Origin: Lachnospiraceae bacterium
Lineage (GTDB): Bacteria; Bacillota; Clostridia; Lachnospirales; Lachnospiraceae
Direction of reading: 5' to 3'
NCBI GenBank assembly: GCA_024405155.1
Contig: JAKSPC010000005.1
Location: forward strand, 31,805-95,804
DNA length: 64,000 nt
The notes beneath the pieces were generated by a model. It did not search any database. It was not told the origin of the DNA and was given only the letters and a program-made list of their open reading frames with translations. The first letter of the stretch is position 1. Each line of letters starts with the position of its first letter. This document shows positions 1-64,000 of this stretch, in pieces. The position numbers and the translations under genes were made by a program.

Positions 1-261
1 TCCCATCGCGTCGATGAGTGCCGTGCAGCCGCCCACTGAGTACTCCTTTTCGGTCATCTTCCCGATCTCTTTGATATCCACCCGGTCGTAGATCACTTCG
101 CTTTCATCGCTGAAAAGCACCGCGGAAACCAGCGCCTCTCCGGGCTCCTTCTTCTGCTTTTCGATCATGGCGTTGAAGCCGCCGATGGTGTCAGCCACGA
201 AATCCGCCATGGAACCGCTCCTGTCCAGGATAAAAACCATTTCTGTCAGATCTTTCTTCAT
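1..261 (-). CDS. von Willebrand factor A domain protein (3' end outside window)
   Basis: Translation from the ATG at 261 begins MKKDLTEMVFILDRSGSM, so a VWA fold with an intact DxSxS metal-binding (MIDAS) motif lies at residues 12-16. Only the first 87 codons are in the window. An AAAGGAGG-type ribosome binding site lies a few bases upstream. The VWA fold binds a divalent cation and mediates protein-protein contacts. There is no signal peptide, so it is probably cytoplasmic. It lies 80 bp downstream of a macro-domain gene on the same strand, so the two may be co-transcribed. Partner and process are unknown. Confidence 0.85.
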   Translation of the reverse strand, partial: MKKDLTEMVFILDRSGSMADFVADTIGGFNAMIEKQKKEPGEALVSAVLFSDESEVIYDRVDIKEIGKMTEKEYSVGGCTALIDAMG

Positions 262-341
262 AAAAAAATGCCTCCTTTGTTTTTGTTGATCAAAGGATAG
301 CATTTTTGAAAAAGCGTATGGTCAACCGGCAGGCGACTTTT

Positions 342-1421
342 TTAGACTCCCAGAAGTTCCTGGTCGTAATCGAACAGCGCTTCGTTGACGGCAAAAATAT
401 CGTAGTTTCCGTTCCGGATGAAATACTCAATGATCACGTCAAACAGGCTGGAACGCGAGAGGGCAAACCCCGCCTTCATCAGAAGCTCCTTCGTCTCATC
501 CAGACTGAGCTCCAGCGCGATGGCAAAAGCGCAGACCGTCTTTTTTGTGGGCTTATAGTGTTCGTCGCAGTTGATCTTGGAGAAATGGGCTTTGGAAATA
601 TTGGCCCTGTGGTAGATATCCGAAGGCTTTTCCCCGCTTTCGGCAATCTTCCTCATAAGCATCTGCTGGAAGCTTTCGTCCAGCTCCTTCGTGAGGTCCG
701 AAAGCGGCTTTCCGGGTGCCGCCATGGCGCCCGCAAACAATGGGGCTTTCCCTGCTTTCGCCGCTTTCGGTTTCTGAAGCCCGGGCATCTGCATGGGAGC
801 GGAACATATTTCCTCCTCATAAAGCGGAGGCCGCGTTGATTCGGAAAAATGCAGACTGTTCCTGCCGCGCCGCCGGTCTTCCTCCAACGCGCCCGCGGCG
901 TAGTTGTCATCAATAAACGCCTGAATATCCGCGTGCAGCTCTTTTCCCGCCGCCAAGGAGCCCTTGTCAAAGAATACCAGGTAGGCCTCCATCTCGTTTT
1001 CTTCCAGCTCTTCGGCAATGGTTTCGGCAGCGATCCTTACCGCTTCCTCGCGGGGATACCCGTAAACGCCGGCCGAGATCAGCGGAAACGCAATGGAGGT
1101 GCAGCCGTTTTTGGCGGCAAGACGCATGGATTCCCGGTAACAGGAGCGGAGGAGCTGCGGCTCCCCATGCAGGCCGTCCTTATACACCGGCCCCACCGTA
1201 TGGATCACATACTTTGCCGGCAGGCGGTATCCTTTGGTGATCTTCGCTTCCCCGGTGCCGCAGCCGTTCAAGGTCCGGCATTCCTCCAGCAGTTCCGGTC
1301 CCGCGGCGCGGTGAATGGCGCCGTCCACCCCGCCGCCGCCCAGAAGCGACTGGTTGGCAGCGTTCACGATGGCGTCCACGGCCATTTTTGTGATATCGTT
1401 TCGTACAAATGTAAGGGGCAT
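342..1421 (-). CDS. Macro-domain protein with C-terminal helical regulator-like domain
   Basis: The 359-residue product has an N-terminal macro domain (about 1-170). The [18 protein letters not shown] signature (residues 20-37) and the VIHTVGP strand are those of MacroD/YmdB-type enzymes, which bind ADP-ribose and can hydrolyse O-acetyl-ADP-ribose or mono-ADP-ribosylated protein. A charged linker leads to a C-terminal region (about 255-359) that looks like an XRE-type or other small helical DNA-binding domain. The domain call at the C terminus is tentative. It sits between a PPOX-fold gene (49 bp upstream) and a VWA gene (80 bp downstream), all leftward, so an operon is likely. Confidence 0.85.
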
Positions 1422-1470
1422 ATGTTATCCCGGTTCCTTTCTGCTCTTTTGTTTCACAAACAAGCGAGAC

Positions 1471-1863
1471 TCAGAAACAGATCTCCACGGGTGCTGCGGT
1501 AAAGGATGCGATCACGGCCTTTGCGGACTTGAAATACCAGATCTCCGTGTTGCCGTCATCCTCATTATACATGGCGCGCAGCTCCGGGTACGCGTCCAGC
1601 ATGTGCTTTCTGGCCTCTCTGGAGTCCAGCACCGCCATCTCACCGGAAACACGGATCCAGGTGCCGTTTACAAACGCGCAGATCTCCGCTTTGGGATTTG
1701 CATGCAGCTGCTTTGAGACCGGTTTCACCTTTCCCGTCTGGATGCAGAGCTTCCCGTCAAACACGTCCACCGTGCCAAAAGGCCGCACTCTGGGCTGATC
1801 CCCCTCGCAGGTGGCAAGAAAATATGTCTGTGCTTCCTTTAAAAAATCATACACTCTTTGCAT
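1471..1863 (-). CDS. Pyridoxamine 5'-phosphate oxidase-family (FMN-binding split barrel) protein
   Basis: At 130 residues it has the length of small single-domain PPOX-fold proteins. It shows the N-terminal pattern FLATCEGDQPRVRPFG, followed by the strand pattern LCIQTGKVKPVSKQL and the core AEICAFVNGTWIRVSGE. Such proteins bind FMN or related flavins and act as flavin reductases or unknown oxidoreductases. The substrate cannot be read from sequence. The start has a GAGG-type ribosome binding site and the gene leads into the macro-domain gene. Confidence 0.8.
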   Translation of the reverse strand: MQRVYDFLKEAQTYFLATCEGDQPRVRPFGTVDVFDGKLCIQTGKVKPVSKQLHANPKAEICAFVNGTWIRVSGEMAVLDSREARKHMLDAYPELRAMYNEDDGNTEIWYFKSAKAVIASFTAAPVEICF

Positions 1864-1956
1864 GGTGACCTCTTCTCCTTATGAATATTTTTCTTTGAAA
1901 ATACTATCTCAAAACGGCAGAAATTTCAATTCGCTCTGTCGGATAAAGCACCTTTG

Positions 1957-2328
1957 TCAACGACTACCAGTGAAAATCCATCCCGCCAATTCCATATGTT
2001 TTTTCGATGAAAATGACATTGCAATGCTGTTTTCATCGGAAATCGATGCCGTCAATATGCACAGAACTTGTTCAGTCGTTGCTACATCAGTAAGACGTTT
2101 TTTTCCATCGGGAGCAGTCATTTTCAAACCGTGACAATTTGTCACGGTTTCATTACCTTCGTCTTTCAGACGTTGTTTCAGCTTGCGCCAATAGGCTGTC
2201 GGATCTTTGCTGTCTGTCAGAACACTAACAACATCCACAACAGAAAAATACCATTCCTCTTCCGTCTCGTTCCAGGCAGTACGGATCGGTTGGTCTTCAT
2301 ACAGTTCAATTTTTTCGTTTTCTGCCAT
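1957..2328 (-). pseudogene. BRO-N antirepressor-like protein, 3'-truncated
   Basis: From the ATG at 2328 (GGGAG about 8 nt upstream; preferred over an in-frame ATG at 2367 without such a site) the protein starts MAENEKIELYEDQPIRTAWN. It continues with the BRO-N pattern EEEWYFSVVDVVSVLTDS, PTAYWRKLKQRL and TDVATTEQ. BRO-N domains bind DNA and are common in phage antirepressors. After TDVATTEQ the usual continuation is replaced by unrelated sequence and a stop, so the gene ends inside the domain. With the damaged integrase next to it, it reads as a prophage or mobile-element remnant. Confidence 0.7.
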
Positions 2329-2367
2329 GATGATATCTCCCATCTCTATATTTACAGCAGTAAACAC

Positions 2368-2493
2368 TGCCGCGGCTTATATTCATCTATTCTGTTTTTG
2401 ATTTGTTCCAAATAGCGTGGTTTAATATAAAACCCACTCGTTGAATTAACCATATAATATATTCAACGTATATTCAAGGAAAAACGTACATTT
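2368..2493. other. AT-rich intergenic spacer between BRO-N and integrase remnants
   Basis: No gene seen. The spacer is AT-rich and holds an imperfect inverted repeat, TTGAAT ... ATTCAA, around 2441-2467. Such sequence next to an integrase could be part of a former attachment region, but no core can be defined. Confidence 0.3.
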
Positions 2494-3243
2494 CTATATG
2501 CACTTGTTATATGCACTCTCAATGTCCGAATCTGCCGTGTATATATACCGCATCGTGACACTGATATTTGCATGGCCAAGTATTTGCTGGATCTGCTGCA
2601 CAGGCATCCCCCCCCTTCGCGCAAGCGTTGTTGCCAGTGTTCTGCGAAAACGGTGAGGATGCACGTTTTCCACGCCTGCTCGCTTTCCCAACTGCTTCAT
2701 AGCTTTTTCTATTCCGTTTGCTTTCATGCGTTTTCCCGGATTACCGAAAAACAGCGGTGTATTTCTTTCCGTCCGTCCCTGCAGATACTCTCGCAAATAA
2801 TATGCCGCGACATCACTGATATAGGCTATCCTTTCCTTATTTCCTTTTCCCTCGCGAATGTGTATCACCCTTTTTTCAAGATCGAGATCCATGACATCAA
2901 GGCATGAGATCTCGTTCACACGCGCTCCCGATGAAAGAAACAGTTCCAGCATGGTACGCATTTTGACAGAAGAACAGCTGATCTGCAAAATATCGATCTC
3001 CATCTGAGAAAACGGCATCCTCAATTCTTTCCGGATTTTTATGGGCTTTACTGCCAGCACCGGATTTTTCGCTATCATCTCTTCAGACATCATCCATTTG
3101 AAAAAGGCTCGAAAGCACCTCGCGGGTTTCAAGAACCGCGATGTGAGCCGGAGAGCGCATTTAGGCCTTTGCGGCTCACATGCTGAAAAAGACAAAAAAC
3201 CGTGATGTGAGCCGCTTGCGTGGTTTGATGTCATCAGGCTCAC
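2494..3243 (-). pseudogene. Tyrosine recombinase/integrase, N-terminally truncated
   Basis: Residues from about 44 onward are a good tyrosine recombinase: the end of the core-binding domain (FRAFFKWMMSEEMIAKNP), catalytic Arg in SGARVNEI, Lys in GKGNKER, the box II motif HPHRFRRT, then LGHANISVTMRYIY with the nucleophile Tyr region. The first roughly 43 residues are translated from repeat sequence (ATGTGAGCC hairpins) and do not resemble an integrase. The only start available is a GTG inside a repeat. The SAM-like N-terminal domain is therefore missing from about 3115. The gene is probably inactive and marks a mobile-element edge. Confidence 0.75.
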
Positions 3244-3404
3244 ATGTAAAAAATTATGTAAACCGTTTTGAGGCGATTTCTGCAGGATTTTTGGGAGCGA
3301 TGTGAGCCGTTAAGGGGGTCAGGGCGCCAGAGGTCCAAATCGGCAAAAATTTCCTGAGCATTTATGTGAGCCGGACACAGCTCAAACCGCTCACCGGCTC
3401 ACAT
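3141..3404. repeat. Cluster of ATGTGAGCC/GGCTCACAT inverted repeats
   Basis: Three inverted-repeat pairs and one single arm occur in 264 bp. Pair 1: ATGTGAGCCG 3141-3150 with CGGCTCACAT 3172-3181. Pair 2: ATGTGAGCC 3205-3213 with GGCTCACAT 3237-3245. Single arm: ATGTGAGCCG 3300-3309. Pair 3: ATGTGAGCCGG 3364-3374 with CCGGCTCACAT 3394-3404. Each pair encloses a 19-23 nt loop of unrelated sequence. They run into the truncated 5' end of the integrase. Protein-binding sites, recombination sites or a small palindromic repeat family are all possible. Confidence 0.8.
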
Positions 3405-3661
3405 GCCGGTTTTTTGACCTCATTCCAGGCCAATGGAAGGGCAGGAGGCCAGCCGGGAGCGCAGGAATCGAGGCCGGAAAAGACCGATCTTCATTTACTC
3501 CCTTCCTCCCCGTATTATATAGTCATAGCTGTTCTTTCCCTTTGCTGCAGAAAGCCGCTCAAAGCGGGCCTTTGACCCCTGCATCATTATAACAAAAAAT
3601 AGAAAATATTGCGATTTCATGTTATTATCACTTTATCAAAAACCAGGCAGGAAGGTGCAGA
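3405..3661. other. Intergenic region upstream of the GNAT/DUF3604 gene
   Basis: No gene is supported here. The last 80 bp before the start at 3662 are AT-rich and probably hold the promoter, but no unambiguous -35/-10 pair stands out. A GGAAGG ribosome binding site precedes the ATG. Confidence 0.3.
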
Positions 3662-6127
3662 ATGTATAATTTCCAGAAAACAAAACAGGGGCGTCCTCTT
3701 CCCATGGTGATCTCCCTTTCGGCAGATCTTTTTGAAGAAAAAGCACTTTCGCATGCAGGGGATGACTTCTCTGTACGTCCGTACCGCAGCTCAGACCGGA
3801 CGGCACGGGAAAACCTGGCCGCGGTTTCCCTCCATGAGTCTGCGGATATCACCGCGCATGCCGTGAAAACGGATCCTTCCTTCCGAAAGGACGCGATCTT
3901 TATGCTTTGCCGCGGGGATCTTTCTGTCGGAACGGTCCGGGCGGCATATCAGCCGGAATACGGCCGTGACTGCGGATATCTGACGGAATTTTTCCTTGAT
4001 CCGGATCTGTGCGATGCTCCGGCTGCTGCCTGTCTTGTCAGAGAAGCGCTGAAAAAAGTGTGGGGAACGGGGCGCAAAAAAGCGATCCTCTGTTCCTGGG
4101 ATTTCCACGTGATCGAGATCAAGGCGGCGCTTCTTGCCGGTTTTGCCCCTGCAGTGTTTTCGGACGAAAAAACAGAACAAAAAGAACGCTGGGATACGGT
4201 CCTTACCGCTCTGGGAGAAGTCCTGCCGGAAGCCGGCTATCCCGAAGTGCCGCTCCACAGCCAGCGCATCAATAAAGATAATCTGGAACGTACGGAGGCC
4301 CGTTCCCTGTGGGTCCCGGACCGCAGTCCCCGGGATACCGGAGAAAGCATGGACTGTTATGCGGACGAATCCCTGTATCATTCTGCGGAGCTTGGCACTT
4401 CAGATGCATGGCCTCTTTGTGCCGCTGCCGGTTCTTCCTGCCCGCTCACCTTTACCTATACCTGCGGGAAGCGCGAACTGCCTGCCGGGACCCGCGTCTG
4501 CTTTGCCATGCGCGGACAGAGCACTCTCGGCACGGCATTTCAGTGTGTTTCCGCTGAAGACAGTGGCTTTTTCACCATTCAGTCTGACGGATCCGCGAAA
4601 CTCATGCCCTTTTATGATCCCTCCAATGTGGCGGCAGGTTTTGTCATCGGATCCGGAAGCCTTACCGAAGGCGATACCGTTACGATAAGTGTTCGGAATT
4701 TTGACCGGACCCCCATCGCAGACACCTATGACTGCTACACGGTGATCCGTCTTCCCGGAGAAAGCGTTTCCTTCCGGCTGCCGGAACACATCGTTTTTAC
4801 AGTCCTTCCGGAAGCCTTTGACAGCATGGAAGCATTCCTTCCCATGACTTTTTCTACGGGAACCGCGCTCCCGCTTTCCGTACGCGCAAGAGACCGCTTC
4901 GACAATCCCGTGAAGGCAAACGGCAAACTTTCCGTATCCTTTTATCAAAACGACACCTTCCTTGGGGAAACCAAAGAACAGCTCCATGACGGTCACGCTG
5001 CCGTCAGTTTTCTGCCGGAAAAAGCTTTTTGTGAAGGAGACGTCCTTACCGCAAAGGTCCTGCTGCAGGCGCCGGAGGGAGCACAGTTTTCCGCTGTTTC
5101 CAACCCCTCTCTCTGCGTTTCGGCCGGCGGTCTTTACCTGGGCGACATGCATTGTCACGACTGTCACTCCGAGGCGTGGGGATACCCCGAGAACGTCTAT
5201 ACGTGGGCGCGGGATGAAAAACACATGGATTTCATTTCCCTCTCCATTCAGGCACACGGTTATCTGAGCAATGAAAAATGGGCCGTTCACAAGTATCTGA
5301 CGGAGCGTTTCAATGACGAAGGCCGTTTTGTTACCCTTCTGGCCAATGAATGGCAGCATTCCGGTTACGGCGACAAGATCATTCATTTCCTTGGCGGCGA
5401 TCAGCCCTATTTCTGTTCTCTCGACGAACGCTATAACAGTGCCGCCCGCCTTTATGAAGGCGTGCGGGCCACGGATGCCTTTATCATCAGTCATCACATG
5501 GCGTACCGGGACGGGGAATGGTGCCCCGCCACCACGTTTGAGGATCTGGAAACGGATGTGGACCGCCTGGTCGAACTGTGGAGCATGCACGGAAGTTCAG
5601 AAGGTTTTGACGATACCGACCGGCCTTTGAGACATCACACGCACAAAAACACCGCCATGGAAGCCATCAAAGCCGGGCTCCGCGTCGGTTTTACCGCGGG
5701 AAGCGATACCCACAGCGGCCGCCCGGGCGGTTCCGCAAAAGAACCTTTGGGATACTGGGGCGGCATGGTGGCTGTCTGGGCGGACAGTCTCGAAAGAAAA
5801 GATATTTTTGACGCTTTCCGTGCACGCCATACCTACGCTCTCACGGACCGGAGGATCGTGCTGAAAATGACGGTAAATGACGCCCTGATGGGTTCGGAGA
5901 TCCCGTTTGCCGAGAGCGCCCGGATCCGGATCGATGCCATTGCCCCGGAAGAGATATCCTGCATTCACCTGATGAAAAACGGCGAACTTTATGACACCAT
6001 AAAAGGCAGTGGATCTGCCATTCATCTGCAAAGAACAGAGTCTTTGACAAATGCCAGCTGCTTCCACTGCCGTATCGTAACAAAAAGCGGCTCCCTTGCC
6101 GTATGCTCCCCCGTGTGGGTGGGGTAA
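3662..6127 (+). CDS. GNAT-like domain fused to DUF3604 / PHP-like metallohydrolase
   Basis: The product has 821 residues. About residues 36-165 resemble a GNAT acetyltransferase (FFLDPDLCDAPAAACLVREA, then LLAGFAP), although the canonical acetyl-CoA loop is not clear. A beta-rich middle follows. From about residue 494 comes a DUF3604-type, PHP-like hydrolase domain, seen from GDMHCHDCHSE (about 494-504), NEWQH, ISHHMAYRDG, HTHKNT and TAGSDTHSGR (about 677). These histidines and aspartates are the expected metal ligands. Substrate is unknown. There is no signal peptide, so it is probably cytoplasmic. It is monocistronic and ends 8 bp before the convergent butyrate kinase gene. Confidence 0.75.
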   Translation: MYNFQKTKQGRPLPMVISLSADLFEEKALSHAGDDFSVRPYRSSDRTARENLAAVSLHESADITAHAVKTDPSFRKDAIFMLCRGDLSVGTVRAAYQPEYGRDCGYLTEFFLDPDLCDAPAAACLVREALKKVWGTGRKKAILCSWDFHVIEIKAALLAGFAPAVFSDEKTEQKERWDTVLTALGEVLPEAGYPEVPLHSQRINKDNLERTEARSLWVPDRSPRDTGESMDCYADESLYHSAELGTSDAWPLCAAAGSSCPLTFTYTCGKRELPAGTRVCFAMRGQSTLGTAFQCVSAEDSGFFTIQSDGSAKLMPFYDPSNVAAGFVIGSGSLTEGDTVTISVRNFDRTPIADTYDCYTVIRLPGESVSFRLPEHIVFTVLPEAFDSMEAFLPMTFSTGTALPLSVRARDRFDNPVKANGKLSVSFYQNDTFLGETKEQLHDGHAAVSFLPEKAFCEGDVLTAKVLLQAPEGAQFSAVSNPSLCVSAGGLYLGDMHCHDCHSEAWGYPENVYTWARDEKHMDFISLSIQAHGYLSNEKWAVHKYLTERFNDEGRFVTLLANEWQHSGYGDKIIHFLGGDQPYFCSLDERYNSAARLYEGVRATDAFIISHHMAYRDGEWCPATTFEDLETDVDRLVELWSMHGSSEGFDDTDRPLRHHTHKNTAMEAIKAGLRVGFTAGSDTHSGRPGGSAKEPLGYWGGMVAVWADSLERKDIFDAFRARHTYALTDRRIVLKMTVNDALMGSEIPFAESARIRIDAIAPEEISCIHLMKNGELYDTIKGSGSAIHLQRTESLTNASCFHCRIVTKSGSLAVCSPVWVG

Positions 6128-6135
6128 GCACCGTA

Positions 6136-7269
6136 TTATTTTTTCTTCCAGCCTTCCTCTTCTTCGTGCCCGTCCCAGTCAAAGCCTTCCCATACGGGAC
6201 GGCCGGGATAGGTATTGATCTCTCCCTCTCCGTTTAAGGCACGGAGAACGGCATGACACAGCGCCTCCTGCTCCATTTCGCCCGGATAGACCACGATGGG
6301 AGCGATGAAGCCGCAGTGTTCCTTTACGTAATCGATAATGTCCTGATAGCGCACCAGGCCGCCGGTCAGAAGGATGGCATCCACGTTTCCGCACAGGACT
6401 GCCGCCATTTCGCCGATGGACTTTACGACCTGGTATTTCATGGCGTTCCATACGGTGATCGCGTGGGGATCGCCGGCTTTTACCAGTGCAAATACTTTAT
6501 CCGCATCTGAAGTGCCGAAATGATCCACGAAACCGCCGGCCCGGGAGCACATTTTTTTAAGCTCCTCCAAAGTATGGCCCTCTTCCAGGAAACGGACGAT
6601 GCCCAGCACGGGCACGGATCCCAGCCTGGTGGGCGCAAAGGGACCGTCGCCGCCGGCTCCTTCCGTGGTATCGATGATCTTTCCGTATTCATGGGCTGCC
6701 ACGGTGACGCCGCCGTCAATGTGAGCCACCACGAACCGGCACTCGCTGTATTTCTTCCCCATGTTTGCGGCATGGGTCATGGCCACGGCCCGGTGATTCA
6801 GAGCGTGGAGCTGGGATCTTCTGTAAATACCTTTGATGCCGGTGATGCGGGCTTCGTCGATGAGCTGGTCGATGTTGGTGGGGTCCAGCGTATACATGGG
6901 CTTCCCGTATTTCGAGCCCAGCGCCCAGGCGCACAGCACGCCAAGCTTTGCCGCATGGTCGGAACCGCCCACGGTATGATAGGTATCCTCCACCAGGCGC
7001 TCGTCAATCACCGTCACGCCCGGTTTCTGCGGGTATGCTCCGCCGCCGCGGCCTATGAAAATATCGATGTCTTCCGGCTTCACGCCGTTCTTTTTCAGGA
7101 AATCCAGGCACACCTGTACGCGCATGGGTACCTGGTCGTTCACGTTTTCGTACTGCAGAAGTTCCGGAGCGTCATGGAATACACTTTCCGCGGCGATCTC
7201 TTTTCTGTCTTCAAATATGCTCACCTTGGTGGAGGTGGAGCCGGGGTTTATTACTAATATTCTGTACAT
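6136..7269 (-). CDS. buk: Butyrate kinase
   Basis: The protein begins MYRILVINPGSTSTKVSIFE, the acetate/butyrate kinase N-terminal phosphate-binding signature. It also has GRGGG, HIDGGVTVAAH, the TEGAGGDGPFAPTR segment and ILLTGGL. Its 377 residues suit butyrate kinases (about 355) and are shorter than acetate kinases (about 400). It interconverts butyryl phosphate plus ADP with butyrate plus ATP. The start at 7269 is chosen because GGAGAAGCA lies directly upstream; an in-frame start at 7326 would read into a repeat element. No phosphotransbutyrylase gene is adjacent. It is downstream of tex on the same strand. Confidence 0.9.
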   Translation of the reverse strand: MYRILVINPGSTSTKVSIFEDRKEIAAESVFHDAPELLQYENVNDQVPMRVQVCLDFLKKNGVKPEDIDIFIGRGGGAYPQKPGVTVIDERLVEDTYHTVGGSDHAAKLGVLCAWALGSKYGKPMYTLDPTNIDQLIDEARITGIKGIYRRSQLHALNHRAVAMTHAANMGKKYSECRFVVAHIDGGVTVAAHEYGKIIDTTEGAGGDGPFAPTRLGSVPVLGIVRFLEEGHTLEELKKMCSRAGGFVDHFGTSDADKVFALVKAGDPHAITVWNAMKYQVVKSIGEMAAVLCGNVDAILLTGGLVRYQDIIDYVKEHCGFIAPIVVYPGEMEQEALCHAVLRALNGEGEINTYPGRPVWEGFDWDGHEEEEGWKKK

Positions 7270-7285
7270 TGCTTCTCCATCTTTC

Positions 7286-7385
7286 CGCCGGCGGTACCAT
7301 GCTTCGGTGCGTGTTCGAGAGCTCACACAGCTCTCGCTTCGCTCGAAACTCGCCTCGAAGCACGCACGCTCGCAATCCGCCGGCG
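7286..7385. repeat. Nested hairpin element, copy 1 (between tex and buk)
   Basis: Outer arms CGCCGGCGG (7286-7294) and CCGCCGGCG (7377-7385) are perfect inverted repeats. The core starts TACCATGCTTCGGTGCGTG and ends GCACGC...CTCGCAATCC. It shares this core with copies at 9572 and 39494 but not the outer arms. Inside are TTCGAG/CTCGAA and a copy-specific 8-bp hairpin CGAGAGCT...AGCTCTCG. It fills the gap between the tex stop and the buk ribosome binding site. Confidence 0.9.
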
Positions 7386-7396
7386 TATAGTGTTTA

Positions 7397-9556
7397 TCAC
7401 TTCATCGTAAGGGCGATTCTTCCCTTTTTGGTATCTACGGACAGCACTTTCACGTTCACCACGTCTCCCACGTGCACTACTTCCAGCGGGTGCTTTATGA
7501 ATTTGTCGGTCATCCGGGAGATGTGCACCAGACCGTCCTGATGGACGCCGATGTCCACGAAGGCGCCGAAATCGGTGATGTTTCGCACGGTACCTTTCAG
7601 TTCCATGCCTTCTTTCAGATCTTCCATGCTCAAAACGTCGGATTTTAGGACCGGAAGGGGCATGTCTTCTCTGGGATCCCGGCCGGGCTTTTCCAGCTCC
7701 GTTAGGATGTCAGTAAGGGTCTCTGTACCGAGGCCCAGCTTTTCCGCCATGGCCTTTTTATCCGTAACTTTCGCGGAGATCCCCTTAAGTCCGCCCTTTG
7801 CGATATCCTCTCCCGAAACGCTCAGCTCCTTCATGAGCTCCTTTGCCGCCGCGTAGGATTCCGGATGCACGCCGGTCATGTCCAGAGGCTCTTTTCCGCC
7901 GCGAAGGCGCAGGAAACCTGCGCACTGCTCGAAGGCCTTGGGCCCCAGTTTCGGCACTTTGGCAAGCTCTTTCCTGCTCTTAAAACTGCCGTTTTCTTCC
8001 CGGTAGGAAACGATGTTTCCCGCCAGCGTCCTGTTGATGCCGGAAACGTACTGCAGGAGGGATGCGGAGGCGGTATTCAGGTCCACGCCCACCTTGTTCA
8101 CGCAGTCTTCCACCACGCTGTGAAGAGACTCATCCAGTTTTTTCTGGTCGCAGTCGTGCTGATACTGGCCCACGCCGATGGCTTTGGGTTCGATCTTTAC
8201 AAGCTCCGACAGCGGATCCTGCAGGCGTCTGGCCATGGAGGCAGCGCTTCTCTGTCCCACATCAAACTGCGGGAATTCTTCCGTGGCCAGCTTCGATGCC
8301 GAATACACGCTGGCGCCGGCTTCGTTTACGATGATGTATTTCACGGGCAGGCCCGATTCTTTGATAAATTCGCAGATCACCTGCTCCGACTCCCGGGAGG
8401 CAGTGCCGTTTCCCAGAGAGATGAGATCCACGCCGTATTTTTCCACAATTCTTTTCAGCTCCTGCTTCGCTTCCGAAACTCTCGACTGGGGCGGCGTGGG
8501 ATAGATCACGTTGGTGTAAAGCACCTTTCCCGTGGAATCCACCACGCACAGCTTGCAGCCGGTACGGAACGCCGGATCCCAGCCCAGTACCGTGTGCCCC
8601 GCAATGGGCGGCACCATGAGGAGCTGCTTTAAGTTTTCGCCAAACACGCGGATGGCGCCGTCTTCGGCCTTTTCGGACAGCTCGCTGCGGATATCCCGCT
8701 CGATGGCCGGGAAGATGAGCCTTTTATAGCTGTCCGCCACTGCTGCCGAAAGGGACGGCGTGGTGTATTTATTGTCTTTTTTCACGTACTGGCAGGTGAG
8801 GGCATTCACGATCTGCTCATCCGGGGCAGTCACTTTCACGGTGAGGATCTTTTCCGCCTCGCCCCGATTTAATGCCAGCACCCGGTGGCCGGGGATCTTC
8901 TTTACCGGTTCCTCGTAGCTGTAATATCCCTCGTAGACTTTCTTTTCATCCGCTGTCTCTGCTGCCGCGTCTTTGAGAGAAGACTCTATGTATCCGTGCT
9001 CAAACACGGTCTTCCGGATGACCTGCCTCAGATCCGCACGGTCGGCGATCTCTTCCGCAATGATATCGCAGGCGCCGGCAATGGCCTCTTCCGGCGTCTT
9101 TACTTCCAGGCCTTCTTTGTCACTGAGATAGGCCGCAGCGATCTCCGCAAGGGGCTTTTCGGCCGCCTCATTCCGAATGATCTCCGCAAGGGGCGCCAGG
9201 CCTTTTTCCCGGGCCGCCATGGCGCGGGTGCGGCGTTTCGGCCGGTAGGGACGGTACAGATCTTCCACTGCCACCAGCGTCTCGGCCGCTTCGATCTGTG
9301 CGCGCAGCTCATCCGTGAGCTTTCCCTGCTCCTCAATGGAGGAAATGGCCTGAGCCTTCTTTTCTTCCAGGTTGCGAAGGTATTTTAAGCGCTCGTCCAG
9401 GGCGCGCAGCTGTTCGTCGTTCAGGGAGCCGGTGACTTCCTTCCGGTAACGGGCGATGAAGGGGATGGTATTGCCCTCGTCAATAAGGCCCACGGCGGCT
9501 TCTGCCTGGGCGGGGCGGATATTCAGTTCCTGCGAGATCTTTTTGATAATGTCCAT
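7397..9556 (-). CDS. tex: Tex-family RNA-binding transcriptional accessory protein
   Basis: At 719 residues this is a full-length Tex protein. In order: N-terminal helical region with PFIARYRKEVTGSLNDEQLR; YqgF-like RNase H fold near 320-440 (GWDPAFRTGCKLCVVD, ISLGNGTASRESE); helix-hairpin-helix region (GVDLNTASASLLQYVSG, KVPKLGPKAFEQCAGFLRL); C-terminal S1 domain (LKGTVRNITDFGAFVDIGV ... GLVHISRM). Tex binds nucleic acid and affects transcription, related to eukaryotic Spt6. The gene is flanked on both sides by copies of the same hairpin element. The ATG follows an AAGGA site. Confidence 0.93.
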   Translation of the reverse strand: MDIIKKISQELNIRPAQAEAAVGLIDEGNTIPFIARYRKEVTGSLNDEQLRALDERLKYLRNLEEKKAQAISSIEEQGKLTDELRAQIEAAETLVAVEDLYRPYRPKRRTRAMAAREKGLAPLAEIIRNEAAEKPLAEIAAAYLSDKEGLEVKTPEEAIAGACDIIAEEIADRADLRQVIRKTVFEHGYIESSLKDAAAETADEKKVYEGYYSYEEPVKKIPGHRVLALNRGEAEKILTVKVTAPDEQIVNALTCQYVKKDNKYTTPSLSAAVADSYKRLIFPAIERDIRSELSEKAEDGAIRVFGENLKQLLMVPPIAGHTVLGWDPAFRTGCKLCVVDSTGKVLYTNVIYPTPPQSRVSEAKQELKRIVEKYGVDLISLGNGTASRESEQVICEFIKESGLPVKYIIVNEAGASVYSASKLATEEFPQFDVGQRSAASMARRLQDPLSELVKIEPKAIGVGQYQHDCDQKKLDESLHSVVEDCVNKVGVDLNTASASLLQYVSGINRTLAGNIVSYREENGSFKSRKELAKVPKLGPKAFEQCAGFLRLRGGKEPLDMTGVHPESYAAAKELMKELSVSGEDIAKGGLKGISAKVTDKKAMAEKLGLGTETLTDILTELEKPGRDPREDMPLPVLKSDVLSMEDLKEGMELKGTVRNITDFGAFVDIGVHQDGLVHISRMTDKFIKHPLEVVHVGDVVNVKVLSVDTKKGRIALTMK

Positions 9557-9571
9557 AGAAAAATCCTTCCG

Positions 9572-9674
9572 TTTCGGGCGGTACCATGCTTCGGTGCGTG
9601 TTCGTAACTTCGAACAGTTCTCGCTTCGCTGCGAAACTCGTTACGAAGCACGCACACTCGCAATCCGCCCGAAA
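9572..9674. repeat. Nested hairpin element, copy 2 (upstream of tex)
   Basis: Outer arms TTTCGGGCGG (9572-9581) and CCGCCCGAAA (9665-9674) are perfect inverted repeats and differ from those of the other copies. The core matches copies 1 and 3. The internal arms TTCGTAAC and GTTACGAA pair perfectly, and GTGCGTG pairs with CACGCAC outside them with one bulged G. It begins right after the stop codon of the DMT gene (leftward reading) and ends just before the tex ribosome binding site. Confidence 0.9.
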
Positions 9675-10592
9675 TCATTTATTCTTTCTAGTCATGGATC
9701 TATCCGCGGCAATCTGCACGAAGATCCCGGATACGATGAGTGCCGTACCCACGATGGACCACACGGTGATGGGCTCTCCCAGCACGAAGTGGGTCACGAT
9801 CATGGAAATGACCGGCGTCAGATAAGAAAGATTTGCCAGGATGGCAGTGTTTCCGTTCTGCAGCGCCACTACCCACAGCACGCCGGGAAGGCCGTTGCAG
9901 ACGGCGCCGGCAAAGGCGGAACCGCCCCACTCTTTTAACGAAAGTGGCCGCAGCTGCCCCATGAAGACAGCGCAGAGAAACGCCGCCAGGCCGCTGGTGG
10001 CAAAGGCAACCAGCACGGAGATCTCCTTGTCATAGGACTCCCGCTTGTTTAGCACCGCGTAAAAGCCGTAGCTCACTGCCGCCGCCAGGCAGAACAGTGC
10101 CCCTCTGGCATTGGACAGGTCAAAGCTTTGAAAGCTGCCGCCCGTAGCCACGATCACCACGCCGGTAAAAGACATGAGCACCGCCAGCAGCTTTCCCACG
10201 GTCAGCTTTTCTTTCAGGATCAGGCAGGAAAACAGAATGATGCATGCCGGCCACAGATCATTGATGATGTAAGCGGTCTGGGCAGGCAGCATGGTGTTTC
10301 CCGAGTAATAGAAGAAGTTATAGAAAAATACGCCCAGAGACCCGATGGCTGCCATACGGAGAAACGTATTCAGGTTCAGATTTTTAAGTTCCCCCAGTTT
10401 TCCTTTCACGGCATAGTATGCCGCCAGAAACAGAGAGGCAAACAGACTGGTAAGCGCAAGGGCGAGCATAGGCTCGATCTGCGATACCAGAAGTTTGGTG
10501 CAGGTGGGCATGATGCCCCACAGAAGGATGGCGCCCAGGGCCTGCATCAGCGCCGTATTCTTTTTTGAAGACTCATTCAGGTTTTGTGTCAT
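9675..10592 (-). CDS. EamA/DMT-superfamily transporter
   Basis: A 305-residue protein with about ten hydrophobic helices arranged as two EamA repeats, such as LGAILLWGIMPTCTKLLVSQ near the N terminus and GAVCNGLPGVLWVVALQNG in the second half. Members of this superfamily export or import small metabolites. The substrate cannot be assigned. It is a membrane protein lying upstream of tex on the same strand, with a hairpin element starting at its stop codon. Confidence 0.85.
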   Translation of the reverse strand: MTQNLNESSKKNTALMQALGAILLWGIMPTCTKLLVSQIEPMLALALTSLFASLFLAAYYAVKGKLGELKNLNLNTFLRMAAIGSLGVFFYNFFYYSGNTMLPAQTAYIINDLWPACIILFSCLILKEKLTVGKLLAVLMSFTGVVIVATGGSFQSFDLSNARGALFCLAAAVSYGFYAVLNKRESYDKEISVLVAFATSGLAAFLCAVFMGQLRPLSLKEWGGSAFAGAVCNGLPGVLWVVALQNGNTAILANLSYLTPVISMIVTHFVLGEPITVWSIVGTALIVSGIFVQIAADRSMTRKNK

Positions 10593-10683
10593 AAGAGATG
10601 TTCCCGCTCAAAACTGCAATTCATGCAAATGCAACAGGCTGATTATACTACAACCGGAGATCACAGTCAGCAACCATCTCGGC

Positions 10684-10913
10684 AAATACATATAATTCAC
10701 TCAATTCTTCTGTATTGTATGTATTTTTCCGACAAGGTCTTCGGTTGCATACATATAATAGCTCATTTTTTCTCCTGTTATATGTATTTTTCTCTCCGGA
10801 ATTGATGTGGAATACATATAATAGCTCATTTTTTCTCCAGTTATATGTACCCGCACCTCAAATCACAGCGAAAAATACATAGAATACGCTGATTTTTCCC
10901 CGATTATATGTAT
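10684..10913. repeat. Four-unit 63-bp tandem array of ATACATATAA hairpins
   Basis: Four inverted repeats with similar 18-25 nt loops start at 10684, 10749, 10812 and 10875, a period of 63-64 bp. Arms: AAATACATATAAT/ATTGTATGTATTT (10684-10696, 10714-10726); ATACATATAA/TTATATGTAT (10749-10758, 10778-10787); ATACATATAA/TTATATGTA (10812-10821, 10841-10849); ATACATAGAAT/ATTATATGTAT (10875-10885, 10903-10913). Loops of units 2 and 3 share TAGCTCATTTTTTCTCC. The function is unknown. Confidence 0.85.
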
Positions 10914-10921
10914 ATCACCCG

Positions 10922-11000
10922 TTTCGGCCTGTATGCTGCAGCCTCTCCTGCCATCTCATTTCGGCTTGTGTGCTGCAGCACCTCCTGCCATCTCATTTCA
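10922..11000. repeat. 37-bp direct repeat, two copies
   Basis: TTTCGGCCTGTATGCTGCAG... (10922-10958) is repeated as TTTCGGCTTGTGTGCTGCAG... (10959-10995) with both copies ending CTCCTGCCATCTCA. A third, decayed unit may begin at 10996. No coding role is seen. Confidence 0.75.
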
Positions 11001-11164
11001 GTTTCTCATACCGGTTTGCACTTCGCCGGTTCCGGTTTGTATGCCATTGGGATTGCACAGACGGCATAGTTAAGGTATGATAACTACCGGATCTCTGGCA
11101 TTCTGCGGGTCGCCCGACAGCCGCAGATCCCGTCAGATCAAATAACAGGAGCAGGAAGCCTGCA

Positions 11165-11908
11165 ATGGATAAAAAAATCGAAAAACTGAACGAATGGATC
11201 CGCGAATCCGAGCGCATCGTCTTTTTCGGCGGTGCCGGCGTTTCCACGGAAAGCGGCGTGCCGGATTTCCGTTCCAAGGACGGACTCTACAATCAGCACG
11301 ACGTGCGCTTTGACGCCTACTCTCCGGAATATCTGTTAAGCCACTCATGCCTTACGGATCATCCGGAGGTGTTTTTTGAATTTTACCGCCAGAAAATGGA
11401 CGCCCAAAACGTGCAGCCAAATGCCGCCCACAAAAAGCTTGCCGAATTGGAAGCTGCGGGAAAGCTTTCCGCCGTAGTCACCCAGAACATCGACGGGCTC
11501 CATCAGAAGGCCGGAAGCAAAAAGGTCTTTGAGATCCACGGCTCCACGCTGAGGAATTACTGCACAAAATGCGGCAAAGCGTTCGGCAGCAATTATATTT
11601 TCGATTCCGAAGAAGCGGTCCCGCATTGCGAATGCGGCGGCATGGTGCGCTGTGACGTGACGCTTTATGAGGAAATGCTCCCCGACGACGCGGTGGACGG
11701 CGCGGTAAAAGCCATCCGTGCGGCCGACATGCTGATCATCGGCGGCACCTCTCTGCGGGTATACCCGGCCGCTTCCTACATCCGCTATTTCCGCGGAAAC
11801 CACCTGGTGGTCATCAACCGGGAGCCGCTGGACATTTCTCTGGATCCCGAAAAGGATCTGGAGATCAATGACTCCATCGGCAGAGTACTGTCACAGGTCG
11901 TGCTGTAA
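11165..11908 (+). CDS. cobB: Sir2-family NAD-dependent protein deacylase
   Basis: The 247-residue protein has all sirtuin motifs: GGAGVSTESGVPDFRS for NAD binding (22-37), TQNIDGLHQKAG (107-118), and catalytic His125 in EIHGS. The zinc site uses C133-x2-C136 and C155-x-C157. It removes acyl groups from lysine using NAD. Class U/M-type bacterial sirtuins of this size are common in clostridia. It is cytoplasmic. The S4-domain gene follows 54 bp downstream on the same strand. Confidence 0.92.
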   Translation: MDKKIEKLNEWIRESERIVFFGGAGVSTESGVPDFRSKDGLYNQHDVRFDAYSPEYLLSHSCLTDHPEVFFEFYRQKMDAQNVQPNAAHKKLAELEAAGKLSAVVTQNIDGLHQKAGSKKVFEIHGSTLRNYCTKCGKAFGSNYIFDSEEAVPHCECGGMVRCDVTLYEEMLPDDAVDGAVKAIRAADMLIIGGTSLRVYPAASYIRYFRGNHLVVINREPLDISLDPEKDLEINDSIGRVLSQVVL

Positions 11909-11962
11909 GCGCCGCTGCAGCCGCTGACAGACCGCCCGGGCCTCCTTTTTGCACCAATAACT

Positions 11963-12754
11963 ATGGACGATTTTCTGAAATCACGAATACGGGATCTGGA
12001 CCGGACCGCCTGGGAGCGGGACGTGACAAAACACACGGGATTTCTGACCGCATCGGAACAGTCAGACCTTCTGGCATGGGAAAGGGAGCTCTCCCATCCG
12101 GAGCGTTTTCTTGCCGGCGGCTGGGAAGAGGCGGAGCGCCGCATGCTCATCTGGCCGGCGTCTTATGAAATGCTGTCTTCGGAAAACAATCCCGCCGCAA
12201 AAGGGACTGGCCGTCCGAACCTGCCCGGTCAGTTTATCTCCTGCATAAAGGCAAGCCCCGTAAACGCAAAGTTCTCCGACGATCTCTGTCACCGGGATTT
12301 TCTGGGGGCGCTCATGAATCTGGGGATCGAAAGAGACCAGATCGGCGATATCCTGATCCGGGAAAACACCGCGTATATCTTTTGTGCAAAAGCCCTTGCC
12401 GGTCTCATCGTTGACGAACTTACCCGGGTAAAGCATACCGAGGTCCGCACCGAAGCGGTGCCTCTTTCGGAATGTGACATCCGTCCGGAACTTTCCGAAA
12501 TGAAAGTGAACGTTGCCTCGGAACGGCTGGATGCCATCCTTTCGGCTGTATATAAGGTCTCCCGTTCCAAAGCCGCGGAAGCCATCGAAAGCGAAAAAGT
12601 GTTCGTTGACGGGCGCACAGCCTCCGGGAGCGGGCAGAAGCTCAAAGAAGGGGCGAAAGTCTCCGTGCGCGGGCTGGGAAAATTCATTTATGACGGGATC
12701 GAAAGCGAAAGCCGGAAAGGGAGGCTCTTCGTGAAGATCCGGAAATACATATAA
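11963..12754 (+). CDS. YlmH-like RNA-binding protein with S4 domain
   Basis: At 263 residues it has the YlmH family layout. The N-terminal half contains FLTASEQSDLL, FISCIKASPVNAKFSDDLCHRD-like sequence and FLGALMNLGIERDQIGDILI. The C-terminal S4 domain (about 182-240) has SERLDAILSAVYKVSRSKA and VFVDGRTASGSGQKLKEGA. YlmH proteins bind ribosomal RNA and act in rescue of stalled ribosomes in Firmicutes. It lies alone here, away from the usual sepF/divIVA cell-division cluster. Confidence 0.85.
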   Translation: MDDFLKSRIRDLDRTAWERDVTKHTGFLTASEQSDLLAWERELSHPERFLAGGWEEAERRMLIWPASYEMLSSENNPAAKGTGRPNLPGQFISCIKASPVNAKFSDDLCHRDFLGALMNLGIERDQIGDILIRENTAYIFCAKALAGLIVDELTRVKHTEVRTEAVPLSECDIRPELSEMKVNVASERLDAILSAVYKVSRSKAAEAIESEKVFVDGRTASGSGQKLKEGAKVSVRGLGKFIYDGIESESRKGRLFVKIRKYI

Positions 12755-12820
12755 CAAAAAGAGCGGCCGCTCCGGTCCGATGACCGAAAGCAGCGCGCTC
12801 TGCAGTGTCTCTTTGTATCG

Positions 12821-13498
12821 TTATTTCTCCTCTTCCGAACTTTCCTGCATCTCGAAGAAACGAAGACCTGCCGTTTCCGTCACGGGAAGGCTCAACAGCA
12901 CGGCTTTTGCCGGCTTGCCAAGGCCGCAGGTCTCCTTGATGGCCTGCATGATGGGCTTCTTTAATTCCGTTGTCGCCACGATATAGATCATTTCTTTTTC
13001 CGACGCCAGCGTGACGCCCAGGAAATCTTCCGTTCCTGTCTGGCCGGTCCCCTTGGCATGGACCACGGTACCGCCCTTGGCACCGGCTGCCCGGGCCGCT
13101 TCCATGACAACGTCGCTGTAGCCGGCGTTGGCGATGGCAATGATCAGTTCATACTTGGTATTCTTCAAAACGGATTCCTCCCCGGTCTTGATCTCCTGTG
13201 TTCCCGAAAGAAGCGTCAGCTGCCTGAGGCTTCCTGCTGCCGAGACGGGCACGATGAACACGATGCCCCTGTGAGGCAGGTCGATCTTCATCTCCTGCTC
13301 CAGGGCTCTTTTTACTTTCTTCCAGTTTTCCCCCGTCACCACGGCGCCGCATACGGCCTTGGGCGTGGAATTGATGATCGCCGTGCCCCGGCCCAGGGAC
13401 ACGAACGTCACACCCACACCATTCTTTTCAAATATGGCAAGGGTGTCCTTCAGTTCCTCCCTGTTCGTGATGGAGATCATAAAATAGACTTCATTCAT
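12821..13498 (-). CDS. P-II-like regulatory protein, duplicated fold
   Basis: The 225-residue protein is about twice the length of GlnB. Each half has a P-II-like ferredoxin fold: MISITNREELKDTLAIFEKNGV in parts for the first, and KYELIIAIANAGYSDVVMEAARAAGAKGGTVV-type sequence with a T-loop-like HAKGTGQTG segment for the second. P-II proteins sense small nucleotides or 2-oxoglutarate and dock on transporters. It is the last gene of a leftward group and starts 10 bp after the stop of the DUF1538 membrane protein, so it most likely regulates that protein (inference). Confidence 0.75.
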   Translation of the reverse strand: MNEVYFMISITNREELKDTLAIFEKNGVGVTFVSLGRGTAIINSTPKAVCGAVVTGENWKKVKRALEQEMKIDLPHRGIVFIVPVSAAGSLRQLTLLSGTQEIKTGEESVLKNTKYELIIAIANAGYSDVVMEAARAAGAKGGTVVHAKGTGQTGTEDFLGVTLASEKEMIYIVATTELKKPIMQAIKETCGLGKPAKAVLLSLPVTETAGLRFFEMQESSEEEK

Positions 13499-13508
13499 AA
13501 CTTCTTAC

Positions 13509-15107
13509 TTACAGATCAACAATGGCCTCATCATCCAGAAGTTCTATACCGCAAGTGCTCCCCGCGCCGGCTTCCGAAACTGCCGCCTTCTTTTTCCGCA
13601 TGGAAATGAGTCCCAGTACCTGAATGGCAATGAGCGGCGTCATGGCAACCATGGCCACCACACCGAATGCATCCGTCGCCACGTTTCCGCCGAGGGCTGC
13701 GCAGGCACCCTGGGCAAAGGGCAGAAGGAACGCCGCTGTCATGGGGCCGGAGGCAACGCCGCCGGAGTCAAAAGCGATGGCCGTGTAGATCTTCGGAACA
13801 AAGAAGGAGATCACCAGGGCAATGGTGTAGCCCGGAATGATAAACCACAGAACACTGATGCCGGTCAGCACCCGCACCATGGAAAGCCCCAGAGAAACGG
13901 CAACACCGACGGACAGACACGCGCCCATGGTGGATGCCGAAATGGCGCCGTCGGTGATCTCTTCCACCTGACGGTTCAGGACGGTAACAGCAGGCTCGGC
14001 CTTTACGCACACGTAGCCCATCAGCATGGCCGCGGGCACGATGACGAAGGGATGGCCGCCGCCGGAAAGCATTTCGCCCAGATAATAGCCCATGGGCAGA
14101 AATCCCAGGTTCACGCCCGTCATGAAGATGACCAGGCCTACATAAGTGGAGAGCAGTCCCGAAAGGATGACCGCCAGCTGCCGCTTCTTTAATTTCAGCG
14201 CCGCGAACTGGAACACAAGGAACGCGCTCACGATGGGAAGCAGGGAGGAGAGCATCTCCTTCATGTAGTGGGGTAAGCTCTCGTAATAGAGTTTCACAAG
14301 CTCAAAGGTGGTGGCCACATCCGGGATGGCGGGAGCTTCCGACGCTTCCGTGATGGCCGTGCGGGCCGTTTCGGCAGAAGCGGAACCGGCAAGTTCCGGC
14401 ATGATGCCCGTGGAGGGCAGGATGCCCAGAATCATCACCGTAAGGATGGGACCGATGGAGCAGAGCGCCACCAGACCGAAGGAATCCTCTTCCGCCCGTT
14501 TATCCGCACGGATGGCCGAAACACCTACGCCAAGGGCCATAATGAAGGGGACCGTCATGGGCCCGGTGGTCACGCCGCCGGCATCAAAGGAGATGGCCTT
14601 ATACCCTTCCGGCACGAACAGGGAGAGGAGCAGAACGACGACATAGAACCCCACCAGAAGTTTCGTGAGGGGGATGCCGAAAAACATACGCAGAAGCGCG
14701 ATCACCAGAAAAATTCCCACGCCTGCCGCCACGCCGTAGATCAGCGCGTTTTTGGGAATGGAGGGCACCTGCGTGGCCAGCACCTGCAGGTCCGGCTCCG
14801 CAATGGTCACCGCAAATCCCAGCACGAACCCCACCACGACCACCAGCCAGAGCTTCCGGCTCTTTACGATGGCGGTACCCATCTTTTCGCCGATGGGCGT
14901 CATGGCCAGCTCCGCGCCCATGTTGAAAAAGGCGCTTCCTACAATAAGGAGGGCGGTGCCGAACAAAAAGCACAGAAGCGTGCCGGAGGGCACCGGCGCC
15001 GCAAAAAGACTCAGCAGGATAACGATCACAAACACGGGAAGCACTGTGGAAAACGCTTCCTTAAGCTGCAGCCGGATCTTTTCTTTGAATTCTGAAAACA
15101 ATTTCAT
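13509..15107 (-). CDS. DUF1538 multispanning membrane protein
   Basis: The product has 532 residues and many hydrophobic helices in two homologous halves. Each half contains the same signature, SFDAGGVTTGPMTVPFIM in the first and AFDSGGVASGPMTAAFLLPF in the second, preceded by FVPEGY/FVPKIY. DUF1538 proteins are predicted transporters of unknown substrate. The start codon overlaps the stop of the upstream Na/Pi gene (TAATG), so translation is probably coupled. A P-II-like gene follows directly. Confidence 0.8.
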   Translation of the reverse strand: MKLFSEFKEKIRLQLKEAFSTVLPVFVIVILLSLFAAPVPSGTLLCFLFGTALLIVGSAFFNMGAELAMTPIGEKMGTAIVKSRKLWLVVVVGFVLGFAVTIAEPDLQVLATQVPSIPKNALIYGVAAGVGIFLVIALLRMFFGIPLTKLLVGFYVVVLLLSLFVPEGYKAISFDAGGVTTGPMTVPFIMALGVGVSAIRADKRAEEDSFGLVALCSIGPILTVMILGILPSTGIMPELAGSASAETARTAITEASEAPAIPDVATTFELVKLYYESLPHYMKEMLSSLLPIVSAFLVFQFAALKLKKRQLAVILSGLLSTYVGLVIFMTGVNLGFLPMGYYLGEMLSGGGHPFVIVPAAMLMGYVCVKAEPAVTVLNRQVEEITDGAISASTMGACLSVGVAVSLGLSMVRVLTGISVLWFIIPGYTIALVISFFVPKIYTAIAFDSGGVASGPMTAAFLLPFAQGACAALGGNVATDAFGVVAMVAMTPLIAIQVLGLISMRKKKAAVSEAGAGSTCGIELLDDEAIVDL

Positions 15108-16861
15108 TATACGTGGTACTTCTGTTTGTATTCCTCGAAGTATTCTTCGTAGTTGGCGTCCTTGGTGCCTTCCAGCTTTTTCTCGTACTCGTGGAAGGCA
15201 AGGGTATCGTCTTTGGTCTCTATAACGGCCAGCGCAATATTTGCGCAGTGGTCGGAAAGACGCTCCAGATTGGTGAGCAGGTCATTGAACACGTAGCCGT
15301 GCTGCAGGGTGCAGGTGCCGTCGGTAAGCCGGGCAATGTGATGGGCCTTGATCTCGTCGCACAGATCGTCGATGGTCTGCTCCAGAGGCTCGATCATGTA
15401 GGCCAGGTTCCGGTTGTCGTCCGTAAATGCCTTCACCGACGTGGTGACCACCTCCAGCACCGCCTGGCACAGGATACGGAGTTCCCTGTTTGCCTCGTCT
15501 CCGAACACGATCTTCTTTTCATGGATCTCCTGGGCGCATTCCGCCAGGTTCTGCGCATGGTCGCCGATACGCTCCAGGTCCGTGATGGCATGCAGATACT
15601 TGGCAACGTCATCCGCCTGGGGGAAGGTCAGGTCGCGGGCCGTCAGCTTCATCAGATAGGTGCCGATCTTGTCTTCGTATCTGTCGCTGGCATCTTCGGC
15701 ATCATTCACTTCTTTAAAACCCGCTTCGGAATAATTATCCAGAAGCGCCACGGCGTCATACACGCTCTTTTTCACCTTCTGCGCCATGGAATTCACCACC
15801 AGCCTCACCTGCTCGATGGCAAGAGGCGGATACTGCAGGAACTTGGGTTCCAGACGGCTCATGTCCTTCATGGCCTCTTCTTCCTTCGGGTCCGCTTTCA
15901 CAAGTCTGGTCACGACCTTCTCAATAAGACCGGTGAAGGGAGAAAGGATCGCCACGGTCACACCGCGGTATACGGAGTTTAACAGAGCGATGGTCACCAT
16001 GGTCATCACGGTGCCCGTAAAGTCAAACCGGAAGATCAATTTCAAAACGGTCCACAGCACCGCAAAAATCGCCACGCGGAAAATTTCGATCACCAGATAG
16101 GAAAGCGCCGTTCTCTTGCCGTTGGTTGTGGACCCGATGCCGGAAAGCAGTACGGGTACCGAGGCGCCGATGCCGATACCCAGAATAATGGGCAGGGCGA
16201 TCTCAAAGGTGATCACGCCGGTAGCGGAAAGAGCCTGCAGGATACCGACGGATGCCGATGCGCTCTGCAGAACGGCCGTGGCTCCTATGCCGATGAGCGC
16301 CCCCACCAGGGGATTTTCGAAGCCGGTGAGCAGCTTAAGGAACGCCGGCTCCTCTTTCAGACTGCTTACGGAACCGCTCATCGTCTTCATGCCGAACATA
16401 AGGACCGCGAAACCCAGAAGGATATCCGACGCGTATTTCTGCACTCTCCGTTTCGCCGTCATCCGTACGATAACGCCAATGACCGCCACGATGGCCGCCA
16501 GCACTTCCGTGGAAAGAAGCGCCGTCACACCTTCTCCGCCGCCAAGCTCGGACAGGCACAGGATCCAGCCGGTGATGGAAGTGCCGAAAATAGCGCCCAT
16601 GATGACACCGATGGCCTGCCGCACCTTCATCATGCCGGAGTTGACGAAACCTACCACCATGACACTGGTGGCAGCCGAAGACTGGATCACGGCCGTGACG
16701 CCGGTACCAAGCAGAATGCCCTTTAACGGTGTTGCCGTCAGTTTATACAGGATGACTTCCAGCCGGTTTCCTGCCACCCGCTTTAGTCCATCGCCCATGA
16801 GCCCCATTCCGAACAGGAACAGCGCCACACCTCCCAGTAAAACAAATGCGTTTGCCAACAT
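15107..16861 (-). CDS. Na/Pi cotransporter family protein with PhoU-like C terminus
   Basis: The 584-residue protein starts with a membrane domain carrying two inverted QSS-type repeats (VIQSSAATSVMVVGF and VLQSASASVGILQAL), the transport signature of NptA/type II Na/phosphate cotransporters. From about residue 340 it has a PhoU-like helical domain (ITDLERIGDHAQNLAE and LTNLERLSDHCANIAL). It is expected to move phosphate with sodium. A GGAGG site precedes the ATG. It is translationally coupled to the DUF1538 gene. Confidence 0.88.
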   Translation of the reverse strand: MLANAFVLLGGVALFLFGMGLMGDGLKRVAGNRLEVILYKLTATPLKGILLGTGVTAVIQSSAATSVMVVGFVNSGMMKVRQAIGVIMGAIFGTSITGWILCLSELGGGEGVTALLSTEVLAAIVAVIGVIVRMTAKRRVQKYASDILLGFAVLMFGMKTMSGSVSSLKEEPAFLKLLTGFENPLVGALIGIGATAVLQSASASVGILQALSATGVITFEIALPIILGIGIGASVPVLLSGIGSTTNGKRTALSYLVIEIFRVAIFAVLWTVLKLIFRFDFTGTVMTMVTIALLNSVYRGVTVAILSPFTGLIEKVVTRLVKADPKEEEAMKDMSRLEPKFLQYPPLAIEQVRLVVNSMAQKVKKSVYDAVALLDNYSEAGFKEVNDAEDASDRYEDKIGTYLMKLTARDLTFPQADDVAKYLHAITDLERIGDHAQNLAECAQEIHEKKIVFGDEANRELRILCQAVLEVVTTSVKAFTDDNRNLAYMIEPLEQTIDDLCDEIKAHHIARLTDGTCTLQHGYVFNDLLTNLERLSDHCANIALAVIETKDDTLAFHEYEKKLEGTKDANYEEYFEEYKQKYHV

Positions 16862-16960
16862 GTACTTTAAGCCCTCCGGAAAATGCCGCGATCATCACAT
16901 GCTGCAGCATATCGAGCCTTTTCTTTTTAGGATCGTATATACCATACCACGAAAAGTGCC

Positions 16961-17146
16961 TTAAAGTAAAGGCGGAGCCTTCTTTTCTGCCGCTTCTTTT
17001 TCTTTTCTCAGCTCCTCGTTCATGATGGGCTTCCAAATCTTAAGCGCATTGTAGATGGGGACGCCCAGGCCGATCAATGACATGGCCAGGCAGTTGATGT
17101 ATTCTTTTCTTGCCTTCTCATAAGCTTCACTGTGCTGTTCCCGCAT
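16961..17146 (-). CDS. Small hypothetical protein with one hydrophobic segment
   Basis: 61 residues. A central hydrophobic stretch (CLAMSLIGLGVPIYNALKIW) is flanked by charged ends, and the C terminus is rich in E and K. AAAGGAG lies 9 nt before the ATG. The start lies inside the 3' end of the 43-residue gene upstream (20-nt overlap), which supports translation of both. It may be an accessory subunit for the neighbouring transport proteins, 100 bp downstream. I do not recognise the family. Confidence 0.6.
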   Translation of the reverse strand: MREQHSEAYEKARKEYINCLAMSLIGLGVPIYNALKIWKPIMNEELRKEKEAAEKKAPPLL

Positions 17147-17258
17147 CGTCGCCGTCTCCTTTCTTTTTGTTGAAAAAACCTCTGTCTACAAGGACGCCGA
17201 ACACGGCCGCCGCCGCAACGATGACAACCAGCACTGCCACAAGGATCGTATCTGACAT
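17127..17258 (-). CDS. 43-residue single-membrane-span protein
   Basis: The start MSDTILVAVLVVIVAAAAVF is a typical single transmembrane helix (residues 4-24), followed by a basic and acidic tail (NKKKGDGDD). A strong AGGAGG site lies 8-9 nt before the ATG. Its 3' end overlaps the next small gene by 20 nt. Hydrophobic microproteins like this often serve as regulatory or assembly subunits of membrane complexes. The candidate partners are the Na/Pi and DUF1538 proteins downstream. Confidence 0.6.
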   Translation of the reverse strand: MSDTILVAVLVVIVAAAAVFGVLVDRGFFNKKKGDGDDAGTAQ

Positions 17259-17426
17259 AACTGTTTCCTCCTGAAAAAGATGAACTGACCGCAGCGCGGA
17301 ATGATCCGTGCGTCAGAACCGACACACGAAAAGAAGTCCGCGCCGAAGTGCGAATCGTTTTACCGTTTTAGTTTTCATCCTGAGACCTGCGGGCGAAGGT
17401 CCGCGCCGCAGTCTGATTCAGAAGGA

Positions 17427-17972
17427 TCAGCCCTTTAAGCCGTCCTGTGCGTGAAGGTATTGAATGATAAACAGACTGCAGACTTCTGCTTCCTTATCGG
17501 AAAAGAAGACGGCAGAAGTATGATTGGTAAACAGATGGGTAAGCCCGGCATTTGCCATGAAAGCAGAAAGCCTGGGGCCGGGGGCTTTTTCATTGCCTCC
17601 GGAAGAGTGCCCTGATGCAAAGACACGGCTTCCCTTTGCATTTCCGGCACCGGCGGGAGTCTGCTGCCTCGCCTGGTTCGTTATCGCCTGACCGGATACA
17701 AGCGGAGAAGCCTCCTGCGGGATCGCCCGGCTTATGTCCGCGGCATCGATCCTTACGGGGACATCGATGGAAGCGCCGTCATGTGCACCCCCGCCTGCTG
17801 CAAAAACACCCGCGGCAGAGAAGTCTGCGGCAGAGGGACCTGCAGCCGGGAAACTGTGAGCAGATGCGCTGCCGGTGAGCGGTGCCGTACAGACAGAAAG
17901 CCACATAAAGACTGCCGCAAAAACAGTCCCCAGGCGTCTTATCATATCTTTTTTCTCTGAACCAAACCGCAT
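17427..17972 (-). CDS. Hypothetical secreted protein
   Basis: 181 residues from the ATG at 17972, or 172 from ATG 17945. The N terminus (IRRLGTVFAAVFMWLSVCTA) is a plausible signal peptide with cleavage after SASA. The rest is rich in Ala, Gly and Ser with no recognised domain. A TATAAT-like box lies just upstream, but neither start has a strong ribosome binding site. It could be a spurious open frame; the signal-peptide pattern is the main support. Confidence 0.4.
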   Translation of the reverse strand: MRFGSEKKDMIRRLGTVFAAVFMWLSVCTAPLTGSASAHSFPAAGPSAADFSAAGVFAAGGGAHDGASIDVPVRIDAADISRAIPQEASPLVSGQAITNQARQQTPAGAGNAKGSRVFASGHSSGGNEKAPGPRLSAFMANAGLTHLFTNHTSAVFFSDKEAEVCSLFIIQYLHAQDGLKG

Positions 17973-18042
17973 TATGTTTTAATTATACCAAAAACCGGCA
18001 TTCCTCACAACCGCCCCCGCCGAAAGATGATCCTGCCCGGTA

Positions 18043-18343
18043 CAGCCCATATTCGCAGGCCTATATTCACACCGGCGGAGTTTTTCAACCGGAAGCCCCA
18101 AAAACAGCCTTTCGGATGGAAAAATTCTTTCAGCCCATGTTCACACCGGCGGGGGTTTTCAACCGGAAGCTCCAAAAACAGCCTTTCGGATGAAAAATTC
18201 CTTTCAGCCCATGTTCGCACCGGCGGGGGTTTTCAACCGGAAGGTCAAAAATAAGCCTTTCGGATGGAAAATTCCTTTCAGCCCATGTTCGCACCGGCGG
18301 GGATTTTCAACCGGAAGCCCCAAAAACAGCCTTTCGGATGGAA
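18043..18343. repeat. Four-unit tandem repeat, exact 74-bp period, each with a terminator-like hairpin
   Basis: The anchor ACCGGCGG occurs at 18071, 18145, 18219 and 18293, exactly 74 bp apart. Each unit reads CAGCCCAT..TTC.CACCGGCGG followed by TTTTCAACCGGAAG, a short loop and CCTTTCGGATGGAAAA. TTTTC pairs with GAAAA and CCGGAAGG with CCTTTCGG, giving an imperfect hairpin. The period is not a multiple of three and the units are nearly identical, so it is neither coding nor CRISPR. The same hairpin with the same period recurs at 45.8 kb. Confidence 0.9.
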
Positions 18344-18484
18344 TTCTCTTTTTCCACGCTTTCAGCGGCGGACGGCTGCTATGTGGGAGCGCCGGTACGG
18401 TGTGCACAAAAGCCTTTTGTTGACTTTTTCCGCCGTCTTTGATAGACTCGCCCCATAAGCTCTTTGCACTGCATATTTCATCTA

Positions 18485-18580
18485 CAGTACAATCTGATCA
18501 GGCAGGCGTTCGCCAGTGCCGGGTTACAGGGGACAGCCCCCGTAACAGTGGATCTTTCCCACGGGACAGTAGTTACAACA
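18485..18580 (+). ncRNA. NiCo (czcD-type) riboswitch aptamer
   Basis: The segment carries the conserved pieces of the NiCo riboswitch in order: CTGATCAGGCA, a short hairpin GGCGTTCGCC, GTGCCGGG, a longer hairpin (TTACAGGGG...CCCCGTAA), CAG, a third hairpin, then GGGACAGT. This matches the four-way-junction aptamer known upstream of czcD-type genes, which senses Ni2+ and Co2+. The gene 60-70 bp downstream is a cation diffusion facilitator, as expected. A competing terminator follows directly. Confidence 0.8.
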
Positions 18581-18605
18581 CTAACGGTCTCGCGGGCCTT
18601 TTTTT
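18558..18605 (+). terminator. Riboswitch expression platform (intrinsic terminator)
   Basis: CCCACGGGAC (18558-18567) can pair with GTCTCGCGGG (18587-18596), followed by CC and seven T (18599-18605). The 5' arm includes the aptamer's conserved GGGACAG, so aptamer and terminator are mutually exclusive. Metal binding would therefore prevent termination and switch the exporter on. Confidence 0.7.
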
Positions 18606-18643
18606 CTTTAAAACCCCCGGACCAAACAGAATGAGGATCTTTT

Positions 18644-19522
18644 ATGGAACACGAAACTTTCGAAAAGACCGCTGTCAAGGTCTCCAACGTAAGCATCATC
18701 GCCAACTCGGCGCTGACGCTTTTTAAGCTGTTTGCCGGCATTTTCGCCCATTCCGGCGCCATGATCTCCGACGCCATCCACTCCGCGTCCGACGTGCTTT
18801 CCAGTTTCATCGTGATCATCGGCGTGAAGTACGCGGCAAAAGATTCCGATGCGGACCACCCCTACGGCCACGAGCGTTTTGAATGCGTGGCCGCCATTGT
18901 GCTGGCTGTGATTCTTTGCATCACGGGACTGTTCATCGGTCATACCGCCATCGAAACGCTGACCGGAGGAAACGGCAGCGCCATGACCCAGCCGGGACTT
19001 CTGGCACTCATTGCCGCCATCGTTTCCATCGTGGTGAAAGAAGCCATGTACTGGTACACCCGGGCCTACGCGGTGAAATTCGATTCCACCGCTCTCATGG
19101 CCGAAGCCTGGCATCACCGGAGCGACGCCCTTTCTTCCATCGGCGCCCTCATCGGTATCGCCGGCGCCCGTCTGGGACATGCCTGGATGGAGCCTGTTGC
19201 CAGTCTTGTGATCTGCGTATTCATCGTAAAGGCCGCCTATGACATTTTCAGAAGCGCCATCACCAAGATGGTGGACCATTCCTGCAGCCCGGACATCAAG
19301 GAGCGTGTTACCGCCTGCGCCCTCTCCCAGAAAGGCGTAAAGGGCATAAAAAAGATCACCGGCAGGGAGTTTGGCAGCAGGATCTATATCGATCTTGATG
19401 TCACGGCAGACGGTGATCTGACATTAAAAGAGAGTTATCACATCCAGGAAACGGTGCACAAGGCCATTGAAAACGAGTTCCCGGAAGTAAAGCACATCGT
19501 GGTGCGGGTGATCCCCGTTTAG
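18644..19522 (+). CDS. Cation diffusion facilitator (CDF) metal efflux protein
   Basis: 292 residues: six predicted membrane helices, then a cytoplasmic ferredoxin-like domain (about 210-292). Metal-site motifs DAIHSASDV and HHRSDALSS carry the expected His/Asp pairs on helices 2 and 5. The family exports Zn2+, Co2+, Ni2+, Mn2+ or Fe2+ by proton exchange. The upstream NiCo riboswitch points to nickel and cobalt. Its stop overlaps that of the convergent mgtE gene by 4 nt. Confidence 0.9.
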   Translation: MEHETFEKTAVKVSNVSIIANSALTLFKLFAGIFAHSGAMISDAIHSASDVLSSFIVIIGVKYAAKDSDADHPYGHERFECVAAIVLAVILCITGLFIGHTAIETLTGGNGSAMTQPGLLALIAAIVSIVVKEAMYWYTRAYAVKFDSTALMAEAWHHRSDALSSIGALIGIAGARLGHAWMEPVASLVICVFIVKAAYDIFRSAITKMVDHSCSPDIKERVTACALSQKGVKGIKKITGREFGSRIYIDLDVTADGDLTLKESYHIQETVHKAIENEFPEVKHIVVRVIPV

Positions 19523-20895
19523 AACAGCACGCTCTTTGCGATGCCGAAATATACCAGCAGGGAAACGGCATCTACGATGGTGGTGATGAAGGGACTTGCC
19601 ATGACGGCGGGGTCGAACTTCAGCTTCTTTGCAACGAGCGGCAGCGTGCAGCCGATGACCTTGGCCACGATGACAGTGACCAGCATGGCCGAGCACACCA
19701 CGAGAGCAACAGAGAGCGTCACGTCCGCATTTCCCAGCACCAGACGGTCAAGGACCATCAGCTTTGCAAAACAGGCCAGCGCCAGCACCAGTCCGCACAG
19801 GATCGCCGTACGGCCTTCCTTCCAGACAACGGCCGGAAGGTCCTTCCAGTCCACCTCGCCAAGACTGATGGCACGGATGACAGTGACCGAAGACTGGGAA
19901 CCGGAGTTTCCGCCGGTATCCATCAGCATGGGGATAAAGGCGGTGAGCACCACCTGCACGGCCAGAGCATCTTCGAACTTCGTGATGATGAGCCCGGTAA
20001 ACGTGGCCGAAACCATCAGCAGAAGGAGCCAGGGGATGCGGTGCACGAAAAGCTCCGTGGGCTTTGACCTGAGGTATGTCTTGTCCGAAGGCGTCATGGC
20101 GGCCATGATCTGCATGTCCTCGGTCGCCTCGTCTTCCATAACGTCCATCACGTCATCGACGGTGATGATGCCCACCAGACGGTTTTCGTCATCCACCACA
20201 GGCATGGCCAGAAAGTTATATTTCTTGAAGTCTTCGGCGACCTTTTCCTGATCGTCGTGCACGTTTACGCTGATGACATTGGGATTCATGATGGAGCGCA
20301 TCTGCAGATCGTCGTTCAAGGCAAGGATCATGTCCTTTACCGAAACATGACCTGCCAGCTTTCCGCTCTGATCCACCACATAACAGGTATAGATGGTCTC
20401 TTTATCCACGCCGGTCCGGCAGATCACGTCCAGCGCCTGCCGGACGGTCATTTCCGGCTTTAATGCCACGAACTCCGTGGTCATGAGAGAACCGGCGCTG
20501 TTTTCCGGGTACTTTAAAACTTCATTGATCTCTCTGCGCATCTGGGGATCCGCCTGCGCCAGGATGCGCTTTACCACGTCGGCAGGCATTTCCTCCACGA
20601 TATCCACGGCATCATCCACGAAAAGATCGTTGACGATCTCACGGAGCTCGGTATCGGAAAGGCCTTTGATGAGCTTTTCCTGCACGTCCGGCTCCATTTC
20701 CACGAAGCATTCGGAAGCTTTGTCCTTGGAAAGCAGACGGAACAGAAGCGGGAGCGATTCCGGCTCCAGCCCGTTAAAGACGGCGGCAATATCCGCCCCG
20801 TTGATGGTGGCGAGGACGTCTTTCAGGACGGAGAACTTTTTCTCGGCGAAAAGCTTCGAAATGGTGTCCTCCATGGTGACAGTGCGATCAGACAT
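19519..20895 (-). CDS. mgtE: MgtE-family magnesium transporter (downstream paralog)
   Basis: 458 residues with the MgtE layout: N-terminal superhelical domain (LLFRLLSKDKASECFVEM), two CBS domains (about 135-255; TCYVVDQSGKLAGHVSVKD, VDDENRLVGIITVDDVMDVM), then five membrane helices with the pore signature LMDTGGNSGSQSSV. It transports Mg2+, gated by Mg2+ binding to the cytosolic domains. It follows a second, closely similar mgtE 61 bp upstream and is probably read from the same promoter. Confidence 0.93.
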   Translation of the reverse strand: MSDRTVTMEDTISKLFAEKKFSVLKDVLATINGADIAAVFNGLEPESLPLLFRLLSKDKASECFVEMEPDVQEKLIKGLSDTELREIVNDLFVDDAVDIVEEMPADVVKRILAQADPQMRREINEVLKYPENSAGSLMTTEFVALKPEMTVRQALDVICRTGVDKETIYTCYVVDQSGKLAGHVSVKDMILALNDDLQMRSIMNPNVISVNVHDDQEKVAEDFKKYNFLAMPVVDDENRLVGIITVDDVMDVMEDEATEDMQIMAAMTPSDKTYLRSKPTELFVHRIPWLLLLMVSATFTGLIITKFEDALAVQVVLTAFIPMLMDTGGNSGSQSSVTVIRAISLGEVDWKDLPAVVWKEGRTAILCGLVLALACFAKLMVLDRLVLGNADVTLSVALVVCSAMLVTVIVAKVIGCTLPLVAKKLKFDPAVMASPFITTIVDAVSLLVYFGIAKSVLF

Positions 20896-20956
20896 ATATA
20901 CCTCCCTTTATTTTTCAGGAAGGCCGAAAAGGGACGCGAAAATACGCCCGGAACGG

Positions 20957-22330
20957 TCAGAACAGGATCGCGGAAGCGATGCCGAAATATACCAGCAGGG
21001 AAAGGGCGTCCACGATGGTGGTGATGAAGGGGCTGGCCATGACGGCAGGATCGAAGTTCAGCTTTTTTGCCACCATGGGCAGGATGCAGCCGATGCTTTT
21101 CGCCAGGATAACGGTAAACAGCATGGCAAGCGATACCACCAGCGCCACTTTGGCGTTCACGCCGTCGTTGCCCAGCAGAAGGCCGTCCAGAAGCATCAGC
21201 TTAATGAAGCAGGCACCCGCCAGAGCAAGGCCGCAGAGGAAAGCCGTCCTTCCCTCTTTCCAGATGATGGCGGGAAGGTCGCCCCATTCCACTTCGCCAA
21301 GGCTGATGGCACGGATGACGGTGACCGAAGACTGCGAGCCGGAGTTTCCGCCGGTACCCATCAGCATGGGGATAAAGGCGGTGAGCACCACCTGTGCCGC
21401 CAGTGCCGCCTCGAATTTATCGATGATAAGGCTGGTGAAGGTGGAGGAGATCATAAGGATCAGGAGCCACGGAATGCGGGACTTGAAAAGCTCCACGGGC
21501 TTCGAACGGAGATATACCTTATCCGACGGCATCATGCCGGCCATGATCTGCATATCCTCGGTGGTCTCATCTTCCATGACGTCCATGACGTCATCGACGG
21601 TGATGATGCCCACCATACGGTTCTCGCTGTCCACCACGGGCATGGCCAGGAAGTTGTACTTCTTGAACATTTCCGCTACCTGCTCCTGGTCTTCTTTCAC
21701 ACCCACGCTGATGACGTTTTCCGTCATGAGGGTGCGGATCTGAATGTCGTCACTGGGCGCAAGGATCAGATCCTTTACGGAAACGAACCCTATGAGAACG
21801 CCTTTTTCCGTGACGTAACAGGTATAGATGGTCTCTTTGTCCACGCCCGTTTTCCGGATGACGTTTAAGGCATCCCGGATGGTCATTTCGGGCTTTAATG
21901 CCACGAACTCCGTGGTCATGATGGAACCGGCGCTGTTTTCCGGATACTTTAAGACTTCGTTGATCTCTTTGCGCATCTGGGGATCCGCCTGGGCCAGGAT
22001 ACGTTTTACCACCGTGGCGGGCATTTCCTCCACGATATCGGCAGCATCGTCAACGAAAAGATCGTTCACGATCTCACGAAGCTCGGTATCGGACAGACCC
22101 TTGATGAGCTTTTCCTGAGCTTCCGGTTCCATTTCCACGAAACAGTCCGCGGCCGTATCTTTCGGCAGCACGCGAAACAGAAGCGGGAGCACTACGGGAT
22201 CCAGCTCGTTAAAGACGGCGGCAACATCCGCCCCATTCATTGTTCTAAGGACTTCTTTCAGTACAGGATACTTTTTCTCAGCCAGGAGCTTTTCGATGGT
22301 ATCCTCTACTCTTACTACGCGATCTGACAT
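20957..22330 (-). CDS. mgtE: MgtE-family magnesium transporter (promoter-proximal paralog)
   Basis: 457 residues, the same architecture as its neighbour, with CBS motifs (VDSENRMVGIITVDDVMDVM) and LMGTGGNSGSQSSV in the pore region (Gly replaces the Asp of the usual LMDTGG). The two proteins are similar along their whole length, so this is a tandem duplication. A 183-nt untranslated leader with a short reading frame separates it from its promoter. AAAAGGAGG precedes the ATG, directly after a TAGAAA/TTTCTA hairpin. Confidence 0.93.
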   Translation of the reverse strand: MSDRVVRVEDTIEKLLAEKKYPVLKEVLRTMNGADVAAVFNELDPVVLPLLFRVLPKDTAADCFVEMEPEAQEKLIKGLSDTELREIVNDLFVDDAADIVEEMPATVVKRILAQADPQMRKEINEVLKYPENSAGSIMTTEFVALKPEMTIRDALNVIRKTGVDKETIYTCYVTEKGVLIGFVSVKDLILAPSDDIQIRTLMTENVISVGVKEDQEQVAEMFKKYNFLAMPVVDSENRMVGIITVDDVMDVMEDETTEDMQIMAGMMPSDKVYLRSKPVELFKSRIPWLLILMISSTFTSLIIDKFEAALAAQVVLTAFIPMLMGTGGNSGSQSSVTVIRAISLGEVEWGDLPAIIWKEGRTAFLCGLALAGACFIKLMLLDGLLLGNDGVNAKVALVVSLAMLFTVILAKSIGCILPMVAKKLNFDPAVMASPFITTIVDALSLLVYFGIASAILF

Positions 22331-22402
22331 CGGTGCCTCCTTTTAGAAACTCATTTCTATAGGAAGACCGGCGGGCGCATCGAAGATAAGACTATGAGAT
22401 TG

Positions 22403-22480
22403 TCAGGAAACCTTCCACGAACGGCGGAAGGTCATTCTACTTCGATACGATAACGCACCGGCACTACTTCCATCGTCCAT
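22403..22480 (-). CDS. Candidate 25-residue leader peptide upstream of mgtE
   Basis: GGAGG lies 7 nt before an ATG that opens MDDGSSAGALSYRSRMTFRR and ends at TGA after 25 residues. It lies between the promoter and mgtE. Codons 17-24 fold into the hairpin ACCTTCC...GGAAGGT, and GGTGCG plus TCGAAG of the coding region can pair with CTTCGA plus TGCGCC downstream of the stop. An acidic start (Asp-Asp) followed by basic residues resembles the strategy of the enterobacterial MgtL leader, though the sequences are unrelated. Function is inferred. Confidence 0.55.
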   Translation of the reverse strand: MDDGSSAGALSYRSRMTFRRSWKVS

Positions 22481-22520
22481 GATGTTTCCTCCTTCTTTAG
22501 ATTATTTTTAGAGTACGTGT

Positions 22521-22549
22521 ATCATAGCATCCGAAGCGGACCGTTGCAA
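22521..22549 (-). promoter_or_regulatory. SigA-type promoter for leader peptide and mgtE pair
   Basis: On the minus strand TTGCAA (22544-22549), a 17-bp spacer and TATGAT (22521-22526). The predicted start is near 22513, giving a leader of about 183 nt before mgtE. Confidence 0.7.
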
Positions 22550-22578
22550 CCGTTTTCGGCGGATTCCAAAGAAAAATG

Positions 22579-22607
22579 TTGACAAACAGAGCAGCGCAGT
22601 GTATTCT
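22579..22607 (+). promoter_or_regulatory. SigA-type promoter of sdpR-sdpI
   Basis: TTGACA (22579-22584), 17-bp spacer, TATTCT (22602-22607). The AT-rich, partly palindromic TTAAGTTAATTGTTAA between promoter and gene (about 22618-22633) is a candidate operator for the autoregulating ArsR-type repressor. Confidence 0.7.
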
Positions 22608-22646
22608 TTGTTTATCATTTAAGTTAATTGTTAATCGGAGGACGCG

Positions 22647-22919
22647 ATGAGCATTCAGACTACCATGAAAGCCCTGTCCGATCCCACCCGCAGAGAGATC
22701 TTAAAGATGCTGAAAAAAGGCAGACTCTCCGCCGGAGAGATCGAGGGACGTTTCGACATCAGTTTTCCCGCCATCTCCCGGCATCTGTCGGTCCTAAAAG
22801 ACGCAGACCTGGTACGGGACGAGCGGGATGGCAAAAATGTGTATTATTCGCTGAACACTTCCGTGCTGGAAGAGGTCCTTGCCTGGCTGGAAGCTTTGAA
22901 AGGAGACGGAAATGATTAA
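22647..22919 (+). CDS. ArsR/SdpR-family transcriptional repressor
   Basis: 90-residue winged helix protein: TMKALSDPTRREILKMLKKG at the N terminus, recognition helix FPAISRHLSVLKDADLV, wing RDGKNVYYSLN. No metal-binding cysteines are seen. It matches SdpR, the autorepressor paired with SdpI, and the next gene is an SdpI homolog overlapping by 8 nt. GGAGG precedes the ATG. Confidence 0.88.
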   Translation: MSIQTTMKALSDPTRREILKMLKKGRLSAGEIEGRFDISFPAISRHLSVLKDADLVRDERDGKNVYYSLNTSVLEEVLAWLEALKGDGND

Positions 22920-23550
22920 GAAGAACAAATTTCTTGTGATCGCAACATTTGTCGTGACGCTCATGCCCCTCTTCGTAGGGCTGATTTTATGGAACAGACT
23001 GCCGGACATGATCGCCACCCATTTCAACATGAACAATGAGCCTGACGGATGGACCTCCAAAGCCGGCACCGTTTTCGGCATCCCCGTATTCATGTGTGCC
23101 ATGCAGGCCTTCTGCCTCTGGGCCACCTCCGCCGATCCCCGGAAAAAGAACATTTCCGAAAAGGCATTTAAGATCGTCATCTGGATCATCCCGGCCTGCA
23201 GCCTGATCGTATGTGTGGCAAGCTACGGCATGACCCTGGGGCTGTCCATCGACCTCGGCACCATCGTATGCCTTTTCCTGGGCATCCTGTTCATCGTTCT
23301 GGGAAACATCATGCCAAAGAATCAGGACAATTTCACCTTTGGCATCAAAACTCCCTGGGCACTGAGCGATCCCGACAACTGGAACTTCTCGAACCGTCTG
23401 GCAGGCTACTGCTTTGTGATCGGCGGCATCCTCATCATCCTGGTGACGCTTCTGAGAAAGCCGGTGCTTCTGTTCCCCATCGTGATCATCATCGCTCTCA
23501 TACCCATCGTCGCTTCGTACGTGTACTACCTGAAGCATAAGGAAATGTAA
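22912..23550 (+). CDS. SdpI/DUF1648-family membrane protein
   Basis: 212 residues, about six membrane helices. The DUF1648 motif (LPDMIATHFNMNNEPDGWTS) is followed by the SdpI-like segment NFTFGIKTPWALSDPDNW. In Bacillus, SdpI gives immunity to the SdpC toxin and sequesters SdpR at the membrane. A similar signalling pair is likely here. No toxin gene is seen nearby. Part of this gene and its 3' flank are duplicated at 25.18-25.27 kb. Confidence 0.85.
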   Translation: MIKKNKFLVIATFVVTLMPLFVGLILWNRLPDMIATHFNMNNEPDGWTSKAGTVFGIPVFMCAMQAFCLWATSADPRKKNISEKAFKIVIWIIPACSLIVCVASYGMTLGLSIDLGTIVCLFLGILFIVLGNIMPKNQDNFTFGIKTPWALSDPDNWNFSNRLAGYCFVIGGILIILVTLLRKPVLLFPIVIIIALIPIVASYVYYLKHKEM

Positions 23551-23552
23551 AC

Positions 23553-23606
23553 CCGGCCGCTGCAGGCAAATATTCATTGACAGGACAACCGGAAAATAGT
23601 AAGGTC
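23553..23606. repeat. 54-bp direct repeat, left copy (downstream of sdpI)
   Basis: CCGGCCGCTGCAGGCAAATA...GGAAAATAGTAAGGTC is repeated at 25213-25266 with two mismatches. The two copies bracket the LexA-like/KilA-N pair. Confidence 0.85.
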
Positions 23607-23617
23607 CTTTTTCTCTT

Positions 23618-24241
23618 TTATAACTGTTTACCGATACTGTGCACCGTGCAGACAGCAACGCCCTGCATCCTCACCTCGTCCACATATATGGGCGCGTATT
23701 TCTTTTGATTTTTGTTGCACGAATACAGATAATACTGTTCTTTCTCTTCATCAAAGCATAATTGTTTCAGATTGACGAGCCCGTCATCGTAAAGTGCAAC
23801 GATAATATCTCCTATCTCGGCGGTGTCCTGCTTGCGTATGATAACGTAATCTCCCGGAAACACACCGATATCCGTCATTGACTCACCCTTAGCGATAAGA
23901 GCAAAGAAATCACCCTTGCCGACCAGTCTTTCCGGCATACGTATATATTCGATGATATTCTCTTCCTCATAATCGCCCGGGCCGCAGGTGACGCTGCCGA
24001 GCACGGGGAGCGCATGGTGATAGCCCTCCTTACCCATACGAAGCGTTCCGATATTCCGCCGACCGCTATATTCAAGCTCGCCGCTTTCTTTCATCGCGCA
24101 GAGATACCGATGCACCGTAGAAATTGCTATTCCAGTTCCTTCGGAGATCTCCCGTACAGATGGAATCGTTTTATTCAGATTGAAATATTCGTTTATATAG
24201 TCAAGAATAACGTGCTTGTTTTCCTCATTCTGTCTTCGCAT
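23618..24241 (-). CDS. LexA-like S24 peptidase repressor
   Basis: 207 residues: N-terminal winged helix (IPSVREISEGTGIAISTVHR), then an S24 protease fold. Cleavage site Cys86-Gly87 (VTCGPGD), nucleophile Ser121 in KGESM and general base Lys159 in VNLKQL are all present. Cys-Gly is the cleavage pair of UmuD/phage-type repressors rather than the Ala-Gly of LexA. Self-cleavage on DNA damage would relieve repression. It is the second gene after KilA-N (9 bp gap). Confidence 0.88.
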   Translation of the reverse strand: MRRQNEENKHVILDYINEYFNLNKTIPSVREISEGTGIAISTVHRYLCAMKESGELEYSGRRNIGTLRMGKEGYHHALPVLGSVTCGPGDYEEENIIEYIRMPERLVGKGDFFALIAKGESMTDIGVFPGDYVIIRKQDTAEIGDIIVALYDDGLVNLKQLCFDEEKEQYYLYSCNKNQKKYAPIYVDEVRMQGVAVCTVHSIGKQL

Positions 24242-24250
24242 AAAGCCGCC

Positions 24251-25051
24251 TCATCTCAGATACTTTTTGTTGTCAACTTCCTGCAAAACCGTAATCTGAT
24301 GGATCGCGATCTGATTGAGTTTCTGAAGGCGCCTCGACTGCGGTACGTTATCGTTTATTAGGACGGCGTTGATATTTTCAAGATTGGAGAGGCAGATCAA
24401 TTCGTTCATCGTGGCATAATCGCGGATGTTTCCCTTCAAATCCGGGTTTTCCTCGCGCCATTGCTTTGCGGTTTTGCCGAAAAGAGCAACGTTCAGAACA
24501 TCGGCTTCATCGGCATATACGAAAGAGATCTGGGGTGGCGTAAGCTCAACGGGGATCAAATTCTGCTTGATTGCGTCTGTATGGATATGATAATTGATCT
24601 TTGCAAGCTCACGTTTTGCCGACCAGCCGAGCAGCTTCTGTTCCTTGTTTTTCAGACGCTGGAATTCTTTAACGATATAGATCTTGAAGCGCGGGCTTAT
24701 CCACATCGCAAACTCAAAAGCGATATCCTTGTGTGCATATGTTCCGCCATAACGCCCTGCTTTAGCGGTGAGTGAAATGGCTCCCGTCCGTTCCACAAAC
24801 TCCTTGACGCTGATTCTGAAGCTGTTCAGCCCAGAACGGTTCGCTATTTCAGAAAACGCATCAAAGTTGAAATCGGGGTTATATACGCTTTCCCACGTGC
24901 CGATATATTCCAAAGTATTACGGTTGCGCAGCCAATCGGTAACAAAAAAATCCCCGTCCTTGGCTTTGAGCATATCCGTAATACAGATATAATCCTCGCC
25001 GTTCACTTTGATTATATTGATTTCCGTGTCTTTTACTGTCAGCTTCTGCAT
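24251..25051 (-). CDS. KilA-N domain protein
   Basis: 266 residues. The N-terminal KilA-N DNA-binding domain is seen in YICITDMLKAKDGDFFVTDW, GTYAHKDIAFEFAMWISPRF and KIYIVKEFQRLKNKE. A C-terminal helical region follows. Such proteins occur in phages and mobile elements as antirepressor-like factors. GGAGGG precedes the ATG and a 30-bp palindrome lies 23 bp upstream. It forms a two-gene unit with the LexA-like repressor. Confidence 0.8.
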   Translation of the reverse strand: MQKLTVKDTEINIIKVNGEDYICITDMLKAKDGDFFVTDWLRNRNTLEYIGTWESVYNPDFNFDAFSEIANRSGLNSFRISVKEFVERTGAISLTAKAGRYGGTYAHKDIAFEFAMWISPRFKIYIVKEFQRLKNKEQKLLGWSAKRELAKINYHIHTDAIKQNLIPVELTPPQISFVYADEADVLNVALFGKTAKQWREENPDLKGNIRDYATMNELICLSNLENINAVLINDNVPQSRRLQKLNQIAIHQITVLQEVDNKKYLR

Positions 25052-25073
25052 ATTACGCCCTCCGAGCTTTCAC

Positions 25074-25103
25074 TTTAATTATGGCGAATTCGCCATAATT
25101 AAA
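25074..25103. promoter_or_regulatory. Perfect 30-bp palindromic operator candidate
   Basis: TTTAATTATGGCGAA and its exact reverse complement TTCGCCATAATTAAA lie back to back (centre 25088.5). It sits just upstream of the kilA-N/lexA-like unit. A dimeric repressor, most simply the LexA-like product, is the likely ligand. Confidence 0.7.
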
Positions 25104-25176
25104 AAGCATCGCATATTGAAACATGTTGTTCCATATAGAGTATAGCACGGACAAAACGGTTTGTCGACATTATGTT

Positions 25177-25266
25177 GGATCATCCCGGCCTGCAGTCTGA
25201 TCGTGTGTCTGGCCGGCCGCTGCAGGCAAATATTCATTGACAGGACAGCCGGAAAATAGTAAAGTC
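25177..25266 (+). pseudogene. Remnant of an sdpI copy fused to its 3' flank
   Basis: 25177-25212 matches sdpI 23183-23218 (GGATCATCCCGGCCTGCAG...) with a few changes, then jumps directly to the 54-bp segment that follows the sdpI stop (25213-25266 = 23553-23606). The middle of the gene is missing. It shows duplication and deletion around the LexA-like/KilA-N insert. Confidence 0.8.
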
Positions 25267-25270
25267 AGTG

Positions 25271-25373
25271 ATGCAAACAATGTGAAGTCGTGAGGGGAAC
25301 ACGGTGAAAGGCCGTGACAGCTCACTCTGCGGTATGGATCTTCCGAGTCCGAATGCCTCCGACGGATCTGCAT
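25271..25373 (+). ncRNA. Cobalamin riboswitch 1 of a tandem pair
   Basis: Contains the B12-box core GAGGGGAACACGGTGAAAGG, CCGTGACAGCTCACTCTGCGG and, 3', GAGTCCGAATGCC. Closing helices ATGCA/TGCAT and GTCG/CGAC bound it. It precedes a 32-codon frame with its own ribosome binding site. Confidence 0.85.
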
Positions 25374-25401
25374 TTTCTTTTGGTGAAGGAAGGGAATACT
25401 C

Positions 25402-25500
25402 ATGAAAAAATCCGGTTCATTCTTTGCGGCGATCCTCGCCCGCATCTTTGCAAACGTTTCCGAAAAGCGGAAAACATCCCTGAAAACAACAACTTCATAG
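25402..25500 (+). CDS. 32-residue frame between the two cobalamin riboswitches
   Basis: Starts MKKSGSFFAAILARIFANVS and stops at 25500. GAAGGAAGGGAATACTC upstream mirrors the site before the large gene downstream (GAAGGAAGGAGAAGAA). It could be the decayed 5' end of a duplicated signal-peptide gene, or a leader peptide controlled by riboswitch 1. No domain is seen. Confidence 0.4.
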   Translation: MKKSGSFFAAILARIFANVSEKRKTSLKTTTS

Positions 25501-25537
25501 GTCTGTAGCCTGCAGCATAGCTGCAGTCATATAGAGC

Positions 25538-25633
25538 AGAAACAAAAGAAGGGGAACGCGGTGAAAAGCCGCGACAGCTCACTCTGCGGTAAAAAGCGAT
25601 GGCTTTGAAGTCCGAATGCCTTCTTTCGTTTCT
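25538..25633 (+). ncRNA. Cobalamin riboswitch 2 of a tandem pair
   Basis: Nearly the same core as riboswitch 1 (GGGGAACGCGGTGAAAAGCC, GCGACAGCTCACTCTGCGG, GAAGTCCGAATGCC), closed by AGAAAC...GAAGG / CCTTC...GTTTCT. It ends 36 bp before the ATG of the toroid/DUF4430 gene. With no obvious terminator, control is probably at translation initiation. Confidence 0.88.
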
Positions 25634-25668
25634 TTTATTTGTATCTTTTGGTGAAGGAAGGAGAAGAA

Positions 25669-27507
25669 ATGAAAAGAGTAAAAAGATACGCAGCAAAAGT
25701 GCTCGCGGTCGCAATGCTTCTTACGGCGATCCTGCCGGGGAATGCGTTTGCCGCGGAAAGCACGGATCACGTCGACTGGCAGACGGCACTTGGCGAAGCC
25801 GCCGATCAGTGGCTCATTGACCAACCGGAGGCGGAGTTCGGCACGGATGCCGACTGGATCATCATTTCGCTCATAGGCAGCGGATACCTGAAAAAAGATG
25901 ATCCCTACGCAGTGAAATATGCCGAAAACCTGCTCGCCTATCTGGCGGAATATACCGAGGGTTCAGAGGCTACGCCTTCGGATGCGGGAAAGATCATCGA
26001 CCGTAAGGGTAAAACGGCAGGCTCCGTGAACGCGAAAGCGATCCTTGCCCTTAGCGCTCTGGGCCTTGAGACGGATGCCGCAGGCGAAGACGTGGCAGCG
26101 CCGTTTTCGGACGAAAATTTCGAGGAAAACAGGGACTGGTCACTTTCCGGATTCGCCTCCACGGACGGGTATCTGCTGATGGCATTAAACGGCCTGTCCG
26201 GTACGGGATCCTACACAAAAGAAAAGGCATGGATCAGACAGAACTTTACGACGCCGTCCAACTATGACCGCGAAACCGGTGCATTCGGATATACCTTGGA
26301 CGACTATTTCAGCGCAGACCCGGATACCACCGCCATGGTGATCCAGGCACTGGCAAAAAGCGGCGTCGGGGAAACGAACGACGTCATCGGCAAGGCGCTC
26401 GCATGGCTGAAAGATCAGCAGACAGCGACGGGAGCCATTGACAACTGGGGCGACAACGTGGATTCCACAGCCCAGGCAGTACTCGCTCTCTGCGCACTGG
26501 ATATCGACCCAGCCTCCTGGAAACAGGACGGCATGTCACTGATCGATTATATCGTTTCGACATACGATCCGGAAACAAGGACTTTTCAGGGCGCCTACGG
26601 GGACTCCTATCAGAACCAGGCCGTTCAGGCGCTTGGTGCCTACAGGAAATACGTGAATGCTCATGCCGCGCAGTCGTCCTCCGACGAGGAACCTTACAAA
26701 CCGTCAGACGTGCGGTCATCTTACAGCGGAAGTTCTTACAAAGTGTCTGCCGCGCAGAAATTGAGAGACGCCATGAATATCTCCGTGACGTCACCGGAAC
26801 AGGGCGACTGGGTCCGGATGGAAGACGGCTCCTGGATGCTCTTTGAAAACGGAATGCCCGTTGTTTCGCGCTGGGCGGCCGCAGTCAATCCGTATACGAC
26901 GCCGGAGTCCGTTTCGTGGTTCTATTTCGGCGACGACGGAAAGATGCTTGTCGGCTGGCAGAAGATCGCAGAAAAGTGGTATTACCTGAATCCCATCCAT
27001 AACGGCTGGTATGGCGCGTGCTACATGAATGCAAAGACACCCGACGGCTATCGGGTGGGTGCCGACGGTTCCTGGATCGAAGAAGCAGCCGAAGAGGATC
27101 CCGCCGCATCTTCGGCCGGCTCAAAAAACGGGGCCGATGAAAAAGAAGAAAAGAAAACCGGAACAGTGACTGTTTCCGTTTCTGCCGGTGCCACCACAAC
27201 AGAAGGAAACACGATCTCTTTCTCCGCTTCAAAAACATTCCGGACGGATGACACGGAGGAAACCTCTGCTTACGACCTCCTGTGTGCGCTCTGTGAGGCA
27301 AAGGACTGGGACATGGAAGGGGACGGTTCCTACGTGGCCGGGATCAATGGTCTTTTTGAATTTGACTGTGGATCATCAAGCGGATGGATGTACAAAGTAA
27401 ACGGAAAGATCCCGGCCGTTTCCGCCGGTGACTGTGAAGTAAACGCCGGCGACAAAATCAGCTGGTTCTACGTGACAGACTATGAGAAACTGTTCGGTGA
27501 CATGTAA
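25669..27507 (+). CDS. Secreted toroid + wall-binding repeat + DUF4430 protein, predicted B12-binding
   Basis: 612 residues from ATG 25669 (GGAAGGAG upstream). Signal peptide 1-28 ending NAFA|AE. Residues about 30-330 are alpha-alpha toroid repeats of the prenyltransferase/squalene-cyclase type (DPDTTAMVIQALAKSGVG, DSTAQAVLALCALDIDP). About 365-470 hold choline/cell-wall-binding-like repeats (DGSWMLFENGMPV, GWQKIAEKWYYLN). The last 110 are a DUF4430 domain (NGLFEFDCGSSSGWMYKVNG). Toroid plus DUF4430-like beta domain is the architecture of transcobalamin and intrinsic factor. With the B12 riboswitch upstream, cobalamin capture at the cell surface is the best inference. Confidence 0.8.
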   Translation: MKRVKRYAAKVLAVAMLLTAILPGNAFAAESTDHVDWQTALGEAADQWLIDQPEAEFGTDADWIIISLIGSGYLKKDDPYAVKYAENLLAYLAEYTEGSEATPSDAGKIIDRKGKTAGSVNAKAILALSALGLETDAAGEDVAAPFSDENFEENRDWSLSGFASTDGYLLMALNGLSGTGSYTKEKAWIRQNFTTPSNYDRETGAFGYTLDDYFSADPDTTAMVIQALAKSGVGETNDVIGKALAWLKDQQTATGAIDNWGDNVDSTAQAVLALCALDIDPASWKQDGMSLIDYIVSTYDPETRTFQGAYGDSYQNQAVQALGAYRKYVNAHAAQSSSDEEPYKPSDVRSSYSGSSYKVSAAQKLRDAMNISVTSPEQGDWVRMEDGSWMLFENGMPVVSRWAAAVNPYTTPESVSWFYFGDDGKMLVGWQKIAEKWYYLNPIHNGWYGACYMNAKTPDGYRVGADGSWIEEAAEEDPAASSAGSKNGADEKEEKKTGTVTVSVSAGATTTEGNTISFSASKTFRTDDTEETSAYDLLCALCEAKDWDMEGDGSYVAGINGLFEFDCGSSSGWMYKVNGKIPAVSAGDCEVNAGDKISWFYVTDYEKLFGDM

Positions 27508-28375
27508 CATACGAAAAGCGGCTGCCGCACTGGCGGCTGCCGCTTTCTGCGTGCTGTTTTCCTTACCCGTATTTGCGGCAGGTACCGGGGACAGTGCCTG
27601 GGACGTGATCGCAAAGGCGCAGGGTGAAAGCGGGATCCGCCCGCAGGAGGCAGACGCGTGGTATTCTTCTCTGGAAAAGACGCTGAAGGAGAAAAACGGG
27701 GTCCTTTCCGAAAACCGGTATACAGAGTATTCCAAAATCGCACTGGCGGCTCTGGCCATTGGAAAGGATCCGGAAAATGTCGGCGGATACGATCTGATCT
27801 CCCGTCTGTATGACTGTGACAAAGTGGTGCGGCAAGGGATCAATGGTCCCGTATGGGCGCTGATCGCGCTGGACGCCGCCGGAAAAAAGCAGGAAGTCAC
27901 GGCCGAATACCTCCGGTATCTTCTGGAAAGAGAACTGCCTGGCGGCGGCTGGAACATGACGGGGAACGGCGCGCCGGATCCTGACGTTACGGCCATGGTC
28001 CTGCAGGCATTTTCCAATCACCGAAGTGCTCCCGGCATAAGCGCTTCAATAAACCGCGGGATCCGCGTACTGTCCTCCCTGCAGAAAGAAAACGGCTGTT
28101 TTTCGGGTTATGGCTCGGAAAACGCCGAAAGCACTGCGCAGGTCATCATTGCCCTGTGTGAACTGGGATGGTCGTCTGAAAGCCCGATGTTTGTCAAAAA
28201 CGGGATCAGTGTCAAAACAGCGTTGGCGTCATATCGTCTGGCAGGCGGTGAATACCTTCATAAAAAGGGGGACAGGACTGCCGATGCCATGGCCACGCAG
28301 CAAGGCCGCCTCGCAGAAGCTGCGCTGTGGCGATACGAAAACCACAGAGGTTCGATCTATGACATGGGGAAATAA
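27482..28375 (+). CDS. Secreted alpha-alpha toroid protein
   Basis: About 297 residues, signal peptide ending LPVFA|AG. The mature part is one toroid domain (YTEYSKIALAALAIGKDPE, GGGWNMTGNGAPDPDVTAMV, ESTAQVIIALCELGW). It lacks the beta domain of its upstream neighbour. Its 5' end overlaps that gene by 26 nt; the start could be ATG 27482 or GTG 27497, and no strong ribosome binding site is visible, so translation is probably coupled. Its 3' end overlaps the DUF4430 lipoprotein gene by 17 nt. The pair looks like the two halves of a transcobalamin-type protein on separate chains. Confidence 0.75.
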   Translation: MRNCSVTCNIRKAAAALAAAAFCVLFSLPVFAAGTGDSAWDVIAKAQGESGIRPQEADAWYSSLEKTLKEKNGVLSENRYTEYSKIALAALAIGKDPENVGGYDLISRLYDCDKVVRQGINGPVWALIALDAAGKKQEVTAEYLRYLLERELPGGGWNMTGNGAPDPDVTAMVLQAFSNHRSAPGISASINRGIRVLSSLQKENGCFSGYGSENAESTAQVIIALCELGWSSESPMFVKNGISVKTALASYRLAGGEYLHKKGDRTADAMATQQGRLAEAALWRYENHRGSIYDMGK

Positions 28376-28880
28376 AAAAAACTTCCTTCGGCGCGTGCTT
28401 TTCACCGTGACTGCCGTCATTGTTCTTCTGACAGCATGCCATGCAAAAAAAGCGCATGCGCCTGCGGAAACAGGAAACACCTGCACGGTCACCATACGAT
28501 GCGATACGATCCTTGAAAACATGGAGGCTCTGGATTCCGAGAAAAGGGATCTTATCCCGGCAGACGGAGTGATCCTTCCGGAAACGGAAGTCACCGTATC
28601 TGACGGCGATTCCGCCTTTGATGTGCTGAAGCGGGCCTGTCTTGCGGGCAGGATCCATCTGGAATTCTCGGAAGCCGCGTTCTATGATTCCGTCTACATA
28701 GAAGGGATCGCCAACATCTATGAATTTGACTGCGGGCCCTTGAGCGGATGGATGTTCTGCATAAACGGCGAATATAAAAACTACGGCTGTTCTGCCATTT
28801 TGGTCTCTCCAGGAGACAGAGTGGATTTCAACTATACGTGCGATCTGGGGTGCGATCTGGGAAACGGCGTTTCGCAGTGA
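28359..28880 (+). CDS. DUF4430-domain lipoprotein
   Basis: 173 residues from ATG 28359. The N-terminal helix ends in the lipobox LTAC (Cys about 25), so it is lipid-anchored outside the membrane. The rest is a DUF4430 domain: SDGDSAFDVLKRACLAG, the motif IANIYEFDCGPLSGWMFCIN, and SPGDRVDFNYTCDLG at the end. It matches the C-terminal domain of the first gene of the operon. In transcobalamins the beta domain closes over cobalamin held by the toroid; here the toroid protein is encoded just upstream. Role in B12 uptake is inferred. Confidence 0.8.
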   Translation: MTWGNKKNFLRRVLFTVTAVIVLLTACHAKKAHAPAETGNTCTVTIRCDTILENMEALDSEKRDLIPADGVILPETEVTVSDGDSAFDVLKRACLAGRIHLEFSEAAFYDSVYIEGIANIYEFDCGPLSGWMFCINGEYKNYGCSAILVSPGDRVDFNYTCDLGCDLGNGVSQ

Positions 28881-28884
28881 TCCC

Positions 28885-29436
28885 TTACTTTACGCCGCAG
28901 GATGCATCCGCAGCAGTGTATTTTTTCAAGGTGATCACCAGGATGGGGATCAGAACGAGCTGCAGGATGATGCCGGGGATCGCCGTGAGAAAGGCACCGG
29001 AAAGAAAAGCCTCCCAGCCGAATTCCGTGCTGCCAAGACCATAGAAAACAGTCCTTGCAATGCCCCATACCACTCTTCCGGCGATCATGGCCGCAATAAG
29101 CGCAATGTAGACGGAGGACTTTTTCTGCGGGAGGACTTTATAGAGCATTCCCGCGGTAAAGCCGTAGGTGGCCAACTCCAGGCTCATGGCGACTCCCTTG
29201 GGGATGAGCGGCGGCACGCCAAAAAGAACGGAACGAAGGAGCGGCGCAATGAGCCCCACGGCAAGCCCGTACCACGGGCCGCAGAAGAAACCGCACAACA
29301 GCACCGGGATGTGCATGGGACAAAGCGCGTTTCCGATCTGCGGGATCTGTCCCGTCAGAAACGGAAGCACCAGGGCCAGCGCCAGAAACATGGCGGCCAG
29401 CACCAGATGGTAAGATTTTTTACTGTTCGATGACAT
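28885..29436 (-). CDS. ECF transporter S component (candidate cobalamin type)
   Basis: 183 residues, six hydrophobic helices in the ECF S-component pattern: FLTGQIPQIGNALCPMHIPV, LCGFFCGPWYGLAVGLIAPL, GVAMSLELATYGFTAG. S components bind a vitamin and deliver it through the shared ECF ATPase/T module, which is not in this window. It converges on the riboswitch-controlled secreted proteins with a 4-bp gap, so cobalamin is the favoured substrate (context only). It lies downstream of trxA on the same strand, with a CAGCCGG/CCGGCTG hairpin between. Confidence 0.75.
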   Translation of the reverse strand: MSSNSKKSYHLVLAAMFLALALVLPFLTGQIPQIGNALCPMHIPVLLCGFFCGPWYGLAVGLIAPLLRSVLFGVPPLIPKGVAMSLELATYGFTAGMLYKVLPQKKSSVYIALIAAMIAGRVVWGIARTVFYGLGSTEFGWEAFLSGAFLTAIPGIILQLVLIPILVITLKKYTAADASCGVK

Positions 29437-29488
29437 TTTTCACTGATACCTCACAGCCGGGAACGATAGTCCCCTCCTCCGGCTGAAA

Positions 29489-29803
29489 TCACTTCTCCAG
29501 CATTTTTACCAGATCCTCTTTGGGGCGATAGCCCACGGAGGTATCTACGGCTTTGCCGTCTTTCATGAGCACCACCATGGGGATGCTCTCCACGTGAAAG
29601 GCTGCTGCCAGTTCTTCCTCTTCGTCCACGTTGACTTTTCCCACTTTCACTTTGCCGTCGTATTCTTCGGCGATCTCCGCAATGACGGGGGAAAGCATGC
29701 GGCAGGGGCCGCACCAGGTCGCCCAGAAGTCCAGAAGGACCGGGCGGTCGGAATGCATGACTTCTGTATCGAAGTTAGCTTTTGTGATCGTTATTTCAGA
29801 CAT
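29489..29803 (-). CDS. trxA: Thioredoxin
   Basis: 104 residues with the active site WCGPC in DFWATWCGPCRMLSP and the cis-proline segment ESIPMVVLMKDG. It is a cytoplasmic dithiol reductant. It starts 2 bp after the stop of an FTR-like gene, a strong sign of a dedicated reductase-thioredoxin pair. Confidence 0.95.
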   Translation of the reverse strand: MSEITITKANFDTEVMHSDRPVLLDFWATWCGPCRMLSPVIAEIAEEYDGKVKVGKVNVDEEEELAAAFHVESIPMVVLMKDGKAVDTSVGYRPKEDLVKMLEK

Positions 29804-29805
29804 AT

Positions 29806-30003
29806 TTATTTCTCCTTATAGTACAGCATACAATGACAGAATCCCTCATAGTTCGGGTCGGAGATCTGCTCGCGGAATTCTTTGCACATGCACTTCGTAT
29901 CTTCCGTGCGCTCTCTCCGGCAGGGGCAGTAGCCGCCGGACTGTCTGAGTCCTTCTTTTACCACATTGGCTATCTCTTTATCAGGGTTTTCGGTGATCTT
30001 CAT
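29806..30003 (-). CDS. Ferredoxin-thioredoxin reductase catalytic-chain-like protein
   Basis: 65 residues with three CxC pairs: Cys26-Pro-Cys28, Cys38-Met-Cys40 and Cys56-His-Cys58. This is the signature of the FTR catalytic subunit, which holds a 4Fe-4S cluster next to a redox-active disulfide. It would pass electrons from ferredoxin to the thioredoxin encoded 2 bp downstream. It is smaller than plant FTR beta chains but matches the length of compact anaerobe homologs. AGGAGG precedes the ATG. Confidence 0.8.
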   Translation of the reverse strand: MKITENPDKEIANVVKEGLRQSGGYCPCRRERTEDTKCMCKEFREQISDPNYEGFCHCMLYYKEK

Positions 30004-30110
30004 GCCGGTCCTCCTTTCCGCTTCCTAAAGATCTGAAAGAGCTCTCTTTCTGCTTTCATTATACATGGAAACGGATGCGCCACAACCATCACATCTGAGG
30101 GCCCGGGGCC

Positions 30111-31301
30111 TCATTCCTGGGGCCCGCTGAAAAATGCCCGGATCTGCGCTTCACTTGCCTGGGCGGAACCCTGCGCAAAGCCCGTTTTTCCGCCGCCCCG
30201 TCCGTTTAACAGGGTGTTCATCAACTTTACAAACGGCGCGATATCCTGCCCGGGGTGCACCATCGCGTATTTCCAGGGCACCACGTCCTCTTTCTTTCTG
30301 CCATCCGCGCTGTCTGCCGAAAACATCGCCGCCCGTCCTCCGCAGGTCTCGCCGATGATCACCGCCATTTTCCGCACGCTGTCGGGAGAAAGGCCCTCGG
30401 TGACGATGAGCACGTCCCCGGCGCCCGCGTATGTTTTTGCCAGCTCCCGGAAATACTTTTCCTCTGTATTTGCCAGCGCCACCTTGGCCGCTGCCAGATC
30501 CTCCTTTGTTTTCCGCACCACCTCCGCCGTGGTTGTCATGTGGGCATTCAGCATCACGCCCACTTCCCGGTTCTGCTCAAAGCAGGTGTTCAAAAGGTCA
30601 TAGGCCCGTTTTCCGAAGCACACCTCAAACCGGGTGCCGCCGTGGAACCCCTGGGCGGAAACGAACTTGGCGATGCCCACCTCGCCGCTTTCCTTTACGT
30701 GCGTGCCGCAGCAGGCGCAGGTATCCGCCCCGGGGAAGCTCACGATGCGCACGTCCCCTTTCAGTTCCTTTTTGCTTCTGTAGGTCACGCCGGAAAGCTG
30801 ATCGTCTCTGTAAACGCGGATCTCGCAGCCGTGGTTCTCCCAGATGTAGGCGTTGGCCCGCCGCTCCACTTCCATGATCTCCTCAAAAGAGATCCGGGCG
30901 TTGTAATCGATGGTCACGATATCGGATCCCATATGGAATCCCACGTTGTCGCAGGAAAACATCTCGCAGATCATGCCGCTTACGATATGTTCGCCGGAAT
31001 GCTGCTGCATGTGGTCGAAACGGCGCTCCCAGTCGATAACGCCGTGGATGGTTTCGCCCGCAAGAACAGGCCCTGTCACCGTGTGCAGGATCTGCCCGTC
31101 TTTTTCGTGGACGTCCGTCACCAGGACCTCACTGCCGTCCGCACGGATCAGTTTTCCGTGGTCGGCAGGCTGGCCGCCGCCTTCGGGATAAAATGCCGTG
31201 GCGGAAAGAACCACCTTCCACGCGCCGTTTTCCGGCGCGGCAGACAGCACTTCTGCATCAAATTCTTTTAAGTAGGGATCTTTATAGAACAGTTTTTCCA
31301 T
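30111..31301 (-). CDS. Alanyl-tRNA editing protein AlaX, long form
   Basis: 396 residues. N-terminal beta barrel (YPEGGGQPADHGKL), then the editing domain with zinc ligands in HSGEHIVSG and CACCGTHVKESGEVG, and a C-terminal DHHA1-like part (GRGGGKTGFAQGSAQ). It hydrolyses Ser-tRNA(Ala) or Gly-tRNA(Ala) in trans. It follows the AlbA_2 regulator gene on the same strand. Confidence 0.88.
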   Translation of the reverse strand: MEKLFYKDPYLKEFDAEVLSAAPENGAWKVVLSATAFYPEGGGQPADHGKLIRADGSEVLVTDVHEKDGQILHTVTGPVLAGETIHGVIDWERRFDHMQQHSGEHIVSGMICEMFSCDNVGFHMGSDIVTIDYNARISFEEIMEVERRANAYIWENHGCEIRVYRDDQLSGVTYRSKKELKGDVRIVSFPGADTCACCGTHVKESGEVGIAKFVSAQGFHGGTRFEVCFGKRAYDLLNTCFEQNREVGVMLNAHMTTTAEVVRKTKEDLAAAKVALANTEEKYFRELAKTYAGAGDVLIVTEGLSPDSVRKMAVIIGETCGGRAAMFSADSADGRKKEDVVPWKYAMVHPGQDIAPFVKLMNTLLNGRGGGKTGFAQGSAQASEAQIRAFFSGPQE

Positions 31302-31350
31302 GAATAACGAACCTTCTTTCCTGAAAACACGCTCCGCCGTGATTTTCGCC

Positions 31351-32016
31351 TTACCCCGGCTTCCGTTTGAGTCTGTATCTTACTGCAGGGCCGTTCCCCT
31401 GCTTTTCCACCACGCCTTTTGCCATGAACCGGTTCAGATACCGCCTCACCTGGGAGGTGCTCAGCTCCAGCTTTTTGGCAAGCTCCCGGGCGGAGGCGCT
31501 GGCATGATCCGTGAGCCATACCGTAATGGCCCCCATATAGCGCATACTGTCAGAAAGCTTCCTTGCTTCTTCCCGTTCCCGGACCATTTTCTGTATCTGC
31601 TCTTCCGAAAGACGGATGTCGCCCTCGCCGTTCCTTATGAAGGTATTGTGTATATCGCCGTCCACATAAACCGGCCGCTGTTCCCTTGTGGCCCGGGGCA
31701 CGTAGATCACAGCGATATGGTTTCCGTTTACCGTGGCGGTATACAGATCCCTGTTCCGGATCAGATTCACACTCACCCGTTTCGGATCGTTTACCTTTAC
31801 GTAAAACTCTGCCAGAAGTTTTTCGGCATCCGGCAGATCCACGGTGCTGAAGGTCTTGTCCGGGTTTTCCGTGACACCCAGCAAAATGTACCCGCCCATG
31901 GTGTTGGCAAAAGCGGAATACGTCTCCCACAGGCTCTCCGGAAAACCGCCCAGCGCCGTTTTGGCCTCTACGCGGTTGTTTTCCGTATATTCACATATCC
32001 TGGTAAAATCAAGCAA
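31351..32016 (-). CDS. AlbA_2 (Schlafen-like) putative transcriptional regulator
   Basis: About 221 residues from TTG 32016 (AAAGGA upstream); an alternative TTG lies at 32052. No ATG is available. The AlbA_2 DNA-binding domain is seen in ICEYTENNRVEAKTALGG, SAFANTMGGYILLGVTE and HNTFIRNGEGD. A C-terminal winged helix follows (SARELAKKLELSTSQVRRYL). Typical AlbA_2 proteins are longer and include an ATPase-like part, so this is a short form. Target unknown. Confidence 0.7.
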   Translation of the reverse strand: MLDFTRICEYTENNRVEAKTALGGFPESLWETYSAFANTMGGYILLGVTENPDKTFSTVDLPDAEKLLAEFYVKVNDPKRVSVNLIRNRDLYTATVNGNHIAVIYVPRATREQRPVYVDGDIHNTFIRNGEGDIRLSEEQIQKMVREREEARKLSDSMRYMGAITVWLTDHASASARELAKKLELSTSQVRRYLNRFMAKGVVEKQGNGPAVRYRLKRKPG

Positions 32017-32075
32017 TGCTCTGTTTTCCTTTTCAATGCCGACCTTCTGCAACTCTGTTTTCTGCTATTATCATA

Positions 32076-32309
32076 GCACGGGCCTGCACGATTTTGCAGT
32101 ACTTCTACAAAACAAAAGTCCTGGGGGCGTCCTTCCGCACCGCGGATGAGATCGAGCGACTGGCCGGCGTGGGCTGCCATGCCGTGACCATCACTCCGGA
32201 ATTCTTCGACCTGCTCATCAAACACCCCTCCACCAACGAATCCCTGGAGATGTTCCGAAACTCCTGGAAGAACGCGTTCGGGGACAGTCAGATCACCGAC
32301 TATCTATAG
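32076..32309 (+). pseudogene. C-terminal fragment of a transaldolase-like protein
   Basis: The frame reads YKTKVLGASFRTADEIERLA, then GCHAVTITPEFFDLLIKHP, and ends with a stop at 32309. This is the C-terminal quarter of class I transaldolases. The barrel with the Schiff-base lysine is missing and no start is credible. It abuts the divergent AlbA_2 gene, so a rearrangement probably removed the 5' part. Confidence 0.75.
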
Positions 32310-32351
32310 ACTGACGGGCAGAACGATACGTGACGGTGCATCGCTGGCAGG

Positions 32352-32448
32352 CTTCTGTATTTTCAAGTTTTCATAGAACAAGTGAGGCGTGGGAAAGGGA
32401 CCCCACGCCTCGTTTACGCTGTTCGTATGAAAACTTAGAAAATGGAAG
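32352..32448. repeat. Long nested inverted repeat (about 97 bp)
   Basis: Centre: GAGGCGTGGG (32384-32393) pairs with CCCACGCCTC (32402-32411). Outside it GAACA pairs with TGTTC, then AAGTTTTCATA with TATGAAAACTT, and ATTTTC with GAAAAT, and GCTTC with GGAAGC, with small internal loops. No gene overlaps it. It could be a structured RNA, a strong terminator or a small palindromic element. Confidence 0.75.
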
Positions 32449-32529
32449 CCGAAGCGGCCGCACCGGAATGTATGTTCTGCCGGTCAGTCTCTGATACCAA
32501 GCGCATCTTTCAGCTTTAATAGCCGCTCT

Positions 32530-33873
32530 TTACCTGCTTTCCACGATGACAGATATGCCGTTGGGTATGGCTGCCGCGCGGGCTTCGCTTCCTGCGATGC
32601 CGCGGGCTTTTGCCATGGCCTCAGCCACCGTTTCCGCATAAGTCATCTTCATGGCTTCGATGGTCTCCCTAAGTTCCGGCCGGGTCACGAAGATCACCGT
32701 ATGGCCCTTAAGCACTCTGGCCAGGATCTGGCTCTGCCACTGATCCGGAATGGTCTCATTCTGCGGCACGCGGCAGTATTCCTCATACAGAGCCTCTGCG
32801 CTTTCACATTCTGCCAGAGACCGGTAAAAGCTGTCCCCGCCGATGCCGTCCGCGCATTCCGCGCAGATCACGATGACGCCGCCTTTTCGGCAGCAACTTT
32901 CGGCCGCCGTCATGCTCTTCACGCACTGGTAAATGTTCTGGTCTAAAGGCGTGCCGCCGTTTCCGGTGACCACGATATCATACATGTCTGTCTTTACGCG
33001 GAACATCTTTCCCACGAAATCGCATCCCGCCGCATGGGACAGGAAGGGATCGCCGGAAAACGCCGCCACGGTACGGTGATCGTCGTCGATCACCACGTTC
33101 ACCACATACTGAAGCTTCGCCATTTTTGCCGCCGCCACCATGTCTTCATGAATGGGATTTCCGGAAAGGATGCCGGTACGGGCATGGGGATCCGCAATGA
33201 AGGGGCCGCAGTGATTCCCCAGTACGGTGAGCCGCCCGGCAACGCCGGGAAGCACGGACTTCCTTCCGCCGGAAAACCCGGCAAAGAAGTGGGGCTCAAT
33301 AAAGCCTTCCGCTACCAGCAGATCCGTCTCTGCAGCCAGTTTGTCCACGTAAAGAGGCGCGCCGGAAGGAAGCGTTCCCAGAAACACGTTCTTTTCGGGA
33401 TCGGCGCCGTCATGAATATATATGGGAGCGTTCAACGGCGCGCCGGCGAAAAACTCCGCACCGCCCGCAGGCTGTACCACAGTCACGGGCACGCCCAGCT
33501 TTTCCGAAAGCTCCGCCGCCGTGGTCTTCCGGTGAAGACCTGTCGCCACAAGGAATGTCACGAAAATCTGCGGGTTTCCTTCGCGGAGCTCGGAAAGCAT
33601 CCGCGGCAGGATGTCACGGCTCGGCACGGGACGGGTGTGATCGGAAATGATCACCACACAGGTCTTCTTTCCTGCGGCAAGCTCCCGCAGGCTCTTCCCG
33701 CCGAAAGGCCGCTCCATGGATGCCTCTACGATCGCCGTTCCGCAGAGCGCTGACGTGCACCCGCCCGCGGCTCCCGCCCCCGGGCATTTCCCGTCCATAA
33801 CAAAAGAGGGTGTGATCACCGTCACATCCTCATGTAATTCCAAAGTTCCTTTTCCGTAAGGGATCTTAACCAT
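32530..33873 (-). CDS. LarA-family (nickel-dependent lactate racemase-like) protein
   Basis: 447 residues from ATG 33873 (MVKIPYGKGTLELHE). LarA features: DHTRPVPSRDILPRMLSEL, ATGLHRKTT, GGTPLDQNIYQCVKSMTAAE and GGVIVICAECADGIGGDSF. LarA enzymes use a nickel-pincer nucleotide to racemise or epimerise alpha-hydroxy acids. No larB, larC or larE is adjacent, so cofactor genes must lie elsewhere and the substrate is open. DegV is 7 bp upstream, same strand. Confidence 0.85.
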   Translation of the reverse strand: MVKIPYGKGTLELHEDVTVITPSFVMDGKCPGAGAAGGCTSALCGTAIVEASMERPFGGKSLRELAAGKKTCVVIISDHTRPVPSRDILPRMLSELREGNPQIFVTFLVATGLHRKTTAAELSEKLGVPVTVVQPAGGAEFFAGAPLNAPIYIHDGADPEKNVFLGTLPSGAPLYVDKLAAETDLLVAEGFIEPHFFAGFSGGRKSVLPGVAGRLTVLGNHCGPFIADPHARTGILSGNPIHEDMVAAAKMAKLQYVVNVVIDDDHRTVAAFSGDPFLSHAAGCDFVGKMFRVKTDMYDIVVTGNGGTPLDQNIYQCVKSMTAAESCCRKGGVIVICAECADGIGGDSFYRSLAECESAEALYEEYCRVPQNETIPDQWQSQILARVLKGHTVIFVTRPELRETIEAMKMTYAETVAEAMAKARGIAGSEARAAAIPNGISVIVESR

Positions 33874-33880
33874 ATCGCAC

Positions 33881-34732
33881 CTATCTGTCTCTGTAAACGA
33901 TACCCATGCAGTCGGGGCCCGCATGACACGAGATCACCGATCCTGCTGTCTGATAATACACTTCCTCAAAGATCTTCTTTTCTTCCAGCTCTTTTTTGAT
34001 GGCCAGCATCATTTCGTTGTCACGGGGGAAGGAAAGCGTTACGAAAGCGCGCTTCCTGTCCGCATTCTGACAGGTCTCGTAAAACATCTGCACGTGCCTT
34101 TCCACACAGCTCTCGATGGTGCCGCGGTACTTCTTTCCCGCACGGACCTGACCGCCTGCCAGTTCGATGCCGGGATGGAACTTCAGCGTGATGGCTGCCA
34201 GAGCCTTTGCCGCCGAACATCTGCCGCCGCGGTACAGATACATGATGTCGCTTACGACAAACGACGCGTGCACCTTGGGAATGATCTCCAGGCAATGCGC
34301 CACGATCTCCTTTGCCGTGGCGCCTGCCGCTGCCATTTCACCTGCTTCCAGTACGGTGATGCCCGTTCCGGTGGTAATGTTTCCGGAGTCGATCACGTGG
34401 ACCTTATCGGATGCCCCCAGTTCCTCCGCCGCGCGGATCATGGCGAACCGGGTACTGGAAATGCTGTCTGCCATGGAGATGCAGACCAGCTCATCATAGC
34501 TTTCCAGTTTCTCCCGGAAAGCTTCCATGATCTCCAGCTGGGACGGCGCGGACGTTTTGGGCATGGTCTTATGCGTTCTTACGTACGCGAAAACATCCTG
34601 CGGATGAATGTTGATCCCGTCAAGATACTCTTTGTCTCCCAGTGTGATGTGGCACGGAAGGACCGTGATATGATATTTTTCGTACAGCTCTGCCGGCAGA
34701 TCGCAGGCAGAGTCACAAACTATTCCGACCAT
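33881..34732 (-). CDS. DegV-family fatty-acid-binding protein
   Basis: 283 residues with the DegV fold: IVCDSACDLPAELYEKYHIT, MPKTSAPSQLEIMEAF, ISSTRFAMIRAA, TGTGITVLEAGEMAA, IMYLYRGGRCSAA and SCHAGPDCMGIVYR at the end. DegV/FakB proteins carry an acyl chain and can present it to fatty acid kinase FakA. Which role it has here is not visible. It is directly upstream of LarA. Confidence 0.9.
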   Translation of the reverse strand: MVGIVCDSACDLPAELYEKYHITVLPCHITLGDKEYLDGINIHPQDVFAYVRTHKTMPKTSAPSQLEIMEAFREKLESYDELVCISMADSISSTRFAMIRAAEELGASDKVHVIDSGNITTGTGITVLEAGEMAAAGATAKEIVAHCLEIIPKVHASFVVSDIMYLYRGGRCSAAKALAAITLKFHPGIELAGGQVRAGKKYRGTIESCVERHVQMFYETCQNADRKRAFVTLSFPRDNEMMLAIKKELEEKKIFEEVYYQTAGSVISCHAGPDCMGIVYRDR

Positions 34733-34773
34733 ACCGAATCATCTTATCATACTTGCGGCAGAAATGCCACTGT

Positions 34774-35580
34774 TCACTGCGAAATATAAAAGAAGAACTG
34801 ATAAACGTCATTTTTGAAAACGGGGCTCTCGTCATAAGTGGCATGCCCGCAGTACTCCGTCATGTACAGTTCGCATTTCAGCTTCTTTGCCAGGGCAACG
34901 GACGTCTGTCCGCTCAGTACGCGGTCTTTCCAGGCGCCGACCACCAGTGTGGGGCAGTGAAGCTTCGCCAGATCTTCATAAGCGTCAAAATGAAGGCAGG
35001 CTTCCGCCTGGATACGGAACCGCTCGATGTCTTCCGGCGTTCCCACGGTCTCCTGGGCCTTAAAGGCATCCGCAAAGCGGCGGAAATATTCCTGGCTGTA
35101 TACCTTCGTCTGCACGTCCCGGTTGAGAGCGACCACGTTTCCGGCCTTTGCCAGCGCGATCCAGCGGGTAAAGGTGCGGCGGGCCAGCGCGTTGGGCCGG
35201 GCCATGCTGTTGGTGATCACCAGTTCTTTTACCAGCTCCGGGTATTCCTCCGCCAGGCACTGCGCGATCATGCCGCCCATGGAACAGCCTATCACATAAG
35301 CCTGGGAAAGGCCCAGCTCTTTCATGGCTTCCGCGGTGTCCCGGGCCATGTCACGGATGGAGCAGCCTTCCGCAAGGACATCCGGCCGGTCAAACAGCCA
35401 CAGCCGGCATTTCTGCGTAAAGACCTCGTAGGCCTTCGCCACGGCCGGAGCCGCAGACATGAGACCCGTAATGGAAAGTCCTGGCAGCAGGACAAGATCC
35501 GCCTCGCCCGTGCCGGTGCAGAAATACTGCATTCTTCCGCCTTTTGTTTCGACGGCGCCTTTTGTGATATTATATTCCAT
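34774..35580 (-). CDS. Alpha/beta-fold hydrolase
   Basis: 268 residues. Nucleophile elbow GCSMGGM (Ser in YVIGCSMGGMIAQCLA), an oxyanion-loop LPGLS and the catalytic His in EYCGHATYDESP fit the alpha/beta hydrolase fold. Substrate unknown; esterase, lactonase or related activity is possible. Monocistronic, cytoplasmic. Confidence 0.85.
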   Translation of the reverse strand: MEYNITKGAVETKGGRMQYFCTGTGEADLVLLPGLSITGLMSAAPAVAKAYEVFTQKCRLWLFDRPDVLAEGCSIRDMARDTAEAMKELGLSQAYVIGCSMGGMIAQCLAEEYPELVKELVITNSMARPNALARRTFTRWIALAKAGNVVALNRDVQTKVYSQEYFRRFADAFKAQETVGTPEDIERFRIQAEACLHFDAYEDLAKLHCPTLVVGAWKDRVLSGQTSVALAKKLKCELYMTEYCGHATYDESPVFKNDVYQFFFYISQ

Positions 35581-35738
35581 ACTTTTCTCCTGTCAGTGTA
35601 CCCAAAGGCACTTTTCCGCCTTCCACCGGGCTGCGCTGTACTCTTATCATAAATGAACAGGGGTATTGTAGCACAAAGAAGCCGGCGCGAAAAGCACCGG
35701 CTTCTTATATAGGGGGTATGAGTTATGAACATTCGACG

Positions 35739-36182
35739 TTAGTCGATCGTTACCAGCTGTTTGGTCTCTTCTTTCTTCTCTTCCTTCTTGGGAACGCTTA
35801 AGGTGAGCACGCCGTCTTCCATCTTTGCGTGAATGTCTTCTGACTTAAGCTCATCGCCTACGTTGAAGGATCTCTTCATGCTTCCGGAATAACGCTCCTT
35901 CATGATGAAGCCCTTCTTCTCATCCTTCTCTTCCTTTTCCTCATTTTTGGAAGCGGTGATGGTAAGGGTACCTTTCTCCAGAGAGATCTGAACGTCATCC
36001 TTGGTAAATCCCGGAACGTCCATCATTACGGTGAAGCCGTCCTCATCTTCCTTAACATCCGTCTTCATAAGGCCGGAGCACCGGCAGTCATGCTTTGCGG
36101 GTGCGGTGGATCTTACCTCGGGGAATGCGAAATCGAAAAGGTCATCAAAAAGTCCGTTTCTGTAAATTGCAGGTCTGTACAT
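35739..36182 (-). CDS. Hsp20 / alpha-crystallin small heat shock protein
   Basis: 147 residues. N-terminal FDDLFDFAF, then the alpha-crystallin domain (MKTDVKEDEDGFTVMMDVPG, ISLEKGTLTITASK) and the closing motif AKMEDGVLTLSVPK. The family holds unfolding proteins as an ATP-independent chaperone in large oligomers. A CIRCE-like operator and promoter lie upstream, so HrcA control is likely. Confidence 0.93.
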   Translation of the reverse strand: MYRPAIYRNGLFDDLFDFAFPEVRSTAPAKHDCRCSGLMKTDVKEDEDGFTVMMDVPGFTKDDVQISLEKGTLTITASKNEEKEEKDEKKGFIMKERYSGSMKRSFNVGDELKSEDIHAKMEDGVLTLSVPKKEEKKEETKQLVTID

Positions 36183-36247
36183 GTCTGTTTCCTCCTTATT
36201 GTCTGCTGAAGTCTTTGCTTCAGGTCGTTTTCTTTCTTACAATGCGG

Positions 36248-36290
36248 AGTATAGCACAGTTTATTAGCAGCCGCAATAGTTGAGTGCCAA
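36248..36290 (-). promoter_or_regulatory. Hsp20 promoter with CIRCE-like operator
   Basis: Minus strand: TTGCGG (36271-36276), 17-bp spacer, TATACT (36248-36253). Overlapping it is TTAGCAGCC-N9-GAGTGCCAA (36264-36290), close to the HrcA site TTAGCACTC-N9-GAGTGCTAA (right arm 8/9, left arm 6/9, spacing exact). Confidence 0.6.
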
Positions 36291-36323
36291 CATTCACAGA
36301 ACGTTCACCGTTTTCATTTTTCG

Positions 36324-36359
36324 TTAAGAATCAGAGATGACCAGTTCTTCGTTATCCAT
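36324..36359 (-). CDS. Possible 11-residue peptide MDNEELVISDS
   Basis: A good GGGAGG site lies 6 nt before an ATG followed by 11 codons and TAA. It sits between the divergent hsp20 and amidohydrolase promoters. It may be a relic of a 5' gene end. No function can be given. Confidence 0.25.
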   Translation of the reverse strand: MDNEELVISDS

Positions 36360-36480
36360 AACGTACCTCCCGTTTTTTACAGTTTGCCCGTTTTCCTCCG
36401 AATGCGCAACCGGCGCTTTTCGTTGCCCGAAACCGCAGATATGTGTATAATCAAAGCATCTTTCCATGGGAGGATCACAT

Positions 36481-38094
36481 ATGTTGGACGTACTGATAAA
36501 AAACGCGGAGATCGCCGACGGCACCGGCGCCCCCTCTTATATAGGAAACATCGGGATCAGGGACGGCAGGATCGTACTTGACGCATCTCTTTCTGCCGAA
36601 AATGCCGCCCGGGTGATCGACGCCGCCGGGAAGCTTGTATGCCCCGGCTTCATTGACGCCCATTCCCACGGCGACCTGATCATCGGCACCGAAGACGCCC
36701 GTCTTTTCAAGACTACCCAGGGCGTGACCACGGAGTGCATGGGCCAGTGCGGCCTTTCCATGGTGCCGGTCACCCCGGAAAATCTGAAAGCAAGCCAGAA
36801 CATGCTCACCATGGGCGCCCGGTCCTTCCCGGACGACATGAAGAACTGGACCCATTACGATAAATTCCTGGACTACGTGAAAACGCAGAAGCTCACCTGC
36901 AACGGCAAGATGTACATCGGCCACAGCAATCTGCGCATCGCCGTCATGGGCATGGCGGACCGCCCGGCCACCGAAAAAGAACTGGATCACATGAAGGGAC
37001 TTCTGCGGGAGGCCATGGAAGAAGGCTGCGCCGGATTTTCCACCGGGCTCATCTACACGCCCAGCTGCTATGCCGCGCCGGAAGAGATCATTGAACTGGC
37101 AAAGGTCATCGCTCCCTTCGACGGCATCTACGCTTCCCACATGCGAAACGAGGGGCAGTTCATCGAGACGTCAGTGGAAGAGACCATCAACGTGGGCCGT
37201 CAGGCCGGCGTCCGCGTGGATCTTTCCCATCACAAGATGGTGGGACAGCGGTACTGGGGCAGGTGGAAAAACACCCTGGCCCAGGTGCACAAGGCAAACG
37301 ACGAAGGCACTTTCGTGTTCCTGGATCAATACCCCTACGAGCGCTGCATGACCACCTTAAACGTGACCATGCCGCCCCACTATTTCTCCGACGGTTTTGC
37401 CGCCATTGCAGAAAGACTTAAGGATAAGGCGTTCCGCGAAAAAGTGAAGCGGGAGATGTGTGATCCCGCCACCCCCTACGACAACTATTTCCTCCACTGC
37501 GGAAAAACACCGGAAGAAAGCTTTGCGGGCATCTTCGTTTATCTTGCCGCAAAGACACCGGAGGCCGAAGGGCATACCCTTCTGGAATACGCGGAAATGG
37601 TAAAGAAAGATCCCTTCGAGGCATTTTTCGACCTGTGCGTGGCGAATAACTGCGAGACCGGCGGCGTGTATGCCGCCATGAGCGACGAGGACGTGTGTGA
37701 GATCATCAAAGACCCCTACTGCATCGTGGGCTCGGACGGCCTTACCAGAGCCTGGGACGAAAAGGGACATCCCAGGGCTTCCGGCACCTTCCCTCATGCC
37801 ATCACGCATTTCGTAAAGGAAAAGAAGCTCTTTACAAAAGAAGAAATGATCCGCAAGATGACGGGCTTAAGCGCCGACCTTTTAAAGATCGAAGGCCGCG
37901 GCTGCATCCGGGACGGCTACGCAGCCGACCTTCTGGTACTGGATTACGAGAACTTCCGTGACACCGCAACCTACACAGATCCCAACAGCCTCACCGAGGG
38001 CATCGAGCACGTTTTTGTAAACGGCGTGGAGGTCTATCACGGCAAAGAATTCACCGGAGCATGTCCCGGAAAGCTTCTGCCGCACAATGCGTAA
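36481..38094 (+). CDS. N-acyl-D-amino-acid deacylase-type amidohydrolase
   Basis: 537 residues from ATG 36481 (GGGAGG 8 nt upstream). D-aminoacylase/dihydroorotase-like features: metal-binding GFIDAHSHGD, the HxH strand, GHSNLR, SFSTG-like CAGFSTGLIYTPSCYA, SHMRNEG, DLSHHK, and IVGSDGLTRAWDEKGHPRA near the end. These enzymes release D-amino acids from N-acyl or dipeptide forms in a metal-dependent way. It is cytoplasmic. The lipoprotein gene 190 bp downstream has its own promoter-like sequence. Confidence 0.88.
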   Translation: MLDVLIKNAEIADGTGAPSYIGNIGIRDGRIVLDASLSAENAARVIDAAGKLVCPGFIDAHSHGDLIIGTEDARLFKTTQGVTTECMGQCGLSMVPVTPENLKASQNMLTMGARSFPDDMKNWTHYDKFLDYVKTQKLTCNGKMYIGHSNLRIAVMGMADRPATEKELDHMKGLLREAMEEGCAGFSTGLIYTPSCYAAPEEIIELAKVIAPFDGIYASHMRNEGQFIETSVEETINVGRQAGVRVDLSHHKMVGQRYWGRWKNTLAQVHKANDEGTFVFLDQYPYERCMTTLNVTMPPHYFSDGFAAIAERLKDKAFREKVKREMCDPATPYDNYFLHCGKTPEESFAGIFVYLAAKTPEAEGHTLLEYAEMVKKDPFEAFFDLCVANNCETGGVYAAMSDEDVCEIIKDPYCIVGSDGLTRAWDEKGHPRASGTFPHAITHFVKEKKLFTKEEMIRKMTGLSADLLKIEGRGCIRDGYAADLLVLDYENFRDTATYTDPNSLTEGIEHVFVNGVEVYHGKEFTGACPGKLLPHNA

Positions 38095-38197
38095 GCACCG
38101 GATTCGGCTTTACGGGCAGAAGACCAGTTGGCTGCCGTTCATAGAATTTTGAGAATTTCGTAGACGCGCCGTAATGGTATTTCCGGAGCGGCTGCGT

Positions 38198-38203
38198 TAT
38201 AAT
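38198..38203 (+). promoter_or_regulatory. -10 box candidate for the lipoprotein gene
   Basis: A perfect TATAAT lies at 38198-38203, with a weak -35 (TGGTAT) 17 bp upstream. A GGATCCCG/CGGGATCC palindrome follows at about 38220 in the untranslated leader. Confidence 0.4.
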
Positions 38204-38287
38204 CCCTGCATACAGGGCAGGATCCCGCCGGGATCCCGGATCGCTGTCGCGACTGCCCCTCGCTATTTCAAGGAGGAACTTACTTAC

Positions 38288-39475
38288 ATGAAACGAATCT
38301 TTGTCATCCTTACCGCTGCATGCCTGGTATTCGGACTTGCCGCCTGCGCTAAAGCACCGGCGCCGGAAACAACGGCCGCCCCGGAGACTGTTGAAGAGAC
38401 CACCGCCGCAGCCACTGAAGCGGCAGCAGAGACCGAAGCCGCTCCCGCAGAGAAGGAAGGCTTTGTGGGCATGGCCAATCCCATGGTCCCCGTCGATTCC
38501 GACGCTTTTGACGAGCAGCTCGGTTTCCACATCGATGCCGCACAGATCGATCCCGACGCGAAGTGCTTCATTATCAGCGGAAAGCTGGCGCACATCGTAT
38601 GGACACAGAAAAACGTGAACAATGAGGATGTGGAATTTGTTCTTCGCGCCACGAAGGACGCGGAACTGGCTCCCACCATGCACGGCATTCACGATTCCAA
38701 CATGTCCGAGCCTGTCGTAACAGAAGTACCGCTTACCGACACAAAGATGCTGGAGCTTACCTTCACCGAGGCAAAGACGGAAAAATACGGCATTTATACC
38801 TGGAAAGACGGTCAGATCTTCTATTCTCTTACCTATAACAAAGACATGAGCCAGATGGCCCTTGCCGAGGTCCTGGACCGTGTCATGGATGTCACCGGCA
38901 TCCGCTGGCACAAGGAGCACATCACTGCTCTGCCCGGCATCACGGAACTTGACAACTGCATGGTCAACGCCTACTTTGACAAAACGAAGATCAAACATGA
39001 AAACGGCGTATATTCCGCGGAGTTCGAGTGCTATGAAAAGGAACTCTTCGACATGGTGGAGATCCACCTGATGCAGGTGGGTGATACGATCACCGTTGAG
39101 GACGACCAGGTGATAGAGATCAAAACGATCGAGAAAAACGGAGGCAACGGCCACATCGTCATTAACGGCGGCGTTGATTTCGAGGACGGTCTGGTACTGG
39201 CGCCCGGCGACGGCGGCACCTACTTTGTGTTCGGCCTTGACGACTGCCCCAGCTACCACCTCATCGGAAAGAAAGAGCTGGAACTGGCAAAAGACGTTGC
39301 CCTGACCGATACCGCAGATATTGAAAACAAGTGTGTAGAGAAGAAGGTGGAAGGTGACGAAGCTGTTGTGAAGCACCTTCAGGAAAACGCCTATATCGAT
39401 CCGCCGGCAAGAGGATGCATGATCTGCATCGATGGCGGAAAGGTCGTGGAGATCCAGATCTCCTACGTGCCGTAA
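38288..39475 (+). CDS. Lipoprotein of unknown function
   Basis: 395 residues from ATG 38288 (AAGGAGG upstream). Signal peptide with lipobox LAAC, then a low-complexity Ala/Glu/Thr linker (APETTAAPETVEETTAAATE) that probably spans the wall. The folded part has no motif I recognise, but repeated acidic strands such as TAYFDKTK-like and GDTITVEDDQVIEIKTIE suggest a beta-rich extracellular domain. A nested hairpin element forms its 3' flank. Confidence 0.7.
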   Translation: MKRIFVILTAACLVFGLAACAKAPAPETTAAPETVEETTAAATEAAAETEAAPAEKEGFVGMANPMVPVDSDAFDEQLGFHIDAAQIDPDAKCFIISGKLAHIVWTQKNVNNEDVEFVLRATKDAELAPTMHGIHDSNMSEPVVTEVPLTDTKMLELTFTEAKTEKYGIYTWKDGQIFYSLTYNKDMSQMALAEVLDRVMDVTGIRWHKEHITALPGITELDNCMVNAYFDKTKIKHENGVYSAEFECYEKELFDMVEIHLMQVGDTITVEDDQVIEIKTIEKNGGNGHIVINGGVDFEDGLVLAPGDGGTYFVFGLDDCPSYHLIGKKELELAKDVALTDTADIENKCVEKKVEGDEAVVKHLQENAYIDPPARGCMICIDGGKVVEIQISYVP

Positions 39476-39493
39476 GACAAACACAGACATCAC

Positions 39494-39611
39494 AAAAGCC
39501 CCCTAAGCGGTACCATGCTTCGGTGCGTGTTCGCAGCTTCAAACAGTTCTCGCTTCGCTGCGAAACTCGCTGCGAAGCACGCACAGCTCGCAATCCACTT
39601 AGGGGGCTTTT
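39494..39611. repeat. Nested hairpin element, copy 3, within an intrinsic terminator
   Basis: Outer arms AAAAGCCCCCTAAGCGG (39494-39510) and CCACTTAGGGGGCTTTT (39595-39611) pair over 16 of 17 bp and the 3' arm ends in a T-rich run, so together they are a rho-independent terminator. The element core (39511-39594) lies in its loop. Core arms TTCGCAGC and GCTGCGAA pair perfectly but differ from copy 2 at compensating positions. Confidence 0.9.
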
Positions 39612-39691
39612 CTTTTGTCTGAGAACCGCCTCAAAATCCGGCCCGTAAGCCGGATCCCTGTTTTTCGAGCCTCCCGGCTTACACACATATC

Positions 39692-40447
39692 TCAGCGATA
39701 TTCCGCGACCTTCGTAAGTTCCGCTTCGTTCCCCATATCATCGGGAAAGAGGGTGCGGGTGAACTGTTTTCCTTCATGAGCAAGGCACAGTTCCAGGATG
39801 CACAGGTAGATCCCGATGTCGATGCGGTTGAAATACTGTGCGTTTTTCGGCGACATGATGCCGATGCGCGTGTTTTTTGTGTAACGGTACACGGTGAGCA
39901 CGCCGTCTTTGTTTTCCGTCTTCCAGGGCTGGGAATTACAGGCACTGGGAGAAAACCTGGCGATCTCGGCCGCGCCGAAGGTCTCGCCCTCCCAGATATC
40001 TTCCAGAGGCTTTCTCTTAGCCGCAAACATGTCTTTCCGGAAATACGTTTCATCCGGCACTTTCCGGATGGCAAACATGATCACGTAGGAAAGTCCCTCC
40101 CATGCGGGCTCGTCCGGCTTTCCGATGCCGAACCACAGAGAGCCGATGTTCTTTGATGCCAGCCACAGATCCAGCTGCTGCCCCAGGTACCCGGCGTTCT
40201 GCAGCCAGTTCTGCTTTTCCTCGCTGTAAATGAGCACACAGTACTCCGCGTCCCGTTTGAAGGCAACTTTCGATGCCGGGATGATGCGGATCGCCGTCCT
40301 TATGTCCGGGCAAAGCGGTTCAAAGCTTTCCCAGGCTTTCTTTATCTCACCAAGCTCTTCTTCCGAAATGTGCTCATTGCCGCAATTCCGGAACAGATGA
40401 AAAGACTTTCTTTTTGAGATCATCGGATACAGTTCGCTGCGGATCAT
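39692..40447 (-). CDS. Nitroreductase-fold protein (TM1586-like)
   Basis: 251 residues from ATG 40447 (AGGTGG upstream; an in-frame GTG lies 9 nt earlier). MISKRKSFHLFRNCGN at the N terminus, LGQQLDLWLASKNIGSLWFG in the middle and SPSACNSQPWKTE later are nitroreductase-like FMN-site motifs. Family members reduce nitro groups or quinones with NAD(P)H; physiological substrate unknown. Confidence 0.8.
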   Translation of the reverse strand: MIRSELYPMISKRKSFHLFRNCGNEHISEEELGEIKKAWESFEPLCPDIRTAIRIIPASKVAFKRDAEYCVLIYSEEKQNWLQNAGYLGQQLDLWLASKNIGSLWFGIGKPDEPAWEGLSYVIMFAIRKVPDETYFRKDMFAAKRKPLEDIWEGETFGAAEIARFSPSACNSQPWKTENKDGVLTVYRYTKNTRIGIMSPKNAQYFNRIDIGIYLCILELCLAHEGKQFTRTLFPDDMGNEAELTKVAEYR

Positions 40448-40561
40448 CGGGACCACCTGCTTTCTTTTTCAGTTGCGCTTTTCCGCGCATTCCTTTTGTG
40501 CTATATTTGCATTCGGATCATTGCTTTCTTACAGCATACCACAATTATAAGGAGCTGCGAA

Positions 40562-40804
40562 ATGTTTTTTTCCATTACCGATTCCCTTCATGAGATCGAA
40601 CCGCAGGAACTGAGGCCCGATGTCCTTACCGTGGGCATCGTGACCTGTGAGGAACTGACAGAGTTCGGCCCCGGTCTGGGATTTGACGAAGATACCATCG
40701 AAGCCAGCCAGAAGGCAAACCACCTGTTCCGCACCGGTCTGGACGTGCGGGACGACTACACCTTCGCGGAACTTCGCATCGGCAAAAAAAGAAAGTGGTT
40801 CTGA
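40562..40804 (+). CDS. Short CorA N-terminus-like protein
   Basis: 80 residues from ATG 40562 (AAGGAG upstream). MFFSITDSLHEI..., VGIVTCEELTEFG, LGFDEDTIEAS and DVRDDYTFAELRI resemble the extreme N terminus of CorA-type divalent-cation channels. The pore part is absent and the gene stops at a terminator. It could be a truncated corA or a stand-alone small protein. Confidence 0.45.
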   Translation: MFFSITDSLHEIEPQELRPDVLTVGIVTCEELTEFGPGLGFDEDTIEASQKANHLFRTGLDVRDDYTFAELRIGKKRKWF

Positions 40805-40821
40805 CTTTTCGTCAGAACCAC
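40795..40821. terminator. Bidirectional intrinsic terminator
   Basis: GTGGTTCTGAC (40795-40805), loop TTTTC, GTCAGAACCAC (40811-40821): a perfect 11-bp stem. On the minus strand it is followed by CTTTCTTTTTTT. The stem includes the stop codon of the CorA-like frame and lies just past the 3' end of the convergent GG-motif gene. Confidence 0.85.
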
Positions 40822-40850
40822 CTTCCAAAATGCATCGATGCAGCGAACTG

Positions 40851-41168
40851 TTACATGCCCATGTTCTGTGCCAGCTGGCCGGTCTTTTCAAAGATCTCCC
40901 TCAGCGAGCGCAAATTATCGCCATAGCTGGTCCCGTCCTCCGTGCGTTCTTCCACATGGATCCAGGAATCCAGAGTGGCCTCCGGATAATTCTCTTTGAT
41001 CACGAACACAAAACCGCAGCCGCTGATCTCCTCTCTTGCGGACAGAGAAAACGTTCCGCCGGTGTTTTTTTCATAGCCGCCTCTTACCCGGTCAAGCTCA
41101 TCGAGAGACAGCTCTTCCCCTGCACAGCAGCAGCACTTTTTCTCCTCGTCATTCTTCTTTCCAAACAT
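40851..41168 (-). CDS. Small protein with double-glycine leader-like N terminus
   Basis: 105 residues from ATG 41168 (AAAGGAG upstream). Residues 12-15 are Cys-Cys-Cys-Cys. Residues 18-31 read EELSLDELDRVRGG, closely like the leader of double-glycine peptides (LSxxELxxVxGG) of bacteriocins and some RiPP precursors. The remaining 74 residues are polar (SAREEISGCGFVFVIKENYP, DSWIHVEERTEDG) and look like a folded domain rather than a typical core peptide. No C39 peptidase or modifying enzyme is nearby. Function is open. Confidence 0.6.
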   Translation of the reverse strand: MFGKKNDEEKKCCCCAGEELSLDELDRVRGGYEKNTGGTFSLSAREEISGCGFVFVIKENYPEATLDSWIHVEERTEDGTSYGDNLRSLREIFEKTGQLAQNMGM

Positions 41169-41306
41169 AGTTCGAAACTCCTTTCGTATTTGAGCGGGAG
41201 GACTTCCCCCCTGCATTATCAATATACTATAGATCGCCTTCCGTTTCATCCTCTGTTTTTCCGAATTACGAACGGATATTCTGTGAAAAATGCGAAATAA
41301 CCGGGA

Positions 41307-42113
41307 TCAGTCAAGCGCCACTACGGCACCTGCATACTTGTCTGCAATAAATTTCTTTACTTCCTCGGAATGCAGCACCTTCACCAGCTTCTGCACCCAC
41401 TCGGCATTCTCATTACCGGTCTTTACCGCAATGATGTTGCCATAGGTCTGTGCGCCTACGGAAGCGGCGTCTTCGATGGCCAGAGCGTCACTGACGGAAA
41501 TGCCGGCCTGGATCGCGTAGTTGCCGTTCATTACGGCGAATGCGACGGATTCCAGAGAACGGGAGATCTGTGCAGCCTCCAGCTCCACGATATCCAGCTC
41601 GTAGGGGTTTTCTACGATATCCTGTTTCGTTGCCGTAAGGCCGGCACCTTCCTTTAACTTGAGAAGTCCCTGGGCCTCTAACAGAAGCAGTGCTCTTGCC
41701 TCGTTGGTGGTATCGTTGGGAACGGCGATCTGATCACCGTTTGCGATCTCGGAAAGAGCTTTTTTGGTTGCCGCAAACATACCGAAAGGCTCGTAGTGGA
41801 TGATGCCCGCGGAAGAAATGTGGGTGCCTTTTTCCTCGTTAAAGGACTCCAGGTAAGGCACGTGCTGGAAGTAGTTGGCATCCAGATCTCCGGATTCCAG
41901 AGAAGTGTTGGGAAGCACGTAATCCGTGAACTCCACCACCTCGATGTTGATGCCTTCTTTTGCCAGAGCATCCTTCGCAAAGTTAAGGATCTCCGCGTGG
42001 GGGGTCACCGATGCGCCGATCTTATAGACCTTTGCCTCCGCTTTTGCACTGCACCCGCAAAGGGCTGCTGCCAGTGTCAGGACCAATGTTGCTGCCAATA
42101 ATCTCTTTTTCAT
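41307..42113 (-). CDS. metQ: Methionine ABC transporter substrate-binding lipoprotein MetQ
   Basis: 268 residues, NlpA/MetQ family. Lipobox LCGC near residue 20, then YKIGASVTPHAEILNFAKDA, NYFQHVPYLESFNEEKGT and a C-terminal KLVKVLHSEEVKKFI. It binds methionine outside the membrane and passes it to MetI/MetN, encoded directly upstream. AGGAGG precedes the ATG. Confidence 0.93.
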   Translation of the reverse strand: MKKRLLAATLVLTLAAALCGCSAKAEAKVYKIGASVTPHAEILNFAKDALAKEGINIEVVEFTDYVLPNTSLESGDLDANYFQHVPYLESFNEEKGTHISSAGIIHYEPFGMFAATKKALSEIANGDQIAVPNDTTNEARALLLLEAQGLLKLKEGAGLTATKQDIVENPYELDIVELEAAQISRSLESVAFAVMNGNYAIQAGISVSDALAIEDAASVGAQTYGNIIAVKTGNENAEWVQKLVKVLHSEEVKKFIADKYAGAVVALD

Positions 42114-42140
42114 AATGTTCCTCCTTAAGATGTTTGAGAT

Positions 42141-42803
42141 TTATCTTTTTCTTTTATCAATGGCGTTTGCCGCCTTCATCCATGCTTCCTGAATGACCTG
42201 GGTGATGAGCACCAGAAGTGCCGTTGCCACCAGCATCACACCCATCTGCCAGCGGTAATACCCGTAGTTGGCTGCGATGGCGCCAAGGCCTCCGCCGCCC
42301 GTCATGCCGGCCATGGCCGTATACCCCAATACAGTCGTCATGACGATCGCTGCGCCGATAAGAAGCGACGGCCGGGCTTCCGGTAATAGGACCTTGGTTA
42401 CGATCTGCCATGGGGATGCCCCCATGCTCTTAGCTGCCTCGATCACGCCGCCGTCCACTTCTTTCAGCGAGCTTTCCACCATCCTCGCTATGTAGGGGGC
42501 CGCCGAAGCGGTAAGCGGGGGGATAATGGCAATGGAACCGATCTGTGTTCCCACCAGCGCTTTCGTCACGGGGAGCATCAGAAACAGTAAAATAATAAAG
42601 GGAATGGACCGGAATACGTTGATGATAACTCCCAGCGTGTCATGGACTCCCTTCAGGGGAGCAACGCCGTCCGGCTCCGTGACGACCAGCACCACGCCCA
42701 TGGGGATCCCGATCACATAGGCAAGAGCCGTAGATAAAAGAGTCATATACAGAGTCTCCAGAACTCCTTTTCCCATAAGCGGGATCATCTGCTGTAAACT
42801 CAT
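42141..42803 (-). CDS. metI: Methionine ABC transporter permease MetI
   Basis: 220 residues, five membrane helices, with the EAA-type coupling loop (VIEAAKSMGASPWQIVTKVL) that contacts MetN. IINVFRSIPFIILLFLMLPV and the end segment match MetI. Overlaps the metN 3' end by 4 nt, so translation is coupled. Confidence 0.92.
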   Translation of the reverse strand: MSLQQMIPLMGKGVLETLYMTLLSTALAYVIGIPMGVVLVVTEPDGVAPLKGVHDTLGVIINVFRSIPFIILLFLMLPVTKALVGTQIGSIAIIPPLTASAAPYIARMVESSLKEVDGGVIEAAKSMGASPWQIVTKVLLPEARPSLLIGAAIVMTTVLGYTAMAGMTGGGGLGAIAANYGYYRWQMGVMLVATALLVLITQVIQEAWMKAANAIDKRKR

Positions 42804-43801
42804 TCTCTCACCTCCTCGTATCTCACCTGTCTTGCTTTCAGGAAATTGATGACCGTTTCATACTGTGTTTCATCGTCGGGAAGCTCGATGATCATCTGAC
42901 CGATGGTCCGTCCTTCCACTTCCGTCAGATTGGCAAAGACGATGTTGACCAGTACGCCCAGCTGCTTTGCCATGACGGCGATGATGGGATCGTTGTGATT
43001 TCCGTCAAATACCAGACGCAGCTTTTTGCCCGACGGAAGCGATACCTGCTGATATCCTTTATCCTCTCCCAGGATAAGCCGTTTTCCGATGGCGGTCTTC
43101 GGAGCGCTGAACACTTCGCTCACCGCGCCGCACTCAGCGATGTGGCTGGCATCGATGATGGCCACACGGTCGCAGATGGCTTCGATAACTTTCATCTCAT
43201 GGGTGATGACGATCACCGTGACGCCCATCTCCCGGTTGATCTTTTTCAGAAGATCCAGGATCTGCTTTGTGGTCTTCGGGTCCAGCGCGCTGGTGGCCTC
43301 ATCGCACAGGATCACTTTCGGATCGTTGGCCAGGGCTCTGGCAATGGCCACCCGCTGCTTCTGCCCGCCGGAAAGCTGTGCCGGATAGGCTTTGGCCCGT
43401 TCCTCCAGCCCCACGACCTTTAAAAGCGCCAGGGCTTTCTTTTCGGCCTCCTCTCTGGGCGTCCCGGTAAGTTCCAGCGGGAACGTCACGTTTTTCAGCA
43501 CGTTCCTCTGCGAAAGGAGGTTGAATTGCTGGAAGATCATGCCCATCTTGCTGCGGGCTTTCCTGAGGTCCCTGTCTGAAAGCGTTCCCAGGTTCTGCTC
43601 CCGGAAGAACACCGCACCCGAAGTGGGGACTTCCAGGTAGTTGATGCAGCGCACCAGCGTGGACTTTCCGGCGCCGGAAAGTCCGATGATGCCGAAGATC
43701 TCGCCCTCCTCAATGGAAAGATTGATGTCCTCCAGTGCCGTTACCGCGCCGGAGGCCGTCGAAAATGTCTTTCCCATGTTTTTCAGTTCAATAATACTCA
43801 T
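42800..43801 (-). CDS. metN: Methionine ABC transporter ATP-binding protein MetN
   Basis: 333 residues. Walker A GLSGAGKST, signature LSGGQKQRVAIA, Walker B VILCDEATSALD, H-loop VITHEM. The C-terminal about 80 residues form the ACT-like NIL domain (IIELPDDETQYETVINFL) that binds methionine and inhibits transport. First gene of the operon, preceded by a Met-rich leader peptide and a terminator. Confidence 0.94.
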   Translation of the reverse strand: MSIIELKNMGKTFSTASGAVTALEDINLSIEEGEIFGIIGLSGAGKSTLVRCINYLEVPTSGAVFFREQNLGTLSDRDLRKARSKMGMIFQQFNLLSQRNVLKNVTFPLELTGTPREEAEKKALALLKVVGLEERAKAYPAQLSGGQKQRVAIARALANDPKVILCDEATSALDPKTTKQILDLLKKINREMGVTVIVITHEMKVIEAICDRVAIIDASHIAECGAVSEVFSAPKTAIGKRLILGEDKGYQQVSLPSGKKLRLVFDGNHNDPIIAVMAKQLGVLVNIVFANLTEVEGRTIGQMIIELPDDETQYETVINFLKARQVRYEEVRE

Positions 43802-43824
43802 CTTTACCTCTGCAACTAAACAAA

Positions 43825-43848
43825 GCCCGTGGTCATCTGACCACGGGC
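43825..43848 (-). terminator. Intrinsic terminator (attenuator) in the metN leader
   Basis: Minus strand: GCCCGTGGTC, loop AGAT, GACCACGGGC, then TTTGTTT. A perfect 10-bp stem with a 4-nt loop, ending about 24 nt before the metN start and 28 nt after the leader-peptide stop. Confidence 0.88.
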
Positions 43849-43876
43849 CGCATTCTTATTGTTTACGGATATGATC

Positions 43877-43966
43877 TCAATGACTCATCTTTCGCACACG
43901 GAAAACGCACATGTCCATTGCCATGTACATCATCATATCCATCATGTTGGTGCGAACGAGTTTCAT
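43877..43966 (-). CDS. Methionine-rich leader peptide of metNIQ
   Basis: AAGGAG lies 8 nt before an ATG followed by 28 more codons and TGA. The peptide begins MKLVRTNMMDMMMYMAMDMC and has ten Met in 29 residues, nine counting only internal ones, clustered at positions 8-19. It lies between a near-perfect promoter and an intrinsic terminator ahead of metN. The gene order is that of trp/his-type attenuation: scarce Met-tRNA would stall a ribosome on the Met cluster and change folding of the leader. TTCGCAC (codons 4-6) can pair with GTGCGAA (codons 24-26), enclosing the cluster. Confidence 0.85.
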   Translation of the reverse strand: MKLVRTNMMDMMMYMAMDMCVFRVRKMSH

Positions 43967-43995
43967 TGAAGACTCCTTAAATTATCTTGCCCCGT

Positions 43996-44024
43996 ATAAT
44001 ACAGCGATGCATCCGCTTTGTCAA
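43996..44024 (-). promoter_or_regulatory. Promoter of the met leader and metNIQ
   Basis: Minus strand TTGACA (44019-44024), 17-bp spacer, TATTAT (43996-44001). The predicted start near 43988 leaves a leader of about 22 nt before the Met-rich peptide. Confidence 0.88.
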
Positions 44025-44255
44025 GACCTGTGTTCATTTTGGTCTATTTATCCGTGGCCGCAATGATCAGAATGTATTTCATCTTCTTCATTTGTACTCC
44101 TCTCTGCCTGCCCATCACTGATTTGCGCGAATGCAGGGGCCTGTTTCTAAAATCGCAGAATAGTACTGGAATTATCCATACAGTCTGCTATGATATCTGC
44201 AATGAAACAAAAAATATCCGGGCGAATTTCTGCCCGTCTGAAAAAGGAGAATCTG

Positions 44256-45785
44256 ATGAGCAATATGAGGATCGGCTGGTCAGAGATCAGCATTACCCCC
44301 GATAAGAAAGTATCCCTTTACGGTCAGTTTGCGGAGCGAATTTCCGAATATGTGGAAAAGCCCCTCATGGCTACCGCCATGGCAGTGGAAAGCTGCGGGG
44401 ATCAGATGATACTCGTCTCCTGCGATCTGGTAGGCGTCGCCGACAACGTTGTGGAAGCCGTGAGAGCGCGTCTAACGGAAACGGGTGCGGAAAAGAAAGG
44501 AATGGATGTCTCAAAGATCATCTGTTTCGCCACGCATACGCATACCGGCCCGAACTTCACCCGAAGAGCCAGCCGCGTCGTTTCCCTGTCTGCGGACAAT
44601 AAGGTTCTATTAGAGAGCATGCTTCCGGAAGGAAAGAAATACGTGGAAGCGGCATCCGCAAAAGCTGACCCTGACGTGGCCACCAATCAGGAGGTGTTCG
44701 ACCTTCTGACAGACCGCCTTTCCGGAGTCTGCATGGACGCCTGGGAGAACCGGGAAGAAGCGTCCTTTACCAATGCCTTTGACCGTGCCTGCGTCGGCAT
44801 GTGCCGCCGGGTGGCTTATTCCGACGGGACCGCGCAGATGTGGGGCGATGCCAATACCGCCGTTTTTACCGAACTGGAAGGCGGAAATGATTCCGGCGTG
44901 GAGCTGATGTTCACCTATGCCGGCGGCAGAATGACCGGCGTCGTGGTGAATCTTGCCTGCCCCGCACAGTGCGTACAGCACCGACACTTTGTTTCTCCCG
45001 ATTTCTGGGGAGAGGCAAGAAAACTTATCAAAGAGCGCTTCGGAGAAGACTTCCACGTCCTGGCGGTCTGCGGACCTGCCGGCGATCAGTGCCCCGTGGA
45101 TCTGGTAAGGTGGGTGAATCCGGACACCGATGTAAACGACCCCAACCTGATCCGCCACGAGCCTCCGGTGCGAAAGGCCGATCCGTCGATGTTTGACCTG
45201 GAGGGAATGAAGAAAGCCGGAAAACGTGTGGCGCAGGCCGTATTCGATGCCTGCGAAGACGGTCTGGACGCGCCGCAGACAGAGATCTGTTTTGCGCATA
45301 AAGTGATACCGATGGAGCTGCCGCTGCGCAGGGCCACCCTCAAGGAAGCTGCCACCGCCGAAAAAGAGATCCGGGAATACCTCAGAAACAAGGAGGGGGA
45401 CGTGGACTTCCGTGACGCGGCAAAACTGCAGCCCTATATGGGGATCCTTAAGAGGATCAAGGTACAGGAGACCGTAGATACGCTGACCGAGGAGATCCAT
45501 GTGATCCGCATGGGCAGTGTGGCCTTTGCGACCAGTCCCTTTGAGCTGTATCTGGATTATGCCAACCAGATAAAAGCGCGGATGAACTGTGAACAGGCAT
45601 TTCTGATTCAGCTGGCCAACGGCTGCGAGGGGTACCTTCCTACAGAAAAGGGCGAGCGGCACGGACATTATTCCGGCTTCATCGCTTCCGGCGTCGTGGG
45701 ACATGAAGGAGGCGACCTGCTGGTGCGCCGCACCCTGAAAGAGATCAATGGTCTCTTTGAGGATGATTACAAGGTTTATCAGTGA
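44256..45785 (+). CDS. Neutral/alkaline ceramidase-like hydrolase
   Basis: 509 residues from ATG 44256 (AAAGGAG upstream). IGWSEISITPDKKVSLYGQF, then ILVSCDLVGV and CFATHTHTGPNF (metal-binding histidines) are features of the neutral ceramidase N-terminal domain family. PAQCVQHRHFVSPDFWGEA and GPAGDQCP follow. No signal peptide is present and the classical C-terminal domain seems absent, so sphingolipid substrates should not be assumed. The 3' end is followed by a hairpin array. Confidence 0.75.
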   Translation: MSNMRIGWSEISITPDKKVSLYGQFAERISEYVEKPLMATAMAVESCGDQMILVSCDLVGVADNVVEAVRARLTETGAEKKGMDVSKIICFATHTHTGPNFTRRASRVVSLSADNKVLLESMLPEGKKYVEAASAKADPDVATNQEVFDLLTDRLSGVCMDAWENREEASFTNAFDRACVGMCRRVAYSDGTAQMWGDANTAVFTELEGGNDSGVELMFTYAGGRMTGVVVNLACPAQCVQHRHFVSPDFWGEARKLIKERFGEDFHVLAVCGPAGDQCPVDLVRWVNPDTDVNDPNLIRHEPPVRKADPSMFDLEGMKKAGKRVAQAVFDACEDGLDAPQTEICFAHKVIPMELPLRRATLKEAATAEKEIREYLRNKEGDVDFRDAAKLQPYMGILKRIKVQETVDTLTEEIHVIRMGSVAFATSPFELYLDYANQIKARMNCEQAFLIQLANGCEGYLPTEKGERHGHYSGFIASGVVGHEGGDLLVRRTLKEINGLFEDDYKVYQ

Positions 45786-45795
45786 AGAAAATTTT

Positions 45796-45985
45796 AATTT
45801 CCATCCGAAGGGCCTGAAAACGGGCTTTCGGATGGAATTTTCCTTGTTGGCAGCTTAAGTCGTCAAGAGTTTTTCCATCCGCAAGGCCTAAAAACGGGCT
45901 TTCGGATGGAATTTTCTTTTTTGGCAGCTCTAAACTGTCGAAGGTTTTTCAACCGGAAGGCCGAAAAAGAGGCTCACGGATGGAA
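45796..45985. repeat. Three-unit hairpin array, 74-75-bp period (same family as 18 kb)
   Basis: Hairpins begin at 45799 (TTCCATCCGAA...TTCGGATGGAA), 45873 (TTCCATCCGCA...TTTCGGATGGAA) and 45948 (TTCAACCGGAAGG...CACGGATGGAA). Spacers of about 36 nt share TTGGCAGCT and a GTC motif with one another but differ from the 18-kb spacers. Unit 3 carries the same CAACCGGAAGG arm as the 18-kb array. The first unit lies right after the ceramidase-like stop and may act as its terminator. Confidence 0.85.
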
Positions 45986-45995
45986 AATAAAAAAT

Positions 45996-46016
45996 GCCGC
46001 CCGAAAACCGGGCGGC
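45996..46016 (-). terminator. Intrinsic terminator reading leftward, formerly of a tRNA gene
   Basis: GCCGCCCG (45996-46003), loop AAAAC, CGGGCGGC (46009-46016); on the minus strand it is followed by ATTTTTTATTTT. The sequence just upstream on that strand ends in a tRNA 3'-end sequence (46056-46076), so this was probably the terminator of a leftward tRNA gene. Confidence 0.8.
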
Positions 46017-46044
46017 ACCAAGGGATCTTCTTTACCAAAATACG

Positions 46045-46194
46045 GCATAAAAATAAGCGGGTGATGGGAATCGAACATTGATACACCATTACGAAACCCG
46101 CAAGAAATGGAGGTTTGAAGTCAGTGGCATCTGCTGATAACCCCGTGATAACCCCACATTCTTATGAGGAGGCATTCGTGCCTCCTCGCAATTC
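46045..46194. repeat. 150-bp direct repeat, left copy, with tRNA 3'-end (att-like)
   Basis: Begins GCATAAAAATAAGCGGGTGA. The minus strand of 46056-46076 reads GTTCGATTCCCATCACCCGC plus T, the T-arm 3' half and acceptor 3' strand of a tRNA. The rest shares CAAGAAATGGAGGTTTGAAG, TGATAACCCC repeats and hairpin GAGGAGGCA-TTCG-TGCCTCCTC (46166-46187) with 54688-54837. It reads as an attachment-site remnant. Confidence 0.8.
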
Positions 46195-46420
46195 TTACTG
46201 TATGTTTATAGATGGGCATATTCAAAGTGTCAATAACCTCATCTCATTTTTTTCAATAACCATATAGGCGCAACATTGAATATAATGATATAGCAACTTT
46301 CACTTTACACAGTCCGCTGCTTCAAGCCTCTTGAAGTCAGAATGAGGATATGGTAAATTTAAAAATATTGTCTGTTTCTGCGCAAATTGTCATATACAAT
46401 ATGATTGCGGGAGGTATACT
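46195..46420. other. Upstream region of the rhamnose ABC operon
   Basis: AT-rich, no gene. TATAAT-like boxes occur (for example near 46283), but no clear -35 partner or catabolite-repression site could be fixed. GGGAGG precedes the ATG at 46421. Confidence 0.35.
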
Positions 46421-47959
46421 ATGGCAGAACACCTGCTTGAAATGAATCACATAACAAAAGTATTTCCGGGCACAAAGGCTTTAGATAACGTCAGCTTCAA
46501 CCTGAAGGCAGGAGAAATACATGCGATCATCGGTGAAAACGGCGCAGGAAAATCCACATTTATCCAGGTGCTCACAGGTGTATTTCAGCCGGACGGCGGC
46601 GAGATCATTTTAGACGGCAAAAAGGTAGTCATGTCAAATCCCGTCGTCGCAGAGAAGCACGGCATTTCCGCCATCTATCAGCATCCCGCTTCCTATCCCG
46701 ATCTCTCTGTCGCCGAGAACATTTATATTGGCCATGAGTTCAAAACGGGGCCCTTTGTGAACTGGGCAAAGACTAATCGCGAGGCACAGAAAACACTCGA
46801 CAGCGCAGGCGCAAATTTTCAGGCGACCGCCCCGGTGAGTTCTCTTTCCGTGGCGCAGCAGCAGCTCGTTGAGATCGCAAAGGCGCTTTCGCAAAATGCA
46901 CGTATCCTCATTATGGACGAACCCACAGCTGCCCTGTCCAGGCGGGAGAGCGAGGAGCTCTACGAAATTGCGAAAAATCTCAGAGACAAGGGGGTTGCCA
47001 TTATCCTGATCTCCCACCGCTTTGAGGACATATTCGGACTTGCCGACAGAGTCACCGTATTTCGCGATGCACATTCTATCGGCACATGGGATATCCATGA
47101 AGTGGACGAGCCCACGCTTGTCAGGCACATGGTCGGCCATGAGATCGGAGACTATTTTCCTGCCCGTGAGCCGAAAATCGGCAAAGAAGTACTGCGGATA
47201 GAGAATATGTCCCGCGAAGGATACTTCAGGAATGTGTGCCTCAATGTTCATGCTGGTGAGATCGTGGGCGTTACCGGCCTTGTGGGTGCAGGACGCACAG
47301 AGGTCATAGAGGCTCTTTTCGGGGTAACAGGTGCCGACAGCGGCAAGGTCTTTATTGACGGTAAAGAGATCACGGGGAAACGATCTCCGCGAAGAATGAT
47401 GGATCTGGGGCTCGGCTGGCTTCCCGAGGACAGGGCAAGACAGGGGCTTCATCTCAGATGGGGGATAAAACAGAATATCTCCTTGCCGATCATAGATGAA
47501 TGCAGAAACGGTCTGTTTATTGCTGATGAAAAAGAACGCGCCATATCCGAAGAAATGAAGGACCTTCTCTCGATAAAGGCACCGAGCGTGGAAACAACAC
47601 CGAACGAACTGTCCGGCGGCAACCAGCAGAAAGTCGTCATCGGCAAGCTGCTTGCAGCGAAGTCCAAAATACTGATTCTCGACGAGCCTACAAAGGGAGT
47701 TGACGTAGGTTCCAAGGCTCAGATATACCGGCTTATGAACGATCTTGTCTCGCAGGGAAAAGGGATCCTGATGATCTCCTCCGAGATGCCGGAGGTGATG
47801 AATATGTCCGACAGGATCTATGTTGTGTGTGAAGGACGTATCACCATGGAAGCCCCTGCAAAGCAGCTTTCGCAAGAGGATATTCTCAAAGCTGCCATGA
47901 ACACGGACTCGGAAAGGAGATGTGAAAGTGAAAGCGAAAAGAAATCTGCCGATTCCTGA
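46421..47959 (+). CDS. Sugar ABC transporter ATP-binding protein (RbsA type)
   Basis: 512 residues, two fused ATPase domains. First Walker A GENGAGKST with signature LSVAQQQLVEIAKAL and Walker B ILIMDEPTAALS; the second has a degenerate P loop (GLVGAGRTEV) but an intact signature LSGGNQQKVVIGKLL and ILILDEPTKGVDVG. This asymmetry is normal for RbsA/MglA/RhaT-type importers. With two permeases, a binding protein and rhaBAD next door, L-rhamnose is the likely substrate. Confidence 0.9.
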   Translation: MAEHLLEMNHITKVFPGTKALDNVSFNLKAGEIHAIIGENGAGKSTFIQVLTGVFQPDGGEIILDGKKVVMSNPVVAEKHGISAIYQHPASYPDLSVAENIYIGHEFKTGPFVNWAKTNREAQKTLDSAGANFQATAPVSSLSVAQQQLVEIAKALSQNARILIMDEPTAALSRRESEELYEIAKNLRDKGVAIILISHRFEDIFGLADRVTVFRDAHSIGTWDIHEVDEPTLVRHMVGHEIGDYFPAREPKIGKEVLRIENMSREGYFRNVCLNVHAGEIVGVTGLVGAGRTEVIEALFGVTGADSGKVFIDGKEITGKRSPRRMMDLGLGWLPEDRARQGLHLRWGIKQNISLPIIDECRNGLFIADEKERAISEEMKDLLSIKAPSVETTPNELSGGNQQKVVIGKLLAAKSKILILDEPTKGVDVGSKAQIYRLMNDLVSQGKGILMISSEMPEVMNMSDRIYVVCEGRITMEAPAKQLSQEDILKAAMNTDSERRCESESEKKSADS

Positions 47960-48938
47960 TTTTTTCATGGAGCATCGAGAAGCTCCGATGGCAGTCATCC
48001 TGGTTCTGCTGATCATTGTTGTCTGCATTGAGATCCCGGGATATTTTGAAAATAATTACATAAACATCCTCAAAAACAGCTCGCTCAATCTCGTTATGGC
48101 GGCGGGAATGCTGTGCGTTCTGCTCGTCGGATCGATCGATATTTCGGTTGCCGCAGTGCTGGAGCTGTCGGCTGCCGTAGCGGGTGTTCTGATGCGTGAC
48201 GGGCATATTCAATCTGTCGGGATGATGTTTGCGGTCGGTATTCTGATCGGCGCGCTTGCGGGTTTTCTTACCGGTGTGCTGACAAGTTACGGGCGTATTC
48301 TTCCGATTATTGTAACATTGGGCATGACGTATGTGTGCAGAGCGCTCATTCCTATGGATTTTATCCTCGGCATGGACAAAATTGCGAGGATCGACCTCAC
48401 GGATTCCTTTAAGGATTTCATTCTGCAGAAATTCCTCGGGCTGCCGCTGATCATTTATATAACCCTCGCGGTGGTGCTGCTGATCGGCATATTCCTGAAA
48501 TACACCAAAACCGGAAGGTCACTCTATGCCGTCGGTTCCAACGTAAAGGCAGCAGCGATGCGCGGTGTCAATGTGAACCTGACGAAGGTCCTTGCTCATA
48601 CGATCTGCGGCGCAACGGCAGGCATGGCGGGGATCATGCGCCTTGCCGAATACAACGCCATTGAAAAGGGAGCCTGCAACGGCGGCGAGATGTATGTCAT
48701 CGCGGCGTGCGTACTGGGCGGCGTTTCCGTCATGGGCGGCTACGGTAAGATGATCGGTGTTGTCATCGGAGCAGCTTTGATCGCCACGATCGACAGTGCA
48801 ATCCCGCAGCTTTTTATAGATGCTACAATGATGAAGGAATTCTTCAAGGGCATCCTGATCCTTGCTGCAATTCTTCTCAATGTTCTTTTCCAGCGCGCTT
48901 CTAATAAGCGCATGAAGATGAAGGAGAGTGCAAAATGA
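47928..48938 (+). CDS. Sugar ABC transporter permease 1
   Basis: About 336 residues, eight to ten membrane helices, BPD_transp_2 family: GMLCVLLVGSIDISVAAVLE and AVGSNVKAAAMRGVNVNLTK. Starts at GTG 47928 (9 nt from GGAG) or GTG 47922 (only 3 nt), both inside the 3' end of the ATPase gene. Works with the second permease as a heterodimer. Confidence 0.88.
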   Translation: MKAKRNLPIPDFFMEHREAPMAVILVLLIIVVCIEIPGYFENNYINILKNSSLNLVMAAGMLCVLLVGSIDISVAAVLELSAAVAGVLMRDGHIQSVGMMFAVGILIGALAGFLTGVLTSYGRILPIIVTLGMTYVCRALIPMDFILGMDKIARIDLTDSFKDFILQKFLGLPLIIYITLAVVLLIGIFLKYTKTGRSLYAVGSNVKAAAMRGVNVNLTKVLAHTICGATAGMAGIMRLAEYNAIEKGACNGGEMYVIAACVLGGVSVMGGYGKMIGVVIGAALIATIDSAIPQLFIDATMMKEFFKGILILAAILLNVLFQRASNKRMKMKESAK

Positions 48939-50008
48939 AAAGAAAATCGCCTCTCAAGGCATATTCATGGGAGTTTATGCTTGTCGGCCTTCTTGTGGTG
49001 CTGTGGATCATTTTTGAAATTAAGGACAGCTCCCGGGGCAGGGACGTTTTCAACTTTGCCAGGATGATGAGCGGCATGAGCGTTTATATGCTTTACAGTT
49101 TCATGGCATTGGGTATGGCGCTGATCCTCGGCATGGGCGATATTGACATCTCCGTCGGTGCGAGCGCAACGCTTAGTGCCGCCGTCATGGGCGTGCTGTA
49201 CAGATCGATGACAAGCGGCGGAATGGCAAACGGTCCCGCTTTTGCCATAGCGATCCTTGCCTGCCTCGCCACCGGCTGCCTTTGCGGTTTCCTGAACGGT
49301 TTCCTGATAACACGGTTCCGGGAATTATTTCCGATGATCGTTACGCTGGGTACGATGCTGTTCTTTCGGGGTTTCTGTTATCTGTTCCTCGGCGGTGAAA
49401 CACTCAAATTTGAAAATGATGCCACGTGGGCTCTGCTCAAAAAACTCTACAACGGCTCCATTGAGATCGGCAGTGTCTCGTTTCCCACGATCATCCTGTG
49501 GTTTCTCGGCTTCGCGGCAGTGTTCTACATCTTTTTGCATAAGATGTCCGGCGGGCGCAAACTGTTCGCCATTGGAGAAAACAGAATTTCCTCGCGCTGC
49601 AGCGGCGTGAACGTAGATCGTTTTGAGCTTTTGATGTTTGTGGTATGCGGCTTTATGGCGGCGGTATCGGCACTTTTCTATATCGGCTGCGCATCTGCTA
49701 CTGTCAGAGCAGATGCCATGCAGGGTTATGAAATGTACGCCATTGCTGTGGCTGTTCTCGGCGGATTCTCGACCAGCGGCGGTAAGGGCAATATCATCGG
49801 CGTTGTGCTTTCTGTTTTGATATTCGGCGTTATGAAAAAGGGGCTCGGCACATTGTTCGGCTTTTCCGACAGCACAGTCAACCTTGCCGTGGGCATCGTG
49901 CTGATTCTGGCATCTCTCCTGCCGAACATCGTGCAGTATATTTCCCACAAAAAGCAGCTCAAAAAACAGCAGACGGATATTCAGGCATTCCCATCGGGCA
50001 AGCCATAA
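48935..50008 (+). CDS. Sugar ABC transporter permease 2
   Basis: 357 residues, same permease family: LGMALILGMGDIDISVGASA, VTLGTMLFFRGFCYLF and AIGENRISSRCSGVNVDRFE. ATGA overlap (4 nt) with the first permease. Two distinct permeases fit rhamnose-type importers (RhaP/RhaQ). Confidence 0.88.
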   Translation: MKRKSPLKAYSWEFMLVGLLVVLWIIFEIKDSSRGRDVFNFARMMSGMSVYMLYSFMALGMALILGMGDIDISVGASATLSAAVMGVLYRSMTSGGMANGPAFAIAILACLATGCLCGFLNGFLITRFRELFPMIVTLGTMLFFRGFCYLFLGGETLKFENDATWALLKKLYNGSIEIGSVSFPTIILWFLGFAAVFYIFLHKMSGGRKLFAIGENRISSRCSGVNVDRFELLMFVVCGFMAAVSALFYIGCASATVRADAMQGYEMYAIAVAVLGGFSTSGGKGNIIGVVLSVLIFGVMKKGLGTLFGFSDSTVNLAVGIVLILASLLPNIVQYISHKKQLKKQQTDIQAFPSGKP

Positions 50009-50053
50009 CAGCAGCAGGCTGTTAAGATTAAAAAACGATTAACGGAGGTAACT

Positions 50054-51079
50054 ATGAAAAAATTTTCTGCACTTGTAATTGTTCTGTGCATGGTATTTAC
50101 GCTGTGCGCCTGCGGTTCTTCCCAAAGCAGGAAAGCAGATGACGGCATAACCATAGGCGTAGTCTACAAGCAGTCCGGCAACGCTTATTTCCAGGCCGGT
50201 ATCACCGGCTTCCAGAAGGCGGCCGACGAACTTGGCTTTACGTTTATGCACGATGGCCCCGACGACAGCTCCAACGATGGTCAGGAGCGCATTATTCGCA
50301 ACTATATCGATCAGGGCGTTGATGTTCTGTGCATCTCTGCCAATGATGCCGCAGGCCTTGTTGACGTTTGCAGCGAAGCGAGAAAAGCCGGGATCCTTGT
50401 TCTCTCCTGGGATGCCAAGGTCGATCCCAGCGGCCGCGACATCGACATTGAGCCTGCATCCGCCAAGGTTATCGGGCTGACGCAGCTGGAGTTCATCGCA
50501 GAGCAGATGGGCTATGAGGGACAACTTGCCATCGTTTCCGCCGGTGCGACCGCTCCCAACCAGAATCTCTGGATCTCCTTCATTGAGGAAGCTCTGAAGA
50601 CAGATTCCAAATATGCCAATATCGACTATGTCGGCGTTGCCTACGGTGATGACGACTATACCAAATCCTATGATGTAATGAAGGCGCTCATCGACAAGTA
50701 CCCTGATCTCAAGGGAGTCATCGTCCCCACCACCAATGGTGCACCCGCAGTTGCCAAGTGCATCATCGACGAAGGCAAGGACGCAACTCTTAAAATGACC
50801 GGTCTGACCCTTGCCCATGATATGGCTGAGTACATCCACGGCGGCGTTGCCCCTGCGACCTTCCTGTGGAATCCCATCGAACTTGGTTACGTTTCCTCCT
50901 ATGTCGCAGTAGCGGCGAAAAAGGGTGACTTTAAATTTGAAGCGGGACAGACGATCGAGGTCCCCGGTTTTGAAGGACTCACCGTTGAAGTTTCCGATGA
51001 TGGTGGACTGATCCTCTACCTGAACAAGCTCAATAAGTTTGACGATACCACGGTCGACGCCTGGATCGACGCACTGTAA
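50054..51079 (+). CDS. Sugar ABC transporter substrate-binding lipoprotein (RhaS-like)
   Basis: 341 residues. Lipobox LCAC near residue 19, then a periplasmic-binding-protein type 1 fold: ITIGVVYKQSGNAYFQAGIT, DQGVDVLCISANDAAGL and GVIVPTTNGAPAVAKCI. It fits the sugar/rhamnose-binding group. GGAGG 6 nt before the ATG. Last gene of the transport operon, convergent with rhaD. Confidence 0.88.
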   Translation: MKKFSALVIVLCMVFTLCACGSSQSRKADDGITIGVVYKQSGNAYFQAGITGFQKAADELGFTFMHDGPDDSSNDGQERIIRNYIDQGVDVLCISANDAAGLVDVCSEARKAGILVLSWDAKVDPSGRDIDIEPASAKVIGLTQLEFIAEQMGYEGQLAIVSAGATAPNQNLWISFIEEALKTDSKYANIDYVGVAYGDDDYTKSYDVMKALIDKYPDLKGVIVPTTNGAPAVAKCIIDEGKDATLKMTGLTLAHDMAEYIHGGVAPATFLWNPIELGYVSSYVAVAAKKGDFKFEAGQTIEVPGFEGLTVEVSDDGGLILYLNKLNKFDDTTVDAWIDAL

Positions 51080-51187
51080 ACTCATTCCATCTGTCAACGA
51101 CCGGAACTTTCGACCTGAACTTTTGCGGCATATTCTGCCCCACAGATACACTCATAATACCCGAACAGTTCATTCCGAAAGTTCCGG

Positions 51188-52000
51188 TCAGTGCAGATAT
51201 CCTTCCCGCGCTCTGACACCAAAGCGCTCCTCCAAAAGGTGCAGCTGCTCATCGGTGATGGTGTTCACTAACGGCAGATGGGCGATCTTCATATAGATCT
51301 CGGCTGCTTTTTCAGCAGTCTCGATGAGTCCGAAAGTCTCATCCAGGTCTTTGCCCGCGCCGTAGATGCCATGCTGACTCCATACAACAAGGCGAGCGGT
51401 CTGCATCTTCCCGGCGGTGGCAATGCCGATCTCGCTGGTACCGCAGAGCATCCACGGCAGCACATTCACGCCGTCGGGGAATACCACGATGCACTCGGTA
51501 CACATCTGCCACAGGGTGCGGGTGAATTCACGCTCATCAAGACTGTGGACATAGGTCATGGCCAGCAGGTTTGCCGGATGACAGTGCATGACGACGCGGT
51601 TATGGGGATCGATCGTCAGCCTTGCCGCATGGCTCATCATATGTGCGGGAAATTCAGAAGTGAATTTGCCGCCATCTGTGAAGCCCCACAAAAGCTCTGC
51701 ATTTTCTCCGGTGTCATCCAGACGCACGAGACCGAGATTCACATCGGGAGCATATTGCACGTTTTTAAAGTACTTTCCCGTGCCGGTAACGAGGAAATAT
51801 CTTCCCGCAAGTTCCGGACAGGAAAATCCCGCAGGTATCGTGCGGATGACGCCGTTTTCCTCTAAATATGCGTCAGCTTCGCTTTTATCCAGCAGAAGAC
51901 TTACATTGCCGCCGTTGCGCTCATCCCAGCCGTGGCGGTACATCTCCGTGACTGTGCGGATCATTTCCACCATAAAGGGGGCTGTCAGAATGTCCTTCAT
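51188..52000 (-). CDS. rhaD: Rhamnulose-1-phosphate aldolase
   Basis: 270 residues from ATG 52000, matching RhaD length (274 in E. coli). Class II aldolase: ERNGGNVSLLL, FLVTGTGKYFKNV, zinc ligands in VVMHCHPANLLAMTY and WSQHGIYGAGKDL. It splits L-rhamnulose 1-phosphate into DHAP and L-lactaldehyde. ATGA overlap with rhaA. Confidence 0.92.
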   Translation of the reverse strand: MKDILTAPFMVEMIRTVTEMYRHGWDERNGGNVSLLLDKSEADAYLEENGVIRTIPAGFSCPELAGRYFLVTGTGKYFKNVQYAPDVNLGLVRLDDTGENAELLWGFTDGGKFTSEFPAHMMSHAARLTIDPHNRVVMHCHPANLLAMTYVHSLDEREFTRTLWQMCTECIVVFPDGVNVLPWMLCGTSEIGIATAGKMQTARLVVWSQHGIYGAGKDLDETFGLIETAEKAAEIYMKIAHLPLVNTITDEQLHLLEERFGVRAREGYLH

Positions 52001-53226
52001 CGTTTTGAAAGTACCTCCTTTTCGTAACGCCCGATCTCGGGCAGATAGTTTGCCTCCCGACCTTCCCGACGTAAAAATTCGTTCCAGATATCGCCGATCG
52101 GCATTATCTTGTAAAGCTCCTGGCACGCCATCAGAGAGGTGAAATCAGACCGATCCTGCAGCTCTTTGTGACACGCAGGCTCCAAAAGAGCGTACAGCAG
52201 TGCCTTTTGCACATTGTGTATGCCTGTGACCCATGCAGAAATGCGGTTAATGGAGGCATCAAAGTAGTCGGTGGCAATGAGCACCTTATCCAATCCGCAG
52301 CGAACGCACTCCTTCATCATTTCCCGCGTCTCATCATCGTAACTCACCACATGGTCACTGTCCCAGCGCATGGGACGTGTCACATGGAGAGCAAGCTTAT
52401 CCGAGAACAGGAGCAAAGAGGATATCTTGTCCGATACCATCTCTGTGGGATGATAGTGTCCGTTGTCCACCAGAGGGGTGATGCCGTTTTTCAATGAATA
52501 GCTCAGGCAAAATTCAGCAGAACCCACGGTATAGGCCTCCACGCCGATACCAAAGACCTTGCTTTCCAGCGTGGGAATAACCCTGGTTTTATCGTAAGGT
52601 ATGGAGAAAATCTCATCCAGAGACTCTTTCATCCGCTGACGGGGTCCTTGCCGGTCGGCGGGATAGTCCTTCAGACCATCGGGCATCCAGTAGTTTATAA
52701 GGCAGGGCTGACCCAGTTCGTCGGCAAAATACTCTGCGATCTTCAGACAGCGTTTGCCGTGCTCGATCCAATACTCCCTTACCTCCTTCTTCGGGGAGGA
52801 GAGAGTAAGCCCGTCCACCACCATAGGATGTGAGAAGAAAGTCGGGTTGAAGTCGATTCCCAGACCGCGTTTCTTTGCGTAGTCCACCCATTTGGCAAAG
52901 TGCTTTGGTTCCAACTCATTTCTGCCTGCCTTCTCACCATCGAAAATGGCATAAGAAGCGTGGATATTAAGCTTGAATTTTCCGCCGCAGAGCTTCAGCA
53001 CCTCGTCAAAGTCCGCCATCAGCTCTTCAGGTGTTGCGGCTCTGCCGGGGTAGTTGCCGGTGGTCTGGATACCGCCGGACGCTGCCTGACGGGAGTCAAA
53101 GCCCACCACATCGTCGCCCTGCCAGCAGTGGACGGAGATCACCGTGTTCTTCAATGTCTCCAGTGCCTTTTCTGCATCCACGCCGAGGGATGCATATATT
53201 TCTTTTGCGCTTTCAAATCTGGTCAT
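51997..53226 (-). CDS. rhaA: L-rhamnose isomerase
   Basis: 409 residues (419 in E. coli). Typical segments: VISVHCWQGDDVVGFD at the start, FNPTFFSHPMVVDGLTLSSP, DNGHYHPTEMVSDKISSLLL with metal-binding residues, and HVTRPMRWDSDHVV. It converts L-rhamnose to L-rhamnulose. Overlaps rhaB by 14 nt upstream and rhaD by 4 nt downstream. Confidence 0.95.
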   Translation of the reverse strand: MTRFESAKEIYASLGVDAEKALETLKNTVISVHCWQGDDVVGFDSRQAASGGIQTTGNYPGRAATPEELMADFDEVLKLCGGKFKLNIHASYAIFDGEKAGRNELEPKHFAKWVDYAKKRGLGIDFNPTFFSHPMVVDGLTLSSPKKEVREYWIEHGKRCLKIAEYFADELGQPCLINYWMPDGLKDYPADRQGPRQRMKESLDEIFSIPYDKTRVIPTLESKVFGIGVEAYTVGSAEFCLSYSLKNGITPLVDNGHYHPTEMVSDKISSLLLFSDKLALHVTRPMRWDSDHVVSYDDETREMMKECVRCGLDKVLIATDYFDASINRISAWVTGIHNVQKALLYALLEPACHKELQDRSDFTSLMACQELYKIMPIGDIWNEFLRREGREANYLPEIGRYEKEVLSKR

Positions 53227-54493
53227 GTTCCAAAATCTCCAATTGTATTTTCAGATTTCCGATGGCAGTCGCCTCGATGGGAAGAGCGATCACTTTTTTC
53301 CCTGTTGCCTCTTCCGTCAGGCGGTTGAGATACTCGTTCTTCGCACCGCCGCCAACGATGTAAAGCTTTTCATATGATCTTCCGGTGTTGGACTCCAGTT
53401 CATCGATTGCCTGCCGGTAGCTTTGCGCCAGGGACCGATAGGCACATCGAAAATAGTCGGCCTCCTTTATCGGCACTCTCAACGCCGCGTCAAAGGCGGC
53501 CTTCATGCTTTGCGGTGCGAGAAACGCAGGATCGTTCGCGTTAACAAGTCCATCAAAGGTACCGGCTTCCGCTTCCTCTGCAATCTGCGCAAAGTCCTTC
53601 TCCGGACAAAGTTCCCGCCGCAGCTCGTTCACGAGCCACAGCCCCATAATATTTTTCTGATAACGGTTGTAGCCAACGCCGCCCTCGTTGGAGTAGTTGC
53701 ACTCCATACTCTCCGCATTCGTGATTGGCCTGAGGGTCTTGACACCCAAAAGCGACCATGTGCCGGAGGAGATGTACGGGTGATTGCCCTCCATAGGGAT
53801 CCCCTCGACTGCCGACCCTGTGTCATGAGTGGCACAAAGCATGACCTTGATGCCCTCATACTCTCCGATGACTGTACCGGGTCCTGACAACTTCGGAAAC
53901 AGCTCCGGCGGAAAACCGAGCCTGTCGATGATCTCTTCGTCAAACTCGCCCGTTTCGACACTCACCATGCCGCCGGTGGTAGCATCGGTGTATTCGTGTG
54001 CTTTCACGCCGCAGAGCTTATACATGAGATACTCCGGTATCATCAGAAGATCCGTAACGCCGTCCAAACGACTGGCCATCTTGTCCGCATAGAGCTGATA
54101 AACTGTATTAAAGGGCTGGAACTGAATGCCGGTCCTGCGGTACAGTTCCGGAAACGGCAGCAGTTCATGTACCTCGGAAACGGAGGTCTCCGTGCGGCTG
54201 TCCCGGTAAGCGCAGCATGGCAGTACTTCTTTGTCACCTTTCATGAGCACATAGTCCACGCCCCAGGTGTCGATGGACAGACTCTCAACGGGATAGCACT
54301 TCTTCGCCGCCGCAATGCCTGCTTTCACATGGTATAAAAGCGCCTCGATGTCCCAGGTAAGATGCCCGTTCAGCTCCGTCATTCCATTCAGAAAGCGATA
54401 GACCTCTTTTGTTTGGAGTTCACCGTTGTCCTTCCATCCGACGATATGCCGACCGGAGGAGGCACCGATGTCAATAGCCAGAGAATACTTCAT
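53213..54493 (-). CDS. rhaB: Rhamnulokinase
   Basis: 426 residues from ATG 54493; an in-frame ATG lies 9 nt earlier and neither has a strong ribosome binding site. FGGY kinase: SLAIDIGASSGRHIVGW, SIDTWGVDYVL, ATHDTGSAVEGIP, SSGTWSLLGV and IVGGGAKNEYLN. It phosphorylates L-rhamnulose. First gene of rhaBAD; no regulator gene is in the island. Confidence 0.94.
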   Translation of the reverse strand: MKYSLAIDIGASSGRHIVGWKDNGELQTKEVYRFLNGMTELNGHLTWDIEALLYHVKAGIAAAKKCYPVESLSIDTWGVDYVLMKGDKEVLPCCAYRDSRTETSVSEVHELLPFPELYRRTGIQFQPFNTVYQLYADKMASRLDGVTDLLMIPEYLMYKLCGVKAHEYTDATTGGMVSVETGEFDEEIIDRLGFPPELFPKLSGPGTVIGEYEGIKVMLCATHDTGSAVEGIPMEGNHPYISSGTWSLLGVKTLRPITNAESMECNYSNEGGVGYNRYQKNIMGLWLVNELRRELCPEKDFAQIAEEAEAGTFDGLVNANDPAFLAPQSMKAAFDAALRVPIKEADYFRCAYRSLAQSYRQAIDELESNTGRSYEKLYIVGGGAKNEYLNRLTEEATGKKVIALPIEATAIGNLKIQLEILEHDQI

Positions 54494-54651
54494 AATAATC
54501 ACCTATATTATTAAACCACAGGGCCCGGTAATTGTAAAGCCGCAGGGCGACTTCGGCAGACGTAAGCGAAAGTGACAAATAACTGCATTTCAAAGATAAA
54601 AAGTGGTCGAAAGCCTTCGCGATGCGGGGATCGCCATTAAACCAATAAAAA

Positions 54652-54685
54652 TGGCTTAGATTAAGGGTTTTCCTTATCTAAGCCA
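54652..54685 (-). terminator. Intrinsic terminator reading leftward beside the second tRNA 3'-end
   Basis: TGGCTTAGATTAAGG (54652-54666) pairs with CCTTATCTAAGCCA (54672-54685) with one bulge. On the minus strand it is followed by TTTTTATTGG. Like the terminator at 45996, it directly follows a tRNA 3'-end sequence. Confidence 0.75.
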
Positions 54686-54687
54686 GA

Positions 54688-54837
54688 GCATAAAAATAAG
54701 CGGGTGATGGGAATCTAACAGTAACAAATCCCTGAAAAACCCGCAAGAAATGGAGGTTTGAAGTCAGTGGCATCTGCTGATAACCCTATGATAACCCCAC
54801 ATTCTTCTGAGGGGGCATTCGTGCCTCCTCGCATTTC
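54688..54837. repeat. 150-bp direct repeat, right copy, with tRNA 3'-end (att-like)
   Basis: Same order as 46045-46194: GCATAAAAATAAGCGGGTGA, GGGAATC, a variable 25 bp, CCCGCAAGAAATGGAGGTTT, GATAACCC repeats and the hairpin GAGGGGGCA-TTCG-TGCCTCCTC. The tRNA 3'-end match is 54699-54719. The two copies bracket the rhamnose genes. Confidence 0.8.
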
Positions 54838-55002
54838 TCCCTTGACCATTGCCGGTATACTTTATTGTTTTCACCTTTTTCTTTGTAAGGATCTTTGCAA
54901 TGTATCCATGCAAGACAAACAGTACTGTTTTGATAAAGCAGTCTCCATCGCCATGTAACACCGGACAGCCACACCAGGGACTGTGTATCTCACATGGAAC
55001 GA

Positions 55003-55266
55003 TTATTTGTCCCCATAATGCGAACCGCATTGAGCAATCTCAATAGCATCTCCTACTATACGGAATACGATTCTGTTTTTCTCATCAATCTTAACACTCC
55101 ATAGACCGGCCAAATCGCCAGTCAATGGTTCCGGATGACCAATACAGTTATAACCATTTCGATCAATGTCTTTCAAAAGATTATTGATCTTTTTTAGTGT
55201 TTTCTTATCCCGCGCCTGCCAATTTAGATATTCTTCCCAAGCGGTATCATGCCATATCTTATGCAT
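55003..55266 (-). CDS. YoeB/Txe-type mRNA interferase toxin
   Basis: 87 residues. The catalytic residues known for E. coli YoeB fall at the same positions here: Glu46, Arg65, His83 and Tyr84 (HPEPLTGDLAGLWSVKID, CGSHYGDK). It cleaves mRNA on the ribosome when free of antitoxin. Start overlaps the antitoxin stop by one base (TAATG). Confidence 0.92.
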   Translation of the reverse strand: MHKIWHDTAWEEYLNWQARDKKTLKKINNLLKDIDRNGYNCIGHPEPLTGDLAGLWSVKIDEKNRIVFRIVGDAIEIAQCGSHYGDK

Positions 55267-55529
55267 TAATCCACCTCAATAAGATCATGCTCAGACATGT
55301 TCTCTCCGGACTCCATATCAGCAAGGATCCTCTTAAGCTTATTCATGTTGTCTTTTGAATAAAATGGATCCACATTAAGTTCAAAAGGAATGCGTTTTTC
55401 CCGGCTTACTTTCTTTGCAAATATAGTAAACGCTGCAGACATGGAAATACCTATCTCGTTACACACCTGCTCCATACCCTTTTTATCAGTCTCATCGAGC
55501 CTGAAATTAACCATTACTGCCTGTGCCAT
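55266..55529 (-). CDS. RelB/DinJ-type antitoxin
   Basis: 87 residues from ATG 55529 (AAGGAGG 9 nt upstream; an in-frame ATG 9 nt earlier is too close to it). N-terminal ribbon-helix-helix (VMVNFRLDETDKKGMEQVC, ISMSAAFTIFAKKV) for DNA binding and dimerisation, then a toxin-neutralising tail. Usually paired with YafQ or YoeB-like toxins. Confidence 0.9.
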   Translation of the reverse strand: MAQAVMVNFRLDETDKKGMEQVCNEIGISMSAAFTIFAKKVSREKRIPFELNVDPFYSKDNMNKLKRILADMESGENMSEHDLIEVD

Positions 55530-55554
55530 GATGCGCACCTCCTTATCATCGAAT

Positions 55555-55583
55555 AGTATATAACACTATAAAGCGTTTTGCAA
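55555..55583 (-). promoter_or_regulatory. Promoter/operator of the toxin-antitoxin pair
   Basis: Minus strand TTGCAA (55578-55583), 17-bp spacer, TATACT (55555-55560). The inverted repeat ATAGT...ACTAT overlaps the -10 region and is a likely antitoxin operator. Confidence 0.65.
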
Positions 55584-55663
55584 GCATTATGATTTACATA
55601 GCTTCTGCGCTGCCAATGGGCATTACTATGAGGCTGAATTGGAGGAGGAACACAATCCTGTGT

Positions 55664-55991
55664 TTAATATGACAGTCCGGAAACAGTCGCGGTCTCATCG
55701 CCGATTATATCAAAAATCACTTTTTCCGCATCAGCATTGAACAGATACTCATCAAGACCTCTGTCGCCGGCTGCTCCGGTCCCCCACAAGCACAATCCGC
55801 CCAGATCATTCTGGACATATGTATTGCCGGAAAACTTTGGCTTTTTCTCTGTGCCACATACGATCAGGAAGTTATTACTATTGTGAAGTGTATTATTACT
55901 CATTAAAATACCCCACTCTAAATGCCCAGACCACAGGCTTACAATCGCCGTTCCACATACCATGCCCTTTATAGCAAATTGTATGTGCCAT
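55664..55991 (-). pseudogene. Frameshifted beta-helix-like protein fragment
   Basis: A strong GGAGG starts the frame MAHTICYKGHGMWNGDC at 55991, which stops at 55896. In the neighbouring frame, from the same region to 55664, the sequence continues as NNTLHNSNNFLIVCGTEK, FSGNTYVQNDLGGLCLWG, a pattern like the rungs of a parallel beta-helix. One frameshift near codon 15 would join them. It begins 12 bp after the MmeI-like stop. Confidence 0.55.
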
Positions 55992-56003
55992 TACAATTTC
56001 CTC

Positions 56004-58778
56004 CTATGTAGACTTTGATAACTCCTGATACATTTTCATTAGCTTCGCTACACAGTCCGCTTCCGACATGTTCTTGATATCAAAGCCGTATGCTTGCATC
56101 ACAGCTTTATCATTCAACTGATGTGCCTTCTTGAGTTCCTTCGGCATTGTCAACGGGTCATATAAATCTGCTAAACTGCAGTCTGGATACAGTGCACGGG
56201 CATCCAATATTCCTTGTGCAGTCTCCTCAATCTTTGCTTTCTGTTCCTCAGTCGGTGTAGGCCATGGAAATGTATTATATACCATAGTATTTGAATATCG
56301 ATAATCACTCTTAAGCCTACCACAGATGGTTCTCATCCAAGCCATATGAACATTGGACATCAACACCCCAAAATGATACATATTTGCGCCATCAATAAAA
56401 AACAGAGTGTTGGGGAGAACCATAAGTTCATTCATAAATGCCATTGGTAAATATCGTCTATTACCTGAAGAGATAGCGGAAAAAATAATGCTTTTTCCTG
56501 TTGGTGCTTGTGATTGAAAGTAATGCGATGGTCTATCTTTTAACACATTTGTCGATGGACTTTCATTATTTGCACGATACTCATACACTTTTTCTACTCT
56601 ATCTTTTATGAAAGGACTGTTTTTTAACACATTAGGCGGACATTCTTCCAAATACAGGACGTACTTTGGTTCTTCGCCATTTAATAAAGCCCTTCCATTG
56701 AGATATTTTCTAATATAAGGCTTGATTGCAGGTTCTCTTTTCAAAATGTCAATATAATCTTCTAACGTTCCGACTGTGAAATGTCCATCATCTATCAACT
56801 GTGCGCCTTTTGTCATTTCTGGCACATTACAAATCGGCTTACTCTCTTTACTAATAAAAATATTCTCTCCTGGGGTTAAGTAGTGGTTTATATTATCGCA
56901 TTTTGTAATAACTCCATCTTCATACAAAGTGCAGGAGTCAAATCTACAAAACGAAAAGCCAACGATAACACAATGTACATGAGCTTTTATAGATGCCTCA
57001 CTGTCCCAAATAAAGGTACGACAGGCAAAACAAATTTTTAAACCCATGTTGAATAAAGGCTCCCATATTGTTAAAGCCTGCTCTCCTTGGGTTATCGAAT
57101 TACTGGACACAAATGCCGTTATGATATTAGTACCCTTTATATAGTTCGCCGCTTTATAATACCATCCAGCAACATAGTCCAACTGTTTCATCGTTTTCAT
57201 ATTCACTACGGATTTTAAATCATCCTTTTGCTGTTTGGTTTGCTCTTTCATACCAACAAACGGTGGGTTGCCCATTATGTATGACAGTTCGCTCTTATCA
57301 ACCACCTTATTCCAATCAAGCTGTAGAGCATTTCCCTCTACAATATAGGCATTCGTCTTCAACGGCAGAAAATCGAGATTCATCAGTAGGATATCTTCTG
57401 TCTCTTTCATCATCTGTGACTCAGCTATCCAAAGGGCAGTCTTTGCAACGGTTACGGCAAAGTCATTTATTTCAATTCCGTAAAACTGACCGATGTTTAC
57501 CTTAATCGGCGAGATTCCTTCGTATCCTAGTGTCATCTGTCCGCCGTAAAGTTCCCTCAGAATTTCATTCTCAATCCTTCTAAGACACATATATGTTTCT
57601 GTAAGGAAATTACCCGAACCGCAGGCAGGGTCCAGGAACTTGAGGGAAGCCAGTTTATTTTGGAAATCCTTCAGTTTGTTTTCTTTTGTCTTTTTTACCT
57701 GTATCCCTTTAATATCTTCAAATTCGGATTTGATATCGTCCAAGAAAAGAGGGTCAATGACTTTATGAATGTTCTCAATGCTTGTATAGTGCATACCACC
57801 AGAACGACGGGTCTCAGGGTTAAGTGTTGATTCAAATACAGCCCCGAAAATAGTCGGACTGATTTTGCTCCAATCAAAGTGAGCGGACTCAATAATAGTG
57901 TCTTTTATCTCCTGAGTTATCTTCGGAATTTCAATATTCTCTCTCGCAAATAAACCTCCGTTTACATACGGGAATGCTTCCAGTTCATCGGAAAGGTATA
58001 GTTCTGCTCTTTGGTCTATCGGGGTATCAAGAACCTTAAAAAGGTCTAACAGTGCCCTTCTGATATCACCTGGGGCATACTGTGTAATGTACTTGCTGAA
58101 AGCATCTTTATCACCGAACAGTCCAGCATCTTCTGCATACAAGCAAAACACTAACCGTACACACAAAATATTCAAGCTATTCTGTGTTTTTTTTGCCATC
58201 GGGTCATTATACTGCTCAAGGAACCTGTCATGAATCTTCCCTACAAGCTCACCTGCCTGTAAAGAAAGTTCCATTTCTTCGCTTATCTTCCTAACTTTCT
58301 GAGAAAGCAAAAAATCAAGTTTTGTGTATTGGTCCTGCAGGTCTCGGATGCTGATTTTCGTGATATTGTTCTCTGGAACTCGGGTATCCATGTCATACAC
58401 CCAAATCTCAGCAAAATTCGATGTTACAATCCATCTTGCCTTTTCAGAAACAGGCAGATTATCGTTGTATCTTTTTGCCTGCTCATAGGATGTAAGCTCG
58501 ATTCCCCCACTCTGATGTATTTTGGAATCAAGTTTTATTCCAAGGGTTTTCTGCTCAATAATCACCCTGGTCTCGGGTATGTAAGCATCAATTCTTTTGG
58601 TGTTGCCATCAACGATTACCTTCTTTTGGAACTCCACACGGTCGGTCGCATCATCGGCACCCATGACACGCTGTAAGATATCGAGCCAATAAGAACGGTC
58701 ATCTTCGTCTTCTCTGCCTTTGTTCACCCACTTATTATAAAACTGTCTCGCAGCTTCTCTTTTTTCAGCATTTGTCAT
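56004..58778 (-). CDS. MmeI-like type IIL restriction-modification enzyme
   Basis: 924 residues in one chain. Nuclease motif D64-x10-E75-x-K77 (RIDAYIPETRVIIEQK) at the N terminus, a helical spacer, then gamma-class N6-adenine methyltransferase motifs: LDPACGSGNFL (about 380) and NPPF (about 502). A target-recognition region follows (YLNGRALLNGEEPKYVLYLE). Such enzymes methylate one strand and cut a fixed distance from the site when unmethylated. It is intact and AT-richer than the flanking backbone. Confidence 0.85.
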   Translation of the reverse strand: MTNAEKREAARQFYNKWVNKGREDEDDRSYWLDILQRVMGADDATDRVEFQKKVIVDGNTKRIDAYIPETRVIIEQKTLGIKLDSKIHQSGGIELTSYEQAKRYNDNLPVSEKARWIVTSNFAEIWVYDMDTRVPENNITKISIRDLQDQYTKLDFLLSQKVRKISEEMELSLQAGELVGKIHDRFLEQYNDPMAKKTQNSLNILCVRLVFCLYAEDAGLFGDKDAFSKYITQYAPGDIRRALLDLFKVLDTPIDQRAELYLSDELEAFPYVNGGLFARENIEIPKITQEIKDTIIESAHFDWSKISPTIFGAVFESTLNPETRRSGGMHYTSIENIHKVIDPLFLDDIKSEFEDIKGIQVKKTKENKLKDFQNKLASLKFLDPACGSGNFLTETYMCLRRIENEILRELYGGQMTLGYEGISPIKVNIGQFYGIEINDFAVTVAKTALWIAESQMMKETEDILLMNLDFLPLKTNAYIVEGNALQLDWNKVVDKSELSYIMGNPPFVGMKEQTKQQKDDLKSVVNMKTMKQLDYVAGWYYKAANYIKGTNIITAFVSSNSITQGEQALTIWEPLFNMGLKICFACRTFIWDSEASIKAHVHCVIVGFSFCRFDSCTLYEDGVITKCDNINHYLTPGENIFISKESKPICNVPEMTKGAQLIDDGHFTVGTLEDYIDILKREPAIKPYIRKYLNGRALLNGEEPKYVLYLEECPPNVLKNSPFIKDRVEKVYEYRANNESPSTNVLKDRPSHYFQSQAPTGKSIIFSAISSGNRRYLPMAFMNELMVLPNTLFFIDGANMYHFGVLMSNVHMAWMRTICGRLKSDYRYSNTMVYNTFPWPTPTEEQKAKIEETAQGILDARALYPDCSLADLYDPLTMPKELKKAHQLNDKAVMQAYGFDIKNMSEADCVAKLMKMYQELSKST

Positions 58779-58860
58779 ATTCTCACCGCCTGTATATAAA
58801 TAACCATACTAATCATAACACAAAACGAAATTGACTGCATCACCTGCTTTATACGAAAAA

Positions 58861-58880
58861 GAAGAGCTTGTCGGCTCTTC
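58861..58880 (-). terminator. Intrinsic terminator downstream of the resolvase fragment
   Basis: GAAGAGC (58861-58867), loop TTGTCG, GCTCTTC (58874-58880); on the minus strand it is followed by TTTTTCG. It closes the leftward resolvase fragment just before the MmeI-like gene's promoter region. Confidence 0.75.
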
Positions 58881-59327
58881 TTACTTCATTGCTTGTTTAT
58901 CCAGTCTCTTAACCAGATTGTAAAAACTTGCGCGCTTAAGCCCTGTATCCTGCATAGCTTTTTTTGCAGTTATTTTACCACCCTTCCATTCTGCATAAAC
59001 AGCATCCCAATTATCAGGTTTTTCGAGTGCTGGTCTTCCGAGCTTTTTACCCTTATCCCTTGCCGCCTTAATGCCTTCTGCCTGCCTCTGCCGTATCGTA
59101 TTGCGTTCCTGTTCAGCAATGGTTCCAAGAACCTCGATAAGAATGTTATTGACCATATCGAATACCCACGCTTGTCCTTCAGGCAACTCCATCATCGTGG
59201 TAGGAAGGTCGATGCCCTTTACTCGGACACCATTCTTTTTAAAATACTCAAGCTCATTTTTGATATCAGTTTTATTTCTACTCAGCCTATCAACCAGAGA
59301 CAGAGGGACGGTGTATCTAACGTGGGA
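58881..59327 (-). pseudogene. Serine recombinase (resolvase), N-terminally truncated
   Basis: The frame opens after a stop at 59328-59330 and reads LVDRLSRNKTDIKNELEYF, GVRVKGIDLPTTMMELPEG, VLGTIAEQERNTIRQRQAEG and a C-terminal helix-turn-helix (KKAMQDTGLKRASFYNLVKR). The N-terminal catalytic serine and about 65 residues are absent. The break lies close to a short direct repeat that flanks the AbiE genes, so an insertion there may have cut it. Confidence 0.8.
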
Positions 59328-59371
59328 TTATCAACAGAGAAAGTTCTTTAATATCTCTTTTGACGGGAGCA

Positions 59372-59395
59372 ATCGTCTTTGCTCCCACCGCCACG
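59372..59395. repeat. 24-bp direct repeat flanking abiE, left copy
   Basis: ATCGTCTTTGCTCCCACCGC plus CACG; matches 61095-61118 with one mismatch. The two copies bracket the AbiE module. Confidence 0.8.
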
Positions 59396-59440
59396 GTGGA
59401 AACTTTGCGCTTCATTACAGGAATGAAAATTTTCGCGAAT

Positions 59441-59478
59441 AACGCATATTGACACATTGTGTTAATATGCGTTATAAT
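59441..59478 (+). promoter_or_regulatory. abiE promoter with 16-bp-arm palindromic operator
   Basis: AACGCATATTGACACA (59441-59456) and TGTGTTAATATGCGTT (59458-59473) are inverted repeats matching at 15 of 16 positions. TTGACA (59449-59454) and TATAAT (59473-59478, 18-bp spacer) overlap it. The AbiEi antitoxin is known to repress its own promoter. Confidence 0.75.
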
Positions 59479-59530
59479 CATGCTAACAAACATTTACACA
59501 TAATGTAAAAATTCGTTAAATGGAGAAGGC

Positions 59531-60151
59531 ATGCTTTATCAATACCTTGTTGAAAAATATAAGCCAAACGAACCGATTTTTGTTTCAGATATCAATCTGC
59601 CGATATCTGATGGCAATTTGCGGCAGATGTTTAAAAATCTCTGCGACGATGGCCTGGTCAAACGATTTGATACCGGAGTATACTATATTCCGAAAGAAAG
59701 CCGATTGAAGGGCGGAGTTCCGTTGGGTGCTGATACTGTCGCGAAAGCGAAATACATATCCAGGAATGGAAATATTGACGGCTACTATGCCGGCTATACG
59801 TTTGCAAATCAGCTGGGATTAACAGTGCAGGTTCCCTATGTTACGGAGATCGTTTCGAACAATGCAAGCGCAAGAGTCCGGGAAATCAAGATGAAAGGAA
59901 AACGTATTGTTTTACGGAAATCCAGGGCACAGATCACCAAAGAAAACTGTCGTGTCCTGCAGTTTCTTGATCTGTTAAAAGACATCGATACTTATATCGA
60001 TTGTTCAGCAGAAGATGCATCCGAACGACTGATGAATTATATCCGGACAGAAAGTATAACAAGGAACGATATCGATAAATACATCAGTCAATTTCCGGTC
60101 AAAGTTTATAAGAACATGTATGAAATGAGGCTATATAATGTTTTTGCATGA
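59531..60151 (+). CDS. AbiEi-like antitoxin (DUF6088)
   Basis: 206 residues. N-terminal winged helix (ISDGNLRQMFKNLCDDGLV, TGVYYIPKES) and a C-terminal neutralising domain (GNIDGYYAGYTFANQLGL, MKGKRIVLRK). It pairs with the nucleotidyltransferase toxin downstream, overlapping by 14 nt. GGAGAAGGC precedes the ATG. Confidence 0.82.
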   Translation: MLYQYLVEKYKPNEPIFVSDINLPISDGNLRQMFKNLCDDGLVKRFDTGVYYIPKESRLKGGVPLGADTVAKAKYISRNGNIDGYYAGYTFANQLGLTVQVPYVTEIVSNNASARVREIKMKGKRIVLRKSRAQITKENCRVLQFLDLLKDIDTYIDCSAEDASERLMNYIRTESITRNDIDKYISQFPVKVYKNMYEMRLYNVFA

Positions 60152-61061
60152 AGACCCCGGGCTGTTCCGCGATATCATAGAAGCTGCATCTGCCAGTCAG
60201 AACAACCGTCCCATATCGATCATCGAAAAAGACTATTATGTTACGATGATTCTTAAACTCCTGTCTGAGGAAGCGCCCGGATGTGTGTTCAAAGGCGGAA
60301 CCTCATTATCAAAATGTCATCATGCCATCGACAGATTTTCAGAAGATATCGATATCACGTTTTCTGATACATTAACTCAGGGTCAAAGGAAGAATCTGAA
60401 GAATAAGACGATCGCCGGTATCAGTCAGAAATTGCATCTGCCGATTACAGACTGGGAAAATACAAGAAGCCGAAGAGATTACAACTGTTACACATTCGCA
60501 TATACCCCTATAGAAGGCTTTATTCAAAAAAGCCTTGTTCCCGGTGTAAAAATGGAGGTTTCATTGGGGTCTATATCATTTCCGACTATCCAACTGCCCG
60601 TAAGCAATTATATTTATGAATTTTTATCCGGCGAAAATAAGAATATTGCCGATGAATATGGATTGAACCCGTTTATTATGACCCTGCAGAGCCTTGAACG
60701 TACATTTGCTGATAAGGTATTTGCGATCTGTGACTATTTCCTCGAAGGAAACATTAAACGCCACTCACGGCATATCTATGATCTTTACATGCTGTATCCC
60801 CGGATTACTCTGAATGATGAATACAAGGCTTTGGTAAAGAAAATACGAACTCACAGAGCCAAAATGTCAATTTGCCCTTCGGCTCAGCCTGAAATAGATA
60901 TAAATAATATTTTGGCAAAGATAATTCATGATGATGTGTATAGAAATGACTACGAAGAGATAACCTCTTATTTTCAAAACTATCCCATTGCTTATACTGA
61001 TGTGATCGAAGTATTGGAAAAAATCATTCAATCGGGAGTCTTTTCGACCTTCGGGAACTGA
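60138..61061 (+). CDS. AbiEii-type nucleotidyltransferase toxin
   Basis: 307 residues. Nucleotidyltransferase motif GGTSLSK (53-59), and Asp70-x-Asp72 in SEDIDITFS, as in AbiEii/MenT toxins that modify tRNA or other RNA. LQSLERTFADKVFAICDYFL is the family's conserved helix. Together with AbiEi it forms a type IV-like system with phage-abortive activity in known members. Confidence 0.85.
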   Translation: MFLHEDPGLFRDIIEAASASQNNRPISIIEKDYYVTMILKLLSEEAPGCVFKGGTSLSKCHHAIDRFSEDIDITFSDTLTQGQRKNLKNKTIAGISQKLHLPITDWENTRSRRDYNCYTFAYTPIEGFIQKSLVPGVKMEVSLGSISFPTIQLPVSNYIYEFLSGENKNIADEYGLNPFIMTLQSLERTFADKVFAICDYFLEGNIKRHSRHIYDLYMLYPRITLNDEYKALVKKIRTHRAKMSICPSAQPEIDINNILAKIIHDDVYRNDYEEITSYFQNYPIAYTDVIEVLEKIIQSGVFSTFGN

Positions 61062-61094
61062 TTTGTTCTATCAACGGACCAACAAAAAGCAACG

Positions 61095-61118
61095 ATCGTC
61101 TTTGCTCCCGCCGCCACG
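61095..61118. repeat. 24-bp direct repeat flanking abiE, right copy
   Basis: ATCGTCTTTGCTCCCGCCGC plus CACG; see 59372-59395. Confidence 0.8.
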
Positions 61119-61494
61119 TTAAAACAGCCTATAGGAATAACATAAACGCCATACATTTTGCTGTACGATTTTTTTGCTGCAACAAAAAAGAGATGAATCT
61201 ACGTTTACCGCACACCCAGTTACAAGGAACCAGGAAGACATCTCTATGGCATGATAATACCATAGCCCACTGCCATTGTCAAACTTCTTTGACTTTCTTT
61301 GCAATAACCTAAATTAAAAAAGTAAAATCTATTTGTGCAAAGCAAGGTAGCATTTAGTCTCGGAAAAGTAGCATTTACTTTTTCATACGCACGTGCCAGC
61401 CATTTTTCTCTGTCCGTTTTTTTGTACTCCCGTTTTGCTAAGATGATATCATCCGGAAAAGGAAATCGAAGCAAGCAAAGGAGAAAAGAAAGAA
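61119..61494. other. Intergenic region between abiE and the unknown gene set
   Basis: About 375 bp without a supported gene. GTAGCATTTA occurs twice about 24 bp apart (near 61347 and 61370), and ATGG...CCAT inverted repeats lie near 61250. No clear promoter. AAAGGAG precedes the next ATG. Confidence 0.4.
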
Positions 61495-62103
61495 ATGATC
61501 ATCAGTGCAAAGTCAGAATCAAGAGTGTACCACATGCCCGGCTGCAGATATGCGGAAATGATAAAGGAAGAAAATGTGATGTACAAGAAGGTCAAGTGGG
61601 CCATAAAAAGAAAATACCGCCCCTGCGCATGGTGCTTCTCCACAGAGGGGATCCTTCACAGAGAAAAGGCAGCGGTGGAACAGTATCTCAAAAACACCGG
61701 CTATGAGATGGAGAATAGAGACCATGTGCTCTACATCCGCGGCCAGGCCGGCTTCTGGAAGCTGGTATACAACGAGGAAAGCACGGGTTTCACCCTGTTC
61801 CACGGAAACCGCGCGGAGAAAGTCACTGTTGAGGAAGCGGAGGCTGTCGGTTATCACAGACAGGGCGATGCCCCGATCCACACAAGTGTACTGGAGACCT
61901 GCAGATACATCGCAAAGCACGACGAGGCAAAGAAGATCCTCTCCATGGGAAGCTACCGGGATCTGCCTCGCTCCACGCAGAAACAGAGAGAATATTACAA
62001 TTCCGCAAGAAAGAAGGACAGGATCAGAGGGATCCGCAGAGTGGAGGATCTGTTCCGCCAGCTTGAAGAAGGAAGCTCCATGAAGCGCTACTCTGTCTGC
62101 TGA
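61495..62103 (+). CDS. Unknown protein with N-terminal zinc-like motif
   Basis: 202 residues. Near the N terminus, VYHMPGCRYAEMI and YRPCAWCF give the pattern H-x3-C ... C-x2-C, like the small zinc site of Ada-type or related domains. The rest is basic with no recognised domain. It is the first of three rightward genes with strong ribosome binding sites. Mobile-element origin is likely from context. Confidence 0.6.
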   Translation: MIISAKSESRVYHMPGCRYAEMIKEENVMYKKVKWAIKRKYRPCAWCFSTEGILHREKAAVEQYLKNTGYEMENRDHVLYIRGQAGFWKLVYNEESTGFTLFHGNRAEKVTVEEAEAVGYHRQGDAPIHTSVLETCRYIAKHDEAKKILSMGSYRDLPRSTQKQREYYNSARKKDRIRGIRRVEDLFRQLEEGSSMKRYSVC

Positions 62104-62170
62104 CCGTTTCTTCCTCTCCTGCCCTGTCCCGCAGACCGACGCCCTATGATTATGAACCGGGAGGCAACCG

Positions 62171-62617
62171 ATGGACGAAAGAGAAACCATCTTACTGAAA
62201 AAGATCAGCCGAATGACCGACGTGGAATTCCGGGCACTTATCGAAAGAAAGAAATGTGAAATGGAAGAAAAGAAAAACAGAAAGACACTCAGAAACTTTA
62301 TTAAGCTAACAGGCGGGGGCTGGCCGTTCTGCAACCACTACATGATCGTTGACGTGCCGGAGCACTATGCCGATCAGATCTTTATCCGTCACGGGCTCCC
62401 GGTAAAGTTCGGGGAGGAATATTACAGAAAGCCGGACACCGGATATGTGATGGTCATGCTGAAGGTAAGAAAGAACCGGGAGAAGGATTTCCTCTCCTCC
62501 ATGGAGGAACTGAAGCGGAAAATGATCCTTCTGGGCCACACAGACTACGAGGAGTTCTGTGACAATCTATGGCGTGGTCTTGGCTTTAAGGATGAAGATG
62601 TAGTGGCGTTATCGTAA
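62171..62617 (+). CDS. Unknown 148-residue protein
   Basis: Basic, helical N terminus (VEFRALIERKKCEMEEKKNR), then a mixed region (WPFCNHYMIVDVPEHYADQI). GGGAGG precedes the ATG. No family recognised. Second gene of the three-gene set. Confidence 0.6.
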   Translation: MDERETILLKKISRMTDVEFRALIERKKCEMEEKKNRKTLRNFIKLTGGGWPFCNHYMIVDVPEHYADQIFIRHGLPVKFGEEYYRKPDTGYVMVMLKVRKNREKDFLSSMEELKRKMILLGHTDYEEFCDNLWRGLGFKDEDVVALS

Positions 62618-62628
62618 AGGAGGAAACA

Positions 62629-62817
62629 ATGGCTGACAACAATATCGATTATGAGAAACTCCGCCGGGATCTGACGGATGAATGCATGGCCGCCTTCATT
62701 TGCGGCGGGATCGGTCCTGCGCTCCTGGATTCCCTGGATATTGAAAAGGCTTCTGGAGAAGAACTTGAGAGGATCGCCGGGCGGTATGGTTTTCGTATGG
62801 ATAAGTACAAATCGTAG
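62629..62817 (+). CDS. Unknown 62-residue acidic protein
   Basis: Starts MADNNIDYEKLRRDLTDECM and ends GRYGFRMDKYKS. A strong AAAGGAGG site lies 5 nt before the ATG, 11 bp after the previous gene. No family recognised; probably co-expressed with it. Confidence 0.6.
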   Translation: MADNNIDYEKLRRDLTDECMAAFICGGIGPALLDSLDIEKASGEELERIAGRYGFRMDKYKS

Positions 62818-62924
62818 TTCACCCCTTTCCATAACTGCCCCATTCCCTTATTAACTGCCAAAGGTACTGGTGGTATTACAGAAAAAAAGGTTCCTTTCGC
62901 GGCTTATTACTACCATCCAAGAGT

Positions 62925-63161
62925 TTATTTCTTCACGATCCAGATTCCGCGTGTCCCGCCTTCTCTTTCAAGAATGCCTTTTTCTTTTAATGCTGCAAAT
63001 GCACGCTCTACACTTCGTTGACTGATTCCAAGCTGTTTTGAAATAGCGTTTGCACTTATTTTATTATTTTCTAAAACACTAGATATGACAAAATTCTCCA
63101 GTTCGCTATTTCCGACAGGATTACCGACAGGATTACCGACAGGATTGCCGCCAGCCGCCAT
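62925..63161 (-). pseudogene. C-terminal winged-helix fragment with GNPV repeats
   Basis: 78 codons. Three 12-bp direct repeats (63112-63147, CCGACAGGATTA) encode GNPV-GNPV-GNPV, followed by a winged helix (ISANAISKQLGISQRSVERA, KEKGILEREGGTRGIWIV). This is the usual C-terminal tail of AlbA_2/Schlafen-type ATP-binding regulators. The main part is missing; an intron fragment abuts its 5' side. Confidence 0.6.
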
Positions 63162-63172
63162 TACCTAGTCTT

Positions 63173-63330
63173 TTCCCGGACATCCGGCTTCCTTCAGATT
63201 CCACCTCACGATGGACACCCTTGCCTTCGGCTGTATCCTTCCCGCTGTCGGGCGGATTCGGGACTTGCACCCGTTAGAAACGTGCCTCGCCAATGCCCGT
63301 GCTCTTGAACTACTGTCCTTAAGAACACCG
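63173..63330 (-). mobile_element. Group II intron domain I fragment
   Basis: On the minus strand the segment contains GGGTGCAAGTCCCGAATCCG, GGATACAGCCGAAGGCAAGG, GTGTCCATCGTGAGGTGGAA and TCTGAAGGAAGCCGG, a well-known string of bacterial group II intron domain I. No reverse transcriptase follows and the element breaks off after about 160 nt. A 65-codon open frame here is intron sequence. Confidence 0.75.
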
Positions 63331-63358
63331 AGCATTCCCGATTCATTTTCTTTGCTGT

Positions 63359-64000
63359 TCATTTTTTCTTTTCTCCTTGACTTTGCTTCGTTATCGTATG
63401 TAACTGCTCCATGCGTTGATCAAGTTCTGCCGCTATTCTTGCACAGTCGGCAAGCTCGTGCTTGAAGGATTCGCTTTCCAAGATGTCTTTTTTATAGCGT
63501 ATTTTATGTTCTGTGCTTGCCCACCAATCCATTGCGATGGTCCTGAACTGCACCTCGACCTTCATATATCGCTTTCTGTCGTGAAGGAAAATCGGGGTAT
63601 CAACGATCAGGTGCAGACTGCGGTATCCGTTCGGCTTGGGATTGCTGATATAATCCTTGCGGGTAATAACGTGTATATCGTCCTGCTTCTCAAAAGCATC
63701 GGCAAGCATATAAATGTCAGACGGAAAAGAACAGATGACTCTGACACCGGCGATATCCGTTATATTTTCTTCGATGCTTTCAACCGTCAACGGGCATCCT
63801 TTCCTCGCAATTTTATCAAAAATGCTTTCCGGTGTTTTCAGTCTGCTTTTTATGGTTTCAATGGGATTTCGGTCGTACTGTATTGACAGTTCCTCATTCA
63901 ATACCTTGAATTTCGTCTCTATCTCCATAATGGCGCATCTGTAATATGCCATCAATTCCTTGTACGGTGCCGAACTGTTTTCCACCCATTTTTTGAAGTC
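63359..64000 (-). CDS. Small alarmone synthetase (RelQ/YjbM type), 5' end outside window
   Basis: At least 213 codons; the frame stays open to the window edge (DFKKWVENSSAPYKELMAYY). RelA/SpoT synthetase motifs: RNPIETIKSRLKTPESIFDK, ITDIAGVRVICSFPSDI, NGYRSLHLIV, KVEVQFRTIAMDWWASTEH. No hydrolase, TGS or ACT domain. It makes (p)ppGpp from ATP and GDP/GTP. It ends at the intron fragment. Confidence 0.9.
   Translation of the reverse strand, partial: DFKKWVENSSAPYKELMAYYRCAIMEIETKFKVLNEELSIQYDRNPIETIKSRLKTPESIFDKIARKGCPLTVESIEENITDIAGVRVICSFPSDIYMLADAFEKQDDIHVITRKDYISNPKPNGYRSLHLIVDTPIFLHDRKRYMKVEVQFRTIAMDWWASTEHKIRYKKDILESESFKHELADCARIAAELDQRMEQLHTITKQSQGEKKK

Follow-up and report, generated by a model that had tools for sequence, protein, structure and literature searches.

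What do three consecutive genes behind cobalamin riboswitches in a Lachnospiraceae bacterium do at the cell surface, and which importer, if any, do they serve? The genes, here termed P1, P2 and P3, lie in a window of 64,000 nt, i.e., the whole stretch of DNA that was analysed. In our reading, to which we assign a probability of about 0.83, they form a B12-repressed operon for the capture of corrinoids, which feeds an ECF transporter of the CbrT type encoded on another contig of the same assembly, C7. To our knowledge, the extracellular capture of B12 is poorly known in Gram-positive bacteria relative to Bacteroides. The features of the locus are the following.

25237..25265, plus strand: promoter-like site, TTGACA-17-TAAAGT, with 10/12 consensus matches, directly 5′ of riboswitch copy 1.
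25295..25357, plus strand: cobalamin riboswitch copy 1, a partial match to RF00174 of 28.2 bits, under the Rfam cut-off of 31.5.
25402..25500, plus strand: open reading frame of 32 residues, read from the sequence, between both riboswitch copies.
25489..25641, plus strand: cobalamin riboswitch copy 2, RF00174 at 37.8 bits against the cut-off of 31.5, immediately 5′ of P1.
25669..27507, plus strand: P1, with signal peptide, toroid, choline-binding-type repeats and DUF4430.
27482..28375, plus strand: P2, a secreted protein with a toroid only (Pfam SQHop_cyclase_C, 28.5 vs 26.1).
28362..28880, plus strand: P3, a lipoprotein with DUF4430 only (Pfam, 51.2 bits) and a lipobox, LLTAC, read from the sequence.
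28885..29436, minus strand: P4, an ECF S component (Pfam ECF_trnsprt, 77.2 vs 30.7), convergent with and adjoining P3.

An earlier note on this DNA had described a secreted protein combining a toroid, wall-binding repeats and DUF4430, overlapping genes for a toroid-only secreted protein and a DUF4430 lipoprotein, and a convergent ECF S component, all next to two cobalamin riboswitches. Each of these elements was recovered. In P1, the toroid extends from about residue 30 to 340, and the DUF4430, or transcobalamin beta domain, from about 500 to the C-terminus at 612 (64.1 bits vs the Pfam cut-off of 23.8). The repeats in between score slightly under their Pfam cut-offs (26.2 vs 27, and 19.3 vs 20.5), and match the structures of pneumococcal choline-binding proteins at 1.9e-9 in a sequence search of the PDB. 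The signal peptides of P1 and P2 were read from the sequence. P1 is thus predicted to be anchored in the wall, and P3 to be tethered to the membrane. The ends of P1 and P2 overlap by 26 nt, and those of P2 and P3 by 14 nt; toroid and DUF4430 are fused within P1 and separate as P2 and P3. Because related gene sets recur both within the family and outside it (see below), this layout is not a chance arrangement.

As for the leader region, the promoter-like site is weak evidence on its own, since such sites are found across the region about as often as expected by chance (3 observed vs 2.8 expected). Riboswitch copy 1, although sub-threshold, has an E-value of 2.2e-4 for the stretch searched, and aligns closely with copy 2 and with a further copy on C7. 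All three copies of the genome, two in the window and one on C7, have in common a long core as well as their ribosome-binding stretch; copy 2 alone passes the Rfam gathering cut-off. The 32-residue reading frame, which is preceded by a ribosome-binding stretch resembling that of P1, is a candidate remnant or leader ORF.

The likely transporter lies elsewhere in the genome (assembly of 2.03 Mb, 93% complete). RF00174 matches the assembly at three sites (E ≤ 1), and DUF4430 genes also number three (E ≤ 0.001). The window accounts for two of each and C7 for the third, so that all riboswitches and DUF4430 genes found are confined to the same two loci. The order on C7 is a riboswitch (29.4 bits, also below the cut-off), a DUF4430 lipoprotein, EcfT, and a fused EcfA-EcfA′-S protein. 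Residues 15-186 of the S domain match CbrT (6FNP) at 4.6e-7, the sole PDB match below 0.5. CbiO/CbiQ-like genes are therefore part of the DUF4430 operon at C7, and not at the window locus itself. The likely importer is this CbrT-like S domain, fused to EcfA and located behind its own cobalamin riboswitch. The proposal that an ECF importer is the partner of the capture proteins is backed by this full ECF operon.

6FNP is the structure of ECF-CbrT from Lactobacillus delbrueckii, which transports cobalamin and cobinamide; the available text of the same report describes the membrane S component as the substrate-binding protein in ECF transporters (PMC5997447). The gene neighbouring that of CbrT in L. 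delbrueckii is cbrS. S components encoded near DUF4430 genes were compared with solved structures through two profiles, one derived from regions with a full ECF set (A5; 22/33 used) and another from regions with an S component only (A6; 22/42 used). Both match CbrT (6FNP) first among PDB entries, at 3.8e-20 and 4.2e-21, respectively. A5 next matches a protein for riboflavin uptake, at 1.2e-5, and A6 has no second PDB match at E ≤ 1. A first profile, ECFS, had P4 among its seeds; every S component was then rechecked singly against A5 and A6. Fits to one or the other were obtained for 74 of the 76 S components in the regions, 44 of them by construction, because the profiles were built from these. 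The exceptions are P4 and an orthologue of P4 in region L072.

How often do these elements occur together? In a sample of 150 genomes from the family, DUF4430 was found in 72, at 109 places, and a cobalamin riboswitch in 124 at E ≤ 0.01. With laxer filters, 60 of the 72 DUF4430 genomes carry riboswitches, 98 in total; these 98, which were used for pairing, were taken at E ≤ 0.01, and 6 are under the Rfam cut-off, among them both sub-threshold copies of this genome. A riboswitch on the same strand lies at most 12 kb upstream of 60 of the 109 DUF4430 places, compared with about 0.5 expected for genomes of 2.0 Mb. The linked places are spread over 46 of the 72 genomes and use 50 of the 98 riboswitches; 49 places have no linked riboswitch. 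Together with copy 2 in the operon itself, these counts bear out the idea that the capture genes are under riboswitch control. Neither DUF4430 nor RF00174 was found in G117, a genome from the same genus.

The gene content around DUF4430 was classified from the genes located up to 7 kb away on the same strand. The set comprises regions L038-L128 (n = 91) and L007, i.e., 92 regions out of 93 planned, as a second region of G108 C1 that overlaps L057 was left out; L123 contains no DUF4430 ORF, and thus 91 of the 92 were classified. Two pairs, L064/L065 and L109/L110, overlap, and the S component of L065 is that of L064. DUF4430 is accompanied by EcfT, EcfA and S in 31 of the 91 regions, with a toroid in 23 of these, and by a partial ECF set plus a toroid in one. 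Another 41 have an S component only, with a toroid in none. No ECF gene was counted in the remaining 18, of which 11 have a toroid; L057 falls in this class under the strand rule, though one DUF4430 gene there heads an ECF set. A CbrT-like S component is found beside DUF4430 in 72 of the 91 regions, so the co-occurrence of the gene set with ECF cobalamin components, which the earlier note had put forward as a check, is observed. Across the regions, some toroids are fused to DUF4430, on either side of it, and others are encoded separately. Given the unlinked places, the regions free of ECF genes and the toroid-free regions with S only, a sandwich of toroid and beta domain is not universal. The last of these classes suggests that, as partner on the membrane side, a beta domain by itself may be enough.

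Beyond the family, DUF4430 was found at E ≤ 1e-6 in 90 of 299 genomes sampled across the phylum, two of them belonging to the bacterium's own family. Twenty loci, one per family, were taken from 20 of the 21 other families among the listed loci (f83 was left out); for G175 and some families, a place or genome other than the top-ranked was used. In these 20 loci, which lean to the full-ECF type because they were picked from high-scoring DUF4430 hits, an S component fitting both A5 and A6 is present in 18 (weakly in L272), EcfT in 14, a toroid in 16, and a same-strand upstream cobalamin riboswitch above cut-off in 13. A scan of named genomes for one conserved peptide yielded at least 594 relatives. 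The best 80 of these carry clostridial or Bacillota names by title, except for one merely called 'uncultured bacterium', and include Flavonifractor plautii, Oscillibacter valericigenes and Urinicoccus massiliensis.

The genome contains one tetrapyrrole methylase. One such enzyme is too few for the synthesis of B12, and the host therefore seems unable to make the vitamin, as far as the incomplete assembly goes. A B12 user is present, namely the S subunit of methylaspartate mutase, which scores above its cut-off; a relative of methyltransferase corrinoid proteins is also found, below cut-off. No PduO-type adenosyltransferase was detected in the genome at E ≤ 0.001.

Is the ligand necessarily B12? 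Another corrinoid, i.e., cobinamide or a different cobamide, or else free cobalt destined for a cobalt ECF transporter, could be what these proteins bind. EcfT scores in Pfam as CbiQ, a 'cobalt transport protein'; CbrT, as noted, also moves cobinamide; a related structure from R. gnavus (3u7z), which is among the Foldseek matches of P1, is labelled 'putative metal binding protein'; and the window includes a NiCo riboswitch. This riboswitch, however, precedes a cation-efflux gene rather than P1-P3, while the riboswitches of the operon belong to the cobalamin family, and the S components match CbrT. The conversion of cobalt to B12 by this genome is also improbable, because of its single tetrapyrrole methylase, which counts against cobalt as the ligand. 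We thus consider it unlikely that the operon is dedicated to one of these other ligands.

A second question is whether the importer might be P4, as the earlier note had implied. P4 adjoins P3 and is a member of the ECF S superfamily. Neither A5 nor A6 matches P4, however, nor did a sequence comparison identify it with CbrT (6FNP); its best solved relatives in the PDB, all weak matches, are S components for folate and riboflavin. P4 is on the opposite strand, and a search of the window detected no cobalamin riboswitch ahead of it. Among its close orthologues (≥50% identity, 100 genomes), 0/10 share a draft contig with a DUF4430 hit. The orthologue in L072 is near another DUF4430 operon, but upstream of it. 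Because there is no CbrT-like match and the orthologues are located away from DUF4430 contigs, P4 is probably a neighbour of other specificity, that is, a bystander outside the B12 system. The profile mismatch, the opposite strand and the presence of the CbrT-like S on C7 count against P4 as the importer of the system; that it serves the P1-P3 locus is very improbable, and this part of the earlier proposal is not supported.

The likeness of the capture proteins to animal B12 carriers was examined with predicted structures. The AlphaFold model of P1 (m720b1c7163b2; 612 residues) has a mean pLDDT of 74.1, with the wall-repeat linker poorly predicted. That of a fused relative, in which toroid and beta domain are joined by a short linker (421 residues), has a pLDDT of 91.6 and a pTM of 0.78. 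In Foldseek searches against 350,542 PDB chains, transcobalamin, intrinsic factor and haptocorrin occupy the top 14 positions for P1, and B12 carriers the top 15 for the fused relative. The matches of P1 include 5no0 and 5np4, as expected for a beta-grasp domain of the transcobalamin type. The Pfam assignments and these models thus uphold the claim of a transcobalamin-like pair of folds, fused as well as split. The models match each transcobalamin domain, not the holo arrangement (rmsd of about 11 to 24), and thus do not display the closed cleft; this difference might arise if the models represent an open, ligand-free (apo) form. In sequence-profile comparisons with the PDB, DUF4430 matches nothing at E ≤ 10 except the beta domain of transcobalamin, and this weakly (E 1.8); a profile of toroid and beta domain found no transcobalamin at E ≤ 1. 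VIA-align, in which the toroid dominates the comparison, ranks terpene cyclases and sugar-active toroids over B12 carriers, with matches to the toroid alone. DXDD is the catalytic motif of squalene-hopene and type II terpene cyclases. It occurs in 0/44 toroid ORFs, P2 included (two of these ORFs are fragments shorter than 80 residues). That the toroids are secreted enzymes, of the terpene cyclase or polysaccharide-lyase type, which share the riboswitch regulon by chance, is hardly credible in view of this absence, of the placement of B12 carriers above cyclases by Foldseek when both domains are considered, and of the repeated fusion or proximity of toroids to DUF4430 and CbrT-type ECF genes.

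The reading that we favour, a corrinoid capture operon that supplies the transporter on C7, would operate as follows. When B12 is low, the cobalamin riboswitches would permit expression of the operon, a sign of regulation that we infer. By analogy with human transcobalamin (see below), P1, held in the wall by its choline-binding-type repeats, would clasp the corrinoid with the toroid on one side and DUF4430 on the other. At the membrane, P2, the toroid, and P3, the tethered beta domain, would close over the corrinoid as two chains. The corrinoid would then be passed to the CbrT-type transporter of C7, where the lipoprotein and the S component would receive it.

A broader reading, which we hold tentatively and at slightly less than even odds, is that the B12-type ECF transporters of Bacillota routinely use dedicated extracellular capture: cobalamin would glue the toroid to the membrane-tethered beta lipoprotein, and the closed two-chain complex would dock on the CbrT S component and load it. 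If so, the rule that ECF transporters work without extracellular binding proteins would be broken, and the transcobalamins of animals would descend from this bacterial receptor in a fused, secreted form. For the locus itself, the analysis gives a prediction made in silico in 2007 the form of a concrete, testable machine, consisting of a riboswitch, surface proteins with toroid and beta domains, and a CbrT-type importer. It names a likely transporter partner, suggests extracellular capture proteins for ECF B12 transporters, and is relevant to the hypothesis, already in print, that animals owe transcobalamin and intrinsic factor to Gram-positive bacteria. In the literature searched, whose coverage was incomplete, we found no experimental test of B12 capture by such toroid/DUF4430 proteins.

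How does this system compare with those already known? Among the surface lipoproteins with which gut Bacteroides capture B12 is BtuG. With the B12-binding surface lipoproteins portrayed in the available text of two reports, BtuH included, the likeness is one of role; those systems belong to Bacteroidetes, and the present one to Bacillota (PMC6143338, PMC8941943).

Animal transcobalamin, intrinsic factor and haptocorrin have the two folds of P1, in the same order. These carriers are soluble, single-chain proteins that enter cells by endocytosis. The bacterial versions, by contrast, are predicted to be tethered to the wall or membrane, have the two domains joined, with either one first, or divided between two proteins, and occur beside an ATP-driven importer. 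The available part of a study of human transcobalamin reports that its alpha and beta domains, when made separately, assemble only upon addition of cobalamin, and that crystals of the beta domain on its own were obtained with cobalamin as well as with cobinamide (PMC5599065).

ECF-CbrT of L. delbrueckii is the closest PDB match of the S components beside DUF4430. The accessible portion of its description assigns substrate binding in ECF transporters to the membrane S component (PMC5997447), whereas here a DUF4430 surface protein is encoded alongside it.

The closest precedent is the transcobalamin-like clade of soluble-ligand-binding beta-grasp (SLBB) proteins. The available sections of Burroughs et al. 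2007 describe proteins of Gram-positive bacteria with toroid and transcobalamin domains, often fused and in both orders, secreted or anchored at the surface and encoded in operons with CbiO/CbiQ-like genes, often with a second SLBB gene alongside; the hosts usually have no key B12-synthesis enzymes, B12 scavenging was predicted, and animals were proposed to have gained the protein from Gram-positive bacteria (PMC1796856). The present proteins share with that clade the beta domain, the toroid and the predicted surface anchoring; the CbiO/CbiQ-like operon is matched at C7 and in the 31 regions with a full ECF set, and the shortage of B12-synthesis genes by the single methylase of a 93%-complete genome. 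The context genes given in those sections are CbiO and CbiQ, with the S component unnamed, and the main text nowhere uses the term 'riboswitch' (PMC1796856). The general idea was thus already predicted in 2007, the genomic evidence in its favour is by now strong, and P1-P3 are a further case of the predicted kind. What is new is the linkage to cobalamin riboswitches, backed by counts against expectation, the assignment of a CbrT-type S component as the likely partner, the distinction of two types of locus, the stand-alone toroid and stand-alone beta lipoprotein, the placement of the transporter genes behind another riboswitch, at a separate locus, the model-based match to animal B12 carriers, and the correction concerning P4.

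The cobalamin riboswitch ahead of P1, the first gene of the B12 operon, is present in two copies, and a small open reading frame lies between them:

25402-25500, 32-aa ORF between the two cobalamin riboswitch copies

This ORF has its own ribosome-binding stretch, resembling that of P1. It may encode a leader peptide, or may be a remnant from a duplicated gene start. At L279, a DUF4430 locus from another family, two cobalamin riboswitches (10411-10598 and 11449-11636) are located on the same strand, about 850 bp apart, upstream of a toroid-DUF4430 operon. Thus, paired switches also occur outside the window.

The following features were also identified in the window, all except the last upstream of the operon:

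18484-18571, NiCo riboswitch (48.1 bits)
18644-19522, cation-efflux (CDF) gene, immediately 3' of the NiCo riboswitch
19519-20895 and 20957-22330, minus strand, two similar MgtE-type divalent cation transporter genes, side by side
22647-22919, plus strand, ArsR-family regulator gene
22912-23550, plus strand, SdpI/DUF1648 membrane protein gene, overlapping the regulator gene
23618-24241 and 24251-25051, minus strand, LexA/S24-type protein and adjoining KilA-N domain protein
63157-63215, minus strand, group II intron family matched over a short stretch (32.4, marginally over the cut-off of 32)

The NiCo riboswitch and the CDF gene, separated from the operon by about 7 kb, represent ordinary control of cobalt/nickel efflux. 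The two MgtE-type genes, the first of which was covered by the domain scan, apparently arose by tandem duplication. The ArsR-family regulator and the SdpI/DUF1648 protein form an SdpR/SdpI-like pair. The LexA/S24-type and KilA-N genes, directly upstream of the operon, are phage-like.

The fused proteins of L084 and L096, two loci from the family of the window's genome, carry the C-terminal sequences TPDTGD and PPPTGD, followed by a hydrophobic stretch and a basic tail. We take these C-termini to be sortase-type anchors, which would provide the capture protein with a predicted second means of wall retention. In G117, a genome from the genus of the window's genome, both DUF4430 and the cobalamin riboswitch were looked for and neither was found; the system is therefore patchy even inside one genus.

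A second class of DUF4430 is constituted by the S-only regions among L075-L128, in which DUF4430 accompanies a solitary gene for a CbrT-like S component and the toroid is absent. This class accounts for 41 of the 91 classified regions, or 40 when the overlapping region L065 is left out. Its DUF4430 proteins are mostly short (130-262 aa in 39 of 41 ORFs), and a crude pattern check picks out a lipobox-like motif in 19 of the 41. The R. gnavus structure 3u7z, labeled 'putative metal binding protein', may belong to this class.
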